From Chthonomonas sp. (GTDB taxonomy: Bacteria > Armatimonadota > Fimbriimonadia > Fimbriimonadales > Fimbriimonadaceae), in NCBI GenBank assembly GCA_016788425.1, contig JAEURQ010000003.1, positions 403,282 through 467,281 of the forward strand: DNA of 64,000 nt, read 5' to 3'. Below, piece after piece: positions 1 through 64,000 of the stretch (the stretch's first letter is position 1; each line of letters starts with the position of its first letter). The position numbers and the translations under genes are program-made. Under the pieces are notes generated by a model. It saw only the letters and a program-made list of their open reading frames with translations. It searched no databases and was not told the origin of the DNA.

Positions 1-336
1 CGCGACTTTACGATCGGCGAGGCTCACGACGCGATGGAATACATCATGCAGTTTGCCGACCCCGAGGAAGCCGAGGTTTACATGGGTCAGGTCACCCGCG
101 ACGGGCAGGAAGGCGAGGTTTACATCACGCTGCTGGCCGCGGGCATGCCGGAAAACGCGCGCGCCGCCGCGCGACCGAACGCCGTCTTTACGAACACGGT
201 GCCGACGGATCGCCCGGGCGTGGTTGCCCCGCAACCGTCGACCCCGCAACCGACCATGCCGCAGGACATTGCGCTGGACGAAGTAGACGTTGACATTCCC
301 GCCTTCCTTCGCCGCCAAAAGTTCGGCATGAACTAA
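1..336 (+). CDS. ftsZ: Cell division protein FtsZ, C-terminal part (5' end outside window)
   Basis: The reading frame is open from base 1, so the gene starts upstream and only the last 111 codons are present. The visible part runs from DFTIGEAHDAMEYI through EVYITLLAAGMP, which fits the end of the tubulin-like C-terminal domain. A Pro/Thr/Gln-rich variable linker follows, and the conserved tail is DIPAFLRRQ. In FtsZ this tail binds partners such as FtsA, and the protein polymerises into the Z-ring at the division site. The short extension KFGMN after the tail is slightly unusual. A strong terminator follows at 382-408, so this is the last gene of its operon. The tail motif makes the call secure although the GTPase domain cannot be seen. 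Confidence 0.9.
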   Translation, partial: RDFTIGEAHDAMEYIMQFADPEEAEVYMGQVTRDGQEGEVYITLLAAGMPENARAAARPNAVFTNTVPTDRPGVVAPQPSTPQPTMPQDIALDEVDVDIPAFLRRQKFGMN

Positions 337-381
337 AGAGAACGACTTAGAAGCATAACGCTACGTACTGGTCCAACACTC

Positions 382-408
382 GCCCCGGCCACCCCGGGGC
401 ATTTTTTT
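382..408 (+). terminator. Rho-independent terminator after ftsZ
   Basis: GCCCCGG (382-388) pairs perfectly with CCGGGGC (394-400) around a 5-base loop, and the stem is followed at once by A and a run of seven T. It lies 46 bases after the ftsZ stop and just before the end of the convergent acetyltransferase gene. Confidence 0.9.
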
Positions 409-411
409 GCC

Positions 412-1554
412 TCAGAAAAAGTCAGGACACAGCGTCGGCGTCGGAGAAAGCAACCGCTCGGCTTCCGCGATCCGCTCCGGTCGATGAACCTGGATAAGCC
501 CCAACTCGGCGAATTCGCGTAGGCTCGGCTGACCGAGAAAGGCGGGCGAAAGCTGGCGGATGTCGAGCGAGAAATCGGGATCGCTTCCCGGCTCAATCGT
601 CACGCCCGCGGGCGAGAAGTTGACTCGCCATGTGCCCGCGTTGTCAGGCAGGAGATCGTCGGTGAGAGCAAAGCAGAAACTGCCAGACTCGTTCGTTTGC
701 AGCCGACCAAAGGTGCGAGGCACGTCCAAAACTCGCCACATGGTTAAACGGTCGTACGAGACTTTGACGTTACTATCCAAATGGTGAATAACGAACGGAC
801 TCAGGCTGGATTCGCGCCAGGATATCGCCCCGCGATTGATGCCGAGCGTGCGCAGAAAGCCGAGCGCCGACTCGTAGCCTTCACGCGTGGCGTAGATGAG
901 TTCGCCGACCGTGAGGTCGTCCCAAAACATTCCTTCCAGGCTCGTCCAAAGATAGGCTTGCGCGGGTTCGCCAAAGGCATAAATCATCGGCGGAGTTTCG
1001 CCGAGGCGGCGCTGCCAGTTGTCAGCGGAGCGAAGGTTCACCCCGCTGTGCCGACGCGCGTAGGGAACCAGCGCGGAATCCAAGTCGGCCACATTCTCGG
1101 GCGCAATGCGTCGCACAGGCAACGTCATGGGCAAGTCGGGCATGCGGTCGCGCGGACATTCGATCATCACGCGCACGCCGGCGGTCGCGTAGCCAAATTT
1201 GCCGTAGTAGGTCTCGCGGAACGGATAAAGGCACGCGAGGTCGTAGCCGCGATCGCGCATGGCGGCCAGCGACCAGCGCATCATGGCCGAGCCGAGCCCG
1301 CCATGCCGCGCCTCGGGCAACACGCCCACCGCGGCCACGCCCGCGCAAGGCAAGGTCGCGGCGCGCCGCGAAACCTGCATGTCCATCACCAAAAATCCCG
1401 CGCCAACCCGGCCATCCACCAGGCCGATCGCGCCGATTTCGTCCGGCTTGAGCTGCGGCGGATCGACGGGTTTGCCGCGGCGATACACGTCGGCCAGCAC
1501 CAACAATAGCGCATCCAAATCGGCTTGCGATTCTTGCCAACGAAATTCGACCAT
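412..1554 (-). CDS. Eis-like GNAT-family N-acetyltransferase (two acetyltransferase folds plus sterol-carrier-like C-terminus)
   Basis: The protein has 380 residues, the usual size for the Eis family (about 400). The N-terminal GNAT fold shows the acetyl-CoA binding region VGVLPEARHGGLGSAMM at about residues 77-93. The motif YPFRETYYGKFGYA at about 110-123 is typical of Eis-type enzymes. The C-terminal third (from about 280) fits the SCP2-like domain these proteins carry. Known members acetylate amines, including aminoglycosides and protein lysines, but the substrate cannot be read here. The start is supported by a TAGATT -10-like box six bases upstream, inside the last codons of the preceding ubiD-like gene, so it may have its own leaderless transcript as well as readthrough from ubiD. 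Confidence 0.85.
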   Translation of the reverse strand: MVEFRWQESQADLDALLLVLADVYRRGKPVDPPQLKPDEIGAIGLVDGRVGAGFLVMDMQVSRRAATLPCAGVAAVGVLPEARHGGLGSAMMRWSLAAMRDRGYDLACLYPFRETYYGKFGYATAGVRVMIECPRDRMPDLPMTLPVRRIAPENVADLDSALVPYARRHSGVNLRSADNWQRRLGETPPMIYAFGEPAQAYLWTSLEGMFWDDLTVGELIYATREGYESALGFLRTLGINRGAISWRESSLSPFVIHHLDSNVKVSYDRLTMWRVLDVPRTFGRLQTNESGSFCFALTDDLLPDNAGTWRVNFSPAGVTIEPGSDPDFSLDIRQLSPAFLGQPSLREFAELGLIQVHRPERIAEAERLLSPTPTLCPDFF

Positions 1555-1566
1555 GGGCAGAATCTA
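1555..1566 (-). promoter_or_regulatory. Putative leaderless promoter (-10 TAGATT) for the acetyltransferase gene
   Basis: On the minus strand TAGATT (1561-1566) is followed by six bases and then ATG. This matches the TANNNT-N6/7-start arrangement seen before many genes in this window. Confidence 0.5.
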
Positions 1567-1570
1567 CCCG

Positions 1571-3127
1571 CTAGCCAAGTCCGAGCTTTTCCCAGATCGA
1601 ATCAATTCGCGAAACCACGTCCGGCGACATCTTGATGAGCTTGGGAAAGTCGCGGTTAAAGCCGTTTTCGCCGGGCCATTTGTGAGTGCAATCGAACCCG
1701 ATTTTGCCGCCGAACCCCTCAATCTGCGCCGCGTGATCGAGCTGATCAATCGGTCCGCGCGAGTGCAGCACGTCGCGGCCCGGGTCGCAGTTCGCTCCTA
1801 AGCGAAAGAGCACTTCGCCGATATCTTGCACGTTGCAATCCTCGTCGAAAATGAACACCATTTTGGTAAAGCTAAGCTGCCCCAGCCCCCAAATCGCGTT
1901 CATCACCTTGTATGCGTGGCCGGCGTACTTTTTCTTTATCGAGACAAACGCGACGTTGTGGAAGCAGGCGTCCACGGGCAGGTTCATGTCCACAATTTCG
2001 GGCACGGTCAGCTGAATCAGCGGCATAAAAATGCGTTCCACCGCCTTGCCCATCCAGCCATCTTCCATCGGCGGCACGCCGACAATCGTCGCGGGCCAAA
2101 CGGGGCTTTTGCGCATGGTCACGGCGGTCACGTGCAGCACCGGGAAGTCGCCCGCCAGTGAGTAGTAGCCAGTGTGGTCGCCAAACGGCCCTTCCAGGCG
2201 GCGCTCGCCCGGGTCCACGTAGCCTTCAATCACCATCTCGGCGTCGGCCGGCACCTGCACGTCCACGGTTTTGCACTTCACCGTCCGCACGTTTTCGCGC
2301 CGCAAGAACCCGGCGAACAGCATCTCATCGATCCCGGGTGGCAACGGCGAGATCGCGCAGAAGTTGTAAACCGGGTCGCCGCCCAGCACCACCGCGACCT
2401 CGAAGCGTTTGCGCCCAGCGGCCCCGGCGTCTTCCATTTGGCGCATGCCGGTTTTGTGAATCTGCCAGTGCATGCCGCACGTGTTCTTGTCGTACAACTG
2501 CACGCGGTACATGCCCACATTGCGCTTGCCCGTGTTGGGGTCGTGCGTAAAAACCAGCGGCAGCGTGACATAGGGGCCGCCATCCTCCGGCCAGCAGGTG
2601 AGAATCGGAAACTGGGTCAGGTCCACCTCGTCGCCCAGCATCACAATCTCCTGGCAAATGCCGGTGGAGACCTCCTTGGGGCCGACGGTTTTTACCTCGC
2701 CGAGCGCATCCAGCCCGAACCGAATTTTCTCGCCGATAGACTTGGGCATGTTGCCGGGCGCTTGCAACAGCTTGCGCAGGCGGTCGGCGTGCTCCTCAAA
2801 GTCGTCGCAGCTCAGCGCCATGGCCATGCGTTTGCGCGAGGCCATGGTGTTGATGGCCACCGGAGTTTCGTATTTGTGCGCGCCGGTGGGGGCGCTGGCC
2901 GGGTGGATGCTCGGCTGGTTCATCACGGCGCTGTGGGGGTTCGGCGTGCCGCAGCGATGCGGCGGTCCCACAACGTTGTTGAACAGCAGCGCCGGGCCGC
3001 CCGCCTTGACCACGCGATCGGCGATTTCGGTGATTTCGAGATAGGGACTGATCGGTTCCGAAATCACGCGCAGCTCGTTGGCGCGGGTGAGCGCATCGAG
3101 GAAGTGTTGGTAGTCGCGGTAGGCCAT
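1571..3127 (-). CDS. UbiD-family (de)carboxylase
   Basis: The protein has 518 residues, typical of UbiD enzymes. It shows the family signature RRLEGPFGDHTGYYS at about residues 307-321, whose Arg/Glu residues act in catalysis. It also has the prenyl-FMN/metal-binding region around MYRVQLYDKNTCGMHWQIHK (about 207-226). UbiD enzymes need prenylated FMN made by UbiX, and no ubiX is visible in the window. The natural substrate could be a 4-hydroxy-3-polyprenylbenzoate-like quinone precursor or another aromatic or unsaturated acid; sequence alone does not decide. AGGAG stands 6-7 bases before the ATG and TAGAAT lies 13 bases before it, so this gene has a short leader. The acetyltransferase gene follows 16 bases downstream. 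Confidence 0.88.
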   Translation of the reverse strand: MAYRDYQHFLDALTRANELRVISEPISPYLEITEIADRVVKAGGPALLFNNVVGPPHRCGTPNPHSAVMNQPSIHPASAPTGAHKYETPVAINTMASRKRMAMALSCDDFEEHADRLRKLLQAPGNMPKSIGEKIRFGLDALGEVKTVGPKEVSTGICQEIVMLGDEVDLTQFPILTCWPEDGGPYVTLPLVFTHDPNTGKRNVGMYRVQLYDKNTCGMHWQIHKTGMRQMEDAGAAGRKRFEVAVVLGGDPVYNFCAISPLPPGIDEMLFAGFLRRENVRTVKCKTVDVQVPADAEMVIEGYVDPGERRLEGPFGDHTGYYSLAGDFPVLHVTAVTMRKSPVWPATIVGVPPMEDGWMGKAVERIFMPLIQLTVPEIVDMNLPVDACFHNVAFVSIKKKYAGHAYKVMNAIWGLGQLSFTKMVFIFDEDCNVQDIGEVLFRLGANCDPGRDVLHSRGPIDQLDHAAQIEGFGGKIGFDCTHKWPGENGFNRDFPKLIKMSPDVVSRIDSIWEKLGLG

Positions 3128-3259
3128 GTCGTGCTCCTAGATTCTACGCGGGTGGGGTGGGGTTCGGCTTGCGGATAGGGTGTTTGGGTTTCTTGGGGTC
3201 GCGAGTTTGGCTCAGCGAGTTTTGCACAGGCACTCAGCTTTCAGCTCAGCGCCAGCACT

Positions 3260-3333
3260 AGCCGCGTCGGGGCGGGAGGACGACGCGAGCCCCGCGAGCA
3301 AGTCCGGGGGAGTGGCCGTGGGCCGACGCGGCT
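3260..3333 (-). repeat. GC-rich intergenic repeat with inverted ends, copy 1 (inverted relative to the others)
   Basis: The element begins with AGCCGCGTCGG (3260-3270) and ends with the exact reverse complement CCGACGCGGCT (3323-3333). The interior matches the reverse complement of the copies at 5146-5218 and 7229-7301 almost base for base. It sits between the ubiD-like gene and the first unit of the duplicated operon. The rest of 3128-3410 shows no gene. Confidence 0.85.
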
Positions 3334-3341
3334 GAAACTTG

Positions 3342-3410
3342 GTCATCGATTTTCGCCAGATGTGGCTTATACTGTGTGTTCAGGTGGATTTCGCCTACGA
3401 TTTGTGTCTC
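3342..3410 (+). promoter_or_regulatory. Conserved upstream region of duplicated operon, copy 1
   Basis: These 69 bases match 5407-5475 with about five changes. Read as codons, four of the five would alter an amino acid, so the stretch behaves like a leader or promoter rather than coding sequence. TATACT at 3368-3373 is a good -10 candidate; no convincing -35 is seen. Confidence 0.5.
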
Positions 3411-4181
3411 ATGAGGAACTTGGAAATTGCGCTGAAGACGAATTCTCTCAACGAGGGGAGTGGGCTTTGGCAGATGAAGCAAGAGCTAAACACGTTCTTT
3501 ACTGGAACTGAGCCAGCGAGTAGCTTCTCGAGCGACCGTGTCATGCGCGGCCATGTGGAGTTGTGGGCGGGGGACGGGCTTCAGCACGCGATCCCGACGG
3601 ATTCGCACCCGAAGGATTTGAGTGCGCATTATCTTTACGTTTGGCACCCGGACATGGGTGGGTACGTCGCGGCTGATCCAGAGGATCCGCCCAATCCACC
3701 TCCTACGAAGTTCTCCTACCGGACGCTGCTGGATAAGGAGGGCCGGTTTGCCGTGAAGCTGCCGACGACTTGGGCCTATGTGTTCGTCCGCACAGAGCAA
3801 TCGCTGTGGCGCAAGGTCGGCTTTGTGGTACGCGGCCCTGGTGGGCTCACTGATGAGTCGCGAGTCTTCCTTCCTTGGCAGGATATCAATGCATGGCAGA
3901 CTCTAAAACTGGCCTACGGCGACATGGATGAAGATAATGTCATTGAGAACTTCTATCCTGAAGATCACGTTGGAGGCTGGATGAATTCGGCCGCAACCGA
4001 CTTGAATCAATACGATGCCAGAATTGACGCAGTCGTTAGACTTATTACTGGTTCCCAAGAACAGAGCATCAATTACTATCATCTCGGCGTTGATCTTAAC
4101 CGTAATCGAAGGATTGAAGATGATGATTATCAGATTCTTGCAAAATATCCCAATGGAAACATCGCAGGAGCCACTCCATGA
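3411..4181 (+). CDS. Uncharacterised protein with C-terminal dockerin/EF-hand-like calcium loop, copy A
   Basis: The protein is about 256 residues from ATG 3411; ATG 3474 is an alternative, and the frame stays open upstream to a TTG at 3339. I recognise no full-length family. The central part has YRTLLDKEGRFAVKLPTTWA and VFVRTEQSLWRKVGF, a beta-rich pattern like carbohydrate-binding or carboxypeptidase-regulatory-like modules. The end carries GVDLNRNRRIEDDDYQI, matching one EF-hand/dockerin loop with ligands at positions 1, 3, 5, 9 and 12. No clear signal peptide is present. Its stop overlaps the start of the PEP-CTERM gene by four bases (ATGA), so the two are probably co-translated. A diverged paralogue with the same partner lies at 5476-6252. 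Confidence 0.65.
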   Translation: MRNLEIALKTNSLNEGSGLWQMKQELNTFFTGTEPASSFSSDRVMRGHVELWAGDGLQHAIPTDSHPKDLSAHYLYVWHPDMGGYVAADPEDPPNPPPTKFSYRTLLDKEGRFAVKLPTTWAYVFVRTEQSLWRKVGFVVRGPGGLTDESRVFLPWQDINAWQTLKLAYGDMDEDNVIENFYPEDHVGGWMNSAATDLNQYDARIDAVVRLITGSQEQSINYYHLGVDLNRNRRIEDDDYQILAKYPNGNIAGATP

Positions 4182-5098
4182 AAGTGATTGTTCAGTTAGT
4201 GGCGTTGACGTTTGTGGTGCAGTCTGCTGCCACCACCCGTGATTTTCGCTTTTACTTATCTTACGGCGATCAACAACTCGTAGATCTGGCAAGGTCAGCT
4301 GGGGCCGACCCACATGCTGTGATTGGCAGCGAGATTCCGGCTAACTCTGGTCTTAGGGTCCCGTCAATGTCACAATTCAAGGTAAGGCTTGGCGTCCAGC
4401 ATATTGACAACGGATTTGGGCCCGCGTATGCCCAGACCCTCTACAACTTTATTGCATATGATCAAGCGAGCTTGACAAATGTTAGCTATACCACTGCCCC
4501 ACCTCTGGACCAGTTTTCATTCCGCAAGATATCACCGGTGTTTACGGGAGCTGGGCAGTTATTCCAAAACCTTAGCAACTATCGCCAAGCCATTGTCTAT
4601 GATTTGAACAGAAATACCGTTGATGGCAACTCCGACGGAGTACCTGACGTAGCTACATACCGCTCTACCTCCGGCAACGGGGTCGGAGCGTACATATCGG
4701 GAAACGACGATCCTCGACAAGTGAGACCCGTTGGAGCTTCCTACGCGATACGGCCTTATTATGTTTTGCCTAGTGGTATTTCCGGAAACGGTTGGTTCAA
4801 AATTCAGCCTGGCGAAAGAATCGATATTTGCGACATTAGTTATAACAATTCGTTGCAAGTTAATGAAAGCTACGGTTCGCAACCAGGTGAGACTGGATTG
4901 CTCCTTCACACGACTAACGCATCTCAAACAGGTTATGGAAACAATCTTGGTTATCGACGCACATCTGGCGTAGACCTCGAAGAATGGCACAATTTTGGCG
5001 CGAAGTACACCCTTATCGGGGCTGCGCCTGTGCCAGAGCCGGGGGGGATGGTGGGCTTGCTCGCTGGACTCGGGATGTTGATTCGCCGTCGCCGCTAG
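4178..5098 (+). CDS. PEP-CTERM sorting domain protein, copy A
   Basis: The protein has 306 residues. The signal peptide is MKVIVQLVALTFVVQSAA. A calcium-loop-like stretch DGNSDGVPDVA lies at about residues 149-159, resembling thrombospondin type 3 or EF-hand loops. The C-terminus is a textbook PEP-CTERM tag: PVPEP, then a hydrophobic segment, then RRRR. Proteins of this class are exported, cut by an exosortase and placed at the cell surface or in exopolysaccharide. No exosortase gene is in the window. The first gene of the operon overlaps it by ATGA. It is paralogous to 6249-7181, and the last coding bases and downstream DNA of the two copies are nearly identical. The specific function is unknown. 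Confidence 0.8.
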   Translation: MKVIVQLVALTFVVQSAATTRDFRFYLSYGDQQLVDLARSAGADPHAVIGSEIPANSGLRVPSMSQFKVRLGVQHIDNGFGPAYAQTLYNFIAYDQASLTNVSYTTAPPLDQFSFRKISPVFTGAGQLFQNLSNYRQAIVYDLNRNTVDGNSDGVPDVATYRSTSGNGVGAYISGNDDPRQVRPVGASYAIRPYYVLPSGISGNGWFKIQPGERIDICDISYNNSLQVNESYGSQPGETGLLLHTTNASQTGYGNNLGYRRTSGVDLEEWHNFGAKYTLIGAAPVPEPGGMVGLLAGLGMLIRRRR

Positions 5099-5145
5099 CT
5101 CCGCTCCGACCCAACCCCGCGCAAAGCGTTCTGAACCCACCTTCC

Positions 5146-5218
5146 GCCGCGTCGGCCCACGGCCACTCCCCCAGACTCGCTCGCGGGGCTCGCGTCGTCC
5201 TCCCGCCCCGACGCGGCT
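5146..5218 (+). repeat. GC-rich intergenic repeat with inverted ends, copy 2
   Basis: GCCGCGTCGG (5146-5155) and CCGACGCGGC (5208-5217) form the inverted ends. It is nearly identical to 7229-7301 and to the reverse complement of 3260-3333. It follows the first PEP-CTERM gene by 47 bases. Confidence 0.85.
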
Positions 5219-5264
5219 GCGGCCAGCCCTGATAGGAGCAAAGTGGATGGCGAAAGTGCCCAAG

Positions 5265-5312
5265 CCGGACTCGCTCGCGGGGCTCGCGTCATCCTCCCGC
5301 TCCGACGCGGCT
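5265..5312 (+). repeat. Partial copy of the GC-rich repeat (3' part only)
   Basis: From CCGGACTCGCTCGCGGGGCT to CCGACGCGGCT this repeats the right two-thirds of the element, without the left inverted end. The bases after it (CTGAGACTGGCGCTA) recur after the full copy ending at 7301. Confidence 0.7.
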
Positions 5313-5345
5313 GAGACTGGCGCTAATGAGAATTTAAGTGGTTTG

Positions 5346-5397
5346 CCGGAGCTGAGCCGCTCCCTGGGCTCGCGTCGCCCTCCCGCTTCGACGCGGC
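5346..5397 (+). repeat. Degenerate copy of the GC-rich repeat
   Basis: A weaker version of the same right-hand segment (GGGCTCGCGTCG, then CCTCCCGC and GACGCGGC). It ends just before the conserved operon leader. With the other copies it fills the 5099-5475 gap, in which I see no gene. Confidence 0.5.
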
Positions 5398-5406
5398 GGA
5401 AAGTTA

Positions 5407-5475
5407 GTCATCGATTTTCACCAAATGTGGCTTATACTGTGTGCTCAGGCGGATTTCGCCTACGATTTGTGTCTC
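5407..5475 (+). promoter_or_regulatory. Conserved upstream region of duplicated operon, copy 2
   Basis: Counterpart of 3342-3410, including the TATACT -10 candidate. High identity continues about 110 bases into the coding region and then drops sharply. Confidence 0.5.
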
Positions 5476-6252
5476 ATGAGGAACTTGGAAACTGCGCTGA
5501 AGACGAATTCTCTCAACGAGGGGAGTGGGCTTTGGCAGATGAAGCAAGAGCTAAACACGTTCTTTACTGGTACTGAGCCAGCGAGTAGCTTCTCAGGCGA
5601 CCGCGTGATGCGTGGGAACGTTGTCTGGCGCACGGGCGAGGGCCTTGACGATCCATTGCCGTCCCAGTCGGATCCGGGCGACAAGAGTTCGCACTACTTC
5701 TATGTATGGCACCCGGACATGGGTGGTCCGCTTGGAACTGGTCTAAACCCGCCGACGCGGTATTCCTACCGCACTCTGCTCGACAAGGGTGGTCGCTTTG
5801 CGGTGAAACTCCCAACCTCGTGGGCGTATGTATTCGTCCGAACCGAGCAGTCGTTGTGGCGGAAAGTCGGTTTTTCCGGACGCGGACCTGGTGGGACGAA
5901 TAGTCCGCCTCCGGGTGAGTCGCGTACGTACTTACCTTGGCTAAATATCAATGCGTGGCAACCGCTGGAACTGGCCTACGGAGATATGGATGAAAACAAT
6001 GAGATCAAGAACTCATCCACATCTGGTCATCCGGACGGATGGATGAATGCTTCAGCTACGGACCTTGATCAATGGAAGGCTAGGGATACTGCAAGCGTTA
6101 AGCTTGTCACCCCTTTTGGGAAATTGGCGATCAACTACTACCACCTTGGCGTCGATCTAAATCGAGACCTTAGCGTTGATAGTTATGATTTTCAGGCACT
6201 CGACAAGTACCCCGCCAACCCTGCTCAGCCAATCTATGGAGCCCGGCAATGA
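5476..6252 (+). CDS. Uncharacterised protein with C-terminal dockerin/EF-hand-like calcium loop, copy B
   Basis: This is the paralogue of 3411-4181, about 258 residues from ATG 5476 (ATG 5539 is possible; the frame is open from ATG 5425). The first 40 residues are almost identical to copy A, and the rest is clearly diverged but alignable, for example YRTLLDKGGRFAVKLPTSWA and VFVRTEQSLWRKVGF. The C-terminal loop VDLNRDLSVDSYDFQAL fits the EF-hand/dockerin pattern D-x-N-x-D-x-S-V-D-x-x-D better than copy A. It overlaps the second PEP-CTERM gene by ATGA. The function is unknown; a surface calcium-dependent or cohesion role is only a guess from the loop and the partner. Confidence 0.65.
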   Translation: MRNLETALKTNSLNEGSGLWQMKQELNTFFTGTEPASSFSGDRVMRGNVVWRTGEGLDDPLPSQSDPGDKSSHYFYVWHPDMGGPLGTGLNPPTRYSYRTLLDKGGRFAVKLPTSWAYVFVRTEQSLWRKVGFSGRGPGGTNSPPPGESRTYLPWLNINAWQPLELAYGDMDENNEIKNSSTSGHPDGWMNASATDLDQWKARDTASVKLVTPFGKLAINYYHLGVDLNRDLSVDSYDFQALDKYPANPAQPIYGARQ

Positions 6253-7181
6253 AGCTGTCAAGGCTGATCATCATTGGAACTTTGTCGCTCGCATTGTTAC
6301 CAGAGATAACATTGGGCCAAAGGCAGTTTAGGTACTTCCTCACATATCAAGACTCGCAGCTGGTGCAATTGGCTCGTGGTAGCGGTTACGATCCTGATGC
6401 GGAGTTAGGGGCGGAGATCCCATCGAATGTTCCACTCTCTGTTCCATCGATGTCCTCGTTCACCGTGGGGTTGTCAATGCAGTATGTTGCAAATGGCTTT
6501 GGGTCGCTGTTTTTGAAAGGGTTCCGGAACTACGTGGTTTACGATCGAGCTAACGGTGATAATGGCGCCTACTTATCGGCGGTACCGCTAGATGAGCACT
6601 CCTTCCGTAAAGTTTCGCCAGTCTACACCGGAATAAGCCAACTCTCTCAGAACTTGAGCAACTTTGGATCTGGAGTAGTTTATGATTTACATGGAAATAC
6701 AGTGGATATAAACGGTGATGGCATGCCCGACGTTGCAACGTATTCTGGAAGTGTTGCGCGTGGAGTAGGCGCATATGTAGCGGGCAACGATAATGCGGTG
6801 CAGATTCGGGGCGTTGGAACTTCATACTTTATGACACCTGACTATGACCTTATGAATGGATTTATCGGTTCAGGATGGTTCAAAATTCTTCCAGGCGCGA
6901 CTCTTCATTTCTGTAATGCGACGTACACTAACACACTCGGTATTGGCGAAACGTATGGTAATGGAGGTGGGGAGACGGGCTTGCATCTGTACACCACCGG
7001 TGGGGAGCAAACTGGCTATGCCAACAACATGGGATTTCTCCGGAACGTTGACGACTATCCCGAAGCTTGGCAGAATATTGGTGCGAAGTACACCCTCATC
7101 GGGGCTGCGCCTGTGCCCGAGCCGGGGGTGATGGTGGGCTTGCTCGCTGGACTTGCGATGTTGATTCGTCGTCGCCGGTAA
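6249..7181 (+). CDS. PEP-CTERM sorting domain protein, copy B
   Basis: The protein has 310 residues: signal peptide MKLSRLIIIGTLSLALLPEI, body, and a C-terminal PVPEP tag with hydrophobic segment and RRRR. It aligns along its length with copy A, including FRKVSPVYTGISQLSQNLSN and the calcium-loop-like DINGDGMPDVA. The coding end and the bases that follow (through CAACCCCGCGCAA to TTCTGAACCCACCTTCCGCC) closely match copy A, which shows that the duplication included downstream DNA. It is the second gene of the second operon unit. Confidence 0.8.
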   Translation: MKLSRLIIIGTLSLALLPEITLGQRQFRYFLTYQDSQLVQLARGSGYDPDAELGAEIPSNVPLSVPSMSSFTVGLSMQYVANGFGSLFLKGFRNYVVYDRANGDNGAYLSAVPLDEHSFRKVSPVYTGISQLSQNLSNFGSGVVYDLHGNTVDINGDGMPDVATYSGSVARGVGAYVAGNDNAVQIRGVGTSYFMTPDYDLMNGFIGSGWFKILPGATLHFCNATYTNTLGIGETYGNGGGETGLHLYTTGGEQTGYANNMGFLRNVDDYPEAWQNIGAKYTLIGAAPVPEPGVMVGLLAGLAMLIRRRR

Positions 7182-7228
7182 GTCGCCTGCGACTCAACCC
7201 CGCGCAACGCGTTCTGAACCCACCTTCC

Positions 7229-7301
7229 GCCGCGTCGGCCCACGGCCACTCCCCCGGACTCGCTCGCGGGGCTCGCGTCGTCCTCCCGCCCCGACGCGGC
7301 T
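7229..7301 (+). repeat. GC-rich intergenic repeat with inverted ends, copy 3
   Basis: Ends GCCGCGTCGG (7229-7238) and CCGACGCGGC (7291-7300). It differs from 5146-5218 at about one position. It lies downstream of the second PEP-CTERM gene at the same relative place as copy 2. Confidence 0.85.
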
Positions 7302-7350
7302 GAGACTGGCGCTATGGAGGAGTGAGATCGTTTGCGAAGTCAGGGCTGTA

Positions 7351-7380
7351 CCGGACTCGCTCGCAGGGCTCCCGTCCCGT
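7351..7380 (+). repeat. Short remnant of the GC-rich repeat
   Basis: CCGGACTCGCTCGCAGGGCT matches the core of the element, and then the sequence diverges. No gene is seen between 7182 and the tRNA at 7453. Confidence 0.45.
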
Positions 7381-7452
7381 CGCAACTGCGCGTGACCCCG
7401 AGCGCGGCGACACTAAACAAAATAACAGCCCCGTCGCTAAAACAAAATGGAC

Positions 7453-7538
7453 TGGCGGAGAGAGAGGGATTCGAACCCCCGGTGGTTGCCCACAACGGTT
7501 TTCAAGACCGCCGCATTAAACCGCTCTGCCATCTCTCC
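7453..7538 (-). tRNA. tRNA-Ser (anticodon UGA)
   Basis: Read on the minus strand, GGAGAGA pairs with TCTCTCC, the discriminator is G and CCA is encoded. The anticodon loop CTTGAAA gives TGA. A long variable arm (TGTGGGCAACCACC) is present, as expected for tRNA-Ser, and the T-arm contains GGTTCGAATCC. Confidence 0.95.
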
Positions 7539-7556
7539 GAACCGCAGGCAAGTATA

Positions 7557-9269
7557 TCAGTTTCCCCCGAGAGCCGCGTGAATCCGCTGCTCGACTTCGG
7601 AGTTCGGCGTGGCATATTCGCGCGCTCGATTCAAGTAGTCTTGCTGCTCGCTAAGGCTGCCCATAAGGCGGGCACGCTCGGAGGCGTTAAAATAGGCCCC
7701 CGCCACCGCGTCGCGGTACCCACTGTTGCCGCCCGATAGCTGCATGGCCTGCTTCCACTGCGCGGCCGATTGGTCGTAGAGCAGCGACGCCTGGTGCCCG
7801 TCGGTGGTGCGCCGCGCGGCCTCGGAATACAAACTACCCAGGTTGGTGTAGAGCAACGCGTTGTCTTTGTCGTACGAAATCGCGCGCGAAAAATCGGCCT
7901 CGGCCAGTTCCAAGCGACCTTGTTGTTGCCACACTTTGCCGCGCTGTTCGTAAAGCGCAGCGAGATCACCCATGGCGTCGCTTATCAGCGCCTTGTCGGT
8001 GAGTTGCTTGAGCTTTTCCTCGCCGATGCGCACCTTGTCATCCAGCGTGGTGCCGGGATTGCCCGAGCCGACCATGTCGCGGATGGACATTTCCTTTTTG
8101 CGGACGCGGTCGCGCTCAATCACGTTGCTGATTTCGCGGATGCCGACAAACACCAGCGCAAACAGTGAACCCACCAACAGCGAGATCACCGCGAGCCGAC
8201 GGAAGAAGAGCCGCGTTTCGGGCGCAAAGAGCGGTTGCCGCGGAGGCGGCGGATAGTAAACCGGAAGCGGATTGGGGGCGCCGGGGTTGTAGTTTTGTCC
8301 GTAGGTTGGGGCCGGCTGGTTCGGATTCTGGCCGTATGGGGTGCCGAACACCGGGCCCACCGGCGCGCCTTGCGGCGGCATGGGATTGTAGGCGTACGAT
8401 GGCGGGGACGGAGCCGGCGTCGGGATGGGCATGGCCGGCGGCGCGACGGGCGTCGGGCGGTTGGCGTTGGCGAGCGCGGCGATCATTTCGCCGGCATCGG
8501 CAAAGCGCATGCTCGGCTGCTTTTGGAGCGAGCGCTGCACAACGGCCCACATGGGGTCGGACATTTGCGCGGGCCGGGCGGGGTGCGCGTGGACAATGGC
8601 GTGCGTAATCGCGACGATGCTGTCGCCGGGAAACGGCTTTTGCCCGGTGATCATCTCGTACAGCAAAATGCCGACGCTAAACACGTCGCTGCGGCAGTCA
8701 ATCTCCTTGCCCGTCACCTGCTCGGGGCTCATGTAGCTGGGCGTGCCAAAGACTTGCCCGTCCATGGTCAGGTTCGGCTCAAAGGTCAGGCGCGCGATGC
8801 CAAAGTCGGTGATCTTGACCCGTCCGGATTCGGTCAGCTGGATGTTGTCGGGCTTAATATCGCGGTGAATGACGCCATGGCGGTGGGCGAATTCCAACCC
8901 CTCCAAAATCTCGGTGGCGGTTTTCACCGCGCGGGCGATGTCCATAAAGCCGCGCGTGTCAATCTCGTTGCGCAGGGTGTGGCCGTCCAAAAATTCCATC
9001 GCCATGTAGTGGCGATCGCCCTCCATGCCGACCTCGTAGACGGTCATGAGGTTGGGGTGGGCCAGGGACCCGGCGGCCTTTACTTCGCGCTGAAATCGGC
9101 GGATGCGCTCGTCGCGTTGGGTCGTGGAGCTTCCGTGCGGAATCGCCAGCTCCTTGAGCGCGACGCGACGATTCATCAGGGGATCGTACGCCTCGTAAAC
9201 AATGTCGTTGGAGCGCGCGATTTCCCGGATGATCTGATACTTGCCGAGGGTGGCGGGCGTCGAGCTCAT
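7557..9269 (-). CDS. Membrane-anchored PknB-like Ser/Thr protein kinase with extracytoplasmic TPR-like region
   Basis: The protein has 570 residues. The kinase domain spans about 9-265: VALKEL (catalytic Lys), HRDIKPDN (catalytic loop), DFG and GTPSYMSPEQ (activation segment). A Pro/Gly/Tyr/Asn-rich linker covers about 270-345, one membrane helix lies near 357-375, and a helical TPR-like region (for example AEADFSRAISYDKDNALLYTNLGSLYSEA) runs to the end. The glycine-rich ATP loop is odd: where GxGxxG is expected the sequence is EIARSNDIVYEA, with no glycine. The Lys, Asp and DFG residues are intact, so activity is still possible. The outside region may sense a ligand or scaffold partners. It stands alone, between tRNA-Ser and a GHL10-like gene. 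Confidence 0.9.
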   Translation of the reverse strand: MSSTPATLGKYQIIREIARSNDIVYEAYDPLMNRRVALKELAIPHGSSTTQRDERIRRFQREVKAAGSLAHPNLMTVYEVGMEGDRHYMAMEFLDGHTLRNEIDTRGFMDIARAVKTATEILEGLEFAHRHGVIHRDIKPDNIQLTESGRVKITDFGIARLTFEPNLTMDGQVFGTPSYMSPEQVTGKEIDCRSDVFSVGILLYEMITGQKPFPGDSIVAITHAIVHAHPARPAQMSDPMWAVVQRSLQKQPSMRFADAGEMIAALANANRPTPVAPPAMPIPTPAPSPPSYAYNPMPPQGAPVGPVFGTPYGQNPNQPAPTYGQNYNPGAPNPLPVYYPPPPRQPLFAPETRLFFRRLAVISLLVGSLFALVFVGIREISNVIERDRVRKKEMSIRDMVGSGNPGTTLDDKVRIGEEKLKQLTDKALISDAMGDLAALYEQRGKVWQQQGRLELAEADFSRAISYDKDNALLYTNLGSLYSEAARRTTDGHQASLLYDQSAAQWKQAMQLSGGNSGYRDAVAGAYFNASERARLMGSLSEQQDYLNRAREYATPNSEVEQRIHAALGGN

Positions 9270-9337
9270 CTTGGTCTTGCTGTACTTACGTTATCGGTGA
9301 CGAATTGGATCGTAAGCAGAGTTCGCCGGTATGAAAT

Positions 9338-11185
9338 TTAATGTCCCGCGCCGGGCGCGCCTTCGCGAATAATCACCGGCGGTTCTTTCACGCCGAGCTT
9401 GTCGAGCTCGGCGCGGCGCTTGCGTACCTCGGCGATCAATCCGCGCTGGGCGTGGGGTGCCTTCTTGCGCTCCTTAAACGCGGATCGGAAAATGTCCCAC
9501 ACGTCGTCAATTTTGTGGCTGAGGTCGAACACCATGACGCCTTGCGTGGACCCGGCGGCGGCCTGTAGCGCGCGCTTGAGACCCTCGCGATTGTTGTAGA
9601 AGTCCATCAGCATAATGCCGGCGTAGCTCCACGCCTCGTCGCGAATCGCGCGATTGGTCAGCTGACCCGCGGCTTCGACTGTGCGTCCGGCGGGCAACAT
9701 TTTCTCCATCGCCTCGGCGATGGTGGCCCGCGGATAGTAGCAGCCCGAAATCATGAGGTCGAGTTCGCTGGCAAACCCGGCCTTGCGGTAGCCGTCCGTC
9801 ATAAACGAGAATCCGGCGTTGAACTCGCTGCTGCCGTAGTGCGCGCCGTACTTGTTGTATTCGCCAAACCACGATCCGGCGTAAACGCCGAACAGCCCGT
9901 CCGGCTTGATCGCGCGGATGGTGCTGCGGGCTTCGGCGACCCAGTTGCGGATGGTCTCGGCGCGGAACGCCATCCAGGCGTCGTACCACTTGCCGGGCTT
10001 GATTCCGCGACCCAGCCCGGGGGTGTAGGTGAACTGGAACACGTCGTCCGGCCAGGTGAGTTTTTCGCCGACCAGCTTCTCAAATTCGGCGCGGGTGATG
10101 TCGCTGAAGTCGGCGTTGAGGCCGCCATAGCGCAGGCGATCGTCGAACATCACGCCGTCCACGTCCTTGTAGTTGGTCAGAATCTCGCGGATGAAGTCGA
10201 GGCCGCGCTCGCGTACCCGCGGGTGGTGCGGATTCATCATCAGCGGCATTTGCTGCTCGGGGCGATCCGAGATTTTGACAAACGTCGGCTTGCTGGCGTA
10301 GCCGATGCCGAAGCCCATGCGAGCGTTGCGAATCAGGTATTCGCCGGCCTTGCCGACACCCACCAAAAGCGACCCGTTTTCGGGCACGGCCGTGATATCC
10401 CACGTCTCGGTGGTGCGGATCATGATGACCGCGCCGCGATCGTCAATGACCACTCCAACCGCCCGGGCGGGCGGGTTTTTGGTGCGGTCGGCACGGGTGA
10501 TCACGCTAATCGCGCGGTCGCTGGTCGGCATGCGATCGGTCGAAGGATCAATTGGATACGTCTCCGAACTGAACGGCACGCGCGCTTCCAGCACCGGCTC
10601 GTACAGCACAGTTTGTTGGTCGGGCAGATCGTAGCCGGGCCCGGCCTTCGGCCCGAAATCTTGGCGATTGCCCGCGAGCGCTTCCTTGGCGATGCGGTGG
10701 CCTTCGCTAAACGCGTTGAGGCTCACCAGCAGCGTCACGCCGCGGCGCTTACACTCGCGGGCCATGAACTTGAGCGGGTCGAAATCCTTGGGCAGATTCT
10801 GGCCCTTCCAGGTCGTGAGCTTGTCGGTGAGTTTGCTCGGATACAGCGTGTAACCGACGATCGGCTTGACGTCGAACACGATGGTGTTGAACCCCACCTC
10901 GGCGATGCGGTTGACGAGATTGACGATTTTCGGCTCGCTGGAAACGCGCTCCAAGTTGGCGGTGCCGTCCACCCAGAGGATGCGGCCTTGCAGATTTTTG
11001 GCGCGGGCCCAGGTTTGGGCGACGCCCCAGCCGTTGCCGACCGCGTCGAGTGTGACGGTGGGTAGCGAGGGAAACGGTGCTTGTCGCTGGAAGCGACTTT
11101 CCTTCGGCTTTTGGTGAGGGCCAGGTTGGGCCAGGCTCGCGGTTCCGGCGAGGACAGTCAGGGCCAAAAGCAAGGGGAGACGCAT
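9338..11185 (-). CDS. Secreted glycoside hydrolase-like protein (GHL10/YngK-like)
   Basis: The protein has 615 residues with signal peptide MRLPLLLALTVLAGTASLA. The barrel-like part includes NTIVFDVKPIVGYTLYPS, a region near FMARECKRRGVTLLVSLNAF, and VDGVMFDDRLRYGG, where the paired Asp residues sit at a likely active-site strand end. These fit the glycosyl-hydrolase-like 10 family (YngK type), whose members are predicted to act on polysaccharides and are mostly uncharacterised. A charged tail of about 50 residues follows. The start is backed by TAAACT six bases upstream of ATG. No sugar-related neighbours indicate a substrate. Confidence 0.8.
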   Translation of the reverse strand: MRLPLLLALTVLAGTASLAQPGPHQKPKESRFQRQAPFPSLPTVTLDAVGNGWGVAQTWARAKNLQGRILWVDGTANLERVSSEPKIVNLVNRIAEVGFNTIVFDVKPIVGYTLYPSKLTDKLTTWKGQNLPKDFDPLKFMARECKRRGVTLLVSLNAFSEGHRIAKEALAGNRQDFGPKAGPGYDLPDQQTVLYEPVLEARVPFSSETYPIDPSTDRMPTSDRAISVITRADRTKNPPARAVGVVIDDRGAVIMIRTTETWDITAVPENGSLLVGVGKAGEYLIRNARMGFGIGYASKPTFVKISDRPEQQMPLMMNPHHPRVRERGLDFIREILTNYKDVDGVMFDDRLRYGGLNADFSDITRAEFEKLVGEKLTWPDDVFQFTYTPGLGRGIKPGKWYDAWMAFRAETIRNWVAEARSTIRAIKPDGLFGVYAGSWFGEYNKYGAHYGSSEFNAGFSFMTDGYRKAGFASELDLMISGCYYPRATIAEAMEKMLPAGRTVEAAGQLTNRAIRDEAWSYAGIMLMDFYNNREGLKRALQAAAGSTQGVMVFDLSHKIDDVWDIFRSAFKERKKAPHAQRGLIAEVRKRRAELDKLGVKEPPVIIREGAPGAGH

Positions 11186-11197
11186 AGTGCCAGTTTA
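11186..11197 (-). promoter_or_regulatory. Putative leaderless promoter (-10 TAAACT) for the GHL10-like gene
   Basis: On the minus strand TAAACT (11192-11197) is followed by GGCACT and then ATG. There is no room for a ribosome binding site. Confidence 0.5.
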
Positions 11198-11629
11198 TCC
11201 CGTTTTGAGGTTGGCCGCGAGGGCCTTCATCAGGCGGATCATGCCCATGAGGCCCATGCTCTTGCCCATGGAGAGCTCGCGTCCGAAGACTTCGTAGACG
11301 ATATTCTCGTCGATCGCGGCGATGTCAGCGGCGCTCAGGCCGTTGATGGTTTGGGTGAGCAGCGCGGCCATCGCCATGGCCGACATGCCCTGCGGGTTCT
11401 CGACGGCGACATGAAACTGCACCTGGTTCGCGTCGCCGACGGCGAACACATAGACTTCGCTTTCGCAGCCATGCACCTGGTGATTCCGGTCGTAGGGTCG
11501 GGCGGCGACCGACTCGGGCACGCCCTGCCACTGGTTGGCAAGGTCAATGAGCGCCTGAATCCGCTCCGAGCGATCCTCGAAGAAGTTCAGGTCGTCAATC
11601 GCCTCGCGGAGCCGCGCGGGAGTGCTCAT
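11195..11629 (-). CDS. sufE: SufE-family sulfur acceptor
   Basis: The protein has 144 residues, the normal SufE size. It shows [12 protein letters not shown] near residue 27 and the conserved [12 protein letters not shown], whose Cys accepts persulfide sulfur. SufE takes sulfur from the cysteine desulfurase SufS and passes it to the SufBCD scaffold. Its ATG overlaps the stop of the upstream sulfurtransferase (ATGA, 11626-11629), so the two form an operon. sufC and sufD lie far away at 56681-58760, and no sufS or sufB is in the window. The link to a rhodanese suggests that sulfur may also be exchanged with thiosulfate or mercaptopyruvate metabolism. Confidence 0.88.
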
Positions 11630-12480
11630 CGCTCGATGGGCACGCCCACCGAATTGCCCCATTCCGTCCAGCTGCCATCGTAGTTGCGGACATTTTGGAA
11701 GCCGAGGATGTGGCGCAGCACAAACCAGGTGTGGCTCGATCGCTCGCCGATGCGGCAGTAGGCCACGGTCGGCGTGTTGGGGTCGAGTCCTTGCTGGTCG
11801 CAGTAGAGTTCTTGCAGCTGCTCGGCGCTCAGAAACTTGCCGGTCGTGGGATCGGTGGCCCGAGCCCAGGGCACGCTCTTGGCGCCGGGAATGTGGCCGC
11901 CGCGCAACGCGCCTTCTTGCGGATAGCCCGGCATGTGGAGAGCCTCGCCGCTGAATTCTTGCGGGCTGCGCACGTCCACGAGCGGCAAACCTTGCTGAAT
12001 GTGGCTCAGAACATCCTCGCGGAATGCGCGCTGAGTACGGTCGTCGCGGTCGTTGGCCACGTACATGGTGGGGTTCGGGCGGGCGACTTCGCGGGTGAGC
12101 GGCCGACCTTCTTGCTCCCACAGCAGGCGGCCGCCGTCGAGAATCTTGGTGTTGGTGTGGCCGAAGAGCTCGAACACCCAAAGGGAGTAGCAGGCCCACC
12201 AGTTGCTCTTGTCGCCGTAAAACACAACCGTAGTTTCGGGACCGATGCCGCAACGCGACATGAGCGCGGCGAAGGCTTCCTTGCCCACGTAGTCGCGGAC
12301 GAGCGGGTCGTTGAGGTCGCGCACCCAGTCGATCTCGAGCGCGCCGGGGATGTGGCCCGACGGATAGAGGAGCGGATCCTCGTTCGATTCGATAATGCGA
12401 ATGTTGGGGGCGTCGAGGTTGTCCGCCAACCACTCGGTGGAAACCAGCTTGTCAGTGGCGATCGGCGTCTGTACGTTCAT
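11626..12480 (-). CDS. Thiosulfate/3-mercaptopyruvate sulfurtransferase (two rhodanese domains)
   Basis: The protein has 284 residues from ATG 12480; an in-frame ATG six codons upstream (12498) is possible. The N-terminal inactive rhodanese domain shows [12 protein letters not shown] and [13 protein letters not shown]. The C-terminal active domain has the catalytic loop [12 protein letters not shown], with Cys as persulfide carrier. The motif is closer to thiosulfate sulfurtransferases of the CysA type than to the CGSGVTA loop of mercaptopyruvate enzymes, so thiosulfate is the more likely donor. It overlaps sufE by four bases and is divergent from the CapD-like gene. Confidence 0.88.
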
Positions 12481-12542
12481 AGTTCTATTTTGAAGCAAAT
12501 GGGGACGAAAAGGTATGATGTAGGGCCGTCTGGAGAGAACTC

Positions 12543-14456
12543 GTGAGTGGAACCTACAAACAAAAACTTCTCCAGGACTCCCTGTTTGACTTACTCCTGC
12601 TCCACCTGAGCCTGTTCGCCGCCTATGCGATTGGCAACGAACTTCTGTGGGATTTGGCGTGGCAAGACTTCCGCCGCGGTTACAGCATTCCGGTCACCAT
12701 CTTCGCGATTGGCATCCTCGCCTGGCGTGGCATCTACCGTATTAAGCCGCGCTACATGGGGCTGTACGACGCGGCCAACATTCTGCTGGTCGGCCTGCTT
12801 TCGACCCTATTGCTAGCCGCAGCCGAGGGCTTTGTCAACCAAACCCGCGACTTCCGCCACGTCGTGCTGATCCCCTTTTTGTTCGGCTGTCTCGTAGGCG
12901 GTTCGCTGGTGGGCATTCGCCTTGTGCGGCGTCAACTGGAATACCGTTCGGCGGCGCGGGCCGGCCAGGGCCGACGCCCGAAGAAAACGCTCGTCGTGGG
13001 CGCCGGCGATGCGGGTGAACTTATTGTTCGCGAGATTGGGCGATCGCGCATGAGCGAGCACATGGCGGTTGGCTTTGTGGACGACGACCCGCTGAAGCGC
13101 GACTTGATTATTCACGGCGTGCCTGTTTTGGGCAAGCTTGACGACGTCCCGCAGCTCGTCAAGGACTACAACATTGACGAGTTAATCCTCGCAATTCCGA
13201 GCGCGGAGGGCACCTTGTTCCGCCGCGTGATGGAACTCTGCGAGCAGTCGAAGGTGCCGCTGCGCACCTTGCCGCCGGTGGCCGAGATATTGCGGACAGG
13301 CAACCGAATTCGGCACCAAGTCCGCGACGTGCAGATCGAAGACTTGCTTCGACGCGAACCCGCGCAGACCGACTCCGAAATTGCGCGCGGCTATCTGGGC
13401 GGCGAGACGGTGCTGGTGACCGGCGCGGGCGGCTCCATCGGCAGCGAACTCGCGCGGCAAATCGCGAAGCTATCGCCGAGCAACCTCATCCTGCTGGGTC
13501 GCGGCGAAAACAGTATTTTCGAGATCGAGCAAGAGCTGATTCAAAGTGGGGTTCACCCGATCTCGATCATCGCCGACGTGCGCGATGAAGCGGCGGTGGA
13601 GTCGGTGTTTCGGCGCTATCAGCCGGCGGTGGTGTTCCACGCGGCGGCTCACAAGCACGTTCCGCTGATGCAAGCGAACGTCCACGAAGCGATCTCCAAC
13701 AACGTGCGCGGCACCCATCGCATGGCCGAGATCGCGGCGCGTCACGGTGCGCGCAAGTTTGTATACATCTCGACCGACAAGGCGGTGAATCCGAGCAATG
13801 TCATGGGCGCGACCAAGCGCGTGGGCGAGTTCATTATTCGCGCCATCGCCGAGCGTAGCGAGACGGAGTTCGGCATCGTTCGTTTTGGCAACGTGCTCGG
13901 CAGTCGCGGAAGCTTGGTGCCGGTGCTTAAGCAGCAGATTCGGCGCGGCGGGCCTGTGCGGTTGACGCACCCCGACATGACCCGCTACTTTATGACCATC
14001 CCCGAGGCGGTGCAATTGATTCTGCAAGCTGGCGCGATGGGCGAAAAGGGCGAGCTGTTTATTCTCGACATGGGCGAGCCAATCAAGATCGTGGATATCG
14101 CCAAGGACCTCATTCGCCTGCACGGCATGGTCCCCGGCGAGGACATGGAAATCACGTTCATGGGCGTGCGGCCCGGCGAAAAGATCGAGGAAGAATTGAC
14201 CTACGCGCAGGAGTCCTTGATTCCGACCACGCACCCCAAGATTCGCATGGCGCAAGCCGATCGCGGCCTGGATCGCGAGGCGCTCGGCGTGGCGCTGGAT
14301 AACCTCTACGCGATGAACGAGTCGGGCGAGACGGAGCAGGTACGGCAGGCGCTGATGACGATGGCGTGGGCCAAGGATCAAGCCCCGTTCCGATACGCGG
14401 TCGTGGACGATTCTCAGTCAATCAGCGCGTCGGAGAACCCGCCGGGCCAAGTCTGA
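12543..14456 (+). CDS. CapD/WbpM/PglF-like membrane nucleotide-sugar 4,6-dehydratase
   Basis: The protein has 637 residues with a GTG start preceded by GGAGAG at suitable distance and TATGAT further up. Four N-terminal membrane helices cover about 10-125, and a first Rossmann region follows ([16 protein letters not shown], about 152-167). The catalytic SDR domain starts at about 285 with [16 protein letters not shown]. It has the family motif [17 protein letters not shown], in which Met stands in place of the usual catalytic Tyr. These enzymes convert UDP-GlcNAc to 4-keto-6-deoxy sugars (5-inverting or retaining) for surface glycans. Glycosyltransferase genes are not adjacent. The last 43 bases overlap the convergent TetR gene. 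Confidence 0.92.
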
Positions 14457-14974
14457 AACACTTCGTTCTGACCGTCGATTAGTCTCAAAAACTCGTTGCC
14501 GATGAGCGCGCCCAGCAGGTACGAACCCTGGCGCAGCGGCCCCTTGCGAACGCGGACCTCGGCTGAGCGGGTCTTGTCCACCAATCCGTTCAGGCGGGCC
14601 GCCTCGTCGGTCGTAAATTTTTGCAGGGCCTCGGCCACGCCCGGATTACTCGGCGCGGCGGCGAGCAGCGCGATGAGCACTCGCTGGTGACCCGACTCCA
14701 TGAGGTCGGCAAAATCGCCCAAGTGACTTCGCAAAGACTCGCCATCTTTGGCGGATTGCGACTTGCTGAGAGCTTCGCTCCATGTGGCCGCAGCCTGGCT
14801 GGCGGTGGCGGCGAGCAGGTCGGCGCGGCTTTTGTAGTAGTAGTGAACGCTCGCGTGATTGATGTTGAGCCGCGCCGCAATGCTCCGAGCGTGCAAGCCT
14901 TCCAGCCCCTCCTCGCGCAAAATCGCTAGCGCGGTCTCGAGAATTTGGGGACGAAGTTGGCTGGTACGGGGCAT
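14414..14974 (-). CDS. TetR-family transcriptional regulator
   Basis: The protein has 186 residues. The N-terminal helix-turn-helix is classic for TetR: ILETALAILREEGLEGLHAR, then IAARLNINHASVHYYYKSRADLLAA. The C-terminal ligand domain is not recognisable. The gene is the last of a minus-strand set (M28 peptidase, TauE/SafE permease, nucleotidyltransferase, TetR), with one base between it and the nucleotidyltransferase stop. It may control this set, which is inference from position. Its 3' end overlaps the convergent CapD-like gene by 43 bases. Confidence 0.85.
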   Translation of the reverse strand: MPRTSQLRPQILETALAILREEGLEGLHARSIAARLNINHASVHYYYKSRADLLAATASQAAATWSEALSKSQSAKDGESLRSHLGDFADLMESGHQRVLIALLAAAPSNPGVAEALQKFTTDEAARLNGLVDKTRSAEVRVRKGPLRQGSYLLGALIGNEFLRLIDGQNEVFQTWPGGFSDALID

Positions 14975-14975
14975 G

Positions 14976-15710
14976 TTAGTTCACGTATTGTTGGAGCAGG
15001 CGATATTCCTGCTCGGTGTCGAAATCGAGGGCGAGTCCGGGGTGACCATCCAGGTCGATCCACACTCGCGAAACGCCGAGCGTGTTGGCGATAATCGCCT
15101 CCGCTTGCTCTCGGTCGAGGCGGCCCAGCATGTAGCGGACGAGGTTGCCCCACCCGAACTTGCCGACCATCGCCAGCGGGCTTTTGCGCTTCTCGCGGAA
15201 CTCCGCCACGCTCTTGGTGAGGGTGACGAAGCTGCGGTCGTCGCACGCGAAGATCGCGCCGGAGAGGAAGTGTCCCTCGCGAAGCCGCAAGGCCTTGGTG
15301 GGGACGTCGGGGTAAGCGCGGCGAAACTTGTCCAGCGTCGTGAGACTCACCGCCGCGCCACCGGTAAACCGCCGCATAAACCGATTGATGTCGTCGGCGT
15401 TGAGGTCGGGCGAGTCAGCCGGAAGCATCAGATACTGGCCAAATCCCGGGATGGCGGCCATGCCGAGGGCGACGTTTTCAACCGCATGGTTGCCTTCGGG
15501 CACGAACTGAGCGCCTTGGCAGTGCGCCTGCACGGCGCTCGGGCCGACCACGGCCACGCGGGAGCACTCGGTTTTGGCGAGCACGTTCAGTACCCGCGCC
15601 AAACTGGTGTGACCCTTGAAGCGGGCGAGCGCTTTGTGAGGCGAGCCCATTGCAGTAGCAAAAGAACCTTCTTCTTTGCCACCGGCCGCAATGACGGCTG
15701 CCCAACTCAT
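14976..15710 (-). CDS. MobA-like nucleotidyltransferase family protein
   Basis: The protein has 244 residues. It begins AAVIAAGGKEEGSF, a variant of the nucleotide-binding LAAGxGxRxG loop. MLPADSPDLNADDINRF is the metal-binding Asp motif region of sugar/cofactor nucleotidyltransferases. Possible roles include a MobA/CofC-like guanylyl- or cytidylyltransferase; the substrate is not clear because the first loop lacks the usual Arg/Lys arrangement. TATAAT lies seven bases before the ATG, inside the end of the upstream permease gene, so it may have its own leaderless promoter. Confidence 0.7.
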   Translation of the reverse strand: MSWAAVIAAGGKEEGSFATAMGSPHKALARFKGHTSLARVLNVLAKTECSRVAVVGPSAVQAHCQGAQFVPEGNHAVENVALGMAAIPGFGQYLMLPADSPDLNADDINRFMRRFTGGAAVSLTTLDKFRRAYPDVPTKALRLREGHFLSGAIFACDDRSFVTLTKSVAEFREKRKSPLAMVGKFGWGNLVRYMLGRLDREQAEAIIANTLGVSRVWIDLDGHPGLALDFDTEQEYRLLQQYVN

Positions 15711-15723
15711 AGGCGGGATTATA
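15711..15723 (-). promoter_or_regulatory. Putative leaderless promoter (-10 TATAAT) for the nucleotidyltransferase gene
   Basis: A perfect TATAAT on the minus strand (15718-15723) is followed by CCCGCCT and ATG. It overlaps the stop region of the TauE/SafE gene. Confidence 0.5.
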
Positions 15724-16471
15724 GCGAACCGAAGGCGCGCATTGTCAACCATATGGTCATGAATAGGCCATAAACGACGACGGCGGACTTGAGTCGCGAG
15801 GGATCCACCCGCTGCGAAACCCGCGCCGCGACGAGGCCGCCGAGCATGGAACCCGCCATGACGAGCAGGCACGGCGCCCAGGCGATCTGTCCGCGAACCA
15901 CGAAAAACAGCGACGCGCTGAGGTTGATCAATACGGCCAGCACCGACTTGAGCGCGTTCCAATCGTGGATGTTGCGGTCGGGGAGGATGGTGCGGAACAG
16001 CGCCATCATGAGGATGCCCATGCCCGCGCCGAAGTAGCCGCCGTAGAGGCTGGTCGCAAACTGCAATCCGTGGATCGTGGGTCGGCTCAATGGCTTGCGG
16101 CCCGGCTTTGGCGTTCGGGCGAGCAGAAGCGTCGCGAACAACACTAGCGCCGGGACCAAAAAGTCGAACACGCGCGCCGGAGTGGCGAGCAACAGAACCG
16201 CGCCGAGCACGCCGCCGATCAGGGTGGTCGGCCAGAGATCGCGCGTGGGTTCGGTGATGGCCGGCCAGCGGTTGCGAAATCCCCAGGCCGCCGACGCCGA
16301 CCCGGGCCATTGCGCAAAGGCGTTGCTGGCGTTCGCCGTGACCGAGGGAACCCCGAGCGCGAGCATCGCCGGAAAGCTCACGAGCGATCCACCGCCCGCG
16401 ATGGCGTTGAGCGCGCCGCTGAGTACGCCCGCCCCGAGCAAAAACGCGCCGTTGCCGGCGGTGAGGGTCAC
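15719..16471 (-). CDS. TauE/SafE-family sulfite exporter-like membrane protein
   Basis: The protein has 250 residues with about seven to eight hydrophobic helices. The N-terminal half has NAIAGGGSLVSFPAMLALGV followed by VTANASNAFA, the first TauE/SafE repeat. The second repeat is seen as GGYFGAGMGILMMAL. Family members move sulfite, sulfoacetate or other organic anions across the inner membrane. The start is GTG, overlapping the stop of the M28 peptidase gene as GTGA (16468-16471). No taurine or sulfonate genes are near, so the substrate is unknown. Confidence 0.85.
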   Translation of the reverse strand: MTLTAGNGAFLLGAGVLSGALNAIAGGGSLVSFPAMLALGVPSVTANASNAFAQWPGSASAAWGFRNRWPAITEPTRDLWPTTLIGGVLGAVLLLATPARVFDFLVPALVLFATLLLARTPKPGRKPLSRPTIHGLQFATSLYGGYFGAGMGILMMALFRTILPDRNIHDWNALKSVLAVLINLSASLFFVVRGQIAWAPCLLVMAGSMLGGLVAARVSQRVDPSRLKSAVVVYGLFMTIWLTMRAFGSL

Positions 16472-18159
16472 CCGCCCACCGGCGCTTCCGGTGTCACCGT
16501 GAGCTTTAGTTCTTGGTCGCCACGCATAAGCACCACTTCGAGGGGAACCCCGGCCTTGGCTTCGACCAAAATCTGCTGCAGGTCTTGCACGTTGTTCACC
16601 GCCTTGCCGCCAATCGAGAGCAAGCGGTCGCCGGTCTTGATTCCAGCCTTGGCGGCGGGGCTATCGGCGGTCACGCCGTTCACCATCAGGCCCTTGCCAC
16701 TCACCTCGTTCATGTCGGGCTGCACGCCGAAGCGAACTCGGCGCGGTCGGCTGGGATCCCCGCTCGCGCCCCCGGCTTGTCGCGAACCCGTGAACCCGAG
16801 TTTCGGCGCTTGGTCGAGCTGCAAAATCGTGCGGATCACGTAGTCGCCGACCTGACCCATGCCGGCCACATTGATCGTGCCGAACACGTCGCGCTCGGTG
16901 TGATATTCGTCGTGAAGGCCGGTATTGAAAAAGAGCACGGGCACGCCACGCGTGCTGAAACTTGCGTGATCGCTATTGCTCGGCGAGGTCGTTTGCCGCG
17001 CTAACTTGAGTTGGCCCGGCGCGGCGCGGTCGAGGATGGCGTCCATCTCGGCGGCGGTTCCGGTCCCGTAGATGGTCAGCCCTTCGGCGCGCAATCGGCC
17101 CACCATGTCTAGGTTCACCATCGCCTGAATCTGGCCGAGGTCCGATTCGTTGTCGAGGGTCCAAGCGCGCGAGCCAAGCAGGCCGATCTCCTCGCCACTG
17201 TAAAACTGGAACAAAATCGGTCGCTGGTTGAGTTTGGCGCGGGCGAGGGTGCGAGCGATCTCAAGCACAGTCACGGTTCCGGAGCCGTTGTCATCCGCGC
17301 CGGCGTGCATCGAGTCGTGCCCGGTGCGCGAGGAGGTTTCGCCAAACCCGAGGTGGTCGTAGTGAGCACCCACAACCAAGAGTTCGCGGTTGCTCGGGTC
17401 GCGCCCGGGAAGCTTCGCGATGACGTTGATCGCGCGGCCGGTTTGGGGCGCGGATTCGGTGACCAAGCGGACTTCGGGAAGTGTGGCTGTTGCTAGTGTC
17501 GAGCCGGTGCGCCGCGCTTCGGCGAAGTCCAAGCCGACGAGGTCGCGGAACCACTTACGGTGCACGGTCGCGGCGGGAATTCCGCCGCGGGCGACGCTGA
17601 ATCCGCTGGCCAGCGGGGCGAGTTCGCTTCCGCCCGTCTGCTCCGGCCCGACAAATAGCACCGCCGCCGCGCCCTTCGCCGCTAGCCGCGCGGCTTTGCT
17701 GCTCATCGCGTCATTTGTGTCGTCGGGCATCCCGCGCAGAGCCACGGCGACCATGGCATCGAGCGATTTGTCCTGCAAGTCCGCATCGCGCGCGAACCCG
17801 ACATACACCACACGTCCCCGAACCAGGCGCATGTCGGTCGAGCCGTTGCATGGCAGAAAATCCTCGCCGAGCCGCAGGGCGCGCCCGCCGATGGTGAGCA
17901 GGTTGCGGGGCGTGGCGACCCGGTTGATCGTCACCTCAAAGTCGTGGAAGTAGGTTCCGTTGCGTCCAGCCGGTTCGAGCCCGGCGCGTCGAAGTTCGGC
18001 GGCCAAAAAGTCGGCTGTCTTCTGCATGTAGGGGCTCAGCGTCATGCGTCCGCCAAACGCCGGACTGGAGATTTTGGCGAGATCGCGCCCCATCCGGGCC
18101 ACGTCGACGGTCGGCGAATTCGAGACTAAAGTGAGAGCGAGCAGGGCGGCGGAAAACAT
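16468..18159 (-). CDS. Secreted M28-family metallopeptidase with PA and PDZ domains
   Basis: The protein has 563 residues with a short signal peptide (MFSAALLALTLVSNS). A PA-like insert lies at about 115-215. The M28 catalytic core shows the zinc-binding residues in GAHYDHLGFG, GADDNGSG, FYSGEEIGLLGS (catalytic Glu), NLDMVGR and DEYHTERD. A C-terminal PDZ domain spans about 465-555 (GLMVNGVTADSPAAKAGIKT). This layout is common in bacterial Zn aminopeptidases that work in the periplasm or outside the cell; the PDZ may bind substrate ends. It is the first gene of the set reaching to the TetR gene, and TAGTCT seven bases before ATG suggests a leaderless start. Confidence 0.92.
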   Translation of the reverse strand: MFSAALLALTLVSNSPTVDVARMGRDLAKISSPAFGGRMTLSPYMQKTADFLAAELRRAGLEPAGRNGTYFHDFEVTINRVATPRNLLTIGGRALRLGEDFLPCNGSTDMRLVRGRVVYVGFARDADLQDKSLDAMVAVALRGMPDDTNDAMSSKAARLAAKGAAAVLFVGPEQTGGSELAPLASGFSVARGGIPAATVHRKWFRDLVGLDFAEARRTGSTLATATLPEVRLVTESAPQTGRAINVIAKLPGRDPSNRELLVVGAHYDHLGFGETSSRTGHDSMHAGADDNGSGTVTVLEIARTLARAKLNQRPILFQFYSGEEIGLLGSRAWTLDNESDLGQIQAMVNLDMVGRLRAEGLTIYGTGTAAEMDAILDRAAPGQLKLARQTTSPSNSDHASFSTRGVPVLFFNTGLHDEYHTERDVFGTINVAGMGQVGDYVIRTILQLDQAPKLGFTGSRQAGGASGDPSRPRRVRFGVQPDMNEVSGKGLMVNGVTADSPAAKAGIKTGDRLLSIGGKAVNNVQDLQQILVEAKAGVPLEVVLMRGDQELKLTVTPEAPVGG

Positions 18160-18172
18160 GCCTGGAAGACTA
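18160..18172 (-). promoter_or_regulatory. Putative leaderless promoter (-10 TAGTCT) for the M28 peptidase gene
   Basis: TAGTCT (18167-18172, minus strand) is followed by seven bases and ATG. Confidence 0.45.
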
Positions 18173-18218
18173 CCCGCGCGACCCTAAAATTGAACGGCGA
18201 GACCGCCTCGTTTCCGGG

Positions 18219-18276
18219 TAGAATATCTAGGTTCGGCGCAGGTTCATTTTGAACCTAGCCAACGTCCTTTAACAAT
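18219..18276 (+). promoter_or_regulatory. gyrB promoter (-10 TAGAAT) and leader with two exclusive hairpins
   Basis: TAGAAT (18219-18224) fits a -10 box. Downstream, CTAGGTTC (18227-18234) pairs perfectly with GAACCTAG (18251-18258). An inner AGGTTC (18240-18245) pairs with the same GAACCT (18251-18256) around a 5-base loop. The two hairpins cannot form together, which is a layout typical of regulated leaders. The remaining leader to the start codon is A/T-rich. Confidence 0.5.
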
Positions 18277-20352
18277 ATGATGTCTGACGACGAAAATCTG
18301 CCCCAGGACCAGCCCGTGGAAGAGGCGCTTACCAGCCGCGCCGCCGACGATGGCGAATCCATTGCCTCGCGGGTAGAAACCTCCTACGACGAAAGCTCGA
18401 TTCAGGTGCTTGAGGGCCTCGAAGCGGTCCGCAAGCGTCCGGGCATGTACGTGGGCGACAACGGTCGCAAGGGTCTGCACCAGATGTTCCGCGAGGTCAT
18501 TGACAACGGCGTGGACGAAGCCTTGGCCGGCTACTGCGACGAGATTCGGGTGACCCTTCACGAGGACAATTCGATGTCGGTGCAAGATAACGGTCGCGGG
18601 ATTCCGGTGGGGACGCACGAAAAGATGGGCATCTCGACCCTGACCGTCGTTATGACCGTGCTCCACGCGGGCGGTAAGTTCGGCGAGGGCGGCGGCTATA
18701 AAGTTTCGGGCGGTCTGCACGGCGTCGGCGTTTCGTGTACCAACGCGCTGAGTAAGTGGATGGTCTCCACGGTTCGTCGCGACGGCAAAGTGTACGAGCA
18801 GCGCTTCCATGCGGGGGTTCCGCAAGGTGAAGTCGAGGTCGTGGGCAAGTGCGGAAAGGATGAAACCGGCACCACCCAGCGATGGTTGGCCGACGACACC
18901 GTGTTGACGGATACCACCTACGATACGCACATCATCATGAGCCGCATCCGCGAGCTCGCGTATCTTAACCCAACGGTTAGATTCGTCTTCACCAATGAGC
19001 AAAATCCGGAAGAATCGGAAGAATTCTTCTACCAAAAGGGAATTATCCAATTGGTTGAAGACATCAACGAAGCCAAGACCGAGATTCACAAGCCGATCCA
19101 CTTTAAGCGCATCAAGGACCGCTATGAGGTGGAAATCGCGATGCAGTACCACGATGGCTACAACAACACCATCCTGGCGTACTCCAACAATATTCACCAA
19201 CCGGATGGTGGAACTCACGTCTCCGGTTACAGCACGGCTCTTACGCGGGTCATTAACAGCTACGGCCGCAAGGTTAACCTGATTAAGGAGAAGGATAAGA
19301 ACTTCACCAACGACGACGTGAGCGACGGTCTGACCGTCGTCATCGCGCTGAAACTGGAAAATCCGCAGTACAACTCGCAGGACAAGGTCAAGCTGGTGAC
19401 CCCGGAAGTGCAAGGCGTCGTCAACTCGCTCACCGGCGACGGTCTGAGTACGTTCTTGGAAGAAAACCCGGGCATCGCCAAGCGCATTATCGAAAAGGCG
19501 CAGATTGCCCAGCGCGCTCGCGAAGAAGCCCGCAAGGCCTTCGAAGCGGTCAAGCGCTCGAACGTCATGGACTCGTTTGGCCTGCCCGGCAAGCTCCAAG
19601 ACTGCACCAGCAAGGACCCGACGAAGTGCGAAATCTTCCTCGTCGAAGGGGACTCGGCGGGTGGATCGGCCAAGGACGCGCGCGACCGCACGATTCAGGC
19701 GATTCTGCCCCTGCGCGGCAAGATTCTGAACGTCGAACGAGCCCGCCTCGACAAGGCGCTGGACAACGAGGAAATCAAAACCCTCATCGCCGCGCTGGGC
19801 GTGGGTATCGACGTGCAAGTGGGCCGTAGCGAAGACGACGACGACCCCATGGCCGTGAAGAAGGAGAAGGAAAAGTCGTTCGACATTACCAAGCTCCGCT
19901 ATCACAAAATCATCTTGATGACCGACGCCGACGTGGACGGCGAGCACATCCGGACGCTGCTGCTCACGTTCCTGTATCGCTACATGAAGCCGCTGGTCAT
20001 GGAAGGCTACATCTACCTCGCGCAGCCGCCGCTCTACGTGGTGAAGGTGGGCGCTAACGAACGCCTGTACGCTCGCGACGCGGCTCACCGCGAGGAGATC
20101 ACCAAGGGACTCGGCAAGAAGAAATTCGAGATCGGCCGCTTTAAGGGTCTCGGCGAAATGAATGCCGAGGAGCTCGAAGTGACGACGATGGACCCGGCGA
20201 CCCGCCGGTTGGTCCGGGTGATTTACGATCCGGCCTTTGATATCGAGGTCGAGGAAATGTTCAGCCGCCTGATGGGCGACAAGGTGGAGCCGCGCCGCGA
20301 GTTCATTCAGCGGCACGCCAGCCAAGCGCTGAACGTGGACTGGCACTACTAA
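18277..20352 (+). CDS. gyrB: DNA gyrase subunit B
   Basis: The protein has 691 residues (or 690 from the adjacent ATG at 18280). The GHKL ATPase domain shows VIDNGVDEA, DNGRGIPV and GGLHGVGVSCTNALS. The transducer domain follows, and the TOPRIM domain has VEGDSAGGSAKDARDR, PLRGKILNVERA and MTDADVDGEHIRTLLL. The C-terminus ends RREFIQRHA, typical for GyrB. With GyrA it introduces negative supercoils using ATP. An insert of acidic residues (SEDDDDPMAVKKEKEK) precedes the DADVDG motif. ParE is the alternative, but the overall length and motifs fit GyrB better. It has its own promoter and structured leader, and gyrA is not in the window. Confidence 0.95.
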   Translation: MMSDDENLPQDQPVEEALTSRAADDGESIASRVETSYDESSIQVLEGLEAVRKRPGMYVGDNGRKGLHQMFREVIDNGVDEALAGYCDEIRVTLHEDNSMSVQDNGRGIPVGTHEKMGISTLTVVMTVLHAGGKFGEGGGYKVSGGLHGVGVSCTNALSKWMVSTVRRDGKVYEQRFHAGVPQGEVEVVGKCGKDETGTTQRWLADDTVLTDTTYDTHIIMSRIRELAYLNPTVRFVFTNEQNPEESEEFFYQKGIIQLVEDINEAKTEIHKPIHFKRIKDRYEVEIAMQYHDGYNNTILAYSNNIHQPDGGTHVSGYSTALTRVINSYGRKVNLIKEKDKNFTNDDVSDGLTVVIALKLENPQYNSQDKVKLVTPEVQGVVNSLTGDGLSTFLEENPGIAKRIIEKAQIAQRAREEARKAFEAVKRSNVMDSFGLPGKLQDCTSKDPTKCEIFLVEGDSAGGSAKDARDRTIQAILPLRGKILNVERARLDKALDNEEIKTLIAALGVGIDVQVGRSEDDDDPMAVKKEKEKSFDITKLRYHKIILMTDADVDGEHIRTLLLTFLYRYMKPLVMEGYIYLAQPPLYVVKVGANERLYARDAAHREEITKGLGKKKFEIGRFKGLGEMNAEELEVTTMDPATRRLVRVIYDPAFDIEVEEMFSRLMGDKVEPRREFIQRHASQALNVDWHY

Positions 20353-20446
20353 TCTGGCATTTTTGCGAGGCGAATTCTTATACTTCTTTGATAGAATAAG
20401 GAGGTCTGGGTCAACTATGGCTCAGCAACTTAAACAAAGGAGCATA

Positions 20447-21163
20447 ATGAAAAAAGTAATTTCCCTCGCGCTGGTCGCGGGTGCGGTGGCTTCGGCCAAT
20501 GCCGCGATCATCTATTCGAGCACCGTTCAGACGGGATCCCGTGTGAACGCCAACAACCCTGGATTCTTGGCTGTGACTGACCCGGGTAGCCAAACCCGCA
20601 TCAACTTTGACGATGTGAACATTTCGGCGGCGACCATGGGCGCGAACACCGCACTCAAGCTGAACAGCGTCACCGTCGGCATTCGACGTGGCCAAGGTGC
20701 CCTCCAAAACAATGTCCGTGTTTACGCATCTGCGGTTGCCGCAAATGGGAACGTGGTCGGTAGCCCCATTCTTCTGGGCAATCAAGTCCTGGCCGCACGA
20801 ACAGCCGCCGGATTCGTGACCGAACTGGTGACGATTTCAAGCTTGACGCAAACCATCGGGATGCAAACTGGTTTTGCGGTCGGATTCTCGACCCTCCTCA
20901 TTGGCGTTGCTTTGGATGCTGACACGACTGCTGGTAGCTCCGGATGGCGCATCACCAGTGGAACAGGCCCCAATGCTGGTGGCTTTGCCAACGCATACGA
21001 AACCGCTACTTCTACCAACTTCGCATACAGCTTCGGTGCTGCGCCCAACCCACCGGCAACGTTCTACATTGAGCTCGATGCCACTCCCGTGCCTGAGCCC
21101 GGTTCGGCGATCGCCCTCGTGGCGGGTCTCGGAGCCCTGGTTCTCCGCCGCAAGAAGGCCTAA
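20447..21163 (+). CDS. PEP-CTERM sorting domain protein
   Basis: The protein has 238 residues. The ATG at 20447 follows AAAGGAG with ideal spacing and begins a clear signal peptide (MKKVISLALVAGAVASANA); frames extending upstream are therefore not used. The body is rich in Ala, Asn, Thr and Val with no recognised domain. The C-terminus carries PVPEPGS, a hydrophobic stretch and RRKK. It is likely surface-sorted by an exosortase. TAGAAT about 50 bases upstream may be the -10 box, giving a leadered mRNA unlike many neighbours. A strong terminator follows. Confidence 0.85.
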   Translation: MKKVISLALVAGAVASANAAIIYSSTVQTGSRVNANNPGFLAVTDPGSQTRINFDDVNISAATMGANTALKLNSVTVGIRRGQGALQNNVRVYASAVAANGNVVGSPILLGNQVLAARTAAGFVTELVTISSLTQTIGMQTGFAVGFSTLLIGVALDADTTAGSSGWRITSGTGPNAGGFANAYETATSTNFAYSFGAAPNPPATFYIELDATPVPEPGSAIALVAGLGALVLRRKKA

Positions 21164-21182
21164 GGCCGTCTGACCGTCGTTG

Positions 21183-21220
21183 ATGCCTCACCCCGGAAAG
21201 GGTGGGGCATTTGCTTGTTT
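21183..21220 (+). terminator. Rho-independent terminator after the PEP-CTERM gene
   Basis: TGCCTCACCC pairs with GGGTGGGGCA, with one G-T pair, around CGGAAA. T-rich DNA (TTTGCTTGTTT) follows. Confidence 0.8.
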
Positions 21221-21237
21221 GCCATAATGATAGTTTG

Positions 21238-22299
21238 ATGCCCTTGCCTTCCCTCATTGGTCTGACCTCGCCCGAGTTGGTGCAAGTTGCCCTCGAGCTA
21301 GGCGAATCCGCGTACCGAGGCAAGCAACTGGCGCAGTGGATTTACAAAAAAGCCGCTCAGTCGTTCGACGACATGAGCGATTTGCCGGCCAAGTTTCGCG
21401 AGGCGTTGGCTGAGCGCTATATTGTCTCGCCGCTGATTGTCGCCGATCACAAACGCAGCACGGATGACGTGGACAAGCTGCTGATCCACAACGGCGATGA
21501 GCAGGTTTTTGAGTGCGTGCTGCTCCCCTATGCCGACCGCGTAAGCTGCTGCGTTTCCACGCAAGTGGGTTGCCCGATGGCCTGCACCTTCTGCGCCACC
21601 GGCCTCGGCGGTTTCGACCGCAATCTGACCGTCGGCGAGATCGTGGGGCAGTACTTGTTGCTGCAAAGCATCTCCACTCGGCGCGTGGATCATCTCGTGT
21701 TCATGGGCATGGGCGAACCACTGCTCAACTACGACAACTTGGTGCGGGCGATGCGGATTTTGCACGACGAAATCGGCCTCAGCTACCGGCACATCACGGT
21801 GTCCACGGTCGGATTGGTGCCGCAAATTCAGCGTCTGGCACTGGAGAAGCTGCCAATCCACCTTGCGCTGTCGCTGCACTCGCCGCACAACCCGGTTCGC
21901 GATCGGCTGATGCCGGTCAACCACAGGTGGCCGGTCGAAGTGGTGGTCGGCGCGATGCGCGACTACTACCGCGCGACGGGCCGTAAGGTCACGTTCGAGT
22001 ACCTTCTTATCCAAAAGGTTAACGACTCGCCCGACCAGGCGCGTGCGTTGGCCCAGTTGGTTCGCGGACTGCCGTGTGTGGTGAATCTGATTCCTTGGAA
22101 CTGGGTGGATACCGGCCAAGGGTTCGCGCGACCCGATCGCGATCGGGTGCAGTCGTTCCGCAACATTTTGGCCGCGGCCAAGGTGAACGTAACCGAGCGC
22201 GTGGAGCGCGGTCACGATATCGCCGCCGCTTGCGGGCAGCTCGCCGGGCAGCATCAGGGCCGGTTCGGCAAGAAGAGCGGCCTGCGCGTGGTGAACTAG
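21238..22299 (+). CDS. rlmN: Dual-specificity 23S rRNA A2503 / tRNA A37 C2-methyltransferase RlmN
   Basis: The protein has 353 residues from ATG 21238. The radical SAM cluster motif is CPMACTFCATG. RlmN hallmarks are SCCVSTQVGCPMACTFC, the FMGMGEPLLNYDN motif, STVGLVPQI and the C-terminal GHDIAAACGQLAG, whose Cys forms the methyl-carrying intermediate with the cysteine in the N-terminal half. It methylates A2503 of 23S rRNA and A37 of some tRNAs. A CATAAT hexamer lies nine bases before the start. Its stop codon shares CTAG with the stop of convergent polA. Confidence 0.95.
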   Translation: MPLPSLIGLTSPELVQVALELGESAYRGKQLAQWIYKKAAQSFDDMSDLPAKFREALAERYIVSPLIVADHKRSTDDVDKLLIHNGDEQVFECVLLPYADRVSCCVSTQVGCPMACTFCATGLGGFDRNLTVGEIVGQYLLLQSISTRRVDHLVFMGMGEPLLNYDNLVRAMRILHDEIGLSYRHITVSTVGLVPQIQRLALEKLPIHLALSLHSPHNPVRDRLMPVNHRWPVEVVVGAMRDYYRATGRKVTFEYLLIQKVNDSPDQARALAQLVRGLPCVVNLIPWNWVDTGQGFARPDRDRVQSFRNILAAAKVNVTERVERGHDIAAACGQLAGQHQGRFGKKSGLRVVN

Positions 22300-24890
22300 A
22301 ACTCCCGCATTTCGCCCCAGTTAAGGCCGACCTTGCCGTCGGCGACCACTGGAACCTTGAGCGGCATGGCGCTCGCAATCGCTTCGCGGATGGGTTCGAG
22401 AAGCGAGTCCTTTTCGTGCGGCGCAACCTCGAACACGAGTTCGTCGTGAACCTGCAGCACCATGCGCGACTCCTTGCCTTCCAGCAGGGGCGCGACCCGC
22501 AGCATGGCAATCTTGATCATGTCGGCGGCTGAACCCTGAATGGGGGCGTTCATGGCTTGCCGCTCGGCGTACATTCGCTCGTTGCGGTTGGCAGCGTGAA
22601 TCTCCGGGAAGTAGCGTCGGCGACCGCACAGCGTGGTCGAGAAACCTTTCTGTCTTGCTTCTTCGACAACACTTTGCGTGAACGCCTTAACGGCGGGAAA
22701 TCGCTCGTTGTATTCCTTAATGAGCGCCTTCGTATCGTCGAGAGTAAAACCTGTGCCGAGTTGTTGCAAAAGTCCCCATTCCGTTACGCCATAGAGCACG
22801 GCAAAATTGAGCACCTTTGCGTAGCGGCGTTGCTCTTTGCTCACATCTTGTTTGTCGATTTTGAACATCAGCGCGGCGGTGGTTTGGTGCACGTCTTCGC
22901 CGGATTGAAACGCGGCGACCAGGTTCGGATCATCGCACATGTGGGCGAGCAAGCGAAGCTCGATTTGCGAGTAGTCGAAGCTCACCAGTTCACGGCCCGG
23001 CTCGGCGACAAACGCGCGGCGAATCTGGCGTCCGAGTTCGGTTCGAATCGGAATATTCTGCAGGTTCGGGTTTTCGCTGCTGAGGCGACCGGTCGCCGCG
23101 ACTGCCTGGTTGAAGCTCGTGTGGATGCGGCCGTCGGCCGCGATCATGCGCGGCAGGCTCTCCGAATAGGTGCTACGAAGCTTAGTGAGTTCGCGCCAGT
23201 TGAGCACCTCTTGGCAAATAGGATATTGCTCGGCGAGAACGCTGAGCACCTCGGCGCCCGTTGCATAACCCGTCTTCGTTTTCTTCTGCGCGGGAATGCC
23301 CATTTTCTCAAACAGAACTTCCCCTAACTGTTTGGGCGAGGCAATAAGAAACTCCGTCTCCGCCATCTCGTAAATCAGCTTGGTGAGTTGGTCAATATTT
23401 ACCGTCAGCGATTTACTAAAGTCTTGCAGAAACTCGGCGGAAACTTTGATACCGTTGTTCTCGACAACCGCGAGCACGCTGGTGAGAGGTTGCTCAATCT
23501 CGGTGAGCACACTTAGCTGCCCTTCCTTGTCGAGTTTCGCCGTCATTTCGGCATCGAGCTTCACCAGGGCCAACGCCATTTGGGCCGGCGTCACTGGCGC
23601 GGCAACATCCAGGTAGCCCTGCGCGAGATCGCGGAGCGCATATTGCGACCGTCCGCTCTGCAAAACGTAGCCGGCCAGCAAGGTGTCGGTTTTGATAAGC
23701 CCCGCGATTTGCCTCGCGCGATACTGCGGCTTCGCGTCGTGCATGATCGCCTGCCCCGGGATCTGCTGGAGCAGCGCCAACGCGATGGCCGGCGCGACGG
23801 TCGTCGCTTCGTCGCCGACGGCGATGGCCCAAGCTTGCTGATCATCGCCAAACAAATCGCTCTGCGCAAAAGCTTGCGTGCATAACAAACCAAATGGTGA
23901 GTTTCCGATCCACTCCCGGGCGGCGGCCACGTCGCGCGGTGAGTTCACTTCTTTAGGCGACAGGCTCTCGGTGCCCAGTTCCACCGCTGGCGCCGAGGCA
24001 TCGAAACCATCCAGGTACATCGAAAAAATCTGCCGGAATCGGCGGTGGTGGTTCTTGAATTCCAGCGATTCGAGCATCGCCAAAGCGGCTTCGGCTTGCG
24101 GTTGCGAGAGCCGGAACGGAGCAAAATCCCAGCTGATCGGCGCGTTGCGATCAATCGTCGCGAGCCACTTGCTCTTCGGCATTTGCTCAAGACCCGGCAC
24201 TAGCTTCTTGCGGAATTTCTCCTCAATCGAATCCAGGTTCTCGATGATCCCTTCAACCGATCCCCAATCGGCCAGAAGCTTACCGGCAGTCTTCTCGCCG
24301 ACTCCCGGCACGCCCGGAATGTTGTCGCTGGTATCGCCGACCAGAGCCTTGTAGTCGGGCAAAATCGGCGGCTCGAACCCATAGCGTGCGCGCACCGCCT
24401 CCGGGTCGTAGATCACGACTTCAGTCACGCCGACTTTCGGCGTGACAACGCTAACGTGGCTATCCACCAGCTGCAGCGAGTCGAGGTCGCCGCTGATGAT
24501 CGTGGTGTCGTAGCCGTTTTCTTCGGCTTGGCGACTGATGGTGCCGATGATGTCGTCGGCCTCGAAGCCTTTAAGCTCAATCTGCGGTATGCCGAGCGCC
24601 GCCAAAAGCTCGCGGGCAACCGGCATTTGGCTCTGCATTTCCTCCGGCATTTCACGCCGGGTGCCCTTGTACTCGGCGTATTCGACATGCCGGAACGTGC
24701 CGCCGGGCGCATCGAGCGCTACCAAAATGGCGTGCGGGTGCTGCTTTTCAATGAGGTTGAACAGCATGCTCACCAGCCCAAAGAGCGCATTCGTGGGGCG
24801 TCCGTCGCTGGTGCTGAGAAACTTTACGCCGTAAAACGACCGATAGAGAAGGGAGTATCCATCAAGGATCAGCAGTCGTTTCCGGGCCAT
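22296..24890 (-). CDS. polA: DNA polymerase I
   Basis: The protein has 864 residues. The 5'-3' exonuclease/flap domain covers about 1-290: LILDGYSLLYRSFYG, GFEADDIIGTI, ISGDLDSLQLV, GDTSDNIPGVPGVGEKTA. The middle 3'-5' exonuclease-like domain (about 310-480) lacks the DxE metal-binding motif, so proofreading is probably absent, as in Thermus and Bacillus enzymes. The polymerase domain shows TGRLSSENPNLQNIPIR, FDYSQIELRLLAH and VHDELVFE. The O-helix reads RRYAKVLNFAVLYG, with Ala where NFG is usual. Roles are primer removal, gap filling and repair. It converges on rlmN, sharing the CTAG stop. Confidence 0.95.
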   Translation of the reverse strand: MARKRLLILDGYSLLYRSFYGVKFLSTSDGRPTNALFGLVSMLFNLIEKQHPHAILVALDAPGGTFRHVEYAEYKGTRREMPEEMQSQMPVARELLAALGIPQIELKGFEADDIIGTISRQAEENGYDTTIISGDLDSLQLVDSHVSVVTPKVGVTEVVIYDPEAVRARYGFEPPILPDYKALVGDTSDNIPGVPGVGEKTAGKLLADWGSVEGIIENLDSIEEKFRKKLVPGLEQMPKSKWLATIDRNAPISWDFAPFRLSQPQAEAALAMLESLEFKNHHRRFRQIFSMYLDGFDASAPAVELGTESLSPKEVNSPRDVAAAREWIGNSPFGLLCTQAFAQSDLFGDDQQAWAIAVGDEATTVAPAIALALLQQIPGQAIMHDAKPQYRARQIAGLIKTDTLLAGYVLQSGRSQYALRDLAQGYLDVAAPVTPAQMALALVKLDAEMTAKLDKEGQLSVLTEIEQPLTSVLAVVENNGIKVSAEFLQDFSKSLTVNIDQLTKLIYEMAETEFLIASPKQLGEVLFEKMGIPAQKKTKTGYATGAEVLSVLAEQYPICQEVLNWRELTKLRSTYSESLPRMIAADGRIHTSFNQAVAATGRLSSENPNLQNIPIRTELGRQIRRAFVAEPGRELVSFDYSQIELRLLAHMCDDPNLVAAFQSGEDVHQTTAALMFKIDKQDVSKEQRRYAKVLNFAVLYGVTEWGLLQQLGTGFTLDDTKALIKEYNERFPAVKAFTQSVVEEARQKGFSTTLCGRRRYFPEIHAANRNERMYAERQAMNAPIQGSAADMIKIAMLRVAPLLEGKESRMVLQVHDELVFEVAPHEKDSLLEPIREAIASAMPLKVPVVADGKVGLNWGEMREF

Positions 24891-24941
24891 GCCTTGTTTG
24901 TACCCGCCTGGCCGGGGCTAAACTTGAGGTTAGTCGTTTGG

Positions 24942-24947
24942 TATAAT
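24942..24947 (+). promoter_or_regulatory. -10 box (TATAAT) for tRNA-Thr
   Basis: A perfect TATAAT lies 12 bases before the first base of the tRNA. No clear -35 at the standard distance. Confidence 0.6.
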
Positions 24948-24959
24948 CTCCGATGGACC

Positions 24960-25034
24960 GCCTTCGTAGCTCAGAGGTAGAGCATTCCCTTGGTAAGGGA
25001 AAGGTCACGGGTTCAATTCCCGTCGAAGGCTCCA
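24960..25034 (+). tRNA. tRNA-Thr (anticodon GGU)
   Basis: GCCTTCG pairs with CGAAGGC, followed by discriminator T and encoded CCA. The anticodon stem TTCCC/GGGAA encloses TTGGTAA, giving GGT. The D-arm has AGCTCAGAGGTAGAGCA, and the T-arm is ACGGGTTCAATTCCCGT. Confidence 0.96.
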
Positions 25035-25075
25035 GCTCACTCCACACCCGTTTTCGGCAGACCGGTTTCTTCCCG

Positions 25076-26107
25076 GTGCTGGATCAACTTCGCGGCATCA
25101 GCATCTTGTTGGTTTTGGCGACGCACTATCTTCACTTTGCTTGGCTAGAACCGCTTGGTAATCTCGGGTTGATGGGGGTTTGGCTGTTCTTTACCATCAG
25201 CGGATTCTTGATTGTAACCAAATGGTTAAGAGAGAAAGAGGAGCGTGGTCGAGTGGATTTGCGGGCCTACGCGGCGCGGCGGATTCTGCGGATTTTCCCC
25301 TTGTACTTTCTGGTGCTCGGCGCGTACATTTTGGCGGTGCCGGCAATGGAGCCGAATGCGTTTCGCGTCGAGGAGTTTCATGAGAATCTGCCGTACTTCC
25401 TCACTTTCACGTTCAATCTCATCGCTCACCCGAGCATCAGCACCGCGATTTTCTACTACTCGTGGTCGCTCGCCACGGAAGAGCAGTTTTACGCCTTGTG
25501 GCCCGTGGTCGATCGGCTGCTTCGCGGTCGGATGTTGGCTATTTTGGGAGCGGGGTTGATGCTCGTTTCGTATGCCATCGAGATCGGGCTGATCGGCTGG
25601 CCGCGGTTCCTCAGCTTGCCCTATCGTATTCTCACCGACGGCATTATGGAGCCGATCATCTGGGGCGTGATCCTGGCGCACTGGATGCATCGCGGATCGT
25701 CGTGGGTTTGGCGTGTACGGCCCGGGTTTTGGTTGCCGCTGCTGGGCGCTTTCGCGTTCCTCTCGATGCGCTCGCACCTCAACGGGCTGTACTACGGGAA
25801 GTGGGCGAACCCGTTCATTCAGCTTTGCCTGGTGGCGTTGCTGGGCGGCGCGGTGCTGTTGGAACTGGCCGATCGCTCTCCGTTGCGCAACCGTTTGCTC
25901 AAGCGGCTTGGACAGCTTAGTTACGGCATCTACTTGTTCAATGTTCCGGTCAAAAACTTGGTTGAGAAAGTGGTGAATCCCGAGGCGACCTTGTTGGTCG
26001 CGATGCTCGGATTGGGCGTGACCTTTGCTTTGGCCGAACTGAGCTACCGGTTCTTCGAAGGGCCGATTTTGCGGCTCAAAGCGCGATTTTCGCCAGCCGC
26101 TCGTTAA
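25076..26107 (+). CDS. Acyltransferase 3 family membrane protein
   Basis: The protein has about 343 residues. The frame is open through the upstream tRNA, so the start must lie after 25034. GTG 25076 gives MLDQLRGISILLVLATHYLH, which matches the usual beginning of this family, with the catalytic His in the first helix. About ten hydrophobic helices follow, with GVWLFFTISGFLIV, RRILRIFPLYFLVL and SWSLATEEQFYALWP, the conserved family blocks. Members transfer acyl groups such as acetyl to sugars of surface polysaccharides or lipids. The gene begins 41 bases after tRNA-Thr and may be co-transcribed with it. Its end overlaps the convergent glycosyltransferase gene by 32 bases. Confidence 0.85.
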   Translation: MLDQLRGISILLVLATHYLHFAWLEPLGNLGLMGVWLFFTISGFLIVTKWLREKEERGRVDLRAYAARRILRIFPLYFLVLGAYILAVPAMEPNAFRVEEFHENLPYFLTFTFNLIAHPSISTAIFYYSWSLATEEQFYALWPVVDRLLRGRMLAILGAGLMLVSYAIEIGLIGWPRFLSLPYRILTDGIMEPIIWGVILAHWMHRGSSWVWRVRPGFWLPLLGAFAFLSMRSHLNGLYYGKWANPFIQLCLVALLGGAVLLELADRSPLRNRLLKRLGQLSYGIYLFNVPVKNLVEKVVNPEATLLVAMLGLGVTFALAELSYRFFEGPILRLKARFSPAAR

Positions 26108-26984
26108 GGGATTTTTCGAGTTCGGCTTCGGTCGGGCGGAGCAACACCGTGCCGCGATCGGAGTAGGGGCGAAACCGGTCCGGCGAATTGCGGTCGGTCT
26201 GGAAAAGGGTGAGAAACGGCGTGCCGTACGCGGCGGCCGCGTGGCCGGTACTCGTGTCGGCGCTAATGTGCAGCGCGCTGGCCGCAATCCAGGCGTAACA
26301 CTCGGCGAGCGAGGTTTTGCCGACGAGGTTTTCGCCGGGGCCGGGCGGCGGCGGGTCACCTGGCCCGCCAACCCATGCAATCGGAATAGATGCCGTCTGT
26401 AAACTTGCACATATCTGCTGGAATTGCCAGTCGGGAATCTGCTTCTCGGCGCTGCTGGCACCCGTATTGATGGTGACAAACAGGCCGTCCCGCGGCGTGG
26501 TCACCGGCTCCATGAGGGGCCGCTCCGGGCAGACAAACTCGCCCCATGGGGCGAGCAGATCCATGTACTGCTCGACCTTGTGCGGTCGCGAACTGCGGAC
26601 GATCGGATTCAATCGCTGGGCTAGGGCGTCGGTGCCAGGCATCTGCACCCGGTGCTTCGCGCCACTCAACCGAAGCAGAAGCGCCGTCTTGGAATGGCCT
26701 TGAAAATCCACCCCGTAGTCGAACTTCTCCTTACGCAAAGCGGTGTAAAACCGAACCTGTTCGGACCAAGTTTGCGGCGACCAGCGGTGCTTTTTCCAGC
26801 GGCCGCGCGGGACCTCCACCAAGTGGGGAACCATGCTGCGATTCACTCCAGCCGCGAATCCGCTTTCGCTTGCGAGCCAAAGCTCGGCATCGGGTCGCGC
26901 GCGATGGATCGCGGTGGTCGGCCACTGTGTCATCAGCACGTCGCCGATGGCGCGAAACCGAATGAGAAGCCACTTTTCGCTCAT
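26076..26984 (-). CDS. Glycosyltransferase family 9 (heptosyltransferase-like)
   Basis: The protein has 302 residues. It starts MSEKWLLIRFRAIGDVLMTQ, the family 9 opening (LIRxxxIGDVLxxTP). The C-terminal donor-binding half has VTINTGASSAEKQIPDWQF, AWVGGPGD and HISADTSTGHAAAAYGTP. Family 9 enzymes such as WaaC/WaaF add heptose to the lipopolysaccharide core. ATG 26984 overlaps the stop of the upstream acyltransferase gene (ATGA, 26981-26984). Together with lpxK and the LpxL-like gene this makes a lipid A/core operon. The exact sugar cannot be assigned. Confidence 0.88.
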   Translation of the reverse strand: MSEKWLLIRFRAIGDVLMTQWPTTAIHRARPDAELWLASESGFAAGVNRSMVPHLVEVPRGRWKKHRWSPQTWSEQVRFYTALRKEKFDYGVDFQGHSKTALLLRLSGAKHRVQMPGTDALAQRLNPIVRSSRPHKVEQYMDLLAPWGEFVCPERPLMEPVTTPRDGLFVTINTGASSAEKQIPDWQFQQICASLQTASIPIAWVGGPGDPPPPGPGENLVGKTSLAECYAWIAASALHISADTSTGHAAAAYGTPFLTLFQTDRNSPDRFRPYSDRGTVLLRPTEAELEKSLNERLAKIAL

Positions 26985-27898
26985 GGCACGAGGCCGCGTT
27001 GGCGGGCCGACTTCCAGCGATCGTGGAACCACAGCCACTGCTCGGGGTAGCGGCGCACCATCTCTTCAAGCGACGTGTGGATTGCGCGCATCAGGCCCTC
27101 GCCGCGGGTCTCATAGCCCGGCTCGGGCGTAAGCGGAGGCTCAAAGATAATGCGATACTTACCTGGCGCTTCGTAGGCGCAATATCCCGCCACAACCGTG
27201 GCGTCGGTGCGGGCATGGATCACGCCAGGCCCGAGCACGGTTCCGGCAGTGTGCCCAAACAGCGGGATGAAGAGTTCGGTCTCATTTTGGTCGGGCAAAA
27301 TGCCGACGATGCCGTTCTCTTTGAGCACGCCGAGGATGGCGCGAGCAGCATTTCCGCGACTCAGCACCTTGGTTCCCGGCCCCAGCCGAATGGCGTTGAC
27401 GGCGTCATTGAGATTCTTGTTCCGGACGTCGCGCGCGATCACGTGGAGCGGGTAGCCGTTGAACGCCATCCACTGCGCGAGCAGCTCCCAATTGCCAAAA
27501 TGAGCCGTGATAAAGAGCGTGCCCTTGCCGCGATCGATGGCCGCCTGAATGTGCTCGCGCCCCTCCACCGTGACCATCGCGTCAATCTGTTCTTTGGTCC
27601 TTCCCTGGCTCGTCAGAAAGTCGGCTGTGGTGCGTCCATAGTGCTCGAACACCCGTTGCGCAAGCGCTTGCATGGCGTCTTGCGACATCTCGGGAAACGC
27701 TAAACGGAAGTTCCGGTAGGCCCGCTCGCGATGCTTTTTGCTCGCCCGGAAGAGCATGCGCCCGAGCTTTTCGCCGGTCCGTTCGCGATCGGCTCCTTGC
27801 TTGCGACCGAGCCAGCGCTGGGCTCGGCGGAACGCCCAAAAGCTCAGTTTGCCTTCGATATCGCGCCGTCGATCTTTCCAAGTTCGCTGATCAGCCAT
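26981..27898 (-). CDS. LpxL/HtrB-family lipid A acyltransferase
   Basis: The protein has 305 residues. The catalytic motif HFGNWE (H-x4-E) lies at about 145-150. It is followed by LHVIARDVRNKNLN and VGILPDQNETE, conserved blocks of the LpxL/LpxM group. These enzymes add secondary acyl chains to Kdo-lipid A at the inner membrane. The N-terminus is basic, with no strong membrane helix. ATG 27898 lies 55 bases inside the end of lpxK, a long overlap that points to coupled translation. The family 9 glycosyltransferase follows with a 4-base overlap. Confidence 0.87.
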   Translation of the reverse strand: MADQRTWKDRRRDIEGKLSFWAFRRAQRWLGRKQGADRERTGEKLGRMLFRASKKHRERAYRNFRLAFPEMSQDAMQALAQRVFEHYGRTTADFLTSQGRTKEQIDAMVTVEGREHIQAAIDRGKGTLFITAHFGNWELLAQWMAFNGYPLHVIARDVRNKNLNDAVNAIRLGPGTKVLSRGNAARAILGVLKENGIVGILPDQNETELFIPLFGHTAGTVLGPGVIHARTDATVVAGYCAYEAPGKYRIIFEPPLTPEPGYETRGEGLMRAIHTSLEEMVRRYPEQWLWFHDRWKSARQRGLVP

Positions 27899-28815
27899 GC
27901 CAAAAATTCTTCGCCCTCGCGGACTTCGTGGTCGTAGTCGGCCACGATCCAATCGTAACGAGCCGCCTCCGAGAGCTCCTTAATTTTGACCCAATCCTTG
28001 GCCGTGCACAGAGCGAGGCCGCCGTTGCCGGCCAAATCCTGGTTGGTTATGCCCGCGTGGTCGGCCAGAATCACCTGGCGTTGCCACTCGAATCCGGCCA
28101 TTTTCGCCTGCTCAATAAATTGTTCGGGACGCGCAATCGCGCAGATCATCAGCTCGACTTTGCGCCCGGTTTTCAGCGGCTCACGCTGAAAAAGGTACAT
28201 CGGGTCGCGCACCAAATGGAAGTCGCGGCTGGGCATGACCAGGCTCGCCTTGCCTCGGAACAGCCTGTTTTCGCGGTACGGACCTGCCGGCAGACAGAAC
28301 GGATTGGTTCCGGGCGGGTCGAGGACGATGGTCACGTCCTTCGCCAGAGGCAGATGCTGGAGCCCGTCGTCCATGATCAGGAGCGATTCCGGGAAATGTT
28401 TATGGCAAATCTGCGCGGCCAGCGTCCGGCGTCGCCCGACGATAATCGGCACCTGGGGCAGGGCGAGCCGCAGCAGAGCCGCTTCATCCCCCCACTCCTT
28501 CGCGTCGAGTTCGCCCTCCGGCGCCAGGGTCGCGGCCTCGGCGCGGGGGCTTCCGTAGCCGCTCGTGCTGAGCACAACCGACTTGCCGAGCTGCTGACAA
28601 CGGAATGCCAGCCACCGGACAAACGGCGTCTTGCCGGTGCCGCCGACACGATAGTTGCCGACGCAAATAATCGGGCTATGCAAGCGCTTGCTCTGTTTTA
28701 TTTTCAGCGCGTAAGTCAGCCGGTACAGTCCCCAGCCGAGGGCATAGAGCGCGCTGAGCGGTAGCAACATCCAGCGCATGGGGTGCGGACGATCCCACCA
28801 AACCGGACTGCTCAT
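27844..28815 (-). CDS. lpxK: Tetraacyldisaccharide 4'-kinase (lipid A 4'-kinase)
   Basis: The protein has 323 residues, typical of LpxK. An N-terminal membrane helix is followed by the Walker A motif NYRVGGTGKTPFVRWLA at about 53-69, GDEAALLRLALPQVPIIVG, and the conserved MDDGLQHLPLAKDVTIV (catalytic DDG region). LpxK phosphorylates the 4' position of the tetraacyl-disaccharide to give lipid IVA. The start ATG 28815 is divergent from mtaB, with only 39 bases between the two genes. CACAAT six bases upstream is a weaker leaderless-type box. It is the first gene of the lipid A operon. Confidence 0.92.
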   Translation of the reverse strand: MSSPVWWDRPHPMRWMLLPLSALYALGWGLYRLTYALKIKQSKRLHSPIICVGNYRVGGTGKTPFVRWLAFRCQQLGKSVVLSTSGYGSPRAEAATLAPEGELDAKEWGDEAALLRLALPQVPIIVGRRRTLAAQICHKHFPESLLIMDDGLQHLPLAKDVTIVLDPPGTNPFCLPAGPYRENRLFRGKASLVMPSRDFHLVRDPMYLFQREPLKTGRKVELMICAIARPEQFIEQAKMAGFEWQRQVILADHAGITNQDLAGNGGLALCTAKDWVKIKELSEAARYDWIVADYDHEVREGEEFLAWLISELGKIDGAISKAN

Positions 28816-28842
28816 GCGGCTATTGTGGCACGCGCCTTCGGC

Positions 28843-28854
28843 TAAAATAGCACC
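28843..28854 (+). promoter_or_regulatory. Putative leaderless promoter (-10 TAAAAT) for mtaB
   Basis: TAAAAT (28843-28848) is followed by AGCACC and then the GTG start at 28855, inside the 39-base divergent gap with lpxK. Confidence 0.55.
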
Positions 28855-30156
28855 GTGCCCTCCGCCGCATTCACCACCTTGGGTTGCAAGGTGAACCAAT
28901 ACGAAACGCAGCGAATCTTGCAGGATTTTGAAGCTGCGGGCTGGCAGATTGTGCCGTTCGAAGGCCCAGCCGATGTGTACGTGATTAACACGTGTAGCGT
29001 CACGAGCGATGCCGAGCGCAAGAGCCGCTACACGATTCGCCGCGCCGCCCGCTTTAACGAGGAAGCCAAGATCGTGGTCACCGGGTGCGCGGCGCAGATG
29101 TCGCTGAACAAGCGCGAAGAGGTCGAGGGTGCGCATCTGGTGGTTCCGAACCCGGAAAAGCTGGAGACCTTCGCGCGCTTTTCGCAGGCGTTCCCCGAGA
29201 CCCGCGTCGTGGTGCGCCGCGACCTGCCTCAGACCAGCGTGACGAGCCGGACGCGCGCCACGGTGAAGGTGCAGGACGGGTGCAGCATTCATTGCAGCTA
29301 TTGCAGCATTCCGCACACACGGCCCGGCATGGTCAGCCGACCGGCGACCGAGGTGCTGGCCGAGATCGAATCGCTGCGCGATCAGGGCTACCTAGAGGTC
29401 GTGTTGACCGGCGTGCTCATCGGGGCGTACGGCCCCGAAACCGGAAGCGGCGGCCCAGATTTTGAAGAATTGGTGGAGATGATCGCCGACACCTGCATCC
29501 CGCGGGTACGTATCAGCAGCATCGAAATGCGGCAGGTGACGCCGCGACTCGTCCGCCTCATTCAGGTCGGCAAAGTCGTGCCGCATCTGCATGTTCCCTT
29601 GCAAAGTGGCGACACGGGCGTTCTTAAGGACATGAATCGGCCTTACTCGCAAGACGATTATCTACAGCTTTGCCGGCAGCTTCTTATTGATATCCCCGAT
29701 TTGGCGATCACAGCCGATATCATGGTCGGGTTTCCCACCGAAACCGAGGAACGGTTCCAAAGCAGTCTCCATGTCGCCGAGCAAGTCGGCTATCTCAAGG
29801 TCCACGCGTTCACCTTTAGCCCCCGATTTGGAACGGTTGCGGATCAGTGGGGCGATCCGGTTCCACCCCAAGAAAAAGCCGAGCGCCGACTCCGCCTGAT
29901 GGCCATTGCCAACCGCACGGGCGAGGAGTTTCGGCGACGATTTGTGGGCCGAGTGATGCGCGTTTTGGTGGAGGGAAAGGTGGGCAAGGACGGCCTGTTG
30001 GAAGGCCTGACCGACAACTATCTGACCGTCAAGTTCGCCGGCGCGGCCGACATGCTGCGGACCATTCAGTGGGTGCGGCTCGACGAGGAGCGCGGCGGAA
30101 CTCTGTTCGGCGAGGTCGTGCCCGAGGGCACGCCGAGCAATTTGCGGATTATTTGA
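28855..30156 (+). CDS. mtaB: tRNA t6A37 methylthiotransferase MtaB
   Basis: The protein has 433 residues with a GTG start. The N-terminal UPF0004 domain shows TLGCKVNQYETQ, NTCSVTSDAERKSR and VTGCAAQ, holding three cluster Cys. The radical SAM motif is CSIHCSYCSIPHTRPG. A TRAM domain ends the protein (VMRVLVEGKVGKDGLLEGLT). The opening TLGCKVNQYE distinguishes MtaB from MiaB (TxGCQMN) and RimO. The enzyme adds a methylthio group to t6A37 of tRNAs reading ANN codons. The 3' end overlaps the convergent mutS2 gene by eight bases. Confidence 0.93.
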   Translation: MPSAAFTTLGCKVNQYETQRILQDFEAAGWQIVPFEGPADVYVINTCSVTSDAERKSRYTIRRAARFNEEAKIVVTGCAAQMSLNKREEVEGAHLVVPNPEKLETFARFSQAFPETRVVVRRDLPQTSVTSRTRATVKVQDGCSIHCSYCSIPHTRPGMVSRPATEVLAEIESLRDQGYLEVVLTGVLIGAYGPETGSGGPDFEELVEMIADTCIPRVRISSIEMRQVTPRLVRLIQVGKVVPHLHVPLQSGDTGVLKDMNRPYSQDDYLQLCRQLLIDIPDLAITADIMVGFPTETEERFQSSLHVAEQVGYLKVHAFTFSPRFGTVADQWGDPVPPQEKAERRLRLMAIANRTGEEFRRRFVGRVMRVLVEGKVGKDGLLEGLTDNYLTVKFAGAADMLRTIQWVRLDEERGGTLFGEVVPEGTPSNLRII

Positions 30157-32488
30157 ACCTGGCGATGGTGGCGCCATCGCCGCCTTCCACCGGTTCGCCC
30201 AGTCGAAAATCCGCCACCCCGCGATGCGCGCGCAGGACTTCGTGGCACATCTTGCGCAGGATTCCCTGGCCCTTGCCGTGCACAATCCGCACCGATTCGA
30301 ACCCGGCCAGCTCGCTGTCATCCAAAAACTTGACCAAACGGTTTCGGGCTTCCTCCTCGCGCAGGCCAATGATCTGAATCTCTATCGCGGATGAGAGGTT
30401 TTTGGCGAGACCGAGGTTCGCTTTCGGCTTGTGCTTCAGGGTGACCGGCTTCTCGTCGACCGGCACCACGTCGGCCACGGGCACCGTAAGCCGAAGCTGG
30501 CCGAGTTGCACCAACACCTTGCCGTCTTTGGGAGCCTGTAGCACGCGCCCCGCTTGACCCTGTCCGCGCAGCTTCACGGACATGTCCACCGCGAGTTCGA
30601 TGTTGCTTGTCGCCCGCTCCGGCCGAAGACTCTTCAGTTGCTCCGCGCCCTGCTCCTGCAGGTTGCGCAAGCGCTTGCGCGCCGTGCTGACGTTCTCCAG
30701 CGAGTAGTTGGATTTCAGGTCCTCCAGAATCTCGGCGGTTTCAATTCGGATCGTTTGCAGGGTGGTTTCGAGCAGGTCGGCGGACTTCTGGCGCGCCTCA
30801 CGGCGCGCTCGATCGGCTTGCTCCGCGGCGGTCGCGGCTTCCTTTTCCAGAGTCTCCAGCCGGCTCGCCATTTGGTCGGCGCGACTTTGCGCCTTTTGCG
30901 CTTGTCGCTGGGCATGGTTCAAACGCTCCAGGACCTCGCTGATTTCGCTCGCGACTTGCCCGTCCGTTTCCTTAGCCGACTCGATAATCTCGGTCGGAAG
31001 GCCGTACCGTTCGGCAATCCTGAGGGCGTGACTTGCGCCAGGCGTGCCGAGGAGTAATCGATAAGTTGGCATGAGCGTTCTTGTATCAAACTCCATGCTT
31101 GCGTTGGCAAATCCGGGGCGGTCGAACGCCAGAAGCTTGAGCTCGCCATGGTGGGTGCTGGCCAAAACCCGGGCATCCTTTTCCTGCAGGAACACCAAAA
31201 TGGCGCGGGCCAAGGCCGCTCCCTCGGCGGGGTCGGTCCCGGAACCGACTTCGTCGAGCACCACCAGCGCGCCAGGCTTGAGGTTCTTCGTGATGGAGGC
31301 CAAGTTCTGGATGCTGCCGCTGAAGGTCGAAAGCGACTGCTCCAGCGATTGCTTGTCGCCGATGTCGGCCCAAATCTGCGGGAAGAAGCCAACGTAACTT
31401 TCGGCGGCGGGGATCATCAGGCCGCACTGTGCCATCGCGACGAACAGCGCAACCGCTTTCAGGGTGACCGTTTTGCCGCCCGTGTTGGGTCCGGTGATGA
31501 GCAAAATATTCGCGTCCGATCCCAACGACAAACTAAACGGCACGACCTTGTCGCGCGCGATGAGAGGGTGGCGGCCATGCCGAATGGTGAGGCAGTGCGC
31601 TGCCGTCGAACGCGGAATCGAGCTGCCCGTCGCGAGGCCAAACCGAACCCGGGAGAACACCTTGTCGAGCTCAATCGCGGCGCGGATGCCTTCCGCCAAT
31701 TCCTTGCCATGCGTCCCGACGTACTCGCTCAGGTCGCGCAAAATACGCGCCACTTCACTGCGTTCGGCGGCTTCGAGTTCGCGCAATTGGTTGCTCGCCG
31801 CGACCACGTCTTCGGGCTCCACAAAAATGGTTTGGCCGCTGGCGCTGGTGTCGTGGACGATGCCCTTGATCTTGTTGCGGTTTTCGGCTTTCAGCGGAAT
31901 CACGTAGCGACCATCGCGCTGCGTGTAGAGCGGGTCGCTCAGCAAGTCGCGTTGACGGCCGCTGGTGTAGCTCTGAATGCGCTCCAGCACGCGCTGGGTG
32001 GCTTGGGTCTTGCCTCGCCGAATTCGGTCGAGTTCGACCGATGCTTCGTTGCGTACGGTGCCGTCGCCGTCCAACGAGGTGAGTAACCGCTCTTCGAGTT
32101 TGGGGATCACTGGCATGGATTCTAACCATATGGTTAATGAAGTCCAACCCGCTCGACGGCTTTGCGTGAGCGCACTGATTTGCCGCATCACGGCCATGGC
32201 GTCGCCAATTTGCCAGAGAATTTCGCCGTTCTCCCGACCGCCCTTTGCCAGGCGTTCCACGTTCAATTCGAGGTCTTTGATTCGCCCGAGGTGAGGCAAG
32301 CTCAGGTCGTCAAGCAGTTCCAGTCCTTGCGCTGTTTGCAGTTGCAAAGCCGCCACCACGTCGGGGTGGAAGGCGGGCAGCGTGGCCAGGACCTCGGCGT
32401 GAGCAACTTCGTTTTCGCAGTGCTCCGCCCACATGTCCACCACTTGGTTAAATTCAAGTTGGCGGAGGGTTGCCTCCAGGTGTTTCAT
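30149..32488 (-). CDS. mutS2: Endonuclease MutS2
   Basis: The protein has 779 residues, the usual MutS2 size. The ATPase domain shows LLITGPNTGGKTVTLKAVAL (Walker A) at about 330-349, SSLD-type SLSTFSGSIQN, VVLDEVGSGTDPAEGAALA (Walker B) and STHHGELK. A long coiled-coil region (about 510-600) and a C-terminal Smr nuclease domain with VRIVHGKGQGILR complete the layout. MutS2 acts against recombination and on collided ribosomes or branched DNA; which role applies here is not visible. Its ATG overlaps the smpB stop by four bases, an arrangement that fits a shared translation-quality theme. Confidence 0.94.
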   Translation of the reverse strand: MKHLEATLRQLEFNQVVDMWAEHCENEVAHAEVLATLPAFHPDVVAALQLQTAQGLELLDDLSLPHLGRIKDLELNVERLAKGGRENGEILWQIGDAMAVMRQISALTQSRRAGWTSLTIWLESMPVIPKLEERLLTSLDGDGTVRNEASVELDRIRRGKTQATQRVLERIQSYTSGRQRDLLSDPLYTQRDGRYVIPLKAENRNKIKGIVHDTSASGQTIFVEPEDVVAASNQLRELEAAERSEVARILRDLSEYVGTHGKELAEGIRAAIELDKVFSRVRFGLATGSSIPRSTAAHCLTIRHGRHPLIARDKVVPFSLSLGSDANILLITGPNTGGKTVTLKAVALFVAMAQCGLMIPAAESYVGFFPQIWADIGDKQSLEQSLSTFSGSIQNLASITKNLKPGALVVLDEVGSGTDPAEGAALARAILVFLQEKDARVLASTHHGELKLLAFDRPGFANASMEFDTRTLMPTYRLLLGTPGASHALRIAERYGLPTEIIESAKETDGQVASEISEVLERLNHAQRQAQKAQSRADQMASRLETLEKEAATAAEQADRARREARQKSADLLETTLQTIRIETAEILEDLKSNYSLENVSTARKRLRNLQEQGAEQLKSLRPERATSNIELAVDMSVKLRGQGQAGRVLQAPKDGKVLVQLGQLRLTVPVADVVPVDEKPVTLKHKPKANLGLAKNLSSAIEIQIIGLREEEARNRLVKFLDDSELAGFESVRIVHGKGQGILRKMCHEVLRAHRGVADFRLGEPVEGGDGATIARFK

Positions 32489-32967
32489 CGTCGTCGTCCG
32501 GCAACCTGCGCCTTTTCGCGATCGGTGTCGCGCTTCGCAATGGCGTCGCGCTTATCGAATGTTTTCTTACCGCGACCCAGTCCGATGAGCACCTTCACGT
32601 AACCTTTATCGTTAAAGTACACGCGCAGCGGAATGAGGGCGAGCCCCTTTTCTTGAGCCTTGCGTTGAAGCACGTCAATTTCTTTGCGCTTGAGCAAAAG
32701 CTTCCGGTCGCGGCGGCGATCGGGCAGATAGTTAAAGCTGTGCGTATACGGCTCCACGTCGAACTGCATGAGCCACATTTCGCTATTCATGACGCGACAA
32801 AAAGCATCGGTCAAGTTCGCTCGACCGAGATAAAGGCTCTTCACCTCGCTGCCAATCAGCACAATTCCGGCTTCGCAAGTGTCCTCAATGTGAAAGTCAA
32901 AAGAGGCTTTGCGGTTGTGGATTGTGGCGGGGCCCTTAGCTTCCTTTTGGCCCGATTTTTTCGCCAT
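32485..32967 (-). CDS. smpB: SsrA-binding protein SmpB
   Basis: The protein has 160 residues. Hallmarks are ATIHNRKASFDFHIEDTCEAG, GSEVKSLYLGRANLTDAF, HSFNY and the basic tail GRGKKTFDKRDAIAKRDTDR. SmpB binds tmRNA and brings it to stalled ribosomes. ATG 32967 gives the normal MAKKSG start. TACACT lies ten bases before it, and the divergent FKBP gene begins 43 bases away. No tmRNA gene is visible nearby, although ssrA is often next to smpB. It forms an operon with mutS2 through an ATGA overlap. Confidence 0.95.
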   Translation of the reverse strand: MAKKSGQKEAKGPATIHNRKASFDFHIEDTCEAGIVLIGSEVKSLYLGRANLTDAFCRVMNSEMWLMQFDVEPYTHSFNYLPDRRRDRKLLLKRKEIDVLQRKAQEKGLALIPLRVYFNDKGYVKVLIGLGRGKKTFDKRDAIAKRDTDREKAQVAGRRR

Positions 32968-32997
32968 GGGAACCGTAAGTGTACCGGGCTGACTTGG

Positions 32998-33010
32998 TAT
33001 AGTAGTGAAC
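32998..33010 (+). promoter_or_regulatory. Putative leaderless promoter (-10 TATAGT) for the FKBP lipoprotein gene
   Basis: TATAGT (32998-33003), AGTGAAC, then ATG 33011. The spacing favours ATG 33011 over the in-frame GTG at 33005. Confidence 0.55.
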
Positions 33011-33949
33011 ATGCAAAAACTCGTTCAATTGAGTTTAGGAATTGTGGCCGCCGTCACCTTCGTCGCATGCGGTCCAAAGGCCGATGACAAGATGGGCACG
33101 ACCGAAAACCCGGAAAAGCCTGCGTTGCAAACCCACACGCACGCGGATGGGACGGTGCACGCCGGCGATAGCCACGGCACCGAAACCGAGCCGGCCAAGG
33201 ACGCCGAACCCGGTCCTGCCGCCAAGCCACTAGAAAAAGGCAATCCCGTCGCCGAGCTTACTGGCAATGACAAGGCCGACCACGACAAGATCAAGATCGA
33301 AATCTTGAAGCCCGGCAAAGGCGATTTCGTTCGCAATGGCGACACCTGCTACATGGAGTACACCGGCATGCGAACCGACGGATTCGTCTTCGATTCGAAC
33401 GCCAACGGTAAGCGCGAGCCGTTCAAGTTTGTGCTCGGCACCGGCTCCGTCATTCGTGGCTGGGATCTCGGCGTTCTCGGGATGAAGCCCGGCGAAGAGC
33501 GAAAGCTCACCATTCCGGCCGTCCTCGGCTACGGCGATCAGGGCGCAGGAAAGGACATTCCGGGCGGCGCGACCCTGATCTTTACGATCAAACTTCTCGA
33601 TATCCTCAAGCCCGACGATGTGGCCATCTTCGACTTCCTGGCGCAATCGCCGGGCTCTGGTCCAAAGGCGAAGGCGGGCGACGTGGTTCGCTTTAACCTG
33701 GAAGTGAACATGCTCAACGGCACTCAGGTGTTTAGCACGGACGCAGATAAGAAGCCGATTACGGTGACGCTTGGCGCGACGAACACCGGTTACAGCACGG
33801 GCCTGATGGCCGCTCTGGAAGGACTCCAAGCCGGAAGCAAGTGCGAAGTGCGCATGCCGCCGGCCATTAATAGTGGCCTTGAGTCGAAAGGCACACAAGA
33901 ACAACTTTTGAAGTACTCAATCAAAGTCCTCAGCGTAGGAAATAAATGA
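33011..33949 (+). CDS. FKBP-type peptidyl-prolyl isomerase lipoprotein with a second FKBP-like domain
   Basis: The protein has 312 residues. The signal peptide ends in the lipobox TFVAC, so the mature protein is lipid-anchored. A flexible linker with a His-rich stretch (HTHADGTVHAGDSHG) precedes the first FKBP domain (about 97-198), which shows YMEYTGMRTDGFVFDSN, GSVIRGWDLGVLGMKPGE and GYGDQGAGKDIPGGATLIF, with most active-site residues kept. A second, weaker FKBP-like unit (about 215-310) has GDVVRFNLEVNMLNGTQVFS and LMAALEGLQAGSK and may be only a chaperone fold. It probably assists folding of exported proteins. The stop overlaps the next gene as ATGA. Confidence 0.87.
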   Translation: MQKLVQLSLGIVAAVTFVACGPKADDKMGTTENPEKPALQTHTHADGTVHAGDSHGTETEPAKDAEPGPAAKPLEKGNPVAELTGNDKADHDKIKIEILKPGKGDFVRNGDTCYMEYTGMRTDGFVFDSNANGKREPFKFVLGTGSVIRGWDLGVLGMKPGEERKLTIPAVLGYGDQGAGKDIPGGATLIFTIKLLDILKPDDVAIFDFLAQSPGSGPKAKAGDVVRFNLEVNMLNGTQVFSTDADKKPITVTLGATNTGYSTGLMAALEGLQAGSKCEVRMPPAINSGLESKGTQEQLLKYSIKVLSVGNK

Positions 33950-34617
33950 CAATGATCAATCTGAAAGCTCTATCCCTTCTTGGTGTTGCTGGCCTCGTGC
34001 TGGCTGGTGCCGAAACGACTCAGGCCCAAATTACCAAGCAAGGTGATGCTTACTTGTTCCGCATCAAGTTTACGCCGGGCCAAACTATCAAGTACCTGAT
34101 GAACATGAACATGACGGGCACTCCCCAGCCAATGAACATGAACATGACGGTGAGCCAAAAGGTCAAGTCGGTGAAGGGCACTACTGCCACCATTGAAGCC
34201 ACGACCTCGGGCATCCCCGGCCAAAAGCCGATGACGCAAACCATGACCATCGACAACCGCGGTCGGGCAACCGGCGCGGGTGCGGCGGGCGGCTCGCAAG
34301 TTGCCTATCCGGAAGGTCCCGTTAAGGTTGGCCAAACCTGGAAGGGTCAGCTGCCGGGCATGGGTCAAGGGATGGGCGGCGACGCCACCTACAAGCTGGT
34401 TGCGATCAAAACCGTCAACGGCAAGCAAGTAGCCCAAGTGAGCCTGAGCATGAACCTTTCGCAAGGCACCGCCATGAAAATGAGCGGCACCGGCACCATG
34501 TATATCTTTATGTCCGACGGTTCACTGAGCACCATGAGCATGAACACCAATATGTCCATGAAGCAAGACAAGCAAACCATGAACATGAAGATGAACATGA
34601 CGATGAAGCGCGGCTAA
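33946..34617 (+). CDS. Uncharacterised secreted Met-rich protein
   Basis: The protein has 223 residues with signal peptide MINLKALSLLGVAGLVLAG (a second in-frame ATG at 33952 is possible). The middle has VKVGQTWKGQLPGMG, a G-x-x-W pattern like that of the lipoproteins at 42380-45264. Three Met/Asn clusters stand out: YLMNMNMTG with PMNMNMT, MSMNTNMSMKQ, and a C-terminal TMNMKMNMTMKR. MxM clusters occur in periplasmic copper-binding proteins, but alternating Met can also reflect beta strands, so metal binding is speculative. It overlaps the FKBP lipoprotein gene (ATGA), which suggests joint action in the envelope. No family is recognised. Confidence 0.7.
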   Translation: MTMINLKALSLLGVAGLVLAGAETTQAQITKQGDAYLFRIKFTPGQTIKYLMNMNMTGTPQPMNMNMTVSQKVKSVKGTTATIEATTSGIPGQKPMTQTMTIDNRGRATGAGAAGGSQVAYPEGPVKVGQTWKGQLPGMGQGMGGDATYKLVAIKTVNGKQVAQVSLSMNLSQGTAMKMSGTGTMYIFMSDGSLSTMSMNTNMSMKQDKQTMNMKMNMTMKRG

Positions 34618-34638
34618 CAAGCCTCCTTCAGCAAAGTG

Positions 34639-34670
34639 CGGCCCGCAGCCAACCGGTTGCGGGCCGTTTT
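34639..34670 (+). terminator. Rho-independent terminator after the Met-rich protein gene
   Basis: CGGCCCGCAGCC pairs with GGTTGCGGGCCG (one G-T) around AACC, followed by TTTT. Confidence 0.85.
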
Positions 34671-34681
34671 GCGCATCGGGT

Positions 34682-34694
34682 TAAACTAGCGAAC
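34682..34694 (+). promoter_or_regulatory. Putative leaderless promoter (-10 TAAACT) for the cyclophilin gene
   Basis: TAAACT (34682-34687), AGCGAAC, ATG 34695. The spacer closely resembles the one before the FKBP gene (AGTGAAC). Confidence 0.55.
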
Positions 34695-35615
34695 ATGAAG
34701 GTCCTCGCCCTTGCCGCTTTTGCATTGCCCGTTTTGGCCGCCGCCAAGCTGTCGGCTCAGTACACCTACTACGGCGTGAATCGCCCGTTCGAAATCAGCG
34801 CGAGCGCGGGCGAGATTCGGTTGTACTCAACCAAGCAATCGGAGCCGCTGGCTAGCGCCATGATTAACGGCGGCAAGACCGATCTCGCCAAGGTGCTCAA
34901 AATCTGGAGCATCAAGTCGGTCGGCGTGCTGTACTTGCAGGAGTTTCAGCAGGGTCGGCCGGTAGGCGCGGCGCTGGTGTTGCAGCCCATGACCAATCCC
35001 GCGATCAGCACGCTCGCGCCAGACGGCCGGAATGTCGTGTTTACGCCCGACGAGGATTCGGCGAACTCGGGGTTCCGCGTGTGGCGCGATCAGGACGCCG
35101 AGTTCGACACGTCGCTGGGCAAAATCCGGGTGCGCATGCGACCCGACGCCGCGCCCAACACGGTGTGGAACTTCCTCAAGCTCGTTGAGGGCGGATTCTA
35201 TCGCGACGTGATTTTCCATCGCGTGGTGGCGAAGCGACCTGACGGGACGGCGTTCGTGATTCAGGGCGGCGACCCCACCGGCACGGGTTCCGGCGCGCCG
35301 GGCTACGCGTTTCCGCTGGAAAAGAGTCCCTTGCCGCACGATTTCGGCGTGATCAGCATGGCTCGCTCCACCGACCCGAATACGAACGGGTGCCAATTCT
35401 TCTTCGCGCTCAGCCGCGAGGGCACGAAGCACCTGGACGATCGCTACGCCTCGTTCGGCGAAACGATTTCGGGCGGCGCGACGATCCTCAAAATCGCCGC
35501 CGTGAAGACAGGTGAGCAGGATCGCCCGCTGGAGCCGCCCGTGATCCGTCGCATCAGGCTTGTAGACGCCGCGCCCTATGGCACCGGGCCTATGCCGGAG
35601 AAGAAGCCCCAGTAG
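34695..35615 (+). CDS. Secreted cyclophilin-type peptidyl-prolyl isomerase
   Basis: The protein has 306 residues with signal peptide MKVLALAAFALPVLAAAKLSA. An N-terminal region of about 110 residues has no recognised domain. The cyclophilin domain (about 140-295) has FDTSLGKIRVRMRPDAAPNT, FYRDVIFHRVV (active-site Phe-His-Arg), IQGGDPTGTGSGAPGY, FGVISMARSTDPNTNGCQFF and LDDRYASFGE. It catalyses proline isomerisation in exported proteins. Placed just after an FKBP lipoprotein operon, it makes this a small envelope-folding locus. Its last 26 bases overlap the convergent lgt gene. Confidence 0.92.
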   Translation: MKVLALAAFALPVLAAAKLSAQYTYYGVNRPFEISASAGEIRLYSTKQSEPLASAMINGGKTDLAKVLKIWSIKSVGVLYLQEFQQGRPVGAALVLQPMTNPAISTLAPDGRNVVFTPDEDSANSGFRVWRDQDAEFDTSLGKIRVRMRPDAAPNTVWNFLKLVEGGFYRDVIFHRVVAKRPDGTAFVIQGGDPTGTGSGAPGYAFPLEKSPLPHDFGVISMARSTDPNTNGCQFFFALSREGTKHLDDRYASFGETISGGATILKIAAVKTGEQDRPLEPPVIRRIRLVDAAPYGTGPMPEKKPQ

Positions 35616-36357
35616 CGCGCCGCGACCACGCCGCGTAGAGGATGCCGCCCAGAATCGCCATGGCGAGGGCGAGCCCTTGCGCCTGCGTGATGGGCAGTCC
35701 GCCCCAGTAAGTGCTCGATGAGCCCGCGCGGAAGAATTCGAAAAGGAATCGGCTGAGGTTGTAGCCGATGATCGCGAACGCGAAGGCTTGCCCGGGGCCG
35801 AGCTGGCGTTTGTTTTCCCATAGACGGAGCGCGCCCCAAGCGAGCAACACCATGGCCGAATCGGCCAGCTGCGCGGGGACAAACAGCCCGGCGAGATTGT
35901 CCTGGTGCACGCCAAACCACTCGGTGGTTGGACCGCCATGGCAGCAGCCATTCAGCAGGCAGCCGACGCGCCCGATGGCGTGCGAAACCAGCAACGCGGG
36001 GGCGAAAATGTCGAGCATGGTCCGGGTCGAAATCTTGTGTCGGCGGCAGTAAATCACCAATGCCAGAACCCCGCCAATGAGGCCGCCAAAGCTGGTGAGG
36101 CCGCTGAATTGCAGGCTAAACAGCTCGTCGGTGTGCTGCGAAAAGTGCTTCCATTCCTGGGCAATAAACAGGATGCGGGCCCCGAGCGCGCCGCAAAGAA
36201 TCAGCCACAAGCCAAGGTCCCAGACCTTTTGTTTGTCTATGTCGTAGCGTTTCGCGCGGCTGGCCGCCATCTGCAGACCCACGAAAAACGCGACCACCAT
36301 CAGCAGCCCAAAACTGCGGATGGGGACCGGACCGATATTGAACAACACGGGAAGCAT
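35590..36357 (-). CDS. lgt: Prolipoprotein diacylglyceryl transferase
   Basis: The protein has 255 residues with about seven membrane helices. The Lgt signature is HAIGRVGCLLNGCCHGGPT at about 126-144, with GLTSFGGLIGG before it and a conserved Arg/Glu region RFLFEFFRAG near the end. Lgt transfers diacylglycerol from phosphatidylglycerol to the lipobox Cys, the first step of lipoprotein maturation, so it serves the lipoproteins encoded in this window. It starts four bases after the acpS stop and is read from the tRNA-Leu/acpS side. Confidence 0.94.
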   Translation of the reverse strand: MLPVLFNIGPVPIRSFGLLMVVAFFVGLQMAASRAKRYDIDKQKVWDLGLWLILCGALGARILFIAQEWKHFSQHTDELFSLQFSGLTSFGGLIGGVLALVIYCRRHKISTRTMLDIFAPALLVSHAIGRVGCLLNGCCHGGPTTEWFGVHQDNLAGLFVPAQLADSAMVLLAWGALRLWENKRQLGPGQAFAFAIIGYNLSRFLFEFFRAGSSSTYWGGLPITQAQGLALAMAILGGILYAAWSRRATGASSPA

Positions 36358-36361
36358 GTGA

Positions 36362-36718
36362 CTACTCTTTCGAACCCTCGGCGCGGTCGGCGCGTTCCCA
36401 AATCACGGTCGCCAGGGCCATGTTGCGTTCGTGCGAAATGCTGCAATGCAGGCACCCCTCAACCGCCGTGCTGGGCCGAAGATAGGGCCGACCGACTTCG
36501 TCGTTGAAGACCTCCACGTCGTGCCACAGGTTCCAGGCGCGAACCGCCTTAGCCGCCGCTTCTTTGGCCGCCCAACGTCCGGCGACCGCGCTGGCCGACC
36601 AATTGGGCCGGCTCGCGAGTTCGCGCGGCGTGAGAATGCGCTCTAAAAACCGGGGGTTGCGCATGGCCGAGGCGATGCGCGAAATTTCAACGAGGTCGGT
36701 GCCCACGCCCAAGATCAT
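36362..36718 (-). CDS. acpS: Holo-[acyl-carrier-protein] synthase
   Basis: The protein has 118 residues. It starts MILGVGTDLVEISRI, with the metal-binding Asp in GTDLVEI. It has AGRWAAKEAAAKA, the second conserved motif with its Glu, and ends with CSISHERNMALATVI. AcpS attaches 4'-phosphopantetheine to acyl carrier protein. The start codon is six bases after the 3' end of tRNA-Leu on the same strand, so the gene is probably released from a tRNA-acpS-lgt transcript by tRNA processing, which would leave almost no leader. Confidence 0.93.
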   Translation of the reverse strand: MILGVGTDLVEISRIASAMRNPRFLERILTPRELASRPNWSASAVAGRWAAKEAAAKAVRAWNLWHDVEVFNDEVGRPYLRPSTAVEGCLHCSISHERNMALATVIWERADRAEGSKE

Positions 36719-36724
36719 AGGGTT

Positions 36725-36810
36725 TGGTGCCGGGGGCGGGACTCGAACCCGCACGGGTTTGACCCCAGTGGTGTTTGAGACCACCGCGTCTACCATTCCG
36801 CCACCCCGGC
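36725..36810 (-). tRNA. tRNA-Leu (anticodon CAA)
   Basis: Minus strand: GCCGGGG pairs with CCCCGGC, discriminator A, encoded CCA. The anticodon loop CTCAAAC gives CAA, and the long variable arm (TGGGGTCAAACCCGT) is typical of leucine tRNA. TACACT at 36822-36827 (minus) is a likely -10 box. Confidence 0.95.
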
Positions 36811-36851
36811 CGGAATCTGGCAGTGTACCTTCTGTCAAAATAGAGCTTCCC

Positions 36852-38750
36852 GTGCTACTTGCTGTTGCCGACCTAAGAAAGGAGTTTGCCACTGAAATCG
36901 TTTTCGAGGCGGTGAATCTTCGCGTCAACTACGGCGAGAAGCTCGCGATCGTGGGGCGCAATGGCGCGGGCAAAACCACGTTCCTGCGGATTTTGTGCGG
37001 CGAATACGAACCCGATGGTGGCAGCGTCAACCTGGGCCGAGGCGTCACGGTGGGCTACCTGAGCCAGCACAGCAACTTGCCTGAGGACCGCACTGTGCTG
37101 CAAGAGGCGCAGGCCGCGCAAGACCACTTGCGCGACTTGGAACTTCGCCTGGCCGAACTTGAGGGCCGAGCGGACAGCCTGAGCGCGGATGAGTTGGAAG
37201 AGATGTCCATGCTGCGCGAGCACTTCATCGCCGAGGGCGGCTACAACCTCGACCGCGACGTGCGCAGCGTGCTGGCGCGGCTTGGCTTCCAAGAGCCGGA
37301 TTACGACAAGCCGATTGCCAAGCTGAGCGGCGGCGAACGGACCCGCCTTTCGCTGGCCAAGCTCTTGCTGGAAGAGCCCGAGCTTCTGATTCTCGACGAG
37401 CCGACGAACCACCTCGACCTGGAAGCCACCGAGTGGTTGGAAGGCTGGGTGCGACAGTATCACGGCGCGATTCTGCTGGTCTCGCACGACCGCAAGTTCC
37501 TAGAGGCAACCGCCGAGCGCGTCATGGACTTTCGGGATCAGGGCGCGAAGGTCTACCCGGCCAAGTTCACGCATTACCTAACTTTGCGGGCCGAAGAAGA
37601 CGAGCGGCAAGCGACTCTGGCCGCGCGGCAAGCCGCCGAGATTGACCGCATGGAAGAGTATGTGCGGCGGTTCATGAACTCGCAGCGCACGGCTCAGGCG
37701 CGAGGTCGCCTCAAGCAGGTCACCAAGCTCAAGGCGCAGGCGGTGAGCGCGCCGAGCGCGGAAAAGGGCATCCACTTTAACTTTTCGCCGACTAAACGCG
37801 CCGGCGATATCGTGCTCGAAACCAAGGGCCTCGGCATGGCGTTTCCCGGGCGGACGCTGTTTCAAAACCTCGATTGGCTGGTGATGAACGGCGAGCGGTG
37901 GGGCGTCATCGGGCAAAACGGCGTCGGCAAGAGCACCTTGATCAAGTGCCTGCTGGGGCAGATGCCGCCGAGTTCGGGCAGCTACCGCATTGGCGCGAGC
38001 GTCGAGGTGGGCTACTTCGCGCAGGAACTGGTTGACCTGGACCTCACGCAAACCGCGCTGGCCGCGCTGATCAATCGCACCGGCCTGGAAATCGGACCGG
38101 CGCGCAATCACCTCGGGCGGTTCTTGTTCACCGGCGACGACTGCATTCGACCGATCAAGACGCTCAGCGGTGGCGAGCGGAACAAGTTGCAACTCGCCAT
38201 TCTCATGGCGATGCGCCCCAACGTGCTGGTGCTCGACGAGCCCACGAACCACCTCGATATGCCGTCGCGCGAGGCGCTCATTGAGGTGCTGCAAGAATTC
38301 ACCGGCACCTTGCTCTTGGTGTCGCACGATCGCTGGCTGTTGGAGCGCGTGACCACCAACACGCTCGACCTTCGCCGCGACGGCAACACGATTTATCCGG
38401 GCAGCTATCCCGAATATCGCGCGTTTCGCGATCGCGCGAGTGCGCCGAGCCCGGTGAAAAAGGCCGCTGTCATCGAGGTCGCCAAGCCCGCCTCGACGAT
38501 GACGCCGCGCGAGCTCAGCAAGGAAATCGGGCGATTGGAAAAAGCGGTGTCCGCCGCCGAATCCGATGTGGAACGCGCCGAAACGGCGCTCCAAAAAGCC
38601 AGCGCAGCGATGGTCAGCGCGGGGCCGGACGCCGACCACTTGGCGCTAAGCATGGCCTATGCCGATCAAGAATCGAAGCTGGCCAGCGCGATGAGCACGT
38701 GGGAGTCGGTCAGTCTGGAATTGGAAGAGCGCCGCGCCGAGCAGGGCTAG
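36852..38750 (+). CDS. ABC-F family ATPase (ribosome-associated, Uup/EttA-like)
   Basis: The protein has 632 residues from GTG 36852. The frame is open further upstream, but that part runs across the tRNA-Leu gene, so the later start is used. Two ABC domains are fused: Walker A GRNGAGKTTFLRIL and GQNGVGKSTLIKCL, signatures LSGGERTRLSLAK and LSGGERNKLQLAI, and Walker B LLILDEPTNHLDL and VLVLDEPTNHLDM. A linker of about 80 residues between them is charged and helical, as in ABC-F proteins. The C-terminal coiled coil begins near residue 550. There are no membrane helices. ABC-F proteins act on ribosomes in stalling or antibiotic protection; Uup also affects DNA. The subgroup is not settled. Confidence 0.92.
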   Translation: MLLAVADLRKEFATEIVFEAVNLRVNYGEKLAIVGRNGAGKTTFLRILCGEYEPDGGSVNLGRGVTVGYLSQHSNLPEDRTVLQEAQAAQDHLRDLELRLAELEGRADSLSADELEEMSMLREHFIAEGGYNLDRDVRSVLARLGFQEPDYDKPIAKLSGGERTRLSLAKLLLEEPELLILDEPTNHLDLEATEWLEGWVRQYHGAILLVSHDRKFLEATAERVMDFRDQGAKVYPAKFTHYLTLRAEEDERQATLAARQAAEIDRMEEYVRRFMNSQRTAQARGRLKQVTKLKAQAVSAPSAEKGIHFNFSPTKRAGDIVLETKGLGMAFPGRTLFQNLDWLVMNGERWGVIGQNGVGKSTLIKCLLGQMPPSSGSYRIGASVEVGYFAQELVDLDLTQTALAALINRTGLEIGPARNHLGRFLFTGDDCIRPIKTLSGGERNKLQLAILMAMRPNVLVLDEPTNHLDMPSREALIEVLQEFTGTLLLVSHDRWLLERVTTNTLDLRRDGNTIYPGSYPEYRAFRDRASAPSPVKKAAVIEVAKPASTMTPRELSKEIGRLEKAVSAAESDVERAETALQKASAAMVSAGPDADHLALSMAYADQESKLASAMSTWESVSLELEERRAEQG

Positions 38751-38793
38751 GTCTCTGCAACCCCGCGAGGCAATCTTAGGTAAACACATTCAT

Positions 38794-39531
38794 ATGCTTC
38801 AGGTTCGAGGTCTGTGCAAGGACTTCCGCAAATTCCGCGCCGTGGATCAGCTGTCGTTCGACATCCATCCCGGCGAAATCGTTGGACTCCTCGGGCCGAA
38901 CGGAGCGGGCAAAACCACGGCGATGCGTAGCATCACCGGCATCTTGCGCAAAACGGAAGGTCAGGTGCTCATCAACGGGTTTGACCTGGATACTGAGATG
39001 GCCCAGGCGAAGTCGGGCATGGCCTTTGTGCCCGAACTGCCCAGCCTGTACGAGCTTTTAACAGTGCAAGAAACCCTCAAGTTTGTGGCGATGTGTTACG
39101 ACACGCTCGATGTCTTCAAGACTCACGGCGACAACTTGCTGGAGCGCTATCACCTGAGCGACAAGAAGAAAGAACTCGTGGCGACCCTCAGCAAAGGGAT
39201 GCGCCAAAAACTGAGCATCGCCTGTGCCATGGTGCACAAGGCCAACGTGTTCCTGTTCGACGAGCCGATCATCGGCGTGGACCCCGCCGGTGTGCACGAG
39301 ATTAAGCAGGACTTCATGGACGCGCGCTCCCGCGGCGCCAGCATCCTGGTTTCGACCCACCTGCTTGATGTGGCCGAAAAGCTATGCGACCGCGTGGTGA
39401 TTTTGGCGAAGGGCAAAAAGCTGTTCGAGGGTACGCCCGACCAACTTCGAGCTGAGTTCAGCATGGAAGGCATGGACCTTGAGGCGGCGTTCCTCAAGAT
39501 CACCGAGGAGGCGCCGACATTCGCCCCCTAA
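38794..39531 (+). CDS. ABC transporter ATP-binding protein
   Basis: The protein has 245 residues: Walker A GLLGPNGAGKTTAMRSI, signature LSKGMRQKLSIACAMVHK, Walker B VFLFDEPIIGVDP and H-loop VSTHLLD. The signature LSKGM in place of LSGGQ is common in exporters of the NatA/YtrB type. It energises the membrane protein encoded next, whose reading frame probably begins within this gene. The start ATG 38794 follows ATTCAT with no Shine-Dalgarno sequence. It heads the long plus-strand run up to the FtsW/RodA gene; export of a lipid, peptide or drug is possible but not shown. Confidence 0.9.
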   Translation: MLQVRGLCKDFRKFRAVDQLSFDIHPGEIVGLLGPNGAGKTTAMRSITGILRKTEGQVLINGFDLDTEMAQAKSGMAFVPELPSLYELLTVQETLKFVAMCYDTLDVFKTHGDNLLERYHLSDKKKELVATLSKGMRQKLSIACAMVHKANVFLFDEPIIGVDPAGVHEIKQDFMDARSRGASILVSTHLLDVAEKLCDRVVILAKGKKLFEGTPDQLRAEFSMEGMDLEAAFLKITEEAPTFAP

Positions 39532-41198
39532 TCTGGCTGCTCGGCCACACGATTAAGAACTCGATCATTCGCAGTTTAAAGTCGCCTCGGCGACTCATCG
39601 GCGTGCTGATGTTTGTCGGCTGGTTCTATATGATCACCAGCGGTCGCGTCACCAGCCAGCGCACCAACGCGCGCATGGAAGAGATGTGGAAGGTCCCCTT
39701 TAGCGGGGACGCGCTCTACGCCATGGCGTTCGCGGCGTTTGCGCTGATGACGTTCATCCTCTTTGCTTCGCTCGGCAATAGCCTCTCATTGATGTTCAAG
39801 TCGCCCGACGTGGACGTGCTCTTCCCGACGCCGGTTTCGCCCAAGAAGCTGCTGGCACTACGGGTGTTGCGCGACACGATCACCTCCACGCTCGTGCCGC
39901 TCCTGATCTATGCGTTCATGTTTCGGCAGGCGGCCAACGAGATGATCGCCTCGTTCCAGCGTGGAACGCCCGGTGTGCAGAATCTGTCGCTGCTTACTCC
40001 GATGGGCGTATTGGCGTGGATATCGCTGAGTTTTACGTTCACCACGGCGAGCTACGCGACGTCGCTGCTGTTTAGTCGCGGCACCGACGAGGCGGATCGG
40101 GCCGGGCGCAACGCCCGCATTTTGGGCCTGCTGTGCGTGCTCGGCGCGATGGGTTTTGTCGCGGTGACGATGTATACCAAAGGCTTGTCGGCGGTCCCGG
40201 CGAGCACCCAACATCCGGTCGTGGCGATCCTCATGTTCCCGGCGACGCTGGCGAGTTGGATCGCGACCGCGCCCTTGACCGGAAAGTGGCAGTTGGCGGC
40301 GGCCGGCATGGGTGGTCTCGCTCTGCTTTCGGTCGGGCTCTACTCAATCGCGCTCAAGAACATCCACTGGCTGTACGACATCAGCACCACCAGCACGACC
40401 AAGTTTGCTGTGCAAATGGAGGCGGCGAAGAGTCAGGACATGGTGGCGCAAGCCGCGTCGCGGGCGCGGCAAGGCAAGATGCGGGTGCGGGATACCGGCA
40501 TCTATCGCTGGTCGCCACGGGGGCCGCTCGCGCTGGTTTGGAAGGAGGCGATTGTCTTTGGCCGCACGCAAAAATGGGCCTGGGCGAGCTTAGCGATCAC
40601 GGCGGTGGGGCTGTGCGTCCTGATTGCTCGGGTCCCTCTCAGCAAGGGCGATGGTCCGCGGGATATTCTTCTCCTCTTTATCGCGGGCAGCATGGTCTTC
40701 ACGGCGGCGGTTACGTTCGGGCAGACCGGCTTCTTGCAGATGCTGCGGTTGGGTGACATTCAAAAGCCGTTGCCATTCGGCTCGGGCCAAGTCGTGTTTT
40801 ACGAAATGCTTGGCAAGTCGATCCCTCCCTCGTTGATGTCGCCGCTCATGGGATTGGGGATCGTCATTTCCCGCCCTCAATTGGGCAATATTGCCGCCTC
40901 GATCACAATCCTGGGCAGCGCCTTAACGCTGGTGATGATGGCGGTCATGGCGGTGGTGATCCTGCTGTTCCCGGAACACGAAGACCCCACCCAGCGCGGG
41001 ATTCGCGGCTTGCTGATGATGCTCGGGATTTCGGTGTGCACCGCGCCACCGGTGAGCGCCTACATTGGACTGGCGTTTTTCGCGAAGGTGCCTCACGTGC
41101 TGGCCGCGCTGTTGCCGAGCGCGCTGTGTGTCGCCATCGCCGTCATCTGCACGAGCGTCGCGGGCAAACTGTACGCCTCGTTTAACCCCAGCGACTAA
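39519..41198 (+). CDS. ABC exporter membrane protein, probable ATT start
   Basis: The protein has about 559 residues if started at ATT 39519, or 531 at the first standard codon, GTG 39603. I prefer ATT: AGGAGG (39506-39511) stands exactly seven bases before it, and the extra residues, LIWLLGHTIKNSIIRSLKSP, form the amphipathic, basic cytoplasmic opening usual in such permeases. The gene would then overlap the ATPase gene by 13 bases. About ten to twelve hydrophobic helices follow in two blocks, separated by a soluble stretch near 290-330. The block SPDVDVLFPTPVSPKKLLALRVLRD resembles the cytoplasmic loop of ABC exporters of the putative ABC_export type. The transported substrate is unknown. 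Confidence 0.8.
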   Translation: MRPLIWLLGHTIKNSIIRSLKSPRRLIGVLMFVGWFYMITSGRVTSQRTNARMEEMWKVPFSGDALYAMAFAAFALMTFILFASLGNSLSLMFKSPDVDVLFPTPVSPKKLLALRVLRDTITSTLVPLLIYAFMFRQAANEMIASFQRGTPGVQNLSLLTPMGVLAWISLSFTFTTASYATSLLFSRGTDEADRAGRNARILGLLCVLGAMGFVAVTMYTKGLSAVPASTQHPVVAILMFPATLASWIATAPLTGKWQLAAAGMGGLALLSVGLYSIALKNIHWLYDISTTSTTKFAVQMEAAKSQDMVAQAASRARQGKMRVRDTGIYRWSPRGPLALVWKEAIVFGRTQKWAWASLAITAVGLCVLIARVPLSKGDGPRDILLLFIAGSMVFTAAVTFGQTGFLQMLRLGDIQKPLPFGSGQVVFYEMLGKSIPPSLMSPLMGLGIVISRPQLGNIAASITILGSALTLVMMAVMAVVILLFPEHEDPTQRGIRGLLMMLGISVCTAPPVSAYIGLAFFAKVPHVLAALLPSALCVAIAVICTSVAGKLYASFNPSD

Positions 41199-41264
41199 CC
41201 CGGTCATAATCTGGGCAGGGAACTTAGCACTCCTTGGAATGTGTTGAACGTCCCACATTTGTCT

Positions 41265-42383
41265 ATGGCATCGTCTCGTCACATGAACCCCTCGCTTCGT
41301 ATCGCGCTCCTCTGCGCGGTGGTGGGCGGAGGCGCTTACGTGGGCTACCAGGCCTATGCCGCGCTGACGGTAGACAACGCCAAGTTCGACCCCGTAGTCG
41401 CCGATGACATCTCGCTGGTCGCGATTGAGTCCGGCCGGGGCTTCCGCGTGATCGTCGCGAATCAGATGGCGCAACTCGCCGACGGCGGGGCGCGCGAAAA
41501 ATCGGACGAGTATGATGCCGAGTCGACGGGCGATCTCGACAACCTCAAACGCCTTCCGATTCGCGAGTTAATCCTCGCTCACAGCGGCGACCAAAAGGCG
41601 CTAAGCACGCTGATCAGCCGCATGAACGACCTCGACAAAGAGGATCGGCTGCCAACGACCCGGGTCATGTGGCGATCCGAAGACGTGCAAAAGGCGATCG
41701 GCGGCGACGCCACGTTGCGCGCTAAGTTGGAGCGCAACCTCAACGTCAAACTTGACGGCACGCCCCTGGCGGGCCTGAGCGTCAACGCGATTGAGAACGG
41801 CATCGTCGTGCCGGTGAAAGTGCCCGTGCTGTTTGTTGCCAACGGACAAGATCGTTCGATGACGGCCGAAGTCCTGCAGTGGTTTTTGCCCACATTTTCG
41901 CAAACCGTCATGAATCGCTACAGCAGCGAGGCGGACGTAACCCCCGAGCGGATTGCCGCCTACTACCTGGAGGAAGCCAAGAAGGTGGAGAAGCCGCAAG
42001 ACGTGGCCAAGTCGCTCACGCAGATGATCACCAAGCCGAACCAGGAATGGTCGGAGCGCACGGGTGCGCTGCTTTCCGCGACGCATGTGTTGATGAACTC
42101 CACGTATATCAAAGGGTTGACCGTGGACGAGCGGGTCACCGAATCGGGCAAGAAACTGCTCGACCTGCACCTCGACGTTTCTGACGAAGGTCGGCGGCGC
42201 ATGTGGCAGTTCAGCCGCAAAAAAGATAAATTTCAACTCATGTTGATCGTGAATGGCATTGCAATTGCAGCCCCCACGGTAAGAGAGGAGCTTTCGGGCT
42301 CCACCGTCACCATCAGCAATTTGCCGGACGAAGACTTTATCCGCGATGCTGTAAGTACAATTCAGGAACGAATAAAGAAATGA
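41265..42383 (+). CDS. Membrane-anchored protein with C-terminal SecD-like domain
   Basis: The protein has about 372 residues from ATG 41265; ATG 41283 is an alternative. A single N-terminal helix (LRIALLCAVVGGGAYVGYQA) anchors it. The middle part has no recognised family. The last 75 residues (LHLDVSDEGRRRMWQFSRKK to NLPDEDFIRDAVSTI) match the P1 head pattern of SecD: a strand, G-x3-F-like segment, LMLIVNGIAIAAPTVREELS and a final helix. Unlike SecD there is no block of six membrane helices, so it is not the translocase subunit itself. It overlaps the following lipoprotein gene by ATGA. A role in presenting or handling exported proteins is only a guess. Confidence 0.65.
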   Translation: MASSRHMNPSLRIALLCAVVGGGAYVGYQAYAALTVDNAKFDPVVADDISLVAIESGRGFRVIVANQMAQLADGGAREKSDEYDAESTGDLDNLKRLPIRELILAHSGDQKALSTLISRMNDLDKEDRLPTTRVMWRSEDVQKAIGGDATLRAKLERNLNVKLDGTPLAGLSVNAIENGIVVPVKVPVLFVANGQDRSMTAEVLQWFLPTFSQTVMNRYSSEADVTPERIAAYYLEEAKKVEKPQDVAKSLTQMITKPNQEWSERTGALLSATHVLMNSTYIKGLTVDERVTESGKKLLDLHLDVSDEGRRRMWQFSRKKDKFQLMLIVNGIAIAAPTVREELSGSTVTISNLPDEDFIRDAVSTIQERIKK

Positions 42384-43300
42384 AGATGAATCGAATGTCG
42401 AAGATCGCGCTGCTGGTGCTTCCGGCGGCCGTCGCGCTCAGCGGCTGCGCCAAATCCGGCGATAGCTACAAGGGCACGGCCAAGGCCGATGATGTGAAGG
42501 CCCTGAACATTGCCAAGGGTCAGGAAAAGACGCTGTTCCCGGTGAAGGAAGGGAACTCGTGGGTGTTTGACACCCAAACAACCTCGACGTTCGGCGCTCA
42601 GCAAGCCGTGAACGACACGGTCTTCACGTTCACCATCGGCAAGGTGTTCCCCATCGAAGGTGGCGTCGAATTCGAAATGCTCATCGGTTCGGATCAGGAA
42701 GTGAACGGTGAAAAGTCGAGCGAAAAGCAAATGTGGCGACTCACCGATAAGGGTGTTTCCGTCGCCGCCGCTCGGGTTCGCCCCAACCTCAAGGTGGACA
42801 AACTGGAGATGGTGCCTTTCAACCCGCCGCAGCCGTTTATGTTCTTCCCGCTCGAGGAAGGCAAGGTCATTGACTGGTCGGGCGTGGGCCCGCTCCCCGC
42901 GGGTGGTGGCTCGGATACGAACCCCGTCGGCCCCTCCAAGTTCTCGCTGACCTGCGCCGGTACGCAAAAGACGGACACCGCCGAGAAGTCGTACATGGCC
43001 TACGTGTTCGAGCAAGAGCAAACCTGGACGATTCCTGGCTTTGACAAGGCGAAGTATCAAGCTGAACTCGCCAAGCAACAAGGCGTGGCTCCCAACTCGG
43101 GCGGCACCTCGCCGATCCCCAAGGATAAGGAAGAAGCCAAACTCATGGCCGAACTCGAACCCAAGGTCGGCCAAGGCATTAGCGCGGTCACCAGCCACTG
43201 GGCTCCGAACGTGGGCCTCGTGCGATTGCGACAAGAAATCGCGATCAACAATCTGATCATCATTCAAATCTTCAAGCTCAAAAAAGCGAACCTCAAGTAA
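42380..43300 (+). CDS. Uncharacterised lipoprotein (paralogue set member 1)
   Basis: The protein has 306 residues. Signal peptide with lipobox LSGC. The body starts FPVKEGNSWVFDTQ, and near the end it has HWAPNVGLVRLRQE. These two blocks (G-x-x-W-x-[FYW] and G-[LM]-V-[RK]) recur in the next proteins, suggesting a shared beta-rich fold. It is larger than its neighbours because of an insert of about 80 residues (FDKAKYQAELAKQQGVAPNS region). The ATG overlaps the SecD-like gene stop, and the next lipoprotein ATG follows its stop directly. Function unknown. Confidence 0.75.
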   Translation: MKMNRMSKIALLVLPAAVALSGCAKSGDSYKGTAKADDVKALNIAKGQEKTLFPVKEGNSWVFDTQTTSTFGAQQAVNDTVFTFTIGKVFPIEGGVEFEMLIGSDQEVNGEKSSEKQMWRLTDKGVSVAAARVRPNLKVDKLEMVPFNPPQPFMFFPLEEGKVIDWSGVGPLPAGGGSDTNPVGPSKFSLTCAGTQKTDTAEKSYMAYVFEQEQTWTIPGFDKAKYQAELAKQQGVAPNSGGTSPIPKDKEEAKLMAELEPKVGQGISAVTSHWAPNVGLVRLRQEIAINNLIIIQIFKLKKANLK

Positions 43301-44008
43301 ATGCAAGCTCGTTCCTGGATTCCCCTTGCGCTCCTCGCCCTGGTGGGGTGCGGCAAGACTCAGGCTCCCGAATCATCGGGAGCCTCTTCGTCTACCGGCA
43401 CGGTCGAAACGCCCGTCAAAAAGATCGAGCTGCCCGCCAGCCTCATGCACGAGGGCCTGGAGTACTACGGCCTCAGTGAGCCCGGCAAGCACACCATGAC
43501 CGAGACCCGCAAAACGGGCGATCAAACCCAGACGCTGGTCGGCGACATGACCACGCGGTTGGTGGACGCCACCGCCGACAAGGCGACCTATGAAATGGAG
43601 TTTGATGGCGACCTTTCTGCGCTCGGCACCACGACGATCATGGTGGATAAAGGCGGAGTTCACATTGTTACCAGTAGCACGGTAAAGACTGACAAACCGA
43701 CCCTCGACCTGCCCGCCGTGTGTAGCGTCGGTGCCACCTGGGCCTCGGACATGTCCGGCGAAATGGCCACCCAAAAAGTGAAGGGGAACTCCAATTACAA
43801 GATCGTCCGTACTGAAAAGGTCAAAGTTCCGGCTGGAGAATTTGACGCCATCGTCGTAGAAAATGTGGGGACTTTGTCCCTTGGCGGCTCCAAGTTTCCG
43901 CTCAAAGCGACGGCTTGGTACGTCAAAGGAAAAGGGATGGTTCGCCAAGTGACCGAAGCCACGCAGGCTGGTCAAAAAATGGTGAGCACGCTCGAACTTA
44001 CGAAGTAA
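43301..44008 (+). CDS. Uncharacterised lipoprotein (paralogue set member 2)
   Basis: The protein has 235 residues with lipobox LVGC at the end of a short signal peptide. After a Ser/Thr-rich linker comes a beta-rich domain. Notable segments are VCSVGATWASDMSGEM, VKVPAGEFDAIVVENVG and AWYVKGKGMVRQVTEA. The last two resemble the pattern of proteins annotated as DUF3108- or TapB-like, an analogy I could not test. The gene starts directly after the previous stop codon, with no gap. Function unknown. Confidence 0.75.
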   Translation: MQARSWIPLALLALVGCGKTQAPESSGASSSTGTVETPVKKIELPASLMHEGLEYYGLSEPGKHTMTETRKTGDQTQTLVGDMTTRLVDATADKATYEMEFDGDLSALGTTTIMVDKGGVHIVTSSTVKTDKPTLDLPAVCSVGATWASDMSGEMATQKVKGNSNYKIVRTEKVKVPAGEFDAIVVENVGTLSLGGSKFPLKATAWYVKGKGMVRQVTEATQAGQKMVSTLELTK

Positions 44009-44014
44009 ATCGCC

Positions 44015-44644
44015 ATGTTGGTCGCCGCAACTCTCGCCCTTTTCGCCTCGCAGGCGTCCTCCGCGACGCTGACCGTCGCGGACTTCTTCCCGGTTGACGC
44101 GGGCAGCGTGTGGACCTACAAGGACACGATTAACAAGGTGGACAGCATTTGCGAGGACCAAGTGGTGGGCGCGGCCGAGATCAATGGCCAAACCACCTAT
44201 GGCATTCGTAGCCGCATTGACGATCGCAACTTCGAAACGACGTATTACCGGCTCGATAAAGAAAAGGTGATGCTCATCGGGTTCGACCTCAAGGAGCCGC
44301 TGACCAAGCCGTACCCGGTGGTCGTGATGGCCAACGGCGGCGTGCAGAAATGGTCGCACGTGGGCGACACGATGATCTTTGACGAGCGCGCCCCGCTGCA
44401 AATGGACTGCTCCTCGAAGATGCTCTACAGCTTCAGCTACAAGGGCGAGAAGCTTCCGGCGCTGGAAGTGACGATCAAAGGCACGGTGGATATGGATTCT
44501 CGGGCGGCGGTAAAGAGCGAGCAGGTCGCGGTTTACGCCAAGGGCATCGGCCTGGTGCGACTCCGCGAAACCGGCAGCTTCGGTAAGCAAAAATTCACCC
44601 GCATTCGGGAACTGGTTTCCTATCGAATTGGTCCTGAAAAGTAA
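44015..44644 (+). CDS. Uncharacterised secreted protein (paralogue set member 3)
   Basis: The protein has 209 residues. The signal peptide MLVAATLALFASQASSA has no lipobox, so this one is probably soluble in the periplasm or outside. It begins FFPVDAGSVWTYKDTINKVD and ends with AVYAKGIGLVRLRETG, the two blocks shared with members 1, 2 and 4. Two Cys (in DSICED and QMDCSS) could form a disulfide. It lies six bases after the previous stop. Function unknown. Confidence 0.75.
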   Translation: MLVAATLALFASQASSATLTVADFFPVDAGSVWTYKDTINKVDSICEDQVVGAAEINGQTTYGIRSRIDDRNFETTYYRLDKEKVMLIGFDLKEPLTKPYPVVVMANGGVQKWSHVGDTMIFDERAPLQMDCSSKMLYSFSYKGEKLPALEVTIKGTVDMDSRAAVKSEQVAVYAKGIGLVRLRETGSFGKQKFTRIRELVSYRIGPEK

Positions 44645-44652
44645 CGCCAATC

Positions 44653-45264
44653 ATGAACCTTCGTGTCCTTCCGCTCGCCACCCTGGGGTTGCTTTTGGGC
44701 GGTTGCGTAACCAAAAAGGGGCATGACAGTTGGGCGATTTCGGTGGGTGTTTCTAACAAGATTCACTCTGACACGCTGAATCCCGGCGCCATCCCTTACA
44801 CGAAAGCGCGATTGGTGATGAACGGCCACCCGTTTCAGGTGGATGTGAAGTCGGCGACGAAGGGCGAGATCATCACTCACTCGTTCGAATCGCATGGCGT
44901 GGCCATCGAAACCGAAACCTATCGCCAAGCGCCCGGCCTTTTTGAGCTCGTGGCCTACGGTGACGAGGTCTTCAAGCGCCCGATTCCGCTGTTGAAATTC
45001 CCGTTTTCGGTGGGTGATTCCTGGACGTGGCAGGGTAGTTTCGGCGCGGACTTGAACCCGATTCCGGCGACCGCCGAGATTACGACCGCCGACGAGCCGC
45101 TCGCCTTGGAAGGTTTCCCGCAGAGCGATTCGGTGCGGGTCGAAGTCAATCTTCAGTACGGCTCGCCGACGAAGCCCTCCGAGCGCAAACTGCTGTTCTG
45201 GTTTGTGGAAGGCAAGGGCATGGTCAAGCGGCAAATCCACTTCGGCAGCACCCGCCAACCATAA
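44653..45264 (+). CDS. Uncharacterised lipoprotein (paralogue set member 4)
   Basis: The protein has 203 residues with lipobox LGGC. The shared blocks are FPFSVGDSWTWQGSFG and LLFWFVEGKGMVKRQIHFG, close to AWYVKGKGMVRQV of member 2. The N-terminal half differs from the others. It is followed six bases later by the FtsW/RodA gene, so the lipoproteins and the cell-wall polymerase are probably co-transcribed. Function unknown. Confidence 0.75.
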   Translation: MNLRVLPLATLGLLLGGCVTKKGHDSWAISVGVSNKIHSDTLNPGAIPYTKARLVMNGHPFQVDVKSATKGEIITHSFESHGVAIETETYRQAPGLFELVAYGDEVFKRPIPLLKFPFSVGDSWTWQGSFGADLNPIPATAEITTADEPLALEGFPQSDSVRVEVNLQYGSPTKPSERKLLFWFVEGKGMVKRQIHFGSTRQP

Positions 45265-45270
45265 CGCGCC

Positions 45271-46410
45271 ATGCAAGCGAGTCAGAGTCGGGTCGGCACG
45301 CCAACCGGAGTTCGCACGTGGGGCGACCCGGTGATGCTCATCTCGGCCGTGCTGCTGTTGGGCGCGGGTTTGCTCAGCATCTACAGCATTGACCACGCCC
45401 GGCAGATCGGCATTTTCAAAAAGCAGGTGGTGCTGATGATCCTCGGGCTGGCGCCATTCTTCGTGTTTTGGCGGACGTCGCTCTCCTTATGGCAAAAGCA
45501 TTCCGGCAAGATCTATCTCATCAACATTGCGCTGCTGGTGCTGGTGTTCCTCGCGCCAAAAACGACCAAGGGCGCGGGCCGGTGGGTGGACATCGGACCG
45601 ATGCAGTTTCAGCCGAGCGAGTTCAGCAAGCTCGCCGTCATTCTGGCGGTCGCGGCGTTTTACGCTGAGAACCGCCATCGCGTCAAAGAGTTCCGCACGT
45701 TCGCGACTTCATTTTTGTACTTGTTGCCAACCGTCCTGCTGATCTTCAAACAGCCTCACCTCGGCGCGACCATCAGCGTGCTCGCCATATGGTTTATGAT
45801 CAGCCTTGTGGCTGGCGTGCCGTGGCGCACCATCGCCACCGTGGTGCTCATTGGCATCATCGGCATCGTCGGGATTCTCAAATTCAAGCCCGAGCTCGTG
45901 CTGAAGGATTATCAGATCAAGCGGGTGCAGACCATGAAAGATAAGTCGCGCGGCGTGCGCGACGTGGGCGGGAGCGACTACCAGGTTCACGAAGCGCAAA
46001 AGGCGTTTGCCAACGGCGGCGTCACGGGCAGCGGCTTTCTCAAAGGCGAGCAGACGCGCCTTGGGTTTATCCCGGAGCAGCACAACGACTTTGTGTTCAC
46101 GGTCGTGGGCGAGGAAGGCGGACTGGTCGGCGCGGGGCTCGTGCTCAGCATCTTTGGGGTGTTCTTCTTCCGGGTGGCGCGGGCGATTGTGCAAGCCACG
46201 GACGTGTACTCGCGCCTCGTGGCGACCGGCATTCTCACCATTCTTGGATTCCACACGCTGGTGAACCTGGGCATGAACATCGGGATTCTGCCGGTGGTGG
46301 GGCTGTGGCTGCCATTTCTCAGCGCAGGCGGAACGGCCGTGCTGCTTTGCATGGGTTTGGTGGGCCTCGCCATGGCCGTCAGCCGCGAAAACGAGCGCGT
46401 GAGCTTCTAG
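45271..46410 (+). CDS. FtsW/RodA/SpoVE-family peptidoglycan glycosyltransferase
   Basis: The protein has 379 residues with about ten membrane helices. Family blocks: GAGRWVDIGPMQFQPSEFSK (catalytic Asp region), FKQPHLGATISVL, GGVTGSGFLKGEQTRLGFIP, EQHNDFVFTVVGEEGGLVGA and GLWLPFLSAGGTAVLLCMG. The sequence PMQFQPSEFSK and FIPEQHNDFVF fit RodA better than FtsW (which has LPEAHTDFIF), so elongation is the likelier role. The gene lies at the end of the ABC/lipoprotein run with no pbp2 or mreB beside it. Its TAG shares CTAG with the convergent permease stop. Confidence 0.92.
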   Translation: MQASQSRVGTPTGVRTWGDPVMLISAVLLLGAGLLSIYSIDHARQIGIFKKQVVLMILGLAPFFVFWRTSLSLWQKHSGKIYLINIALLVLVFLAPKTTKGAGRWVDIGPMQFQPSEFSKLAVILAVAAFYAENRHRVKEFRTFATSFLYLLPTVLLIFKQPHLGATISVLAIWFMISLVAGVPWRTIATVVLIGIIGIVGILKFKPELVLKDYQIKRVQTMKDKSRGVRDVGGSDYQVHEAQKAFANGGVTGSGFLKGEQTRLGFIPEQHNDFVFTVVGEEGGLVGAGLVLSIFGVFFFRVARAIVQATDVYSRLVATGILTILGFHTLVNLGMNIGILPVVGLWLPFLSAGGTAVLLCMGLVGLAMAVSRENERVSF

Positions 46411-47351
46411 CGGCGCAGGAGCCACAACAACGCCGGCGCGCCGATTACCGCCGTAACCGCGCCGACCGGCAGTTCACCGAGCCGCTGACTGGCAAGATCG
46501 GCGAGCACCAACAGAATTCCGCCGACGAGTCCGGCGCTGACCGCGCTTTTGGCCGGCGATTGCCCTTGCAACAACCGCGCGATGTGCGGTGAGACGAGGC
46601 CGATAAACCCGACCAAGCCCATGATTCCGGCGACCGCCGCGGTGAGGGCCGTCCCGATCCACAGCGATTCGCGGATGAGGCGGCGCGGCGAAACCCCGAG
46701 GGTCTGCGCCGACTCGCTGGAGATCATGAGCAGGTGCAGCCCATCGAGCCGCGGCCGCAGCGCCATCAGGCCGAGCCCAATGAGGGCCGCGAGAAAAGCG
46801 ACATGGATGAGCGTCGTGTTGGAGGCGGTGCCCAACAGCCACCGCAGCACCTGGTTGGAATCCGCTCCGGCGAGCAGCAAGATCACGGTGTTAAGCGCGG
46901 CCAGTAGCGACCCGATGACCACGCCGCCGATGAGAAGTCGCTCGGCGGAGGCTCGGCCCCGCCCGCCCAGGACGAGCACCAAAGGCAGCGTGAGCAACCC
47001 GGTCGCCATGGCCGCGAGCGGCCCGGCGAGCCCGCCCAGCAACGTGAACACTCCGGTGAGCGCCGCCACCGAGCCGCCGATCGCCGCGCCACCACTGACG
47101 CCGAGCAGATACGGCTCGGCGATGGGGTTGCGAAACACAGCCTGAAAGATCGCTCCGGAAAGGCCAAGCGCAAACCCACCCGTGACGCAGGTGAGCACCC
47201 GCGGCAAGCGCAAAGCGCCGATCGCGGCATGATCCGGTTGCCATAGATTCCACGGCGCAATCCACATGGTGCTGCCCGCCGCCAGGTGCAGGAGGGTCGC
47301 GGTAAGCAGGATGAGCAGGAGTTCTCCGTTGAGCTTGGCCGCGCGCGTCAT
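46407..47351 (-). CDS. FecCD/BtuC-family ABC transporter permease
   Basis: The protein has 314 residues with about nine to ten membrane helices. Family blocks: RLPRVLTCVTGGFALGLSGAIFQAVFRNPIAEPYLLGVSGGAAIG, then GVSPRRLIRESLWIG and GLVGFIGLVSPHIAR (coupling to the ATPase). Members import ferric siderophores, haem or cobalamin. No ATPase or binding protein gene is adjacent, so partners must lie elsewhere. The start ATG 47351 has TATACT seven bases upstream, and the aminotransferase gene diverges from here. Confidence 0.9.
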   Translation of the reverse strand: MTRAAKLNGELLLILLTATLLHLAAGSTMWIAPWNLWQPDHAAIGALRLPRVLTCVTGGFALGLSGAIFQAVFRNPIAEPYLLGVSGGAAIGGSVAALTGVFTLLGGLAGPLAAMATGLLTLPLVLVLGGRGRASAERLLIGGVVIGSLLAALNTVILLLAGADSNQVLRWLLGTASNTTLIHVAFLAALIGLGLMALRPRLDGLHLLMISSESAQTLGVSPRRLIRESLWIGTALTAAVAGIMGLVGFIGLVSPHIARLLQGQSPAKSAVSAGLVGGILLVLADLASQRLGELPVGAVTAVIGAPALLWLLRR

Positions 47352-47364
47352 GGGCAAGAGTATA
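47352..47364 (-). promoter_or_regulatory. Putative leaderless promoter (-10 TATACT) for the FecCD permease gene
   Basis: TATACT (47359-47364, minus strand), CTTGCCC, ATG. It lies in a 45-base divergent gap. On the other strand TGTACT seven bases before the aminotransferase GTG is a weaker mirror case. Confidence 0.55.
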
Positions 47365-47396
47365 ACCACGGGTATCCTACTGCTGTACTCGCAACC

Positions 47397-48575
47397 GTGG
47401 AACTCTCGCAGCGCATTCAATCCGTCCGTTCGTCGCCCACGCTCGCAATTACCGCGAAAGCTCGGGCGCTTCGCGATGCCGGAGTGGATGTGATTAGCTT
47501 CGCGGCCGGTGAGCCCGACTTCAATACCCCCGCCCCGATTTGCGACGCCGCGATTGAGGCCATAGCCCGCGGCGAAACGAAGTACACGGCCAGTGCCGGG
47601 CTTCCCGAGCTCCGCCAGGCGATCGCCCGCACGGTCGTGTCGCGCACCAACAGCAAGGTTGAACCGGCCCAAGTGGTGTTGAGCTGCGGTGCCAAGCACT
47701 CGGTTTACAACGCTTGCCAAGCCGTGTTGAACCCCGGCGATGAGTGCATTTTGCTTGCCCCGTTTTGGATGACCTACCAAGACCAGGTGGTGTTGACCGG
47801 CGCGACGCCGGTGATTGTGCAAGGTTGGGCGGATACCGGATTTGTGCCGAGCATCGAGGATGTTCGCGCGGCGATCACTCCGCGCACCCGCGCGTTGATC
47901 ATCAATTCGCCCTCGAACCCGACCGGCGCGGTGTTGCCGCGGGCATTCCTTAAGGAGGTTGCCGCGCTTGCTTTAAAGCACGACTTGTGGCTGATCTCAG
48001 ACGAGATTTACGATCAACTGGTGTACGACGGCGCTTCGCACGAAAGCATCTACGGGCTGGGCGAAGAAGTCCGCAACCGCACGATTTACATTAATGGATT
48101 CAGCAAGACCTACGCGATGACCGGCTGGCGGCTCGGCTATGCCGTTGCGCCCAAAGCGGTCGCCACGGCGATGTCGAACCTGCAAGACCAGGTGACAAGC
48201 AACCCGACTTCGTTTGCGCAGTTTGGCGCGATGGCCGCGTTGGAACTTCCCGCCGAGGATGTCGCCGCGATGCGCGACGAATTCGACGCGCGGCGTCGCT
48301 TGATTGTTGGGGGTCTCAACGATGTACCCGGCTTTACGTGCCCCACACCCGGCGGTGCATTTTACGCGTTTCCTGATGTGCGGCCCCTGTTGGGCGGAGT
48401 TTTTGCCGACGACGCGGCTTTGGCCGAATATCTGCTGGAGGAAGCTCACGTGGCGGTTGTGCCCGGTTCGGTGTTCAATGGCGCAGGTCATCTGCGATTG
48501 AGCTATGCCACCAACCAGGACAACATCCGCGAAGGCTTGGCGCGCATTCACCGCGCGATCAGCAAAGTACGCTAA
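47397..48575 (+). CDS. Class I/II pyridoxal-phosphate aminotransferase (aspartate aminotransferase-like)
   Basis: The protein has 392 residues from GTG 47397 (MELSQRIQSVRSSPTLAITA). Class Ib blocks: VISFAAGEPDFNTPAPI, KYTASAGLPELRQAIA, INSPSNPTGAVLPRAFL, ISDEIYDQLVYDG and the PLP lysine in NGFSKTYAMTGWRLGY, then the substrate Arg near HLRLSYATNQDNI. This fits bacterial aspartate aminotransferases of the Thermus type; other amino acids or prephenate are possible. The stop TAA overlaps the ATG of rnc (TAATG). Confidence 0.92.
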   Translation: MELSQRIQSVRSSPTLAITAKARALRDAGVDVISFAAGEPDFNTPAPICDAAIEAIARGETKYTASAGLPELRQAIARTVVSRTNSKVEPAQVVLSCGAKHSVYNACQAVLNPGDECILLAPFWMTYQDQVVLTGATPVIVQGWADTGFVPSIEDVRAAITPRTRALIINSPSNPTGAVLPRAFLKEVAALALKHDLWLISDEIYDQLVYDGASHESIYGLGEEVRNRTIYINGFSKTYAMTGWRLGYAVAPKAVATAMSNLQDQVTSNPTSFAQFGAMAALELPAEDVAAMRDEFDARRRLIVGGLNDVPGFTCPTPGGAFYAFPDVRPLLGGVFADDAALAEYLLEEAHVAVVPGSVFNGAGHLRLSYATNQDNIREGLARIHRAISKVR

Positions 48576-49282
48576 TGGTTATTCCGTCGCCCATCCCGCT
48601 TAAGAGCCAGGAGCTATTCCGGCTGGCGATGACGCATCGCTCGGCGGCGACCAACGTCGTGCGGGACAGCTACGAGCGCCTGGAATTCTATGGCGACTCG
48701 GTGTTGGGCCTGGTGGTGGCGCAGTACTTCTATGAGCACCAACCGGACTGGGACCAGGGCCTGATGTCCAAAGCGAAGTCCAGTGTGGTGCAGGAAAATC
48801 CGCTTGCCGAGACGGCTCTGCGTTTGGGTCTCGACGAGTTCTTGGTGTTGAGCACCGGCGAGGAATCGACCGGCGGCCGCCAACGCGCCTCGATTTTGGC
48901 TGACGTGTTTGAGGCGGTCATTGGCGCGATCTACATCGAATCGGGGCTGGAACAGGCGCGCTGGTTTATCCTGGAGCAGCTGAATCAGTATCTGATCATG
49001 GTGCGGACGGGTGACGTCAACCCGAACGACCACAAGTCCAAATTGCAAGAGGTGGCGCAGGCCATTTGGCGTAAAACTCCGACCTACCGTGTGGTGGGCG
49101 AGTTCGGTTTCGCTCATGAGCGTCGCTTTCAAGTCGAAGTTTTGTTCGACAATGAGGTGATGGGCGAAGGAAGTGGAAGAAGTAAGAAGGAGGCGGAACA
49201 ATCGGCCGCCCAAGACGCTCTAGAACTCATTGAACGGGTTCGTCGTGCGCGTGAGCACATGGCGGACGATCGTTCAGATTGA
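48575..49282 (+). CDS. rnc: Ribonuclease III
   Basis: The protein has 235 residues. The catalytic signature is ERLEFYGDSVLGLVVA, with Glu/Asp metal ligands. DVFEAVIGAIYIESGL is the second acidic cluster. The dsRNA-binding domain covers about 155-230 and ends GSGRSKKEAEQSAAQDALE. It processes rRNA and other double-stranded RNA. A usual N-terminal stretch is short here (start at SQELFRLAMTHRSAATN). Start ATG 48575 overlaps the aminotransferase stop, so the two genes are translationally coupled. Confidence 0.95.
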   Translation: MVIPSPIPLKSQELFRLAMTHRSAATNVVRDSYERLEFYGDSVLGLVVAQYFYEHQPDWDQGLMSKAKSSVVQENPLAETALRLGLDEFLVLSTGEESTGGRQRASILADVFEAVIGAIYIESGLEQARWFILEQLNQYLIMVRTGDVNPNDHKSKLQEVAQAIWRKTPTYRVVGEFGFAHERRFQVEVLFDNEVMGEGSGRSKKEAEQSAAQDALELIERVRRAREHMADDRSD

Positions 49283-49388
49283 ATTGAACCGCGAAATTGC
49301 TAGGATGAGACGGGTAAATTTACTAGAGTTTCCCCAGATTCATGCTTGGAGTCTCGGATTGCGGTTGTTTTGGCAAGGATAGTGCTCG

Positions 49389-49394
49389 TACAAT
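49389..49394 (+). promoter_or_regulatory. -10 box (TACAAT) for the PEP-CTERM gene at 49417
   Basis: TACAAT is followed by a short leader carrying GAGGAGAAGG before ATG 49417. TTGTTT 18 bases upstream is a possible -35. Confidence 0.45.
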
Positions 49395-49416
49395 AGTCAA
49401 CGAGGAGAAGGTCTCA

Positions 49417-50172
49417 ATGAATTTTAATCGAATTTTTACGGTTGTAGCTCTGGTGAGTGTGGTGGGAGCGGCAGAAGCTCGACTTCCGCGGAACTCTTAC
49501 ATCACCCGCCCCACCCCCACGAAGGAATCGTTCATCAAGCTGCTGAACAACGAACCGGTCGTGATGGACCGCTACATGCGCCACTTCGCCATGACTCGCA
49601 GCGAAGTGATGGCTTACATGTCGCAGATTTCGCTCTCGACGGTTAAGGAAGGTGGTCTCTACACGGTTTATAACGTCCCCGCCGCCACCGGCGAACTTCG
49701 CAGCAAACTGCTGAAGATGAAGAAGGGCGAAAAGATTTGGGTCGACCGTTTTGGCAACCCCGTGATGGTGGTGGTCTGCGGTAACCCGATGACCCGTGGC
49801 CCGAAGACGGTTGTTGCTTTGGATCAAAGCCGCCGTCCGCTGCTGACCGACACGCTTGAATCGCCGGTCCGCGTTGGTGACGAAGAAATCCGCGTCGAAT
49901 CGACGCCGAGCCCGGTGGCCGAAGCTCCCGAAGTGGTGGCCTTCCAACCGGCCATGCCGACGGTGGAAACTCCGGTGACGGACGTTGTGGAACCGACCCG
50001 AGTTGTGGAGAACGCTTCGTTCAGCCGCCGCATCGGTGGTGCATTCCTCGGTCTGATCCCGCTGGCGATCATCGGTACGAACCGCAAGTCGAATCCGCCG
50101 GTTCCGGAACCGGCCTCGGGTCTGATTCTCGCGGCTGGCGCTGGCCTGTTCCTTGCTCGCCGCAAGAAGTAA
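49417..50172 (+). CDS. PEP-CTERM sorting domain protein
   Basis: The protein has 251 residues. GAGGAGAAGG precedes ATG 49417, and the signal peptide is MNFNRIFTVVALVSVVGAAEA. The central domain (about 30-135) is alpha/beta-like with YMRHFAMTRSEVMAYMSQI and KGEKIWVDRFGNPVMVVVCG, where a Cys follows a short strand. An acidic Pro/Val linker leads to the tag PVPEPASG, a hydrophobic segment and RRKK. The central domain differs from the other PEP-CTERM proteins here and I do not recognise it. A strong terminator follows. Confidence 0.82.
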   Translation: MNFNRIFTVVALVSVVGAAEARLPRNSYITRPTPTKESFIKLLNNEPVVMDRYMRHFAMTRSEVMAYMSQISLSTVKEGGLYTVYNVPAATGELRSKLLKMKKGEKIWVDRFGNPVMVVVCGNPMTRGPKTVVALDQSRRPLLTDTLESPVRVGDEEIRVESTPSPVAEAPEVVAFQPAMPTVETPVTDVVEPTRVVENASFSRRIGGAFLGLIPLAIIGTNRKSNPPVPEPASGLILAAGAGLFLARRKK

Positions 50173-50197
50173 GGCTCGCTGGACCTAACCTCAAACT

Positions 50198-50231
50198 GAA
50201 GCCCCCTGCCATCGGCAGGGGGCTTCGTTTT
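50198..50231 (+). terminator. Rho-independent terminator after the PEP-CTERM gene
   Basis: GAAGCCCCCTGCC pairs perfectly over 13 bases with GGCAGGGGGCTTC around ATC, followed by GTTTTG. Confidence 0.95.
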
Positions 50232-50274
50232 GCCCTGCCAGCACTGGCTCGGTCGGGGTATAACGTAAGGGCGT

Positions 50275-50348
50275 TGGCGGATCGTCTAATGGCAGGACAG
50301 CGGTTTTTGGTGCCGTCAGTCAAGGTTCGAGTCCTTGTCCGCCAGCCA
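50275..50348 (+). tRNA. tRNA-Gln (anticodon UUG)
   Basis: TGGCGGA pairs with TCCGCCA, discriminator G, encoded CCA. The anticodon stem GCGGT/GCCGT contains two G-T pairs and encloses TTTTGGT, giving TTG. TATAAC at 50259-50264 is a likely -10 box. Confidence 0.93.
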
Positions 50349-50396
50349 CTCGCACTTCCAATTACCTAGCTCCCAGTTATTGTTGGAAGGTGTTGC

Positions 50397-50549
50397 TCAC
50401 CAGTACCGCAACATGCATTCGATAACCTGCACCACCTGCTGCGACGTCAGCAGTGAGGACCCACGCCCCTGTCCACTGAAGACGGCGTTGCCCTGATGCT
50501 GCAAGACGTGGACCTCCCCGTTGATTTCTTCGGCACGGCGGAAGTCCAT
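50397..50549 (-). CDS. Possible small protein after the propeller/caspase-like gene
   Basis: A 50-residue frame from ATG (50547-50549) to TGA begins 16 bases after the stop of the large caspase-like gene on the same strand. It opens MDFRRAEEINGEVHVLQHQG and ends VQVIECMLRYW. Codon third positions are mostly G or C, as in real genes here. No Shine-Dalgarno sequence or family is recognised, so it could be a real small partner, a remnant of a longer gene, or chance. It is the only coding candidate in 50349-50565. Confidence 0.35.
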   Translation of the reverse strand: MDFRRAEEINGEVHVLQHQGNAVFSGQGRGSSLLTSQQVVQVIECMLRYW

Positions 50550-50565
50550 GGACCGGCGTCGGGTG

Positions 50566-53500
50566 CTAAAACACGTGGCCGGTGAATAAGGTGGATGACC
50601 CCGCCCCGAGCAGTTCCAGAACTTTCTTCTCCGCCGATTGGCGGATGAGTTGGGGGAGGGTGGCGAGGTCTTTCTTGGCCACAGTGAAGGTCAGAGTTGC
50701 TTTCGTCGAGCGTTGAAGACTCGCGTCGATGTACTGCACGAATACCTTCACATTCACCGTTTCACCCTCCACGGAGTAGGTTGCCGAGACGCGGTGCACG
50801 TTCGGGTGTTTGGCCACCTCGGGCCAGTACTTCAGCGATTCGGATTTCGCGAATTCCTTTTGCATCATTGGCTCCAGGTTCAGGGGGTCTTCCTCGTCTT
50901 GGCTAAACGAGCCCAACAGAATAATCGGCTTGGGCGGTTTGAGGCCGACCATCCCGCGCTTGCTCGGGCTGGTCACGCCCAGATCAAACGACTGATTCGT
51001 CGGCGACGCCTTTAGTTCGGGGCGTTGAACCGCCTTGAGGCCGACCTCGTTTTTTAGGCTCTCGACCCGCTCGGCGGCATAGCGCAACCACGTGCGCACA
51101 TCCAAAAAGAGTTCGCCGCCGGGCGCCTCACGCAGACCCTCGCCGTTGGCGCGGTCAATTGCCTCGAGCAGCGAATAGGTCAGCATGCCGTGCTCCACGT
51201 TGCTCGCCTCGTAGCTCAGTTGGTCGGCGGCCGAGCCGGCCAGCACCCACGTGCCGGTGCTCTCGCGAATGGATTCGTAGGCGCGTTGATAGTCGCTGGG
51301 CACCGAGCGGGCCGCGAAGAGAGACTCTTGCGCCGCGCCGCTGTGGCAGGTGTCCAAAATCACGACCTGCTTTTTGGCGGGAATCTGGCTCAACGCCAGG
51401 CGAAGGTCCTCGCCCGAAATCGTCGCCGTCGCCGCCGAAAGCTCGCTGAGGTCTGCCGGGTTTGCTTCGGCTGTCAGATAGAAGTAGCCCGATTTTTCGC
51501 CGATTTGGCTAGTGCCGTGGCCGCTAAAGAACACAACAATGATGTCGCCGGCGGTCGCTTTGCTTTGCACATCTTTGAACCACGCGAGGATGTTTGTCCG
51601 GGTCGGGCGGTTTACCGGCATGGGGTCGGATGTCACCAGCGTGGTGACGTTCACCTTGCCCGGCAGAAGCTGGCTAGCGAGGTCCTTCACGGTGCGACCA
51701 AGCACGCGAGCATCGTTGGCCGGCGCAGTTAAGTCGCCATCTTCGCCCACATAGTCCGAGGTCCCGGCGAACAAGGCGTATACCTTCACATCGGGCACCT
51801 CAAGGTCCTTGGGGACACCCAAATCGGTAAGGTTTGTCGGGCTCGTCAGAGTCCCTTGCTCGTTGGTCGCATTGACCTCAAGATAGTTCGATTTCTGCGA
51901 GCCAAGCTCGAGCATGGATTGCGGCAAGAGATACTGCTTATAGTCCTGGGTGTCGATCTTGAAGTAGCCAACGCCGTCGCGAGTGACGATTTCTTTGCCG
52001 TTGAGAAACACGCGGACCTTGCCAATACCGCCGCCATCGCGCTCGGTCAGCGAGATTTCAAACTCGGTCGGCTTGCGGGCCGACTTGGTCACCTTTACTC
52101 CGGGATAGAGCTTGAGCGATTCCAGCGAGGGCACCGGCCGCAAGGCTTCCAAATTGCTGCCAAGCACCTTCGCCATCAGACTCGGTTCATAAAACTGCTG
52201 CTTCAGCTGCTCCACGCTAATGGGTTCCAGGCCGCCTGACCAGCGCAACACGTATTTCGCGCCGTTGACTCGGGTGGGGTCCACCGCGTCGTAGCGTCCG
52301 GCGGGGTCCATGGCCAGCCAAGTGAAATTGTCGGGGTCGTCGGTCGCCACTGCCTCGTCGGTCAGAGTTACAAAGTTCGCCAACCGCTGATTGGTCATGG
52401 TCGGCGGCTTGCTGGCATCAGTCGTTTCTGCGCGCGGCTGCGAATCATAAAACGTCACGCCGTCGGTCGCATCAACGGTCGCGATTCGCGTTCCGCCCGG
52501 GTGATAGATCGCTTGTTTGAGCTCGTCGGTGGCCCGGAACTCGGAGACGATCGCGCCGGTGAGGTAGTCCACTTGGCGTACCTTGTCGCCGAGAACCGCG
52601 AGCACCCACGGCTTTTCCGGGTGGATGCGCGCATCCAGGTCGTCGTACTCCTTGTTCTCAATCTTGCACACGGATTTGCCGGTCGCCACGTCAACCGTTA
52701 CGATGCCCGAATAGTTGATGATCACGGCGTTCTTATCGCCTTGCACGAGCCGCAAACCCGTGCTATCGGTCATGCCGTAATCCTTCAGGTTCTGCTTATA
52801 GCGCACGACACCAGTTTCGGCGTCGTAGTTAATCAGGGTCGCGTTGTCGGCCACCAAAACCGTCTTGTTATCCGCGGAGATGCCGGCGTGCATGGCCATG
52901 CCGAAGTGCTCGCCGAACTCGGCCACCACCTTGCCGGTGCGGTGGTTGTAGCGCACGAGTTTTTCGACCTTCCCAACCTTAAAATCGGAAACCAAAACGG
53001 TCTGCTTGTCATTGAAAAACTGGAGCCGGAAGATCATGTTATCGGGCTCGGTGGCTTGCACAATCGTGTCGTCGCCCAACTTGTCTTCGGGGCGCATCGC
53101 GCCCACGCCGAGCTTCCCATCCGTATCCAGCACGGCGGCAAACTTGCCATCATCCGAAAACCACATTTGCTTGAAGTTGTCGGGCAGGCCGTCGCTGGCC
53201 GAACTCACGCCAACGCCGCGCGCTCCGGCATCGGGGAACACCGCGCCGAGGTCCACACCGATCATCTTGTTGTACTCCGTGAAATCGGGAATCAGCATGC
53301 GTCCTCCCAGCTGAGTTTGTACGGGATAGCGGAGCGCCGGCAAAACAGCGGGGGCGTCGCCACCACTCAGGTCCCACAGCCGGTGCGGGTACTTCGCGCC
53401 AAAGCCGATCTCCTTGCTCTCGTACTGTGTGAGCATCCAATCACCGTCGCCAACAAACCTGATGTGGCGCACGCCGGTGGTAGCGGCGATGATGCGCTCG

Positions 53501-54681
53501 TCGTAGCTGTTCGAGCCCAGGTTAAACTTGCGGATCGCCCCGGTTTGGTAGCCAATCCAGAACGACTTCCCATCGGTCGAAAATGTGGCCGCCGTCGGCC
53601 CGGCAAACTCCTGGCCCGGCTCCTGCGACTTCGCCGTGTTGACGTCCCACAGAATCATTTCGTCCACGTCCGAATAGGTGCCAACCTTGGTCCCGTCGGC
53701 GGACACTCGGATCTCGCGGATGGCGTCGGAGTTGCCTTTGAGCGTGCGAACCAGCGCGCCCGTGGAGCGCGAATAAAGCTGAACCTCGCCATTTGCCGAG
53801 TAAGCCGAAACCAGCTCTTCGTTGGTGCCGAGGAAATGGCCGAACACGTCGGCGTTGCTGCTTCCGGCGGCCATGCGGTGGGCAAAGTTCGTCGGCCACG
53901 TGCGGACGAGGGCGCCGGTCGCGGTGTCAACCATCGCCACCTGCCCCTGAAAGTGATTCGCGTTGACGTCGAATTCGCCGACGGTGGTCACCAGCAGCGA
54001 TTTGGTGTCTTTGCTGACGACCATGCCAAACGAAGGGCCGGCCCAACCGCCTTTGATCTGGGTTGAAATCTGTTTGTCGGGGCCGACGATCACGCCGCCT
54101 CGCGGACTCACGGCGGCGAACCCTTGGGGGCCAAAACTCTCGATCGCCTGCACGACATTCTCGCCGAGCGAATGCGTCACGTTTGTCAGTGGATTGCCGG
54201 TTTCGGCAATGATTAACTGCCCCTTTGATGTACCGATCGCGATGCGCGAGCCGTCACTGGAGATCGCCGCGGAGAAAAATTCCTGCCCTTCCTTGGCCGG
54301 CACGGAGGCCAGCATCACGGCGGTCTTGGCGTCCCACACGCGGGCCTCTTCCTTTCCGACCGTCAGAATGCGCTGTCCATCCCCGCTAAACGCGACGACA
54401 TGCACCGATTCGGTGTGACCACCGAGCACGCGCAGCAAGGTCATGGTGGTGGGATCCCAAAGCCGCGGTGAACTCGAGCGGTCGTGCGTAATTAGGCGCG
54501 TGCCGTCCTTCGACTCGATCATGTCGAACACCAGATTGTTTGACGACATCGGGATGAGCCTCACCTTGGGTTCGCCGATTTGCGCCATCGGCCGAGGCGC
54601 GAGGGCCGGTTGAGCGTAGCTAGCGGCCAGCAGCGAAAGGGCCGCGAGACCAAGGAGGGGACGAGCAAGAGCAGTGCGCAT
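50566..54681 (-). CDS. Large secreted beta-propeller protein with C-terminal caspase-like (C14) domain
   Basis: The protein is about 1371 residues from ATG 54681, which starts a signal peptide (MRTALARPLLGLAALSLLAA); the open frame further upstream crosses a terminator and is not used. Residues of about 40-850 are WD40-like repeats (VFDMIESKDGTRLITHD, GGHTESVHVVAFSGDGQRIL, RVWDAKTAVMLASV and others), probably two propellers. A strand-rich linker precedes the caspase fold from about 965 (VKVYALFAGTSDYVGEDGDL). The catalytic His lies in VFFSGHGTS (about 1054) and Cys in ILDTCHSGAA (about 1111). The last 170 residues resemble nothing I know. Such proteins may be proteases triggered through the propeller. 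A terminator separates it from the upstream small caspase gene. Confidence 0.87.
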   Translation of the reverse strand: MRTALARPLLGLAALSLLAASYAQPALAPRPMAQIGEPKVRLIPMSSNNLVFDMIESKDGTRLITHDRSSSPRLWDPTTMTLLRVLGGHTESVHVVAFSGDGQRILTVGKEEARVWDAKTAVMLASVPAKEGQEFFSAAISSDGSRIAIGTSKGQLIIAETGNPLTNVTHSLGENVVQAIESFGPQGFAAVSPRGGVIVGPDKQISTQIKGGWAGPSFGMVVSKDTKSLLVTTVGEFDVNANHFQGQVAMVDTATGALVRTWPTNFAHRMAAGSSNADVFGHFLGTNEELVSAYSANGEVQLYSRSTGALVRTLKGNSDAIREIRVSADGTKVGTYSDVDEMILWDVNTAKSQEPGQEFAGPTAATFSTDGKSFWIGYQTGAIRKFNLGSNSYDERIIAATTGVRHIRFVGDGDWMLTQYESKEIGFGAKYPHRLWDLSGGDAPAVLPALRYPVQTQLGGRMLIPDFTEYNKMIGVDLGAVFPDAGARGVGVSSASDGLPDNFKQMWFSDDGKFAAVLDTDGKLGVGAMRPEDKLGDDTIVQATEPDNMIFRLQFFNDKQTVLVSDFKVGKVEKLVRYNHRTGKVVAEFGEHFGMAMHAGISADNKTVLVADNATLINYDAETGVVRYKQNLKDYGMTDSTGLRLVQGDKNAVIINYSGIVTVDVATGKSVCKIENKEYDDLDARIHPEKPWVLAVLGDKVRQVDYLTGAIVSEFRATDELKQAIYHPGGTRIATVDATDGVTFYDSQPRAETTDASKPPTMTNQRLANFVTLTDEAVATDDPDNFTWLAMDPAGRYDAVDPTRVNGAKYVLRWSGGLEPISVEQLKQQFYEPSLMAKVLGSNLEALRPVPSLESLKLYPGVKVTKSARKPTEFEISLTERDGGGIGKVRVFLNGKEIVTRDGVGYFKIDTQDYKQYLLPQSMLELGSQKSNYLEVNATNEQGTLTSPTNLTDLGVPKDLEVPDVKVYALFAGTSDYVGEDGDLTAPANDARVLGRTVKDLASQLLPGKVNVTTLVTSDPMPVNRPTRTNILAWFKDVQSKATAGDIIVVFFSGHGTSQIGEKSGYFYLTAEANPADLSELSAATATISGEDLRLALSQIPAKKQVVILDTCHSGAAQESLFAARSVPSDYQRAYESIRESTGTWVLAGSAADQLSYEASNVEHGMLTYSLLEAIDRANGEGLREAPGGELFLDVRTWLRYAAERVESLKNEVGLKAVQRPELKASPTNQSFDLGVTSPSKRGMVGLKPPKPIILLGSFSQDEEDPLNLEPMMQKEFAKSESLKYWPEVAKHPNVHRVSATYSVEGETVNVKVFVQYIDASLQRSTKATLTFTVAKKDLATLPQLIRQSAEKKVLELLGAGSSTLFTGHVF

Positions 54682-54720
54682 GACGGGGTTCACCAATAAG
54701 ATTCGGACGGAATTTGACTT

Positions 54721-54754
54721 ACAAAAAGGGCGGGGAGAGCATTTCTCCCCGCCC
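54721..54754 (-). terminator. Rho-independent terminator between the two caspase-like genes
   Basis: On the minus strand GGGCGGGGAGA pairs with TCTCCCCGCCC, followed by TTTTTGT. It separates the small caspase-like gene from the large one, either ending the first transcript or partly limiting readthrough into the second. Confidence 0.88.
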
Positions 54755-54766
54755 AGTGCGGGGTTT

Positions 54767-55738
54767 TTACAGAGGCAGGAACGATGCGTTAATGCGATCG
54801 GCCGAGGTTGCCTCGGCGTTCGGCGTCTGCGTAAAGCCCTTGTCATCGAGCAGTTCGGCAATCGCGCTCACTGTGTCGCCGATCGGCAGGGCGGGTTCCT
54901 CGCTCAGAACGGCATTGAGCACCAGCGTGAACAAGCCGTGCGCTTGCATGTTCGGGCCGCTCACGTCGGAGCTGGTTTGGTTGTCCTTGCTGGCGAAAAT
55001 GAAGCACGTGGTGGCTTCGGTACCGGCCATCGAGCGAGCCTTCACTGTCTGAGAAACTGCCGCGAGTTTGTTGGCGAGCGCCATCTGTGCCTTCACCATG
55101 TTCTTCGGCAACAAGTAGCGGTTCTTACCGGGTCGGATTTTTAGACCCTTCTTGAACATGACACCCATGCTGTCCAGGCCGAGGATTTCGTTGAGCGTGG
55201 CGGGCGGTTTGCTCATGCCACCGGCAAAGCAGCTGTCAAAGAGGAACGTGCTGCTGATGCCCGCGTTGCGAAGGAGCGGGCCGAGTTCCTTAAAGAAGTC
55301 GCTCGTCACCAAGCGCATGTCTTGCAGAACGATAACCGACTGCTTGCCGCTTGCCTTTTCCTTGTTGTCAATTTGCGAACCGTGGCCGCTGAACTGAAAG
55401 AACACGTGGTCGCCCGATTTGGCGCTTTGCACCAGCCAGCGCACCGCGTCGACGAACTTCTCGCCCGTCACTTCTTTGTCGGCCATCATCTTGAGATTAG
55501 CGGCCTTGACCCCGTACTTCTTTTGCAGAAGATCGTAGTAAGCCTTGGCGTCGTTCACGCAGCCGCTCAGCTTGTTGTCCACTGGCTTGCCGTTTTCGTC
55601 CTTAAACGGGTTGCCCGTTGCGTCGGTGGGGTTCGGGTAATCGTTAACACCCATGACCAGACCATAAGTTTCGGCAAATGCCGCTGTTGCAAAAGAACCG
55701 AAGGCGATTGCCACTGTCAAGACTTTCATTGTTTTCAT
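54767..55738 (-). CDS. Secreted caspase-like (C14/metacaspase-type) protein
   Basis: The protein has 323 residues from ATG 55738 (ATG 55729 is possible), with signal peptide MKVLTVAIAFGSFATAAFA. The caspase fold starts at once: TYGLVMGVNDYPN, LSGCVNDAKAYYDLL, VFFQFSGHGSQ (catalytic His about 118) and TFLFDSCFAGG (catalytic Cys about 169). Metacaspase-type enzymes cut after Arg or Lys and often need calcium. A C-terminal part of about 90 residues contains a large loop and FTLVLNAVLSE. AAAGGTAA precedes the start. The pair with the large propeller protein suggests related functions, though a terminator lies between them. Confidence 0.9.
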   Translation of the reverse strand: MKTMKVLTVAIAFGSFATAAFAETYGLVMGVNDYPNPTDATGNPFKDENGKPVDNKLSGCVNDAKAYYDLLQKKYGVKAANLKMMADKEVTGEKFVDAVRWLVQSAKSGDHVFFQFSGHGSQIDNKEKASGKQSVIVLQDMRLVTSDFFKELGPLLRNAGISSTFLFDSCFAGGMSKPPATLNEILGLDSMGVMFKKGLKIRPGKNRYLLPKNMVKAQMALANKLAAVSQTVKARSMAGTEATTCFIFASKDNQTSSDVSGPNMQAHGLFTLVLNAVLSEEPALPIGDTVSAIAELLDDKGFTQTPNAEATSADRINASFLPL

Positions 55739-55889
55739 AGTTACCTTTATCCGTAAAGGATTGTTCGATCCATCAAACGCCTTCACCCGCCGGGTGTTTC
55801 GCAAGATTTTTGGATTATTTATGAATCCCCGTATTTTCTATTTTGACCGTAACTGCGGCATGGCGTGGCGCGTCGGGCGCAATTTTTGC

Positions 55890-55902
55890 TATGTTTCTAA
55901 CC
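55890..55902 (+). promoter_or_regulatory. Putative leaderless promoter (-10 TATGTT) for the sirtuin gene
   Basis: TATGTT (55890-55895), TCTAACC, then GTG 55903. This argues against the in-frame ATG at 55891, which lies inside the hexamer. Confidence 0.5.
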
Positions 55903-56592
55903 GTGAAAGTGGTTGTTCTCACCGGCGCGGGGATTTCGGCGGAATCGGGCTTGGCGACGTTTCGATCCGACACGGGACTCTGGGCGGAGTACCGGATTGA
56001 GGACGTCTGCACGCCCGAGGCGTTGCAACGCGACCCGACGACGGTGCTCGAGTTCTACAACCTGCGTCGCCGGGAGGCCGCGAGCGCCGAGCCCAACGCG
56101 GCCCACCACGCCCTGGCCGAGTTGGAACGCCACACTGAGGTGCAGATCGTTACGCAGAACATTGACGACCTCCACGAGCGCGCGGGATCGCGACGAGTAC
56201 ACCACCTGCACGGCGAGGTGTTCAAGGTGCGCAGCATGGAGAACTTCAACCTGGTGATGGAGGCGCGCGACGACATTATTGTGGGCGACCTCGCGCCCGA
56301 TGGTTCGCAGCTGCGCCCGCATGTGTGCTTCTTTGGCGAAACGCCCTATGGGTTTGAGCTGGCGACGGACTGGGCGATGCAAGCGGATGTGTTTGTTGTG
56401 ATCGGCACGAGCCTCAACGTGTATCCCGCCGCCGGGCTGGTGGACATGACGCAGGCCGAGCGCATCGTGCTCATTGACCCCGATCCGCCCCGCATTGGCT
56501 GGCTCGAGGGTCGTCTGGAAGTAATCAACGAACCCGCCTCGCTTGGGGTGCCGAAGCTTGTGCGGGGTTTACTTGCGAACGAACCAGCTTGA
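55903..56592 (+). CDS. Sirtuin (NAD-dependent protein deacylase, class III-like)
   Basis: The protein has 229 residues from GTG 55903 (MKVVVLTGAGISAESGLATF). Sirtuin blocks: GAGISAESGLATFRSDTGLW, TQNIDDLHERAG, HHLHGEV (catalytic His), GTSLNVYPAAGLV and IDPDPP. The Tyr and Arg in FYNLRRRE match the pair that marks desuccinylase/desmalonylase (SIRT5/CobB) enzymes. The four Cys that bind structural zinc in most sirtuins are missing; the region between HGEV and the next block is short and Cys-free. It removes acyl groups from protein lysines and yields nicotinamide. It stands apart from other genes of acyl metabolism. Confidence 0.9.
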   Translation: MKVVVLTGAGISAESGLATFRSDTGLWAEYRIEDVCTPEALQRDPTTVLEFYNLRRREAASAEPNAAHHALAELERHTEVQIVTQNIDDLHERAGSRRVHHLHGEVFKVRSMENFNLVMEARDDIIVGDLAPDGSQLRPHVCFFGETPYGFELATDWAMQADVFVVIGTSLNVYPAAGLVDMTQAERIVLIDPDPPRIGWLEGRLEVINEPASLGVPKLVRGLLANEPA

Positions 56593-56680
56593 AATGCACC
56601 GCCGAATCGTGCCAAAATAGTACAGATTCCGACCTCGCCTAACATTCCCCCGGCGTGGTTCGTAGAACGAGACGATTCCC

Positions 56681-57439
56681 ATGATTCAGATTTCGAATTT
56701 GCACGCGCGCGTCGAGGACAAAGAGATCCTCCGAGGCATTGACCTGACGATCAATCCCGGCGAGGTGCACGCCATCATGGGGCCGAACGGCTCGGGCAAA
56801 AGCACCCTTGCCAACATCATCGCGGGGAAGGACGGCTACGAGGTCACCGAGGGCGACATTCAGTTTCAGGGCGAATCCATTTTGGAAATGGAGCCCGAAG
56901 AGCGAGCCGCGGCGGGCGTGTTTCTCGCCTTCCAATATCCGATTGAAATTCCCGGCGTGAGCAACACCTACTTCCTGCGCACGGCTCTGAACGCGGTGCG
57001 CAAGGCACGCGGCGAAGCGGAAATGGATTCGATGAGCTTTATGAAGTTCATGCGCAGCAAGCTGGAATTGCTCCACCTGAGCGAAGACCTGCTGAAGCGC
57101 AGCGTGAACGAAGGCTTCTCGGGCGGCGAAAAGAAGCGCAACGAGATTTTCCAAATGGCCGTGCTGGAGCCGAAGTTTGCCGTGCTGGATGAGACCGACA
57201 GCGGGCTGGACATTGACGCCCTGCGCGTGGTCGCCGACGGCGTGAACGCCCTGCGCGGCGGCGAGCGGGGCATCCTGGTGATCACGCACTACCAACGCTT
57301 GCTGAACTACATCGTGCCCGATTTTGTCCACGTGCTCATGGGCGGTCGCATCGTGAAGAGCGGCGACAAGAACCTGGCGCTGGAGATGGAAGAACGCGGT
57401 TACAGTTGGCTAGAAGACGAGGTCGCCGCCGGAGTCTGA
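56681..57439 (+). CDS. sufC: Fe-S cluster assembly ATPase SufC
   Basis: The protein has 252 residues. ABC ATPase motifs: Walker A GPNGSGKSTLANII, FSGGEKKRNEIFQMA (SufC signature), Walker B FAVLDETDSGLDID and HYQRLL. FLAFQYPIEIPGVSN is also typical of SufC. Together with SufB and SufD it forms the Suf scaffold for Fe-S cluster assembly in the cytoplasm. The ATG lies about 90 bases after the sirtuin stop, with TAGTAC upstream as a possible promoter element. sufD follows seven bases later. sufB and sufS are not present here. Confidence 0.95.
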   Translation: MIQISNLHARVEDKEILRGIDLTINPGEVHAIMGPNGSGKSTLANIIAGKDGYEVTEGDIQFQGESILEMEPEERAAAGVFLAFQYPIEIPGVSNTYFLRTALNAVRKARGEAEMDSMSFMKFMRSKLELLHLSEDLLKRSVNEGFSGGEKKRNEIFQMAVLEPKFAVLDETDSGLDIDALRVVADGVNALRGGERGILVITHYQRLLNYIVPDFVHVLMGGRIVKSGDKNLALEMEERGYSWLEDEVAAGV

Positions 57440-57446
57440 CGCGAGC

Positions 57447-58760
57447 ATGGTTACCGAATTGCCCACCCAACTTCTCAACGCCACGCCGACCGGTCGCACC
57501 GTCGCCGGGTCGCTGCAAACCCGCGCCTGGGACATGCTCGGCGGAGTGACGTTGCCCACGCACCAATCGGAAGAGTGGCGCTACATCCCCATGCGCTTGC
57601 TGAGCGAGATCACCTGGCAAGAGCCGGTGGCGGCCACCGTTTCGGCGGCGGACCTGCTGGATATTCCGGTCGCCTCGCAAGCCGAGAGCCTGGCCGTGAT
57701 CGTGAACGGCACGTTCCGCGCCGACCTGTCGCATGGTCTTGAAGGTTTGGCGGTCGAAGGACTGGCAGCGGCGATCTCCATGGGCAAGGCCGATAAGCTC
57801 GGTCAACTCGCCGATCTCGACACGACTTCGTTTGAAGTCGCCGCGCACCACGGCGTGCTCCGCAAGCCCGGGATTGACCTCTTCGCACGGCTGAATACGG
57901 CCACCTTTACTGACGGCGTTTACTGCCGTCTGGAGAAGGATGCGCAGGTCGCCGCGCCGATCGTATTCTTGTTCTTGACGACGGGTTCGGCAACTCGGGT
58001 GTCGCCGCGGGTGTACTTCGTGGCCGAGTCCGGCGCGGAAGCGACGATCGTCGAAGTCCACGCCACGCTCGGTTCGGAGCCCACCTTGAGCCTGCCCGTG
58101 ACCGAAGCTTGGATCGCGCCGAACGCGAAGATCGAGTACGTGAAGTTGCAGATTGAAGGCCCGGCCGCTCGCCATATTGCCCTGACCGAAGTCGAGCAAA
58201 GCGGCGATTGCACGTTCAAGCATTACAACGTGTCGTACGGCAGCCTGCTCACCCGCAACGATGTGAACTGCGCGATCATCGGCCAGAACGCGCACACCCG
58301 CCTGGATGGCGTGACGTGCATCGCCGGCGAGCAGTTGGTGGACAACCACACGCGCCTGGACCACGCAATGCCGAACTGCGAGAGCTTTGAGGCTTATAAG
58401 CACTTGCTCGACGGCAAGAGTACGGCGGTGTTTAACGGCAAGATTTTCGTGTACCAAGACGCGCAAAAGACCGACGCCAAGCAGACAAACCAAACGGTGC
58501 TCCTCTCGCCGACGGCGACCATGAACACCAAACCGCAGCTGGAGATTTTCGCCGACGACGTGAAGTGCACGCACGGCGCGACGGTCGGTCATTTGGAAAC
58601 GTCGATGCAGTTCTATCTGCAGTCGCGCGGCATCCCCGCGAGCGAAGCTCGCGCGCTGCTGGTGTACGCCTTCGCCGCCGAGGTTTTGGACCAAATCGAG
58701 TCCGAGCCAGTCCGCGAGGAGCTGGAATCTCTGTTGTTCGCGAAGTTGCGGCAGAGCTAG
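57447..58760 (+). CDS. sufD: Fe-S cluster assembly protein SufD
   Basis: The protein has 437 residues. The start of the conserved region is LPTHQSEEWRYIPMRLL, typical for SufD. The parallel beta-helix core carries GDCTFKHYNVSYGSLLTRNDVN, LVDNHTRLDHAMPNCES and HGATVGHLETSMQFYLQSRGI, the last block containing the His and the interface with SufC. It differs from SufB, which has a longer N-terminal region and a KCSVxxxS motif. The length and order sufC-sufD are typical. The 153 bases after its stop hold the glpX promoter region and no gene. Confidence 0.92.
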   Translation: MVTELPTQLLNATPTGRTVAGSLQTRAWDMLGGVTLPTHQSEEWRYIPMRLLSEITWQEPVAATVSAADLLDIPVASQAESLAVIVNGTFRADLSHGLEGLAVEGLAAAISMGKADKLGQLADLDTTSFEVAAHHGVLRKPGIDLFARLNTATFTDGVYCRLEKDAQVAAPIVFLFLTTGSATRVSPRVYFVAESGAEATIVEVHATLGSEPTLSLPVTEAWIAPNAKIEYVKLQIEGPAARHIALTEVEQSGDCTFKHYNVSYGSLLTRNDVNCAIIGQNAHTRLDGVTCIAGEQLVDNHTRLDHAMPNCESFEAYKHLLDGKSTAVFNGKIFVYQDAQKTDAKQTNQTVLLSPTATMNTKPQLEIFADDVKCTHGATVGHLETSMQFYLQSRGIPASEARALLVYAFAAEVLDQIESEPVREELESLLFAKLRQS

Positions 58761-58914
58761 TCGGCTATCAGCAACTGCGGGTGGGTGATTCGGCGGCCCA
58801 AGTTCGGGGGCAAAACCGAAGTTAACGGAACGCACAAAGAATCCGGCGAACGAAAACGCCTCCGGCACCCGATCATGTATCCTATCACCACGAACAGCGT
58901 GGTTCGATAAAAAC

Positions 58915-59868
58915 ATGAGCCTGGACAATCTGGATTTTCTGCAGGTTACGGAAGCAGCGGCGCTTTCTTCCGCTCGATGGGTCGGCAAGGGGAATCGCGA
59001 CGAAGCGGACCGTGCGGCCTGCGAGGCAATGCGTTTCAAACTCAACGAGATGTCGATGGCGGGCACCATCGTCATCGGCGAAGGTGAGCGCGACGAGGCC
59101 CCGATGCTCTTCATCGGCGAGGAACTCGGCACCGGCACGGGCCCCAAAGTGCAAATTGCGGTGGACCCGCTCGAAGGCACCAATCTGTGCGCCAACGGCA
59201 CTCCCAACAGCATCGCGGTCTTGGCCGCCACGGTCGAATCCGGCGGTTGGCTGATGCATGCCCCCGACTGCTACATGGAAAAGCTCGTCGTCGGCCCGGA
59301 ATGCAAAGACATCGTCGACATCACTCTCCCGCCCGCGGTGAACGTGCGGCTGATGGCCAAGGCCCAGGGCAAGGATGTGGACGAATTGATCATCGGCATT
59401 CTCGATCGTCCCCGCCACGAAAAGCTGATTGACGAAGTGCGCCACGCCGGCGCACGGGTTCACCTCATTCCCGATGGCGACCTCTCGGTGGCCATTGCCG
59501 CCCTCGATCCGGATTCGGGCGTGGACGGCCTGATGGGCACGGGTGGTGCGCCCGAAGGCGTTCTTTCCGCCGCCGCCGTACTTTGCTGCGGAGGAGGCAT
59601 GCAAGCCCGCCTCGTCTTCACCAAAGACGAGCAGCGCGAACGCGCCGTGAACATGGTGGATGGCGACGTCAACCGGGTGTTCCGCACGGAAGATTTGGCT
59701 CGCGGGAAGGTCGTGTTCGTGGCCACCGGCATCACCAGCGGCGACTTGCTCAAGGGCGTGCGCTACAAGCGCGGCGCGGCCTACACCGAGTCCATCGAAA
59801 TGCGGTCCGACACCGGCACGATCCGCCGGATTGAGACCATGCACCAAGATGGGTTCGCCGAGTTCTAA
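58915..59868 (+). CDS. glpX: Class II fructose-1,6-bisphosphatase (GlpX type)
   Basis: The protein has 317 residues. Blocks: TEAAALSSARWVGKGNRDEAD, TIVIGEGERDEAPML, AVDPLEGTNLCA (metal-binding Asp/Glu), GTGGAPEGVLSAAA and a final RRIETMH. The enzyme removes the 1-phosphate of fructose 1,6-bisphosphate in gluconeogenesis; some relatives also use sedoheptulose bisphosphate. TATCCT (58878-58883) may be the -10 box. ACCACG (58887-58892) pairs with CGTGGT (58898-58903), and CGAAC/GTTCG offers an alternative pairing just before the start. A terminator follows at 59938. Confidence 0.94.
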   Translation: MSLDNLDFLQVTEAAALSSARWVGKGNRDEADRAACEAMRFKLNEMSMAGTIVIGEGERDEAPMLFIGEELGTGTGPKVQIAVDPLEGTNLCANGTPNSIAVLAATVESGGWLMHAPDCYMEKLVVGPECKDIVDITLPPAVNVRLMAKAQGKDVDELIIGILDRPRHEKLIDEVRHAGARVHLIPDGDLSVAIAALDPDSGVDGLMGTGGAPEGVLSAAAVLCCGGGMQARLVFTKDEQRERAVNMVDGDVNRVFRTEDLARGKVVFVATGITSGDLLKGVRYKRGAAYTESIEMRSDTGTIRRIETMHQDGFAEF

Positions 59869-59937
59869 AAAGGAAACCCTGCCAAAGATACTGGGTTTTA
59901 GCCAAAAGCTGACACGCGGGAACTAAATCGGTAAAAA

Positions 59938-59970
59938 TGGGAATCTGAGAGCCAGATTCCCATTTTTCTT
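59938..59970 (+). terminator. Rho-independent terminator after glpX
   Basis: TGGGAATCTG pairs perfectly with CAGATTCCCA around AGAGC, followed by TTTTTCTT. Confidence 0.93.
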
Positions 59971-60031
59971 CGGAACCCGAGTGAAGTGGGCGGCGTCAAT
60001 AGGGGTGTGCTCAGGGGCTAATGTTGGCGCG

Positions 60032-60048
60032 TTGGCACATTAATTGCA
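60032..60048 (+). promoter_or_regulatory. Candidate sigma-54 promoter upstream of the sigma factor gene
   Basis: TTGGCAC (60032-60038), five bases, TTGCA (60044-60048). This gives TGGCAC-N5-TTGC with ten bases between the GG and GC pairs, the exact spacing of the -24/-12 consensus. Transcription would start near 60059, about 35 bases before the ATG. No sigma-54 or activator gene is in the window. Confidence 0.5.
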
Positions 60049-60093
60049 ATTCAGTCTCAGTCGGTCTTGTTCGGAAAGACCGGTGAGCGACTT

Positions 60094-60939
60094 ATGTTCT
60101 TCGATTCGATGGATCACGAGGAAAGCGTACCAAGCTACCTTAACCGGCTTACGCAGGAACCCCTGTTGTCGGCGGAGGAAGAAACGGGTCTGACCACATC
60201 AGCCCAAGGTGGTTGCGCCCGATCTCGTCAGCGCCTTATCGAATCCAACATGCGGTTGGTTATCAACATCGCCCGCTCTTATCGCAGCCGCACTTTCCCC
60301 CTCGAAGACCTTGTGCAAGAAGGCGCAATCGGCCTGATGCACGCGATCAATCGCTTTGACCCCAGCAAGGGTTTCCGCTTTAGCACCTACGCAACCCACT
60401 GGATCCGCCAGAGCATTGGCCGCGCCATTGATTACAAGAGCAAGGCGATTCGCCTGCCCGCCCACATTTCCCAGAGCCTGCGCCGCATCGACCGCGAGCG
60501 AGTCCGCCTAACCCGCGAACTTGGCACCGAGCCCAGCCACGATCAGCTGGCCGCGGCCATGGGCATTAGCCCCCGTAAACTTCAGCACATCATGCTTTCC
60601 GGTCAGGAAATGCTGAGTCTCGATTCCAAGGTCGGCGACGCCGAATCCTCAACGCTCGGCGTGATGGTGCCCGACACCGAAATGGATGCCGCTGAAGGCA
60701 TGATCACGCAAGAACTCACGCAAGAGCTTCACGTGATCATGATGGAACTCAGCGAGCGCGAGCGACGCGTGATGGCGAATCGCCTTCGCATGGACACCGA
60801 CGGCGACGGAATGGAGCGCGACGACCTCGCCCGTGAGCTCAAAATCAGCCGCGAGCGCATCCGCCAGATCGAACTTCAGGCGATGAAGAAACTGCGCGCG
60901 GTAGCCAGCGATCGCCTTCGCGAGCTGCTCAACCGCTAG
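60094..60939 (+). CDS. RNA polymerase sigma-70 family factor (group 2, RpoD-like)
   Basis: The protein has 281 residues from ATG 60094, with GGTGAG seven bases before it. Region 1.2: SVPSYLNRLTQEPLLSAEEE. Region 2: RLIESNMRLVINIARSYRSR, FPLEDLVQEGAIGLMHAI and RFDPSKGFRFSTYATHWIRQ. Region 3: RLPAHISQSLRRI. Region 4: MELSERERRVMANRLR and the helix-turn-helix DDLARELKISRERIRQIELQ. Region 1.1 of primary sigma factors is missing and the protein is short, so it is probably an alternative (group 2) factor for stress or stationary phase. A candidate sigma-54 promoter lies upstream. Its TAG shares CTAG with the convergent S9 peptidase. Confidence 0.92.
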   Translation: MFFDSMDHEESVPSYLNRLTQEPLLSAEEETGLTTSAQGGCARSRQRLIESNMRLVINIARSYRSRTFPLEDLVQEGAIGLMHAINRFDPSKGFRFSTYATHWIRQSIGRAIDYKSKAIRLPAHISQSLRRIDRERVRLTRELGTEPSHDQLAAAMGISPRKLQHIMLSGQEMLSLDSKVGDAESSTLGVMVPDTEMDAAEGMITQELTQELHVIMMELSERERRVMANRLRMDTDGDGMERDDLARELKISRERIRQIELQAMKKLRAVASDRLRELLNR

Positions 60940-62885
60940 CTTTTCAGCCAGGCGACGTACTCTTGCAGGCGGTGAATCCGCAAATCGGGCGGTCCGTTGC
61001 GGCTTAGTCCGTGGCTCGTCGTCACCGGGTAGCGCACCATCCGGGTCCGCACGCCCAGCATTTTCAGCGCGGTAAACACCTGCTCGCCCTGCTCAATGTG
61101 GCAGCGCAAATCGCCCACCGAGTGAATGATGAGCGTGGGCGTCTTCGCGTTGCCCATGTGCTTGATTGGGCTGCATTCCCACAGCACATCAATGTCGTCG
61201 CGAAACGCGCAGCCGGGCCATACGCCGTCGGGCACAAACGGGTAGTCGCTGTTGCCCCACTTGCTCAGCAAGTTGCTCACGCAACGATCGCTCACCGCGC
61301 GATGGTACGTCGGGTCGTGGGCAATGGCCCAGTTGACCATATAGCCGCCGTAGCTGCCGCCGACAATGCTCACGCGGTCGGTATCCACCTCGGGATCGGC
61401 CTTCGCGTGGTCGGTTAGCGCCTTGACGTCCGCCCAATCCTGTTGGCCCCATTCGCCGAGGATGCAGCGCGCGTGCTCCTCGCCATAGCTGGTCGAGCCG
61501 CGCGGATTGCTGAGGAACACTTCGAAGCCGTGCGCCGCAAACATCTGCATCTCAAAGAAGAACGTCGGCGAATAGAAGCAAGCCGGACCGCCGTGCACGC
61601 TGATGACCGCCGGGCGCTTACCTTTGCTGGCACCCACCGCGCGGATGCGCCAGGCATGCAGGTCGTAGCTGCCTGGAACCGGGACGTGCAGTTCTTCCAG
61701 GCGGGCAACCTCGCAGTCCTTAAGCCAATCGCGATTGACGGGCGCGAGAAGCTTGATCTTGCCGCCCTTGATGGTCACCATTTCCGTGGGCGACTCGGGG
61801 GTGCAAATCCAGCCCCAAAACTGACCCTTGTGGTGCGCGGTCACGTGAACCTCGCCGGTGATATGCGCGATCTTTGTCGCCGTTTCGGTGGCCAGGTTGA
61901 CCTCGGCAAGCGCGTAGTCGCCGCGCTCGGACCACGGAATCGCCACCCGGTCCTCGTCCAGCCACAGGATCTGCGGGTTGCTGGCGTCGCGGGCATCGCC
62001 CAGCGGATGGCCGCTAAACAAGAGGTCTTGGTCAGCCATCACAAGCCGATGCGCGCCGGTTTTCAGGTTCACCACGCCGAGTTGTTGCCGGCGAATCCCC
62101 CAGTGATGCGGCTCCGATGGGTCGAGCACGTAGGCAACTAGCTCGCCGCTGGGGCTCACCGAGACCATGCTCTTGCCGCCGTTCCCTGAGTTCAGAACTC
62201 TTCGCTCGCCTTTGAGCGGGAACAGTTCGAGAATGTCGGCGGAATACTCCATGAACGGCTCCGTGCGCGGATCGTGGGCGACCACGAGACCCGACGAATC
62301 GGGGAGCCAAGCGAAGTCAATGCCCGCCCAACAATCGCTGACGCCGAGCGGTTCGGCTTTGCCGCCGCTCCAAACCATGAGGTGCCAGGTGCGGTCGCCG
62401 AATTCGCCGTCGCCGTCCAATCGCCAGGGAAACTGGCTGAAGGCCAGAGGCGGCTCACTGGTTTTGGCGCGCTTGCGTTCGGCCTTGGCGGCCTTGGTGG
62501 CGTGGGGGTCGGCGGGCCGATAGAGAAACGCGAATTTGTTGCCGTCGGGCGAGACCTTCATCGCGCCGATGCTGCCTTCGGGCATCTCGAACACCAGCTC
62601 CGGCTTGCCATCCTTGAGCGTGAACACCGCCGGTTTGGGCTTGTTGCGGTTGCTGCCAAAGAAGAGCCGTCCGTCGGCGGAGAACTGCGGTTGGCCATCG
62701 GAAACGCGGCCTTTCGTCAGACGCTTGGGGCGCCCGTTCGACCAGTCCACGAGGTTGGTTTGGTAGGTGCTGGGCGTGGCGACAGATTTGAGCGCCGCCA
62801 CCACCTGTTTGCCATCGGGCGACACGGCGACATGGCTGATCGACTTGATCCGCAGGATGTCGTCAAATTCAAGTGGGCGACTCAT
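60936..62885 (-). CDS. S9-family serine peptidase (acylaminoacyl-peptidase/prolyl oligopeptidase type)
   Basis: The protein has 649 residues without a signal peptide, so it is probably cytoplasmic. The N-terminal half (about 1-370) is a beta-propeller (ISHVAVSPDGKQVVAALKSV, QFSADGRLFFGSN). The C-terminal alpha/beta hydrolase carries the catalytic Ser in VGGSYGGYMVNWA (about 512), Asp in HSVGDLRCH (about 590) and His in TTSHGLSRNG (about 624). It releases acylated or N-terminal amino acids from short peptides. The gene is separated from nadA by a short divergent region, and its stop shares CTAG with the sigma factor gene. Confidence 0.92.
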   Translation of the reverse strand: MSRPLEFDDILRIKSISHVAVSPDGKQVVAALKSVATPSTYQTNLVDWSNGRPKRLTKGRVSDGQPQFSADGRLFFGSNRNKPKPAVFTLKDGKPELVFEMPEGSIGAMKVSPDGNKFAFLYRPADPHATKAAKAERKRAKTSEPPLAFSQFPWRLDGDGEFGDRTWHLMVWSGGKAEPLGVSDCWAGIDFAWLPDSSGLVVAHDPRTEPFMEYSADILELFPLKGERRVLNSGNGGKSMVSVSPSGELVAYVLDPSEPHHWGIRRQQLGVVNLKTGAHRLVMADQDLLFSGHPLGDARDASNPQILWLDEDRVAIPWSERGDYALAEVNLATETATKIAHITGEVHVTAHHKGQFWGWICTPESPTEMVTIKGGKIKLLAPVNRDWLKDCEVARLEELHVPVPGSYDLHAWRIRAVGASKGKRPAVISVHGGPACFYSPTFFFEMQMFAAHGFEVFLSNPRGSTSYGEEHARCILGEWGQQDWADVKALTDHAKADPEVDTDRVSIVGGSYGGYMVNWAIAHDPTYHRAVSDRCVSNLLSKWGNSDYPFVPDGVWPGCAFRDDIDVLWECSPIKHMGNAKTPTLIIHSVGDLRCHIEQGEQVFTALKMLGVRTRMVRYPVTTSHGLSRNGPPDLRIHRLQEYVAWLKS

Positions 62886-62959
62886 ACTGACGGTTTTAAC
62901 CGAACGGACAAGGGAATCATTCCCCGCGGCGCAAGATTCCTAAGGTCATCCCAGCGTAG

Positions 62960-62972
62960 TACACTTAACAAC
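62960..62972 (+). promoter_or_regulatory. Putative leaderless promoter (-10 TACACT) for nadA
   Basis: TACACT (62960-62965), TAACAAC, then GTG 62973, six codons before the first in-frame ATG (62991). Confidence 0.5.
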
Positions 62973-63965
62973 GTGGCACATTCGCCAAACATGGACGCGA
63001 TTCGTGAGGTCGCTTTGCGGGCGATGCCCGAGGCAGAATGGGAGATCCATCGGCCCAAAATTGAGCGTATTTTGGAGCTAAAGCGGCAGAAGAATGCGGT
63101 GATTCTCGCCCACACCTACCAGAGTCCGCAGATTTTTCTGACCGTAGCCGACGTGCAAGGCGATAGCCTGCAACTCGCGCGCGAGGCCACCAAGGTGGAA
63201 GCCGACATCATCGTGCAGGCGGGCGTCAAGTTCATGGCCGAGACGAGCAAGGTGCTGAACCCGCACAAGACCGTGCTCATCCCGAGCTTGGAGGCTGGTT
63301 GTTCGCTGGCGGAGGGCATCACCGGCGCCGACGTGCGCGTGCTCAAGGCCCAGCATCCAGGTGTGCCCGTGGTCACCTACGTCAACACCAACGCCGACGT
63401 GAAGGCCGAGTCGGACATCTGTTGCACCAGCGCGAACGCGGTTGAGGTGGTGGAGAGCCTGGGTGTGCCCGAGGTCATTTTTCTGCCCGATCAGTACCTG
63501 GGCAAGTATGTGGCGAGCCAAACGAAGGTGCGGATTATCAACGGAACCGGCTCTTGCATGGTGCACGAGCGGTTTACGCCGCAAGACATTTTTGAGCTTC
63601 GCCGCTTGTACCCCGGCCTCATGGTGATGGCGCACCCCGAGTGTCCGCCCGAAATCTTGAATGAGGCCGACTACGTGGGCTCGACCAGCGGCATGACGCG
63701 CATGGTTCGCGAGTCGGGACTTAAGCGCATTGCGCTGATTACCGAATGCTCGATGAGCGCCAACGTGGCCGCCCAAAACCCCGAAGTTGAGATCGTCCGG
63801 CCCTGCAAATTGTGTCCGCACATGCAGCAAATCACGCTCGACAACATCATCACCTGTTTGGAAACCGGGCAGTTCGAGATCACGATTCTGGAGGACATTC
63901 GGGTGCGCGCGCAACAGGCAATTGATCGCATGCTGCAGGTGCGGGCGGGGGTTCGCGGCGCGTGA
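62973..63965 (+). CDS. nadA: Quinolinate synthase NadA
   Basis: The protein has 330 residues from GTG 62973 (ATG 62991 is the alternative). Three cluster Cys of the [4Fe-4S] enzyme can be seen, in SLEAGCSLAEG, HPECPPEI and CKLCPHMQQ. Other blocks are AVILAHTYQSPQI, YVNTNADVKAESDICCTSANA and STSGMTRMV. NadA condenses iminoaspartate with dihydroxyacetone phosphate to quinolinate in NAD synthesis. The stop TGA overlaps the next GTG start (GTGA, 63962-63965), so a second gene, probably of the same pathway, follows. Confidence 0.94.
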   Translation: MAHSPNMDAIREVALRAMPEAEWEIHRPKIERILELKRQKNAVILAHTYQSPQIFLTVADVQGDSLQLAREATKVEADIIVQAGVKFMAETSKVLNPHKTVLIPSLEAGCSLAEGITGADVRVLKAQHPGVPVVTYVNTNADVKAESDICCTSANAVEVVESLGVPEVIFLPDQYLGKYVASQTKVRIINGTGSCMVHERFTPQDIFELRRLYPGLMVMAHPECPPEILNEADYVGSTSGMTRMVRESGLKRIALITECSMSANVAAQNPEVEIVRPCKLCPHMQQITLDNIITCLETGQFEITILEDIRVRAQQAIDRMLQVRAGVRGA

Positions 63966-64000
63966 TTGCCGCCGACCTTTCGCAGTTCGATCAGGTCGTT
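63962..64000 (+). CDS. Start of next gene, cut by window end
   Basis: GTG 63962 overlaps the nadA stop and opens a frame reading MIAADLSQFDQVV to the last base. By position it could be nadB or nadC, but 13 residues are too few to recognise a family. Confidence 0.4.
   Translation, partial: MIAADLSQFDQVV

Follow-up and report, generated by a model that had tools for sequence, protein, structure and literature searches.

The window, meaning the whole 64,000-nucleotide stretch of DNA that was analysed, comes from the 2.67 Mb, four-contig genome of an uncultured Armatimonadota bacterium, whose named relatives put it close to Fimbriimonadaceae, and holds two adjacent gene pairs, which we call cassettes A and B. 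The original prediction described two units at 3411-5098 and 5476-7181 with the same gene order and ATGA overlaps, and the open reading frames were confirmed at these positions. Cassette A consists of gene 1 copy A (3411..4181, plus strand, 256 aa) and gene 2 copy A (4178..5098, plus strand, 306 aa), and cassette B of gene 1 copy B (5476..6252, plus strand, 258 aa, 67% identical to copy A) and gene 2 copy B (6249..7181, plus strand, 310 aa), with gene 1 and gene 2 overlapping by ATGA in both units. Each pair is preceded by a shared upstream block (UP) on the plus strand, located at 3330..3410 for cassette A, where it contains a GGCTTATACTG..GTG.TCAGG core (putative -10 TATACT) and a 5′ leader, and at 5395..5475 for cassette B.

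The cassettes are surrounded by copies of a repeat element (REP). A full element, made up of a 70-nt core (GCCGCGTCGG...CCGACGCGGC) and flanks, lies inverted on the minus strand at 3248..3343 and directly abuts the cassette A promoter block. The 3′ side of cassette A carries a plus-strand REP array (5135..5400) with a full element at 5135-5232 and partial ones at 5265-5324 and 5358-5400 (spacing 94 and 86), and the UP block of cassette B begins at the GACGCGGC end of the last of these. Cassette B is followed on the plus strand by a full element (7218..7313) and a partial copy (7351..7376). As predicted, both units are bracketed by inverted-end repeats: the elements at 3248-3343 and 7218-7313 form a 96-nt inverted repeat that is 91% complementary, and for the 70-nt core the window gives three matches against a chance expectation of none. 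A tRNA-Ser gene (anticodon TGA) is found on the minus strand at 7453-7538, its 3′ end facing the right edge of the repeat-bracketed block.

The genome contains 28 REP copies at E ≤ 1e-5, all at four gene 2 loci, with full 70-nt elements followed by shorter ones approximately 95 nt apart. These four dispersed loci hold eight close cassettes, two per locus, and an at least partial REP follows gene 2 in each of the eight. Three of the four loci have inverted REPs on both sides of the block, REPs also stand between cassettes, and a small duplication in the REP preceding the second cassette is common to two loci. The UP block was found in eight genome copies, one ahead of each REP-type cassette, with strong matches only at the four close loci. 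All eight cassettes have in common the promoter-like core GGCTTATACTG and the opening bases of their first ORF (ATGAGGAA), whether that ORF is gene 2, as in five (with a signal peptide like MRKIAGLGF), or gene 1, as in three (internally deleted in one). REP ends have a 10-bp terminal palindrome able to pair, and REP folding was no stronger than that of shuffles (z -0.05 to -1.3). A role for REPs as intrinsic terminators was considered and found no support, with folding at the level of shuffles and no terminator-like site found. In other genera of the family, REP-like elements (74–78% identical) occur singly, with unrelated genes as neighbours (L193:4435-4497, L194:4461-4532, L195:5560-5644), so this class of repeat predates its link with gene 2.

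The identification of gene 2 as a PEP-CTERM protein held up, with tag scores of 22.5 and 22.7 bits against TIGR02595 (cut-off 16); the score against Pfam PF07589 was 13.2 bits, below its cut-off of 20.7. Signal peptides were judged by hydropathy, and that of gene 2 shows a maximum of 2.3–2.4 in a 13-residue stretch starting at residue 3 or 6. The predicted DxNxDGxPD-like loop is also present, its residues D149, D153, G154 and D157 being invariant in all eight close paralogs, and conserved loops of this type hint at calcium binding. A structure model from a 5-row alignment had a mean pLDDT of 40, too low to give a fold. The genome encodes a single exosortase (PF09721 at C2:322771, E 6.5e-50), with sugar transferase-like, Wzz-like and glycosyltransferase-like genes as neighbours by eye, and we infer that gene 2 proteins reach the surface through it. 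They are probably matrix or surface proteins, and a matrix or adhesion role would suit the family.

Near full-length matches place gene 2 in a family of 17 PEP-CTERM paralogs in its own genome, most of which stand two or three in tandem. Judged from their sequences, the gene 2 bodies are old paralogs under purifying selection. Three other tandem arrays (L029:3936-6618, L030:3680-6257 and L026:5477-7335) have mostly ATGA overlaps and no REPs; the gene 2 array at C4:203-205k is immediately preceded by a gene pair that by eye resembles a toxin-antitoxin pair (L030:6346-6928). Units A and B had been taken for a tandem duplication, which the analysis did not confirm. In the body tree, gene 2 copy B groups with the two paralogs at G000:C4:264-266k (support 99/100) and not with copy A; forcing copies A and B together, the grouping that a duplicated operon implies, costs 62 log-likelihood units and is rejected by the AU test (p ~1e-86). 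No pairing of the loci's first and second genes is seen in this tree. Units A and B are not simple tandem duplicates.

Identity along the two units is instead a mosaic. The 5′ ends are 93–98% identical (3324-3523, the first 200 bases, against copy B), and the first 40 codons of gene 1 copies A and B are near-identical at the DNA level. The middle is mostly 33–77% identical, with about 55% over most of gene 2, and the 3′ end and downstream DNA return to 86–92%, bearing out the near-identical downstream DNA noted before. Identity is mostly 85–98% in the promoter block, the anchor DNA and the repeats, while the bodies are saturated at synonymous sites: third-position identity is about 0.33 in the body (0.30–0.38 over most of its length) against 0.77 in the anchor, and 0.37 against 0.78 when only codons of shared residues are counted. 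Synonymous identity of the anchor is 0.72–0.79 within arrays but 0.17–0.51 between arrays. Codon bias is disfavoured as the source of anchor identity since it would raise the between-array value as well, leaving homogenisation within arrays as the simplest cause. Anchor DNA is also array-specific and homogenised in three further arrays that lack REPs, and homogenisation can therefore proceed without the repeats. The process responsible would be recombination, although it is possible that assembly collapse of repeats contributed to the near-identical flanks.

Gene 1 has four matches in its own genome, each directly upstream of a gene 2, and two are truncated, one an N-terminal piece at C4:214390 and the other a C-terminal piece at C2:292009. 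The C4 copy (L025:5391-5618 = G000:C4:214390-214617) is internally deleted to about 76 codons, most of the gene being lost; its end still overlaps the next gene 2 by ATGA, as if the coupling had outlived the domain. Gene 1 was present only in its own genome among 85 family genomes, and 291 phylum genomes gave no credible match elsewhere, three hits with E 1e-5 to 3e-3 looking chance-level when read. No relatives were found in GTDB r220 genomes, phages, plasmids or viral contigs, and no Pfam or NCBIfam model matched over its cut-off.

The dockerin/EF-hand-like loop predicted for gene 1 was upheld in part. Copy B scored 15.5 bits against PF00404, below the gathering score of 22.9, and copy A had no hit; the best PDB sequence matches are dockerins, spanning the second loop at E 0.13. 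That loop (DLNR...D...L) is invariant in the three distinct members of gene 1. With E values up to 10 allowed, the genome has 44 PF00404 dockerin-type matches, of which 22 exceed the Pfam cut-off, and many of its proteins (L138-L157) share a near-identical C-terminal module with two DxNxD loops (NGDxNGDNIVDIADYxxLAxAFD...ADLNGDGIVDIADYxxLAxxFDxVGD). A profile of the module built from 20 own-genome proteins matched all three distinct gene 1 proteins with its blocks in the same order, and 0/1000 shuffles reached the score for each of them, though at 4–11 bits these scores mean remote kinship with the module and not membership. Copy A and the C2:292k copy each show the loop 1 and loop 2 blocks in order, copy B the loop 2 block only, all with low scores. 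Gene 1 thus appears to be a divergent, signal-peptide-less, remote relative of its own genome's dockerin-type C-terminal module.

No hydrophobic signal peptide was seen in the hydropathy of the gene 1 N-terminus, which leaves no visible export route for an extracellular docking role. The stretch MWLILCAQADF upstream of gene 1 was rejected as a signal peptide: it lies in the shared, seemingly non-coding block, which differs between copies by indels and by loss of an ATG. Past codon 40, codon positions 1 and 2 are conserved above position 3 (e.g., 0.93/0.90/0.42 over columns 100–140), a pattern that shows purifying selection on this part of the gene. The structure model, from a 2-row alignment, had a mean pLDDT of 32, likewise too low. 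The most likely reading of gene 1, and the weakest step in our account, is an accessory ORF coupled to gene 2 in translation, whose product would descend from a dockerin-type module and be cytoplasmic or poorly exported while still constrained.

The pairing itself had been read as a calcium-dependent two-part surface structure in which gene 1 docks on an anchored gene 2, the two being duplicated as an operon. All four gene 1 copies do precede a gene 2, both proteins have conserved DxNxD-type loops and gene 1 is under purifying selection. However, 13 of the 17 gene 2 paralogs have no gene 1, so the two genes need not occur together, an outcome that the original prediction had itself named as refuting it; no signal peptide is seen in gene 1, one cassette retains just the 76 or so codons noted above, and the gene 2 bodies of A and B are not sisters. 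An exosortase is present in 76 of the 85 family genomes and gene 1 in this one only, so the exosortase, whose co-occurrence had been proposed as a check, does not track the pair. We regard a docking structure as unlikely. The paired-operon reading arose because one of several loci was seen, and the gene 1-gene 2 pair is best read as one local version of a cassette family, not as a new two-part machine.

The explanation we favour, and consider likely, is that these are lineage-specific, multi-locus exosortase surface-protein cassettes in which repeated ectopic recombination maintains the likeness of the ends and has at times moved bodies. Each cassette would be built from a promoter block, a signal peptide, a variable body, a PEP-CTERM anchor and a GC-rich repeat array. 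Ectopic homologous recombination acting through the conserved joints, whether by gene conversion or by unequal crossing-over, would keep the ends near-identical and would stop where the bodies are too divergent, with occasional transfer of bodies between loci. In its three cassettes gene 1 would use the promoter and start-codon position taken by gene 2 in the other five, coupled to gene 2 through the ATGA overlap. A stronger form, in which the conserved joints (anchor tag, REP array, promoter, and signal peptide or gene 1 start) are designated recombination ends that swap bodies among the four loci in the manner of antigenic variation, seems to us rather doubtful.

The bracketing inverted REPs could also be the transposition ends of a mobile composite element that moves the whole two-cassette block. 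The bracketing at three of four loci, the two-by-two arrangement over dispersed loci and the REP duplication common to two loci speak for this, but no transposase or integrase was recognised by eye among the neighbouring ORFs at any of the four loci, REPs stand between cassettes as well as around them, first and second genes are unpaired in the tree, and other genera have single REP-like copies next to unrelated genes. This makes such an element a minor possibility. Direct constraint on the DNA, with promoter, tag and repeats conserved as DNA or RNA signals without recombination, would fit the promoter-like core of the UP block and the pairing potential of the REP palindrome. Against it, a fixed signal should be common to all arrays while the anchor DNA version differs per array, and neither folding above shuffles nor a terminator-like site was found, leaving this account quite improbable.

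Gene 2 resembles the PEP-CTERM/EpsH (exosortase) system of Haft et al. 2006 (PMC1569441), whose proteins have a signal peptide, C-terminal PEP motif, hydrophobic helix and basic cluster, and in which a genome carries many copies, several genes share upstream DNA and the exosortase lies near exopolysaccharide-type genes; the likeness is in tag architecture, copy number, shared upstream DNA and perhaps exosortase context. It differs in that the gene 2 bodies come from a single family that has expanded into tandem arrays, that by eye the upstream DNA is unlike a sigma-54 type site, and that homogenisation has affected the tag DNA inside arrays. PepA-type PEP-CTERM proteins of floc formers have a presumed extracellular matrix role (PMC9850573), and gene 2 is like them by type, not by sequence comparison, as a PEP-CTERM protein with a presumed matrix role, although no link to prsT or RpoN is shown here. 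Gene 1 is like a type I dockerin (PF00404) in its one or two candidate DxNxD-type loops and its weak, ordered match to the genome's module, and unlike one in scoring below the Pfam cut-off, standing alone and lacking a signal peptide.

Helicobacter Hop and Anaplasma Msp2 are paralogous surface-protein families with conserved ends and a variable middle. The cassettes may be comparable in their homogenised 5′ and 3′ ends, divergent bodies and proposed exchange between loci, but no expression site or silent copies are shown, the copies seem to be complete genes and the organism is a non-pathogen. If our reading is true, exosortase-anchored proteins here diversify with interchangeable control and sorting ends and diverging bodies, and the family would offer a clear and testable example, outside pathogens, of how a bacterial sorting tag can evolve in modular fashion. 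Were body swapping true as well, it would mean antigenic-variation-like surface change in an environmental, uncultured Armatimonadota bacterium.

The other genome of the genus has six gene 2 copies with strong matches, four of them in tandem, and no gene 1. The ubiD neighbourhoods in three relatives are not syntenic and no empty site was found there. A further genome, G069 (98% complete), has gene 2 relatives with PEP-CTERM tags and no exosortase match. Gene 2 relatives in other genera are singletons next to coaD (L112, L116, L113), so the coaD vicinity is possibly the ancestral gene 2 location. Among own-genome gene 2 copies, the most similar one lies in L031.
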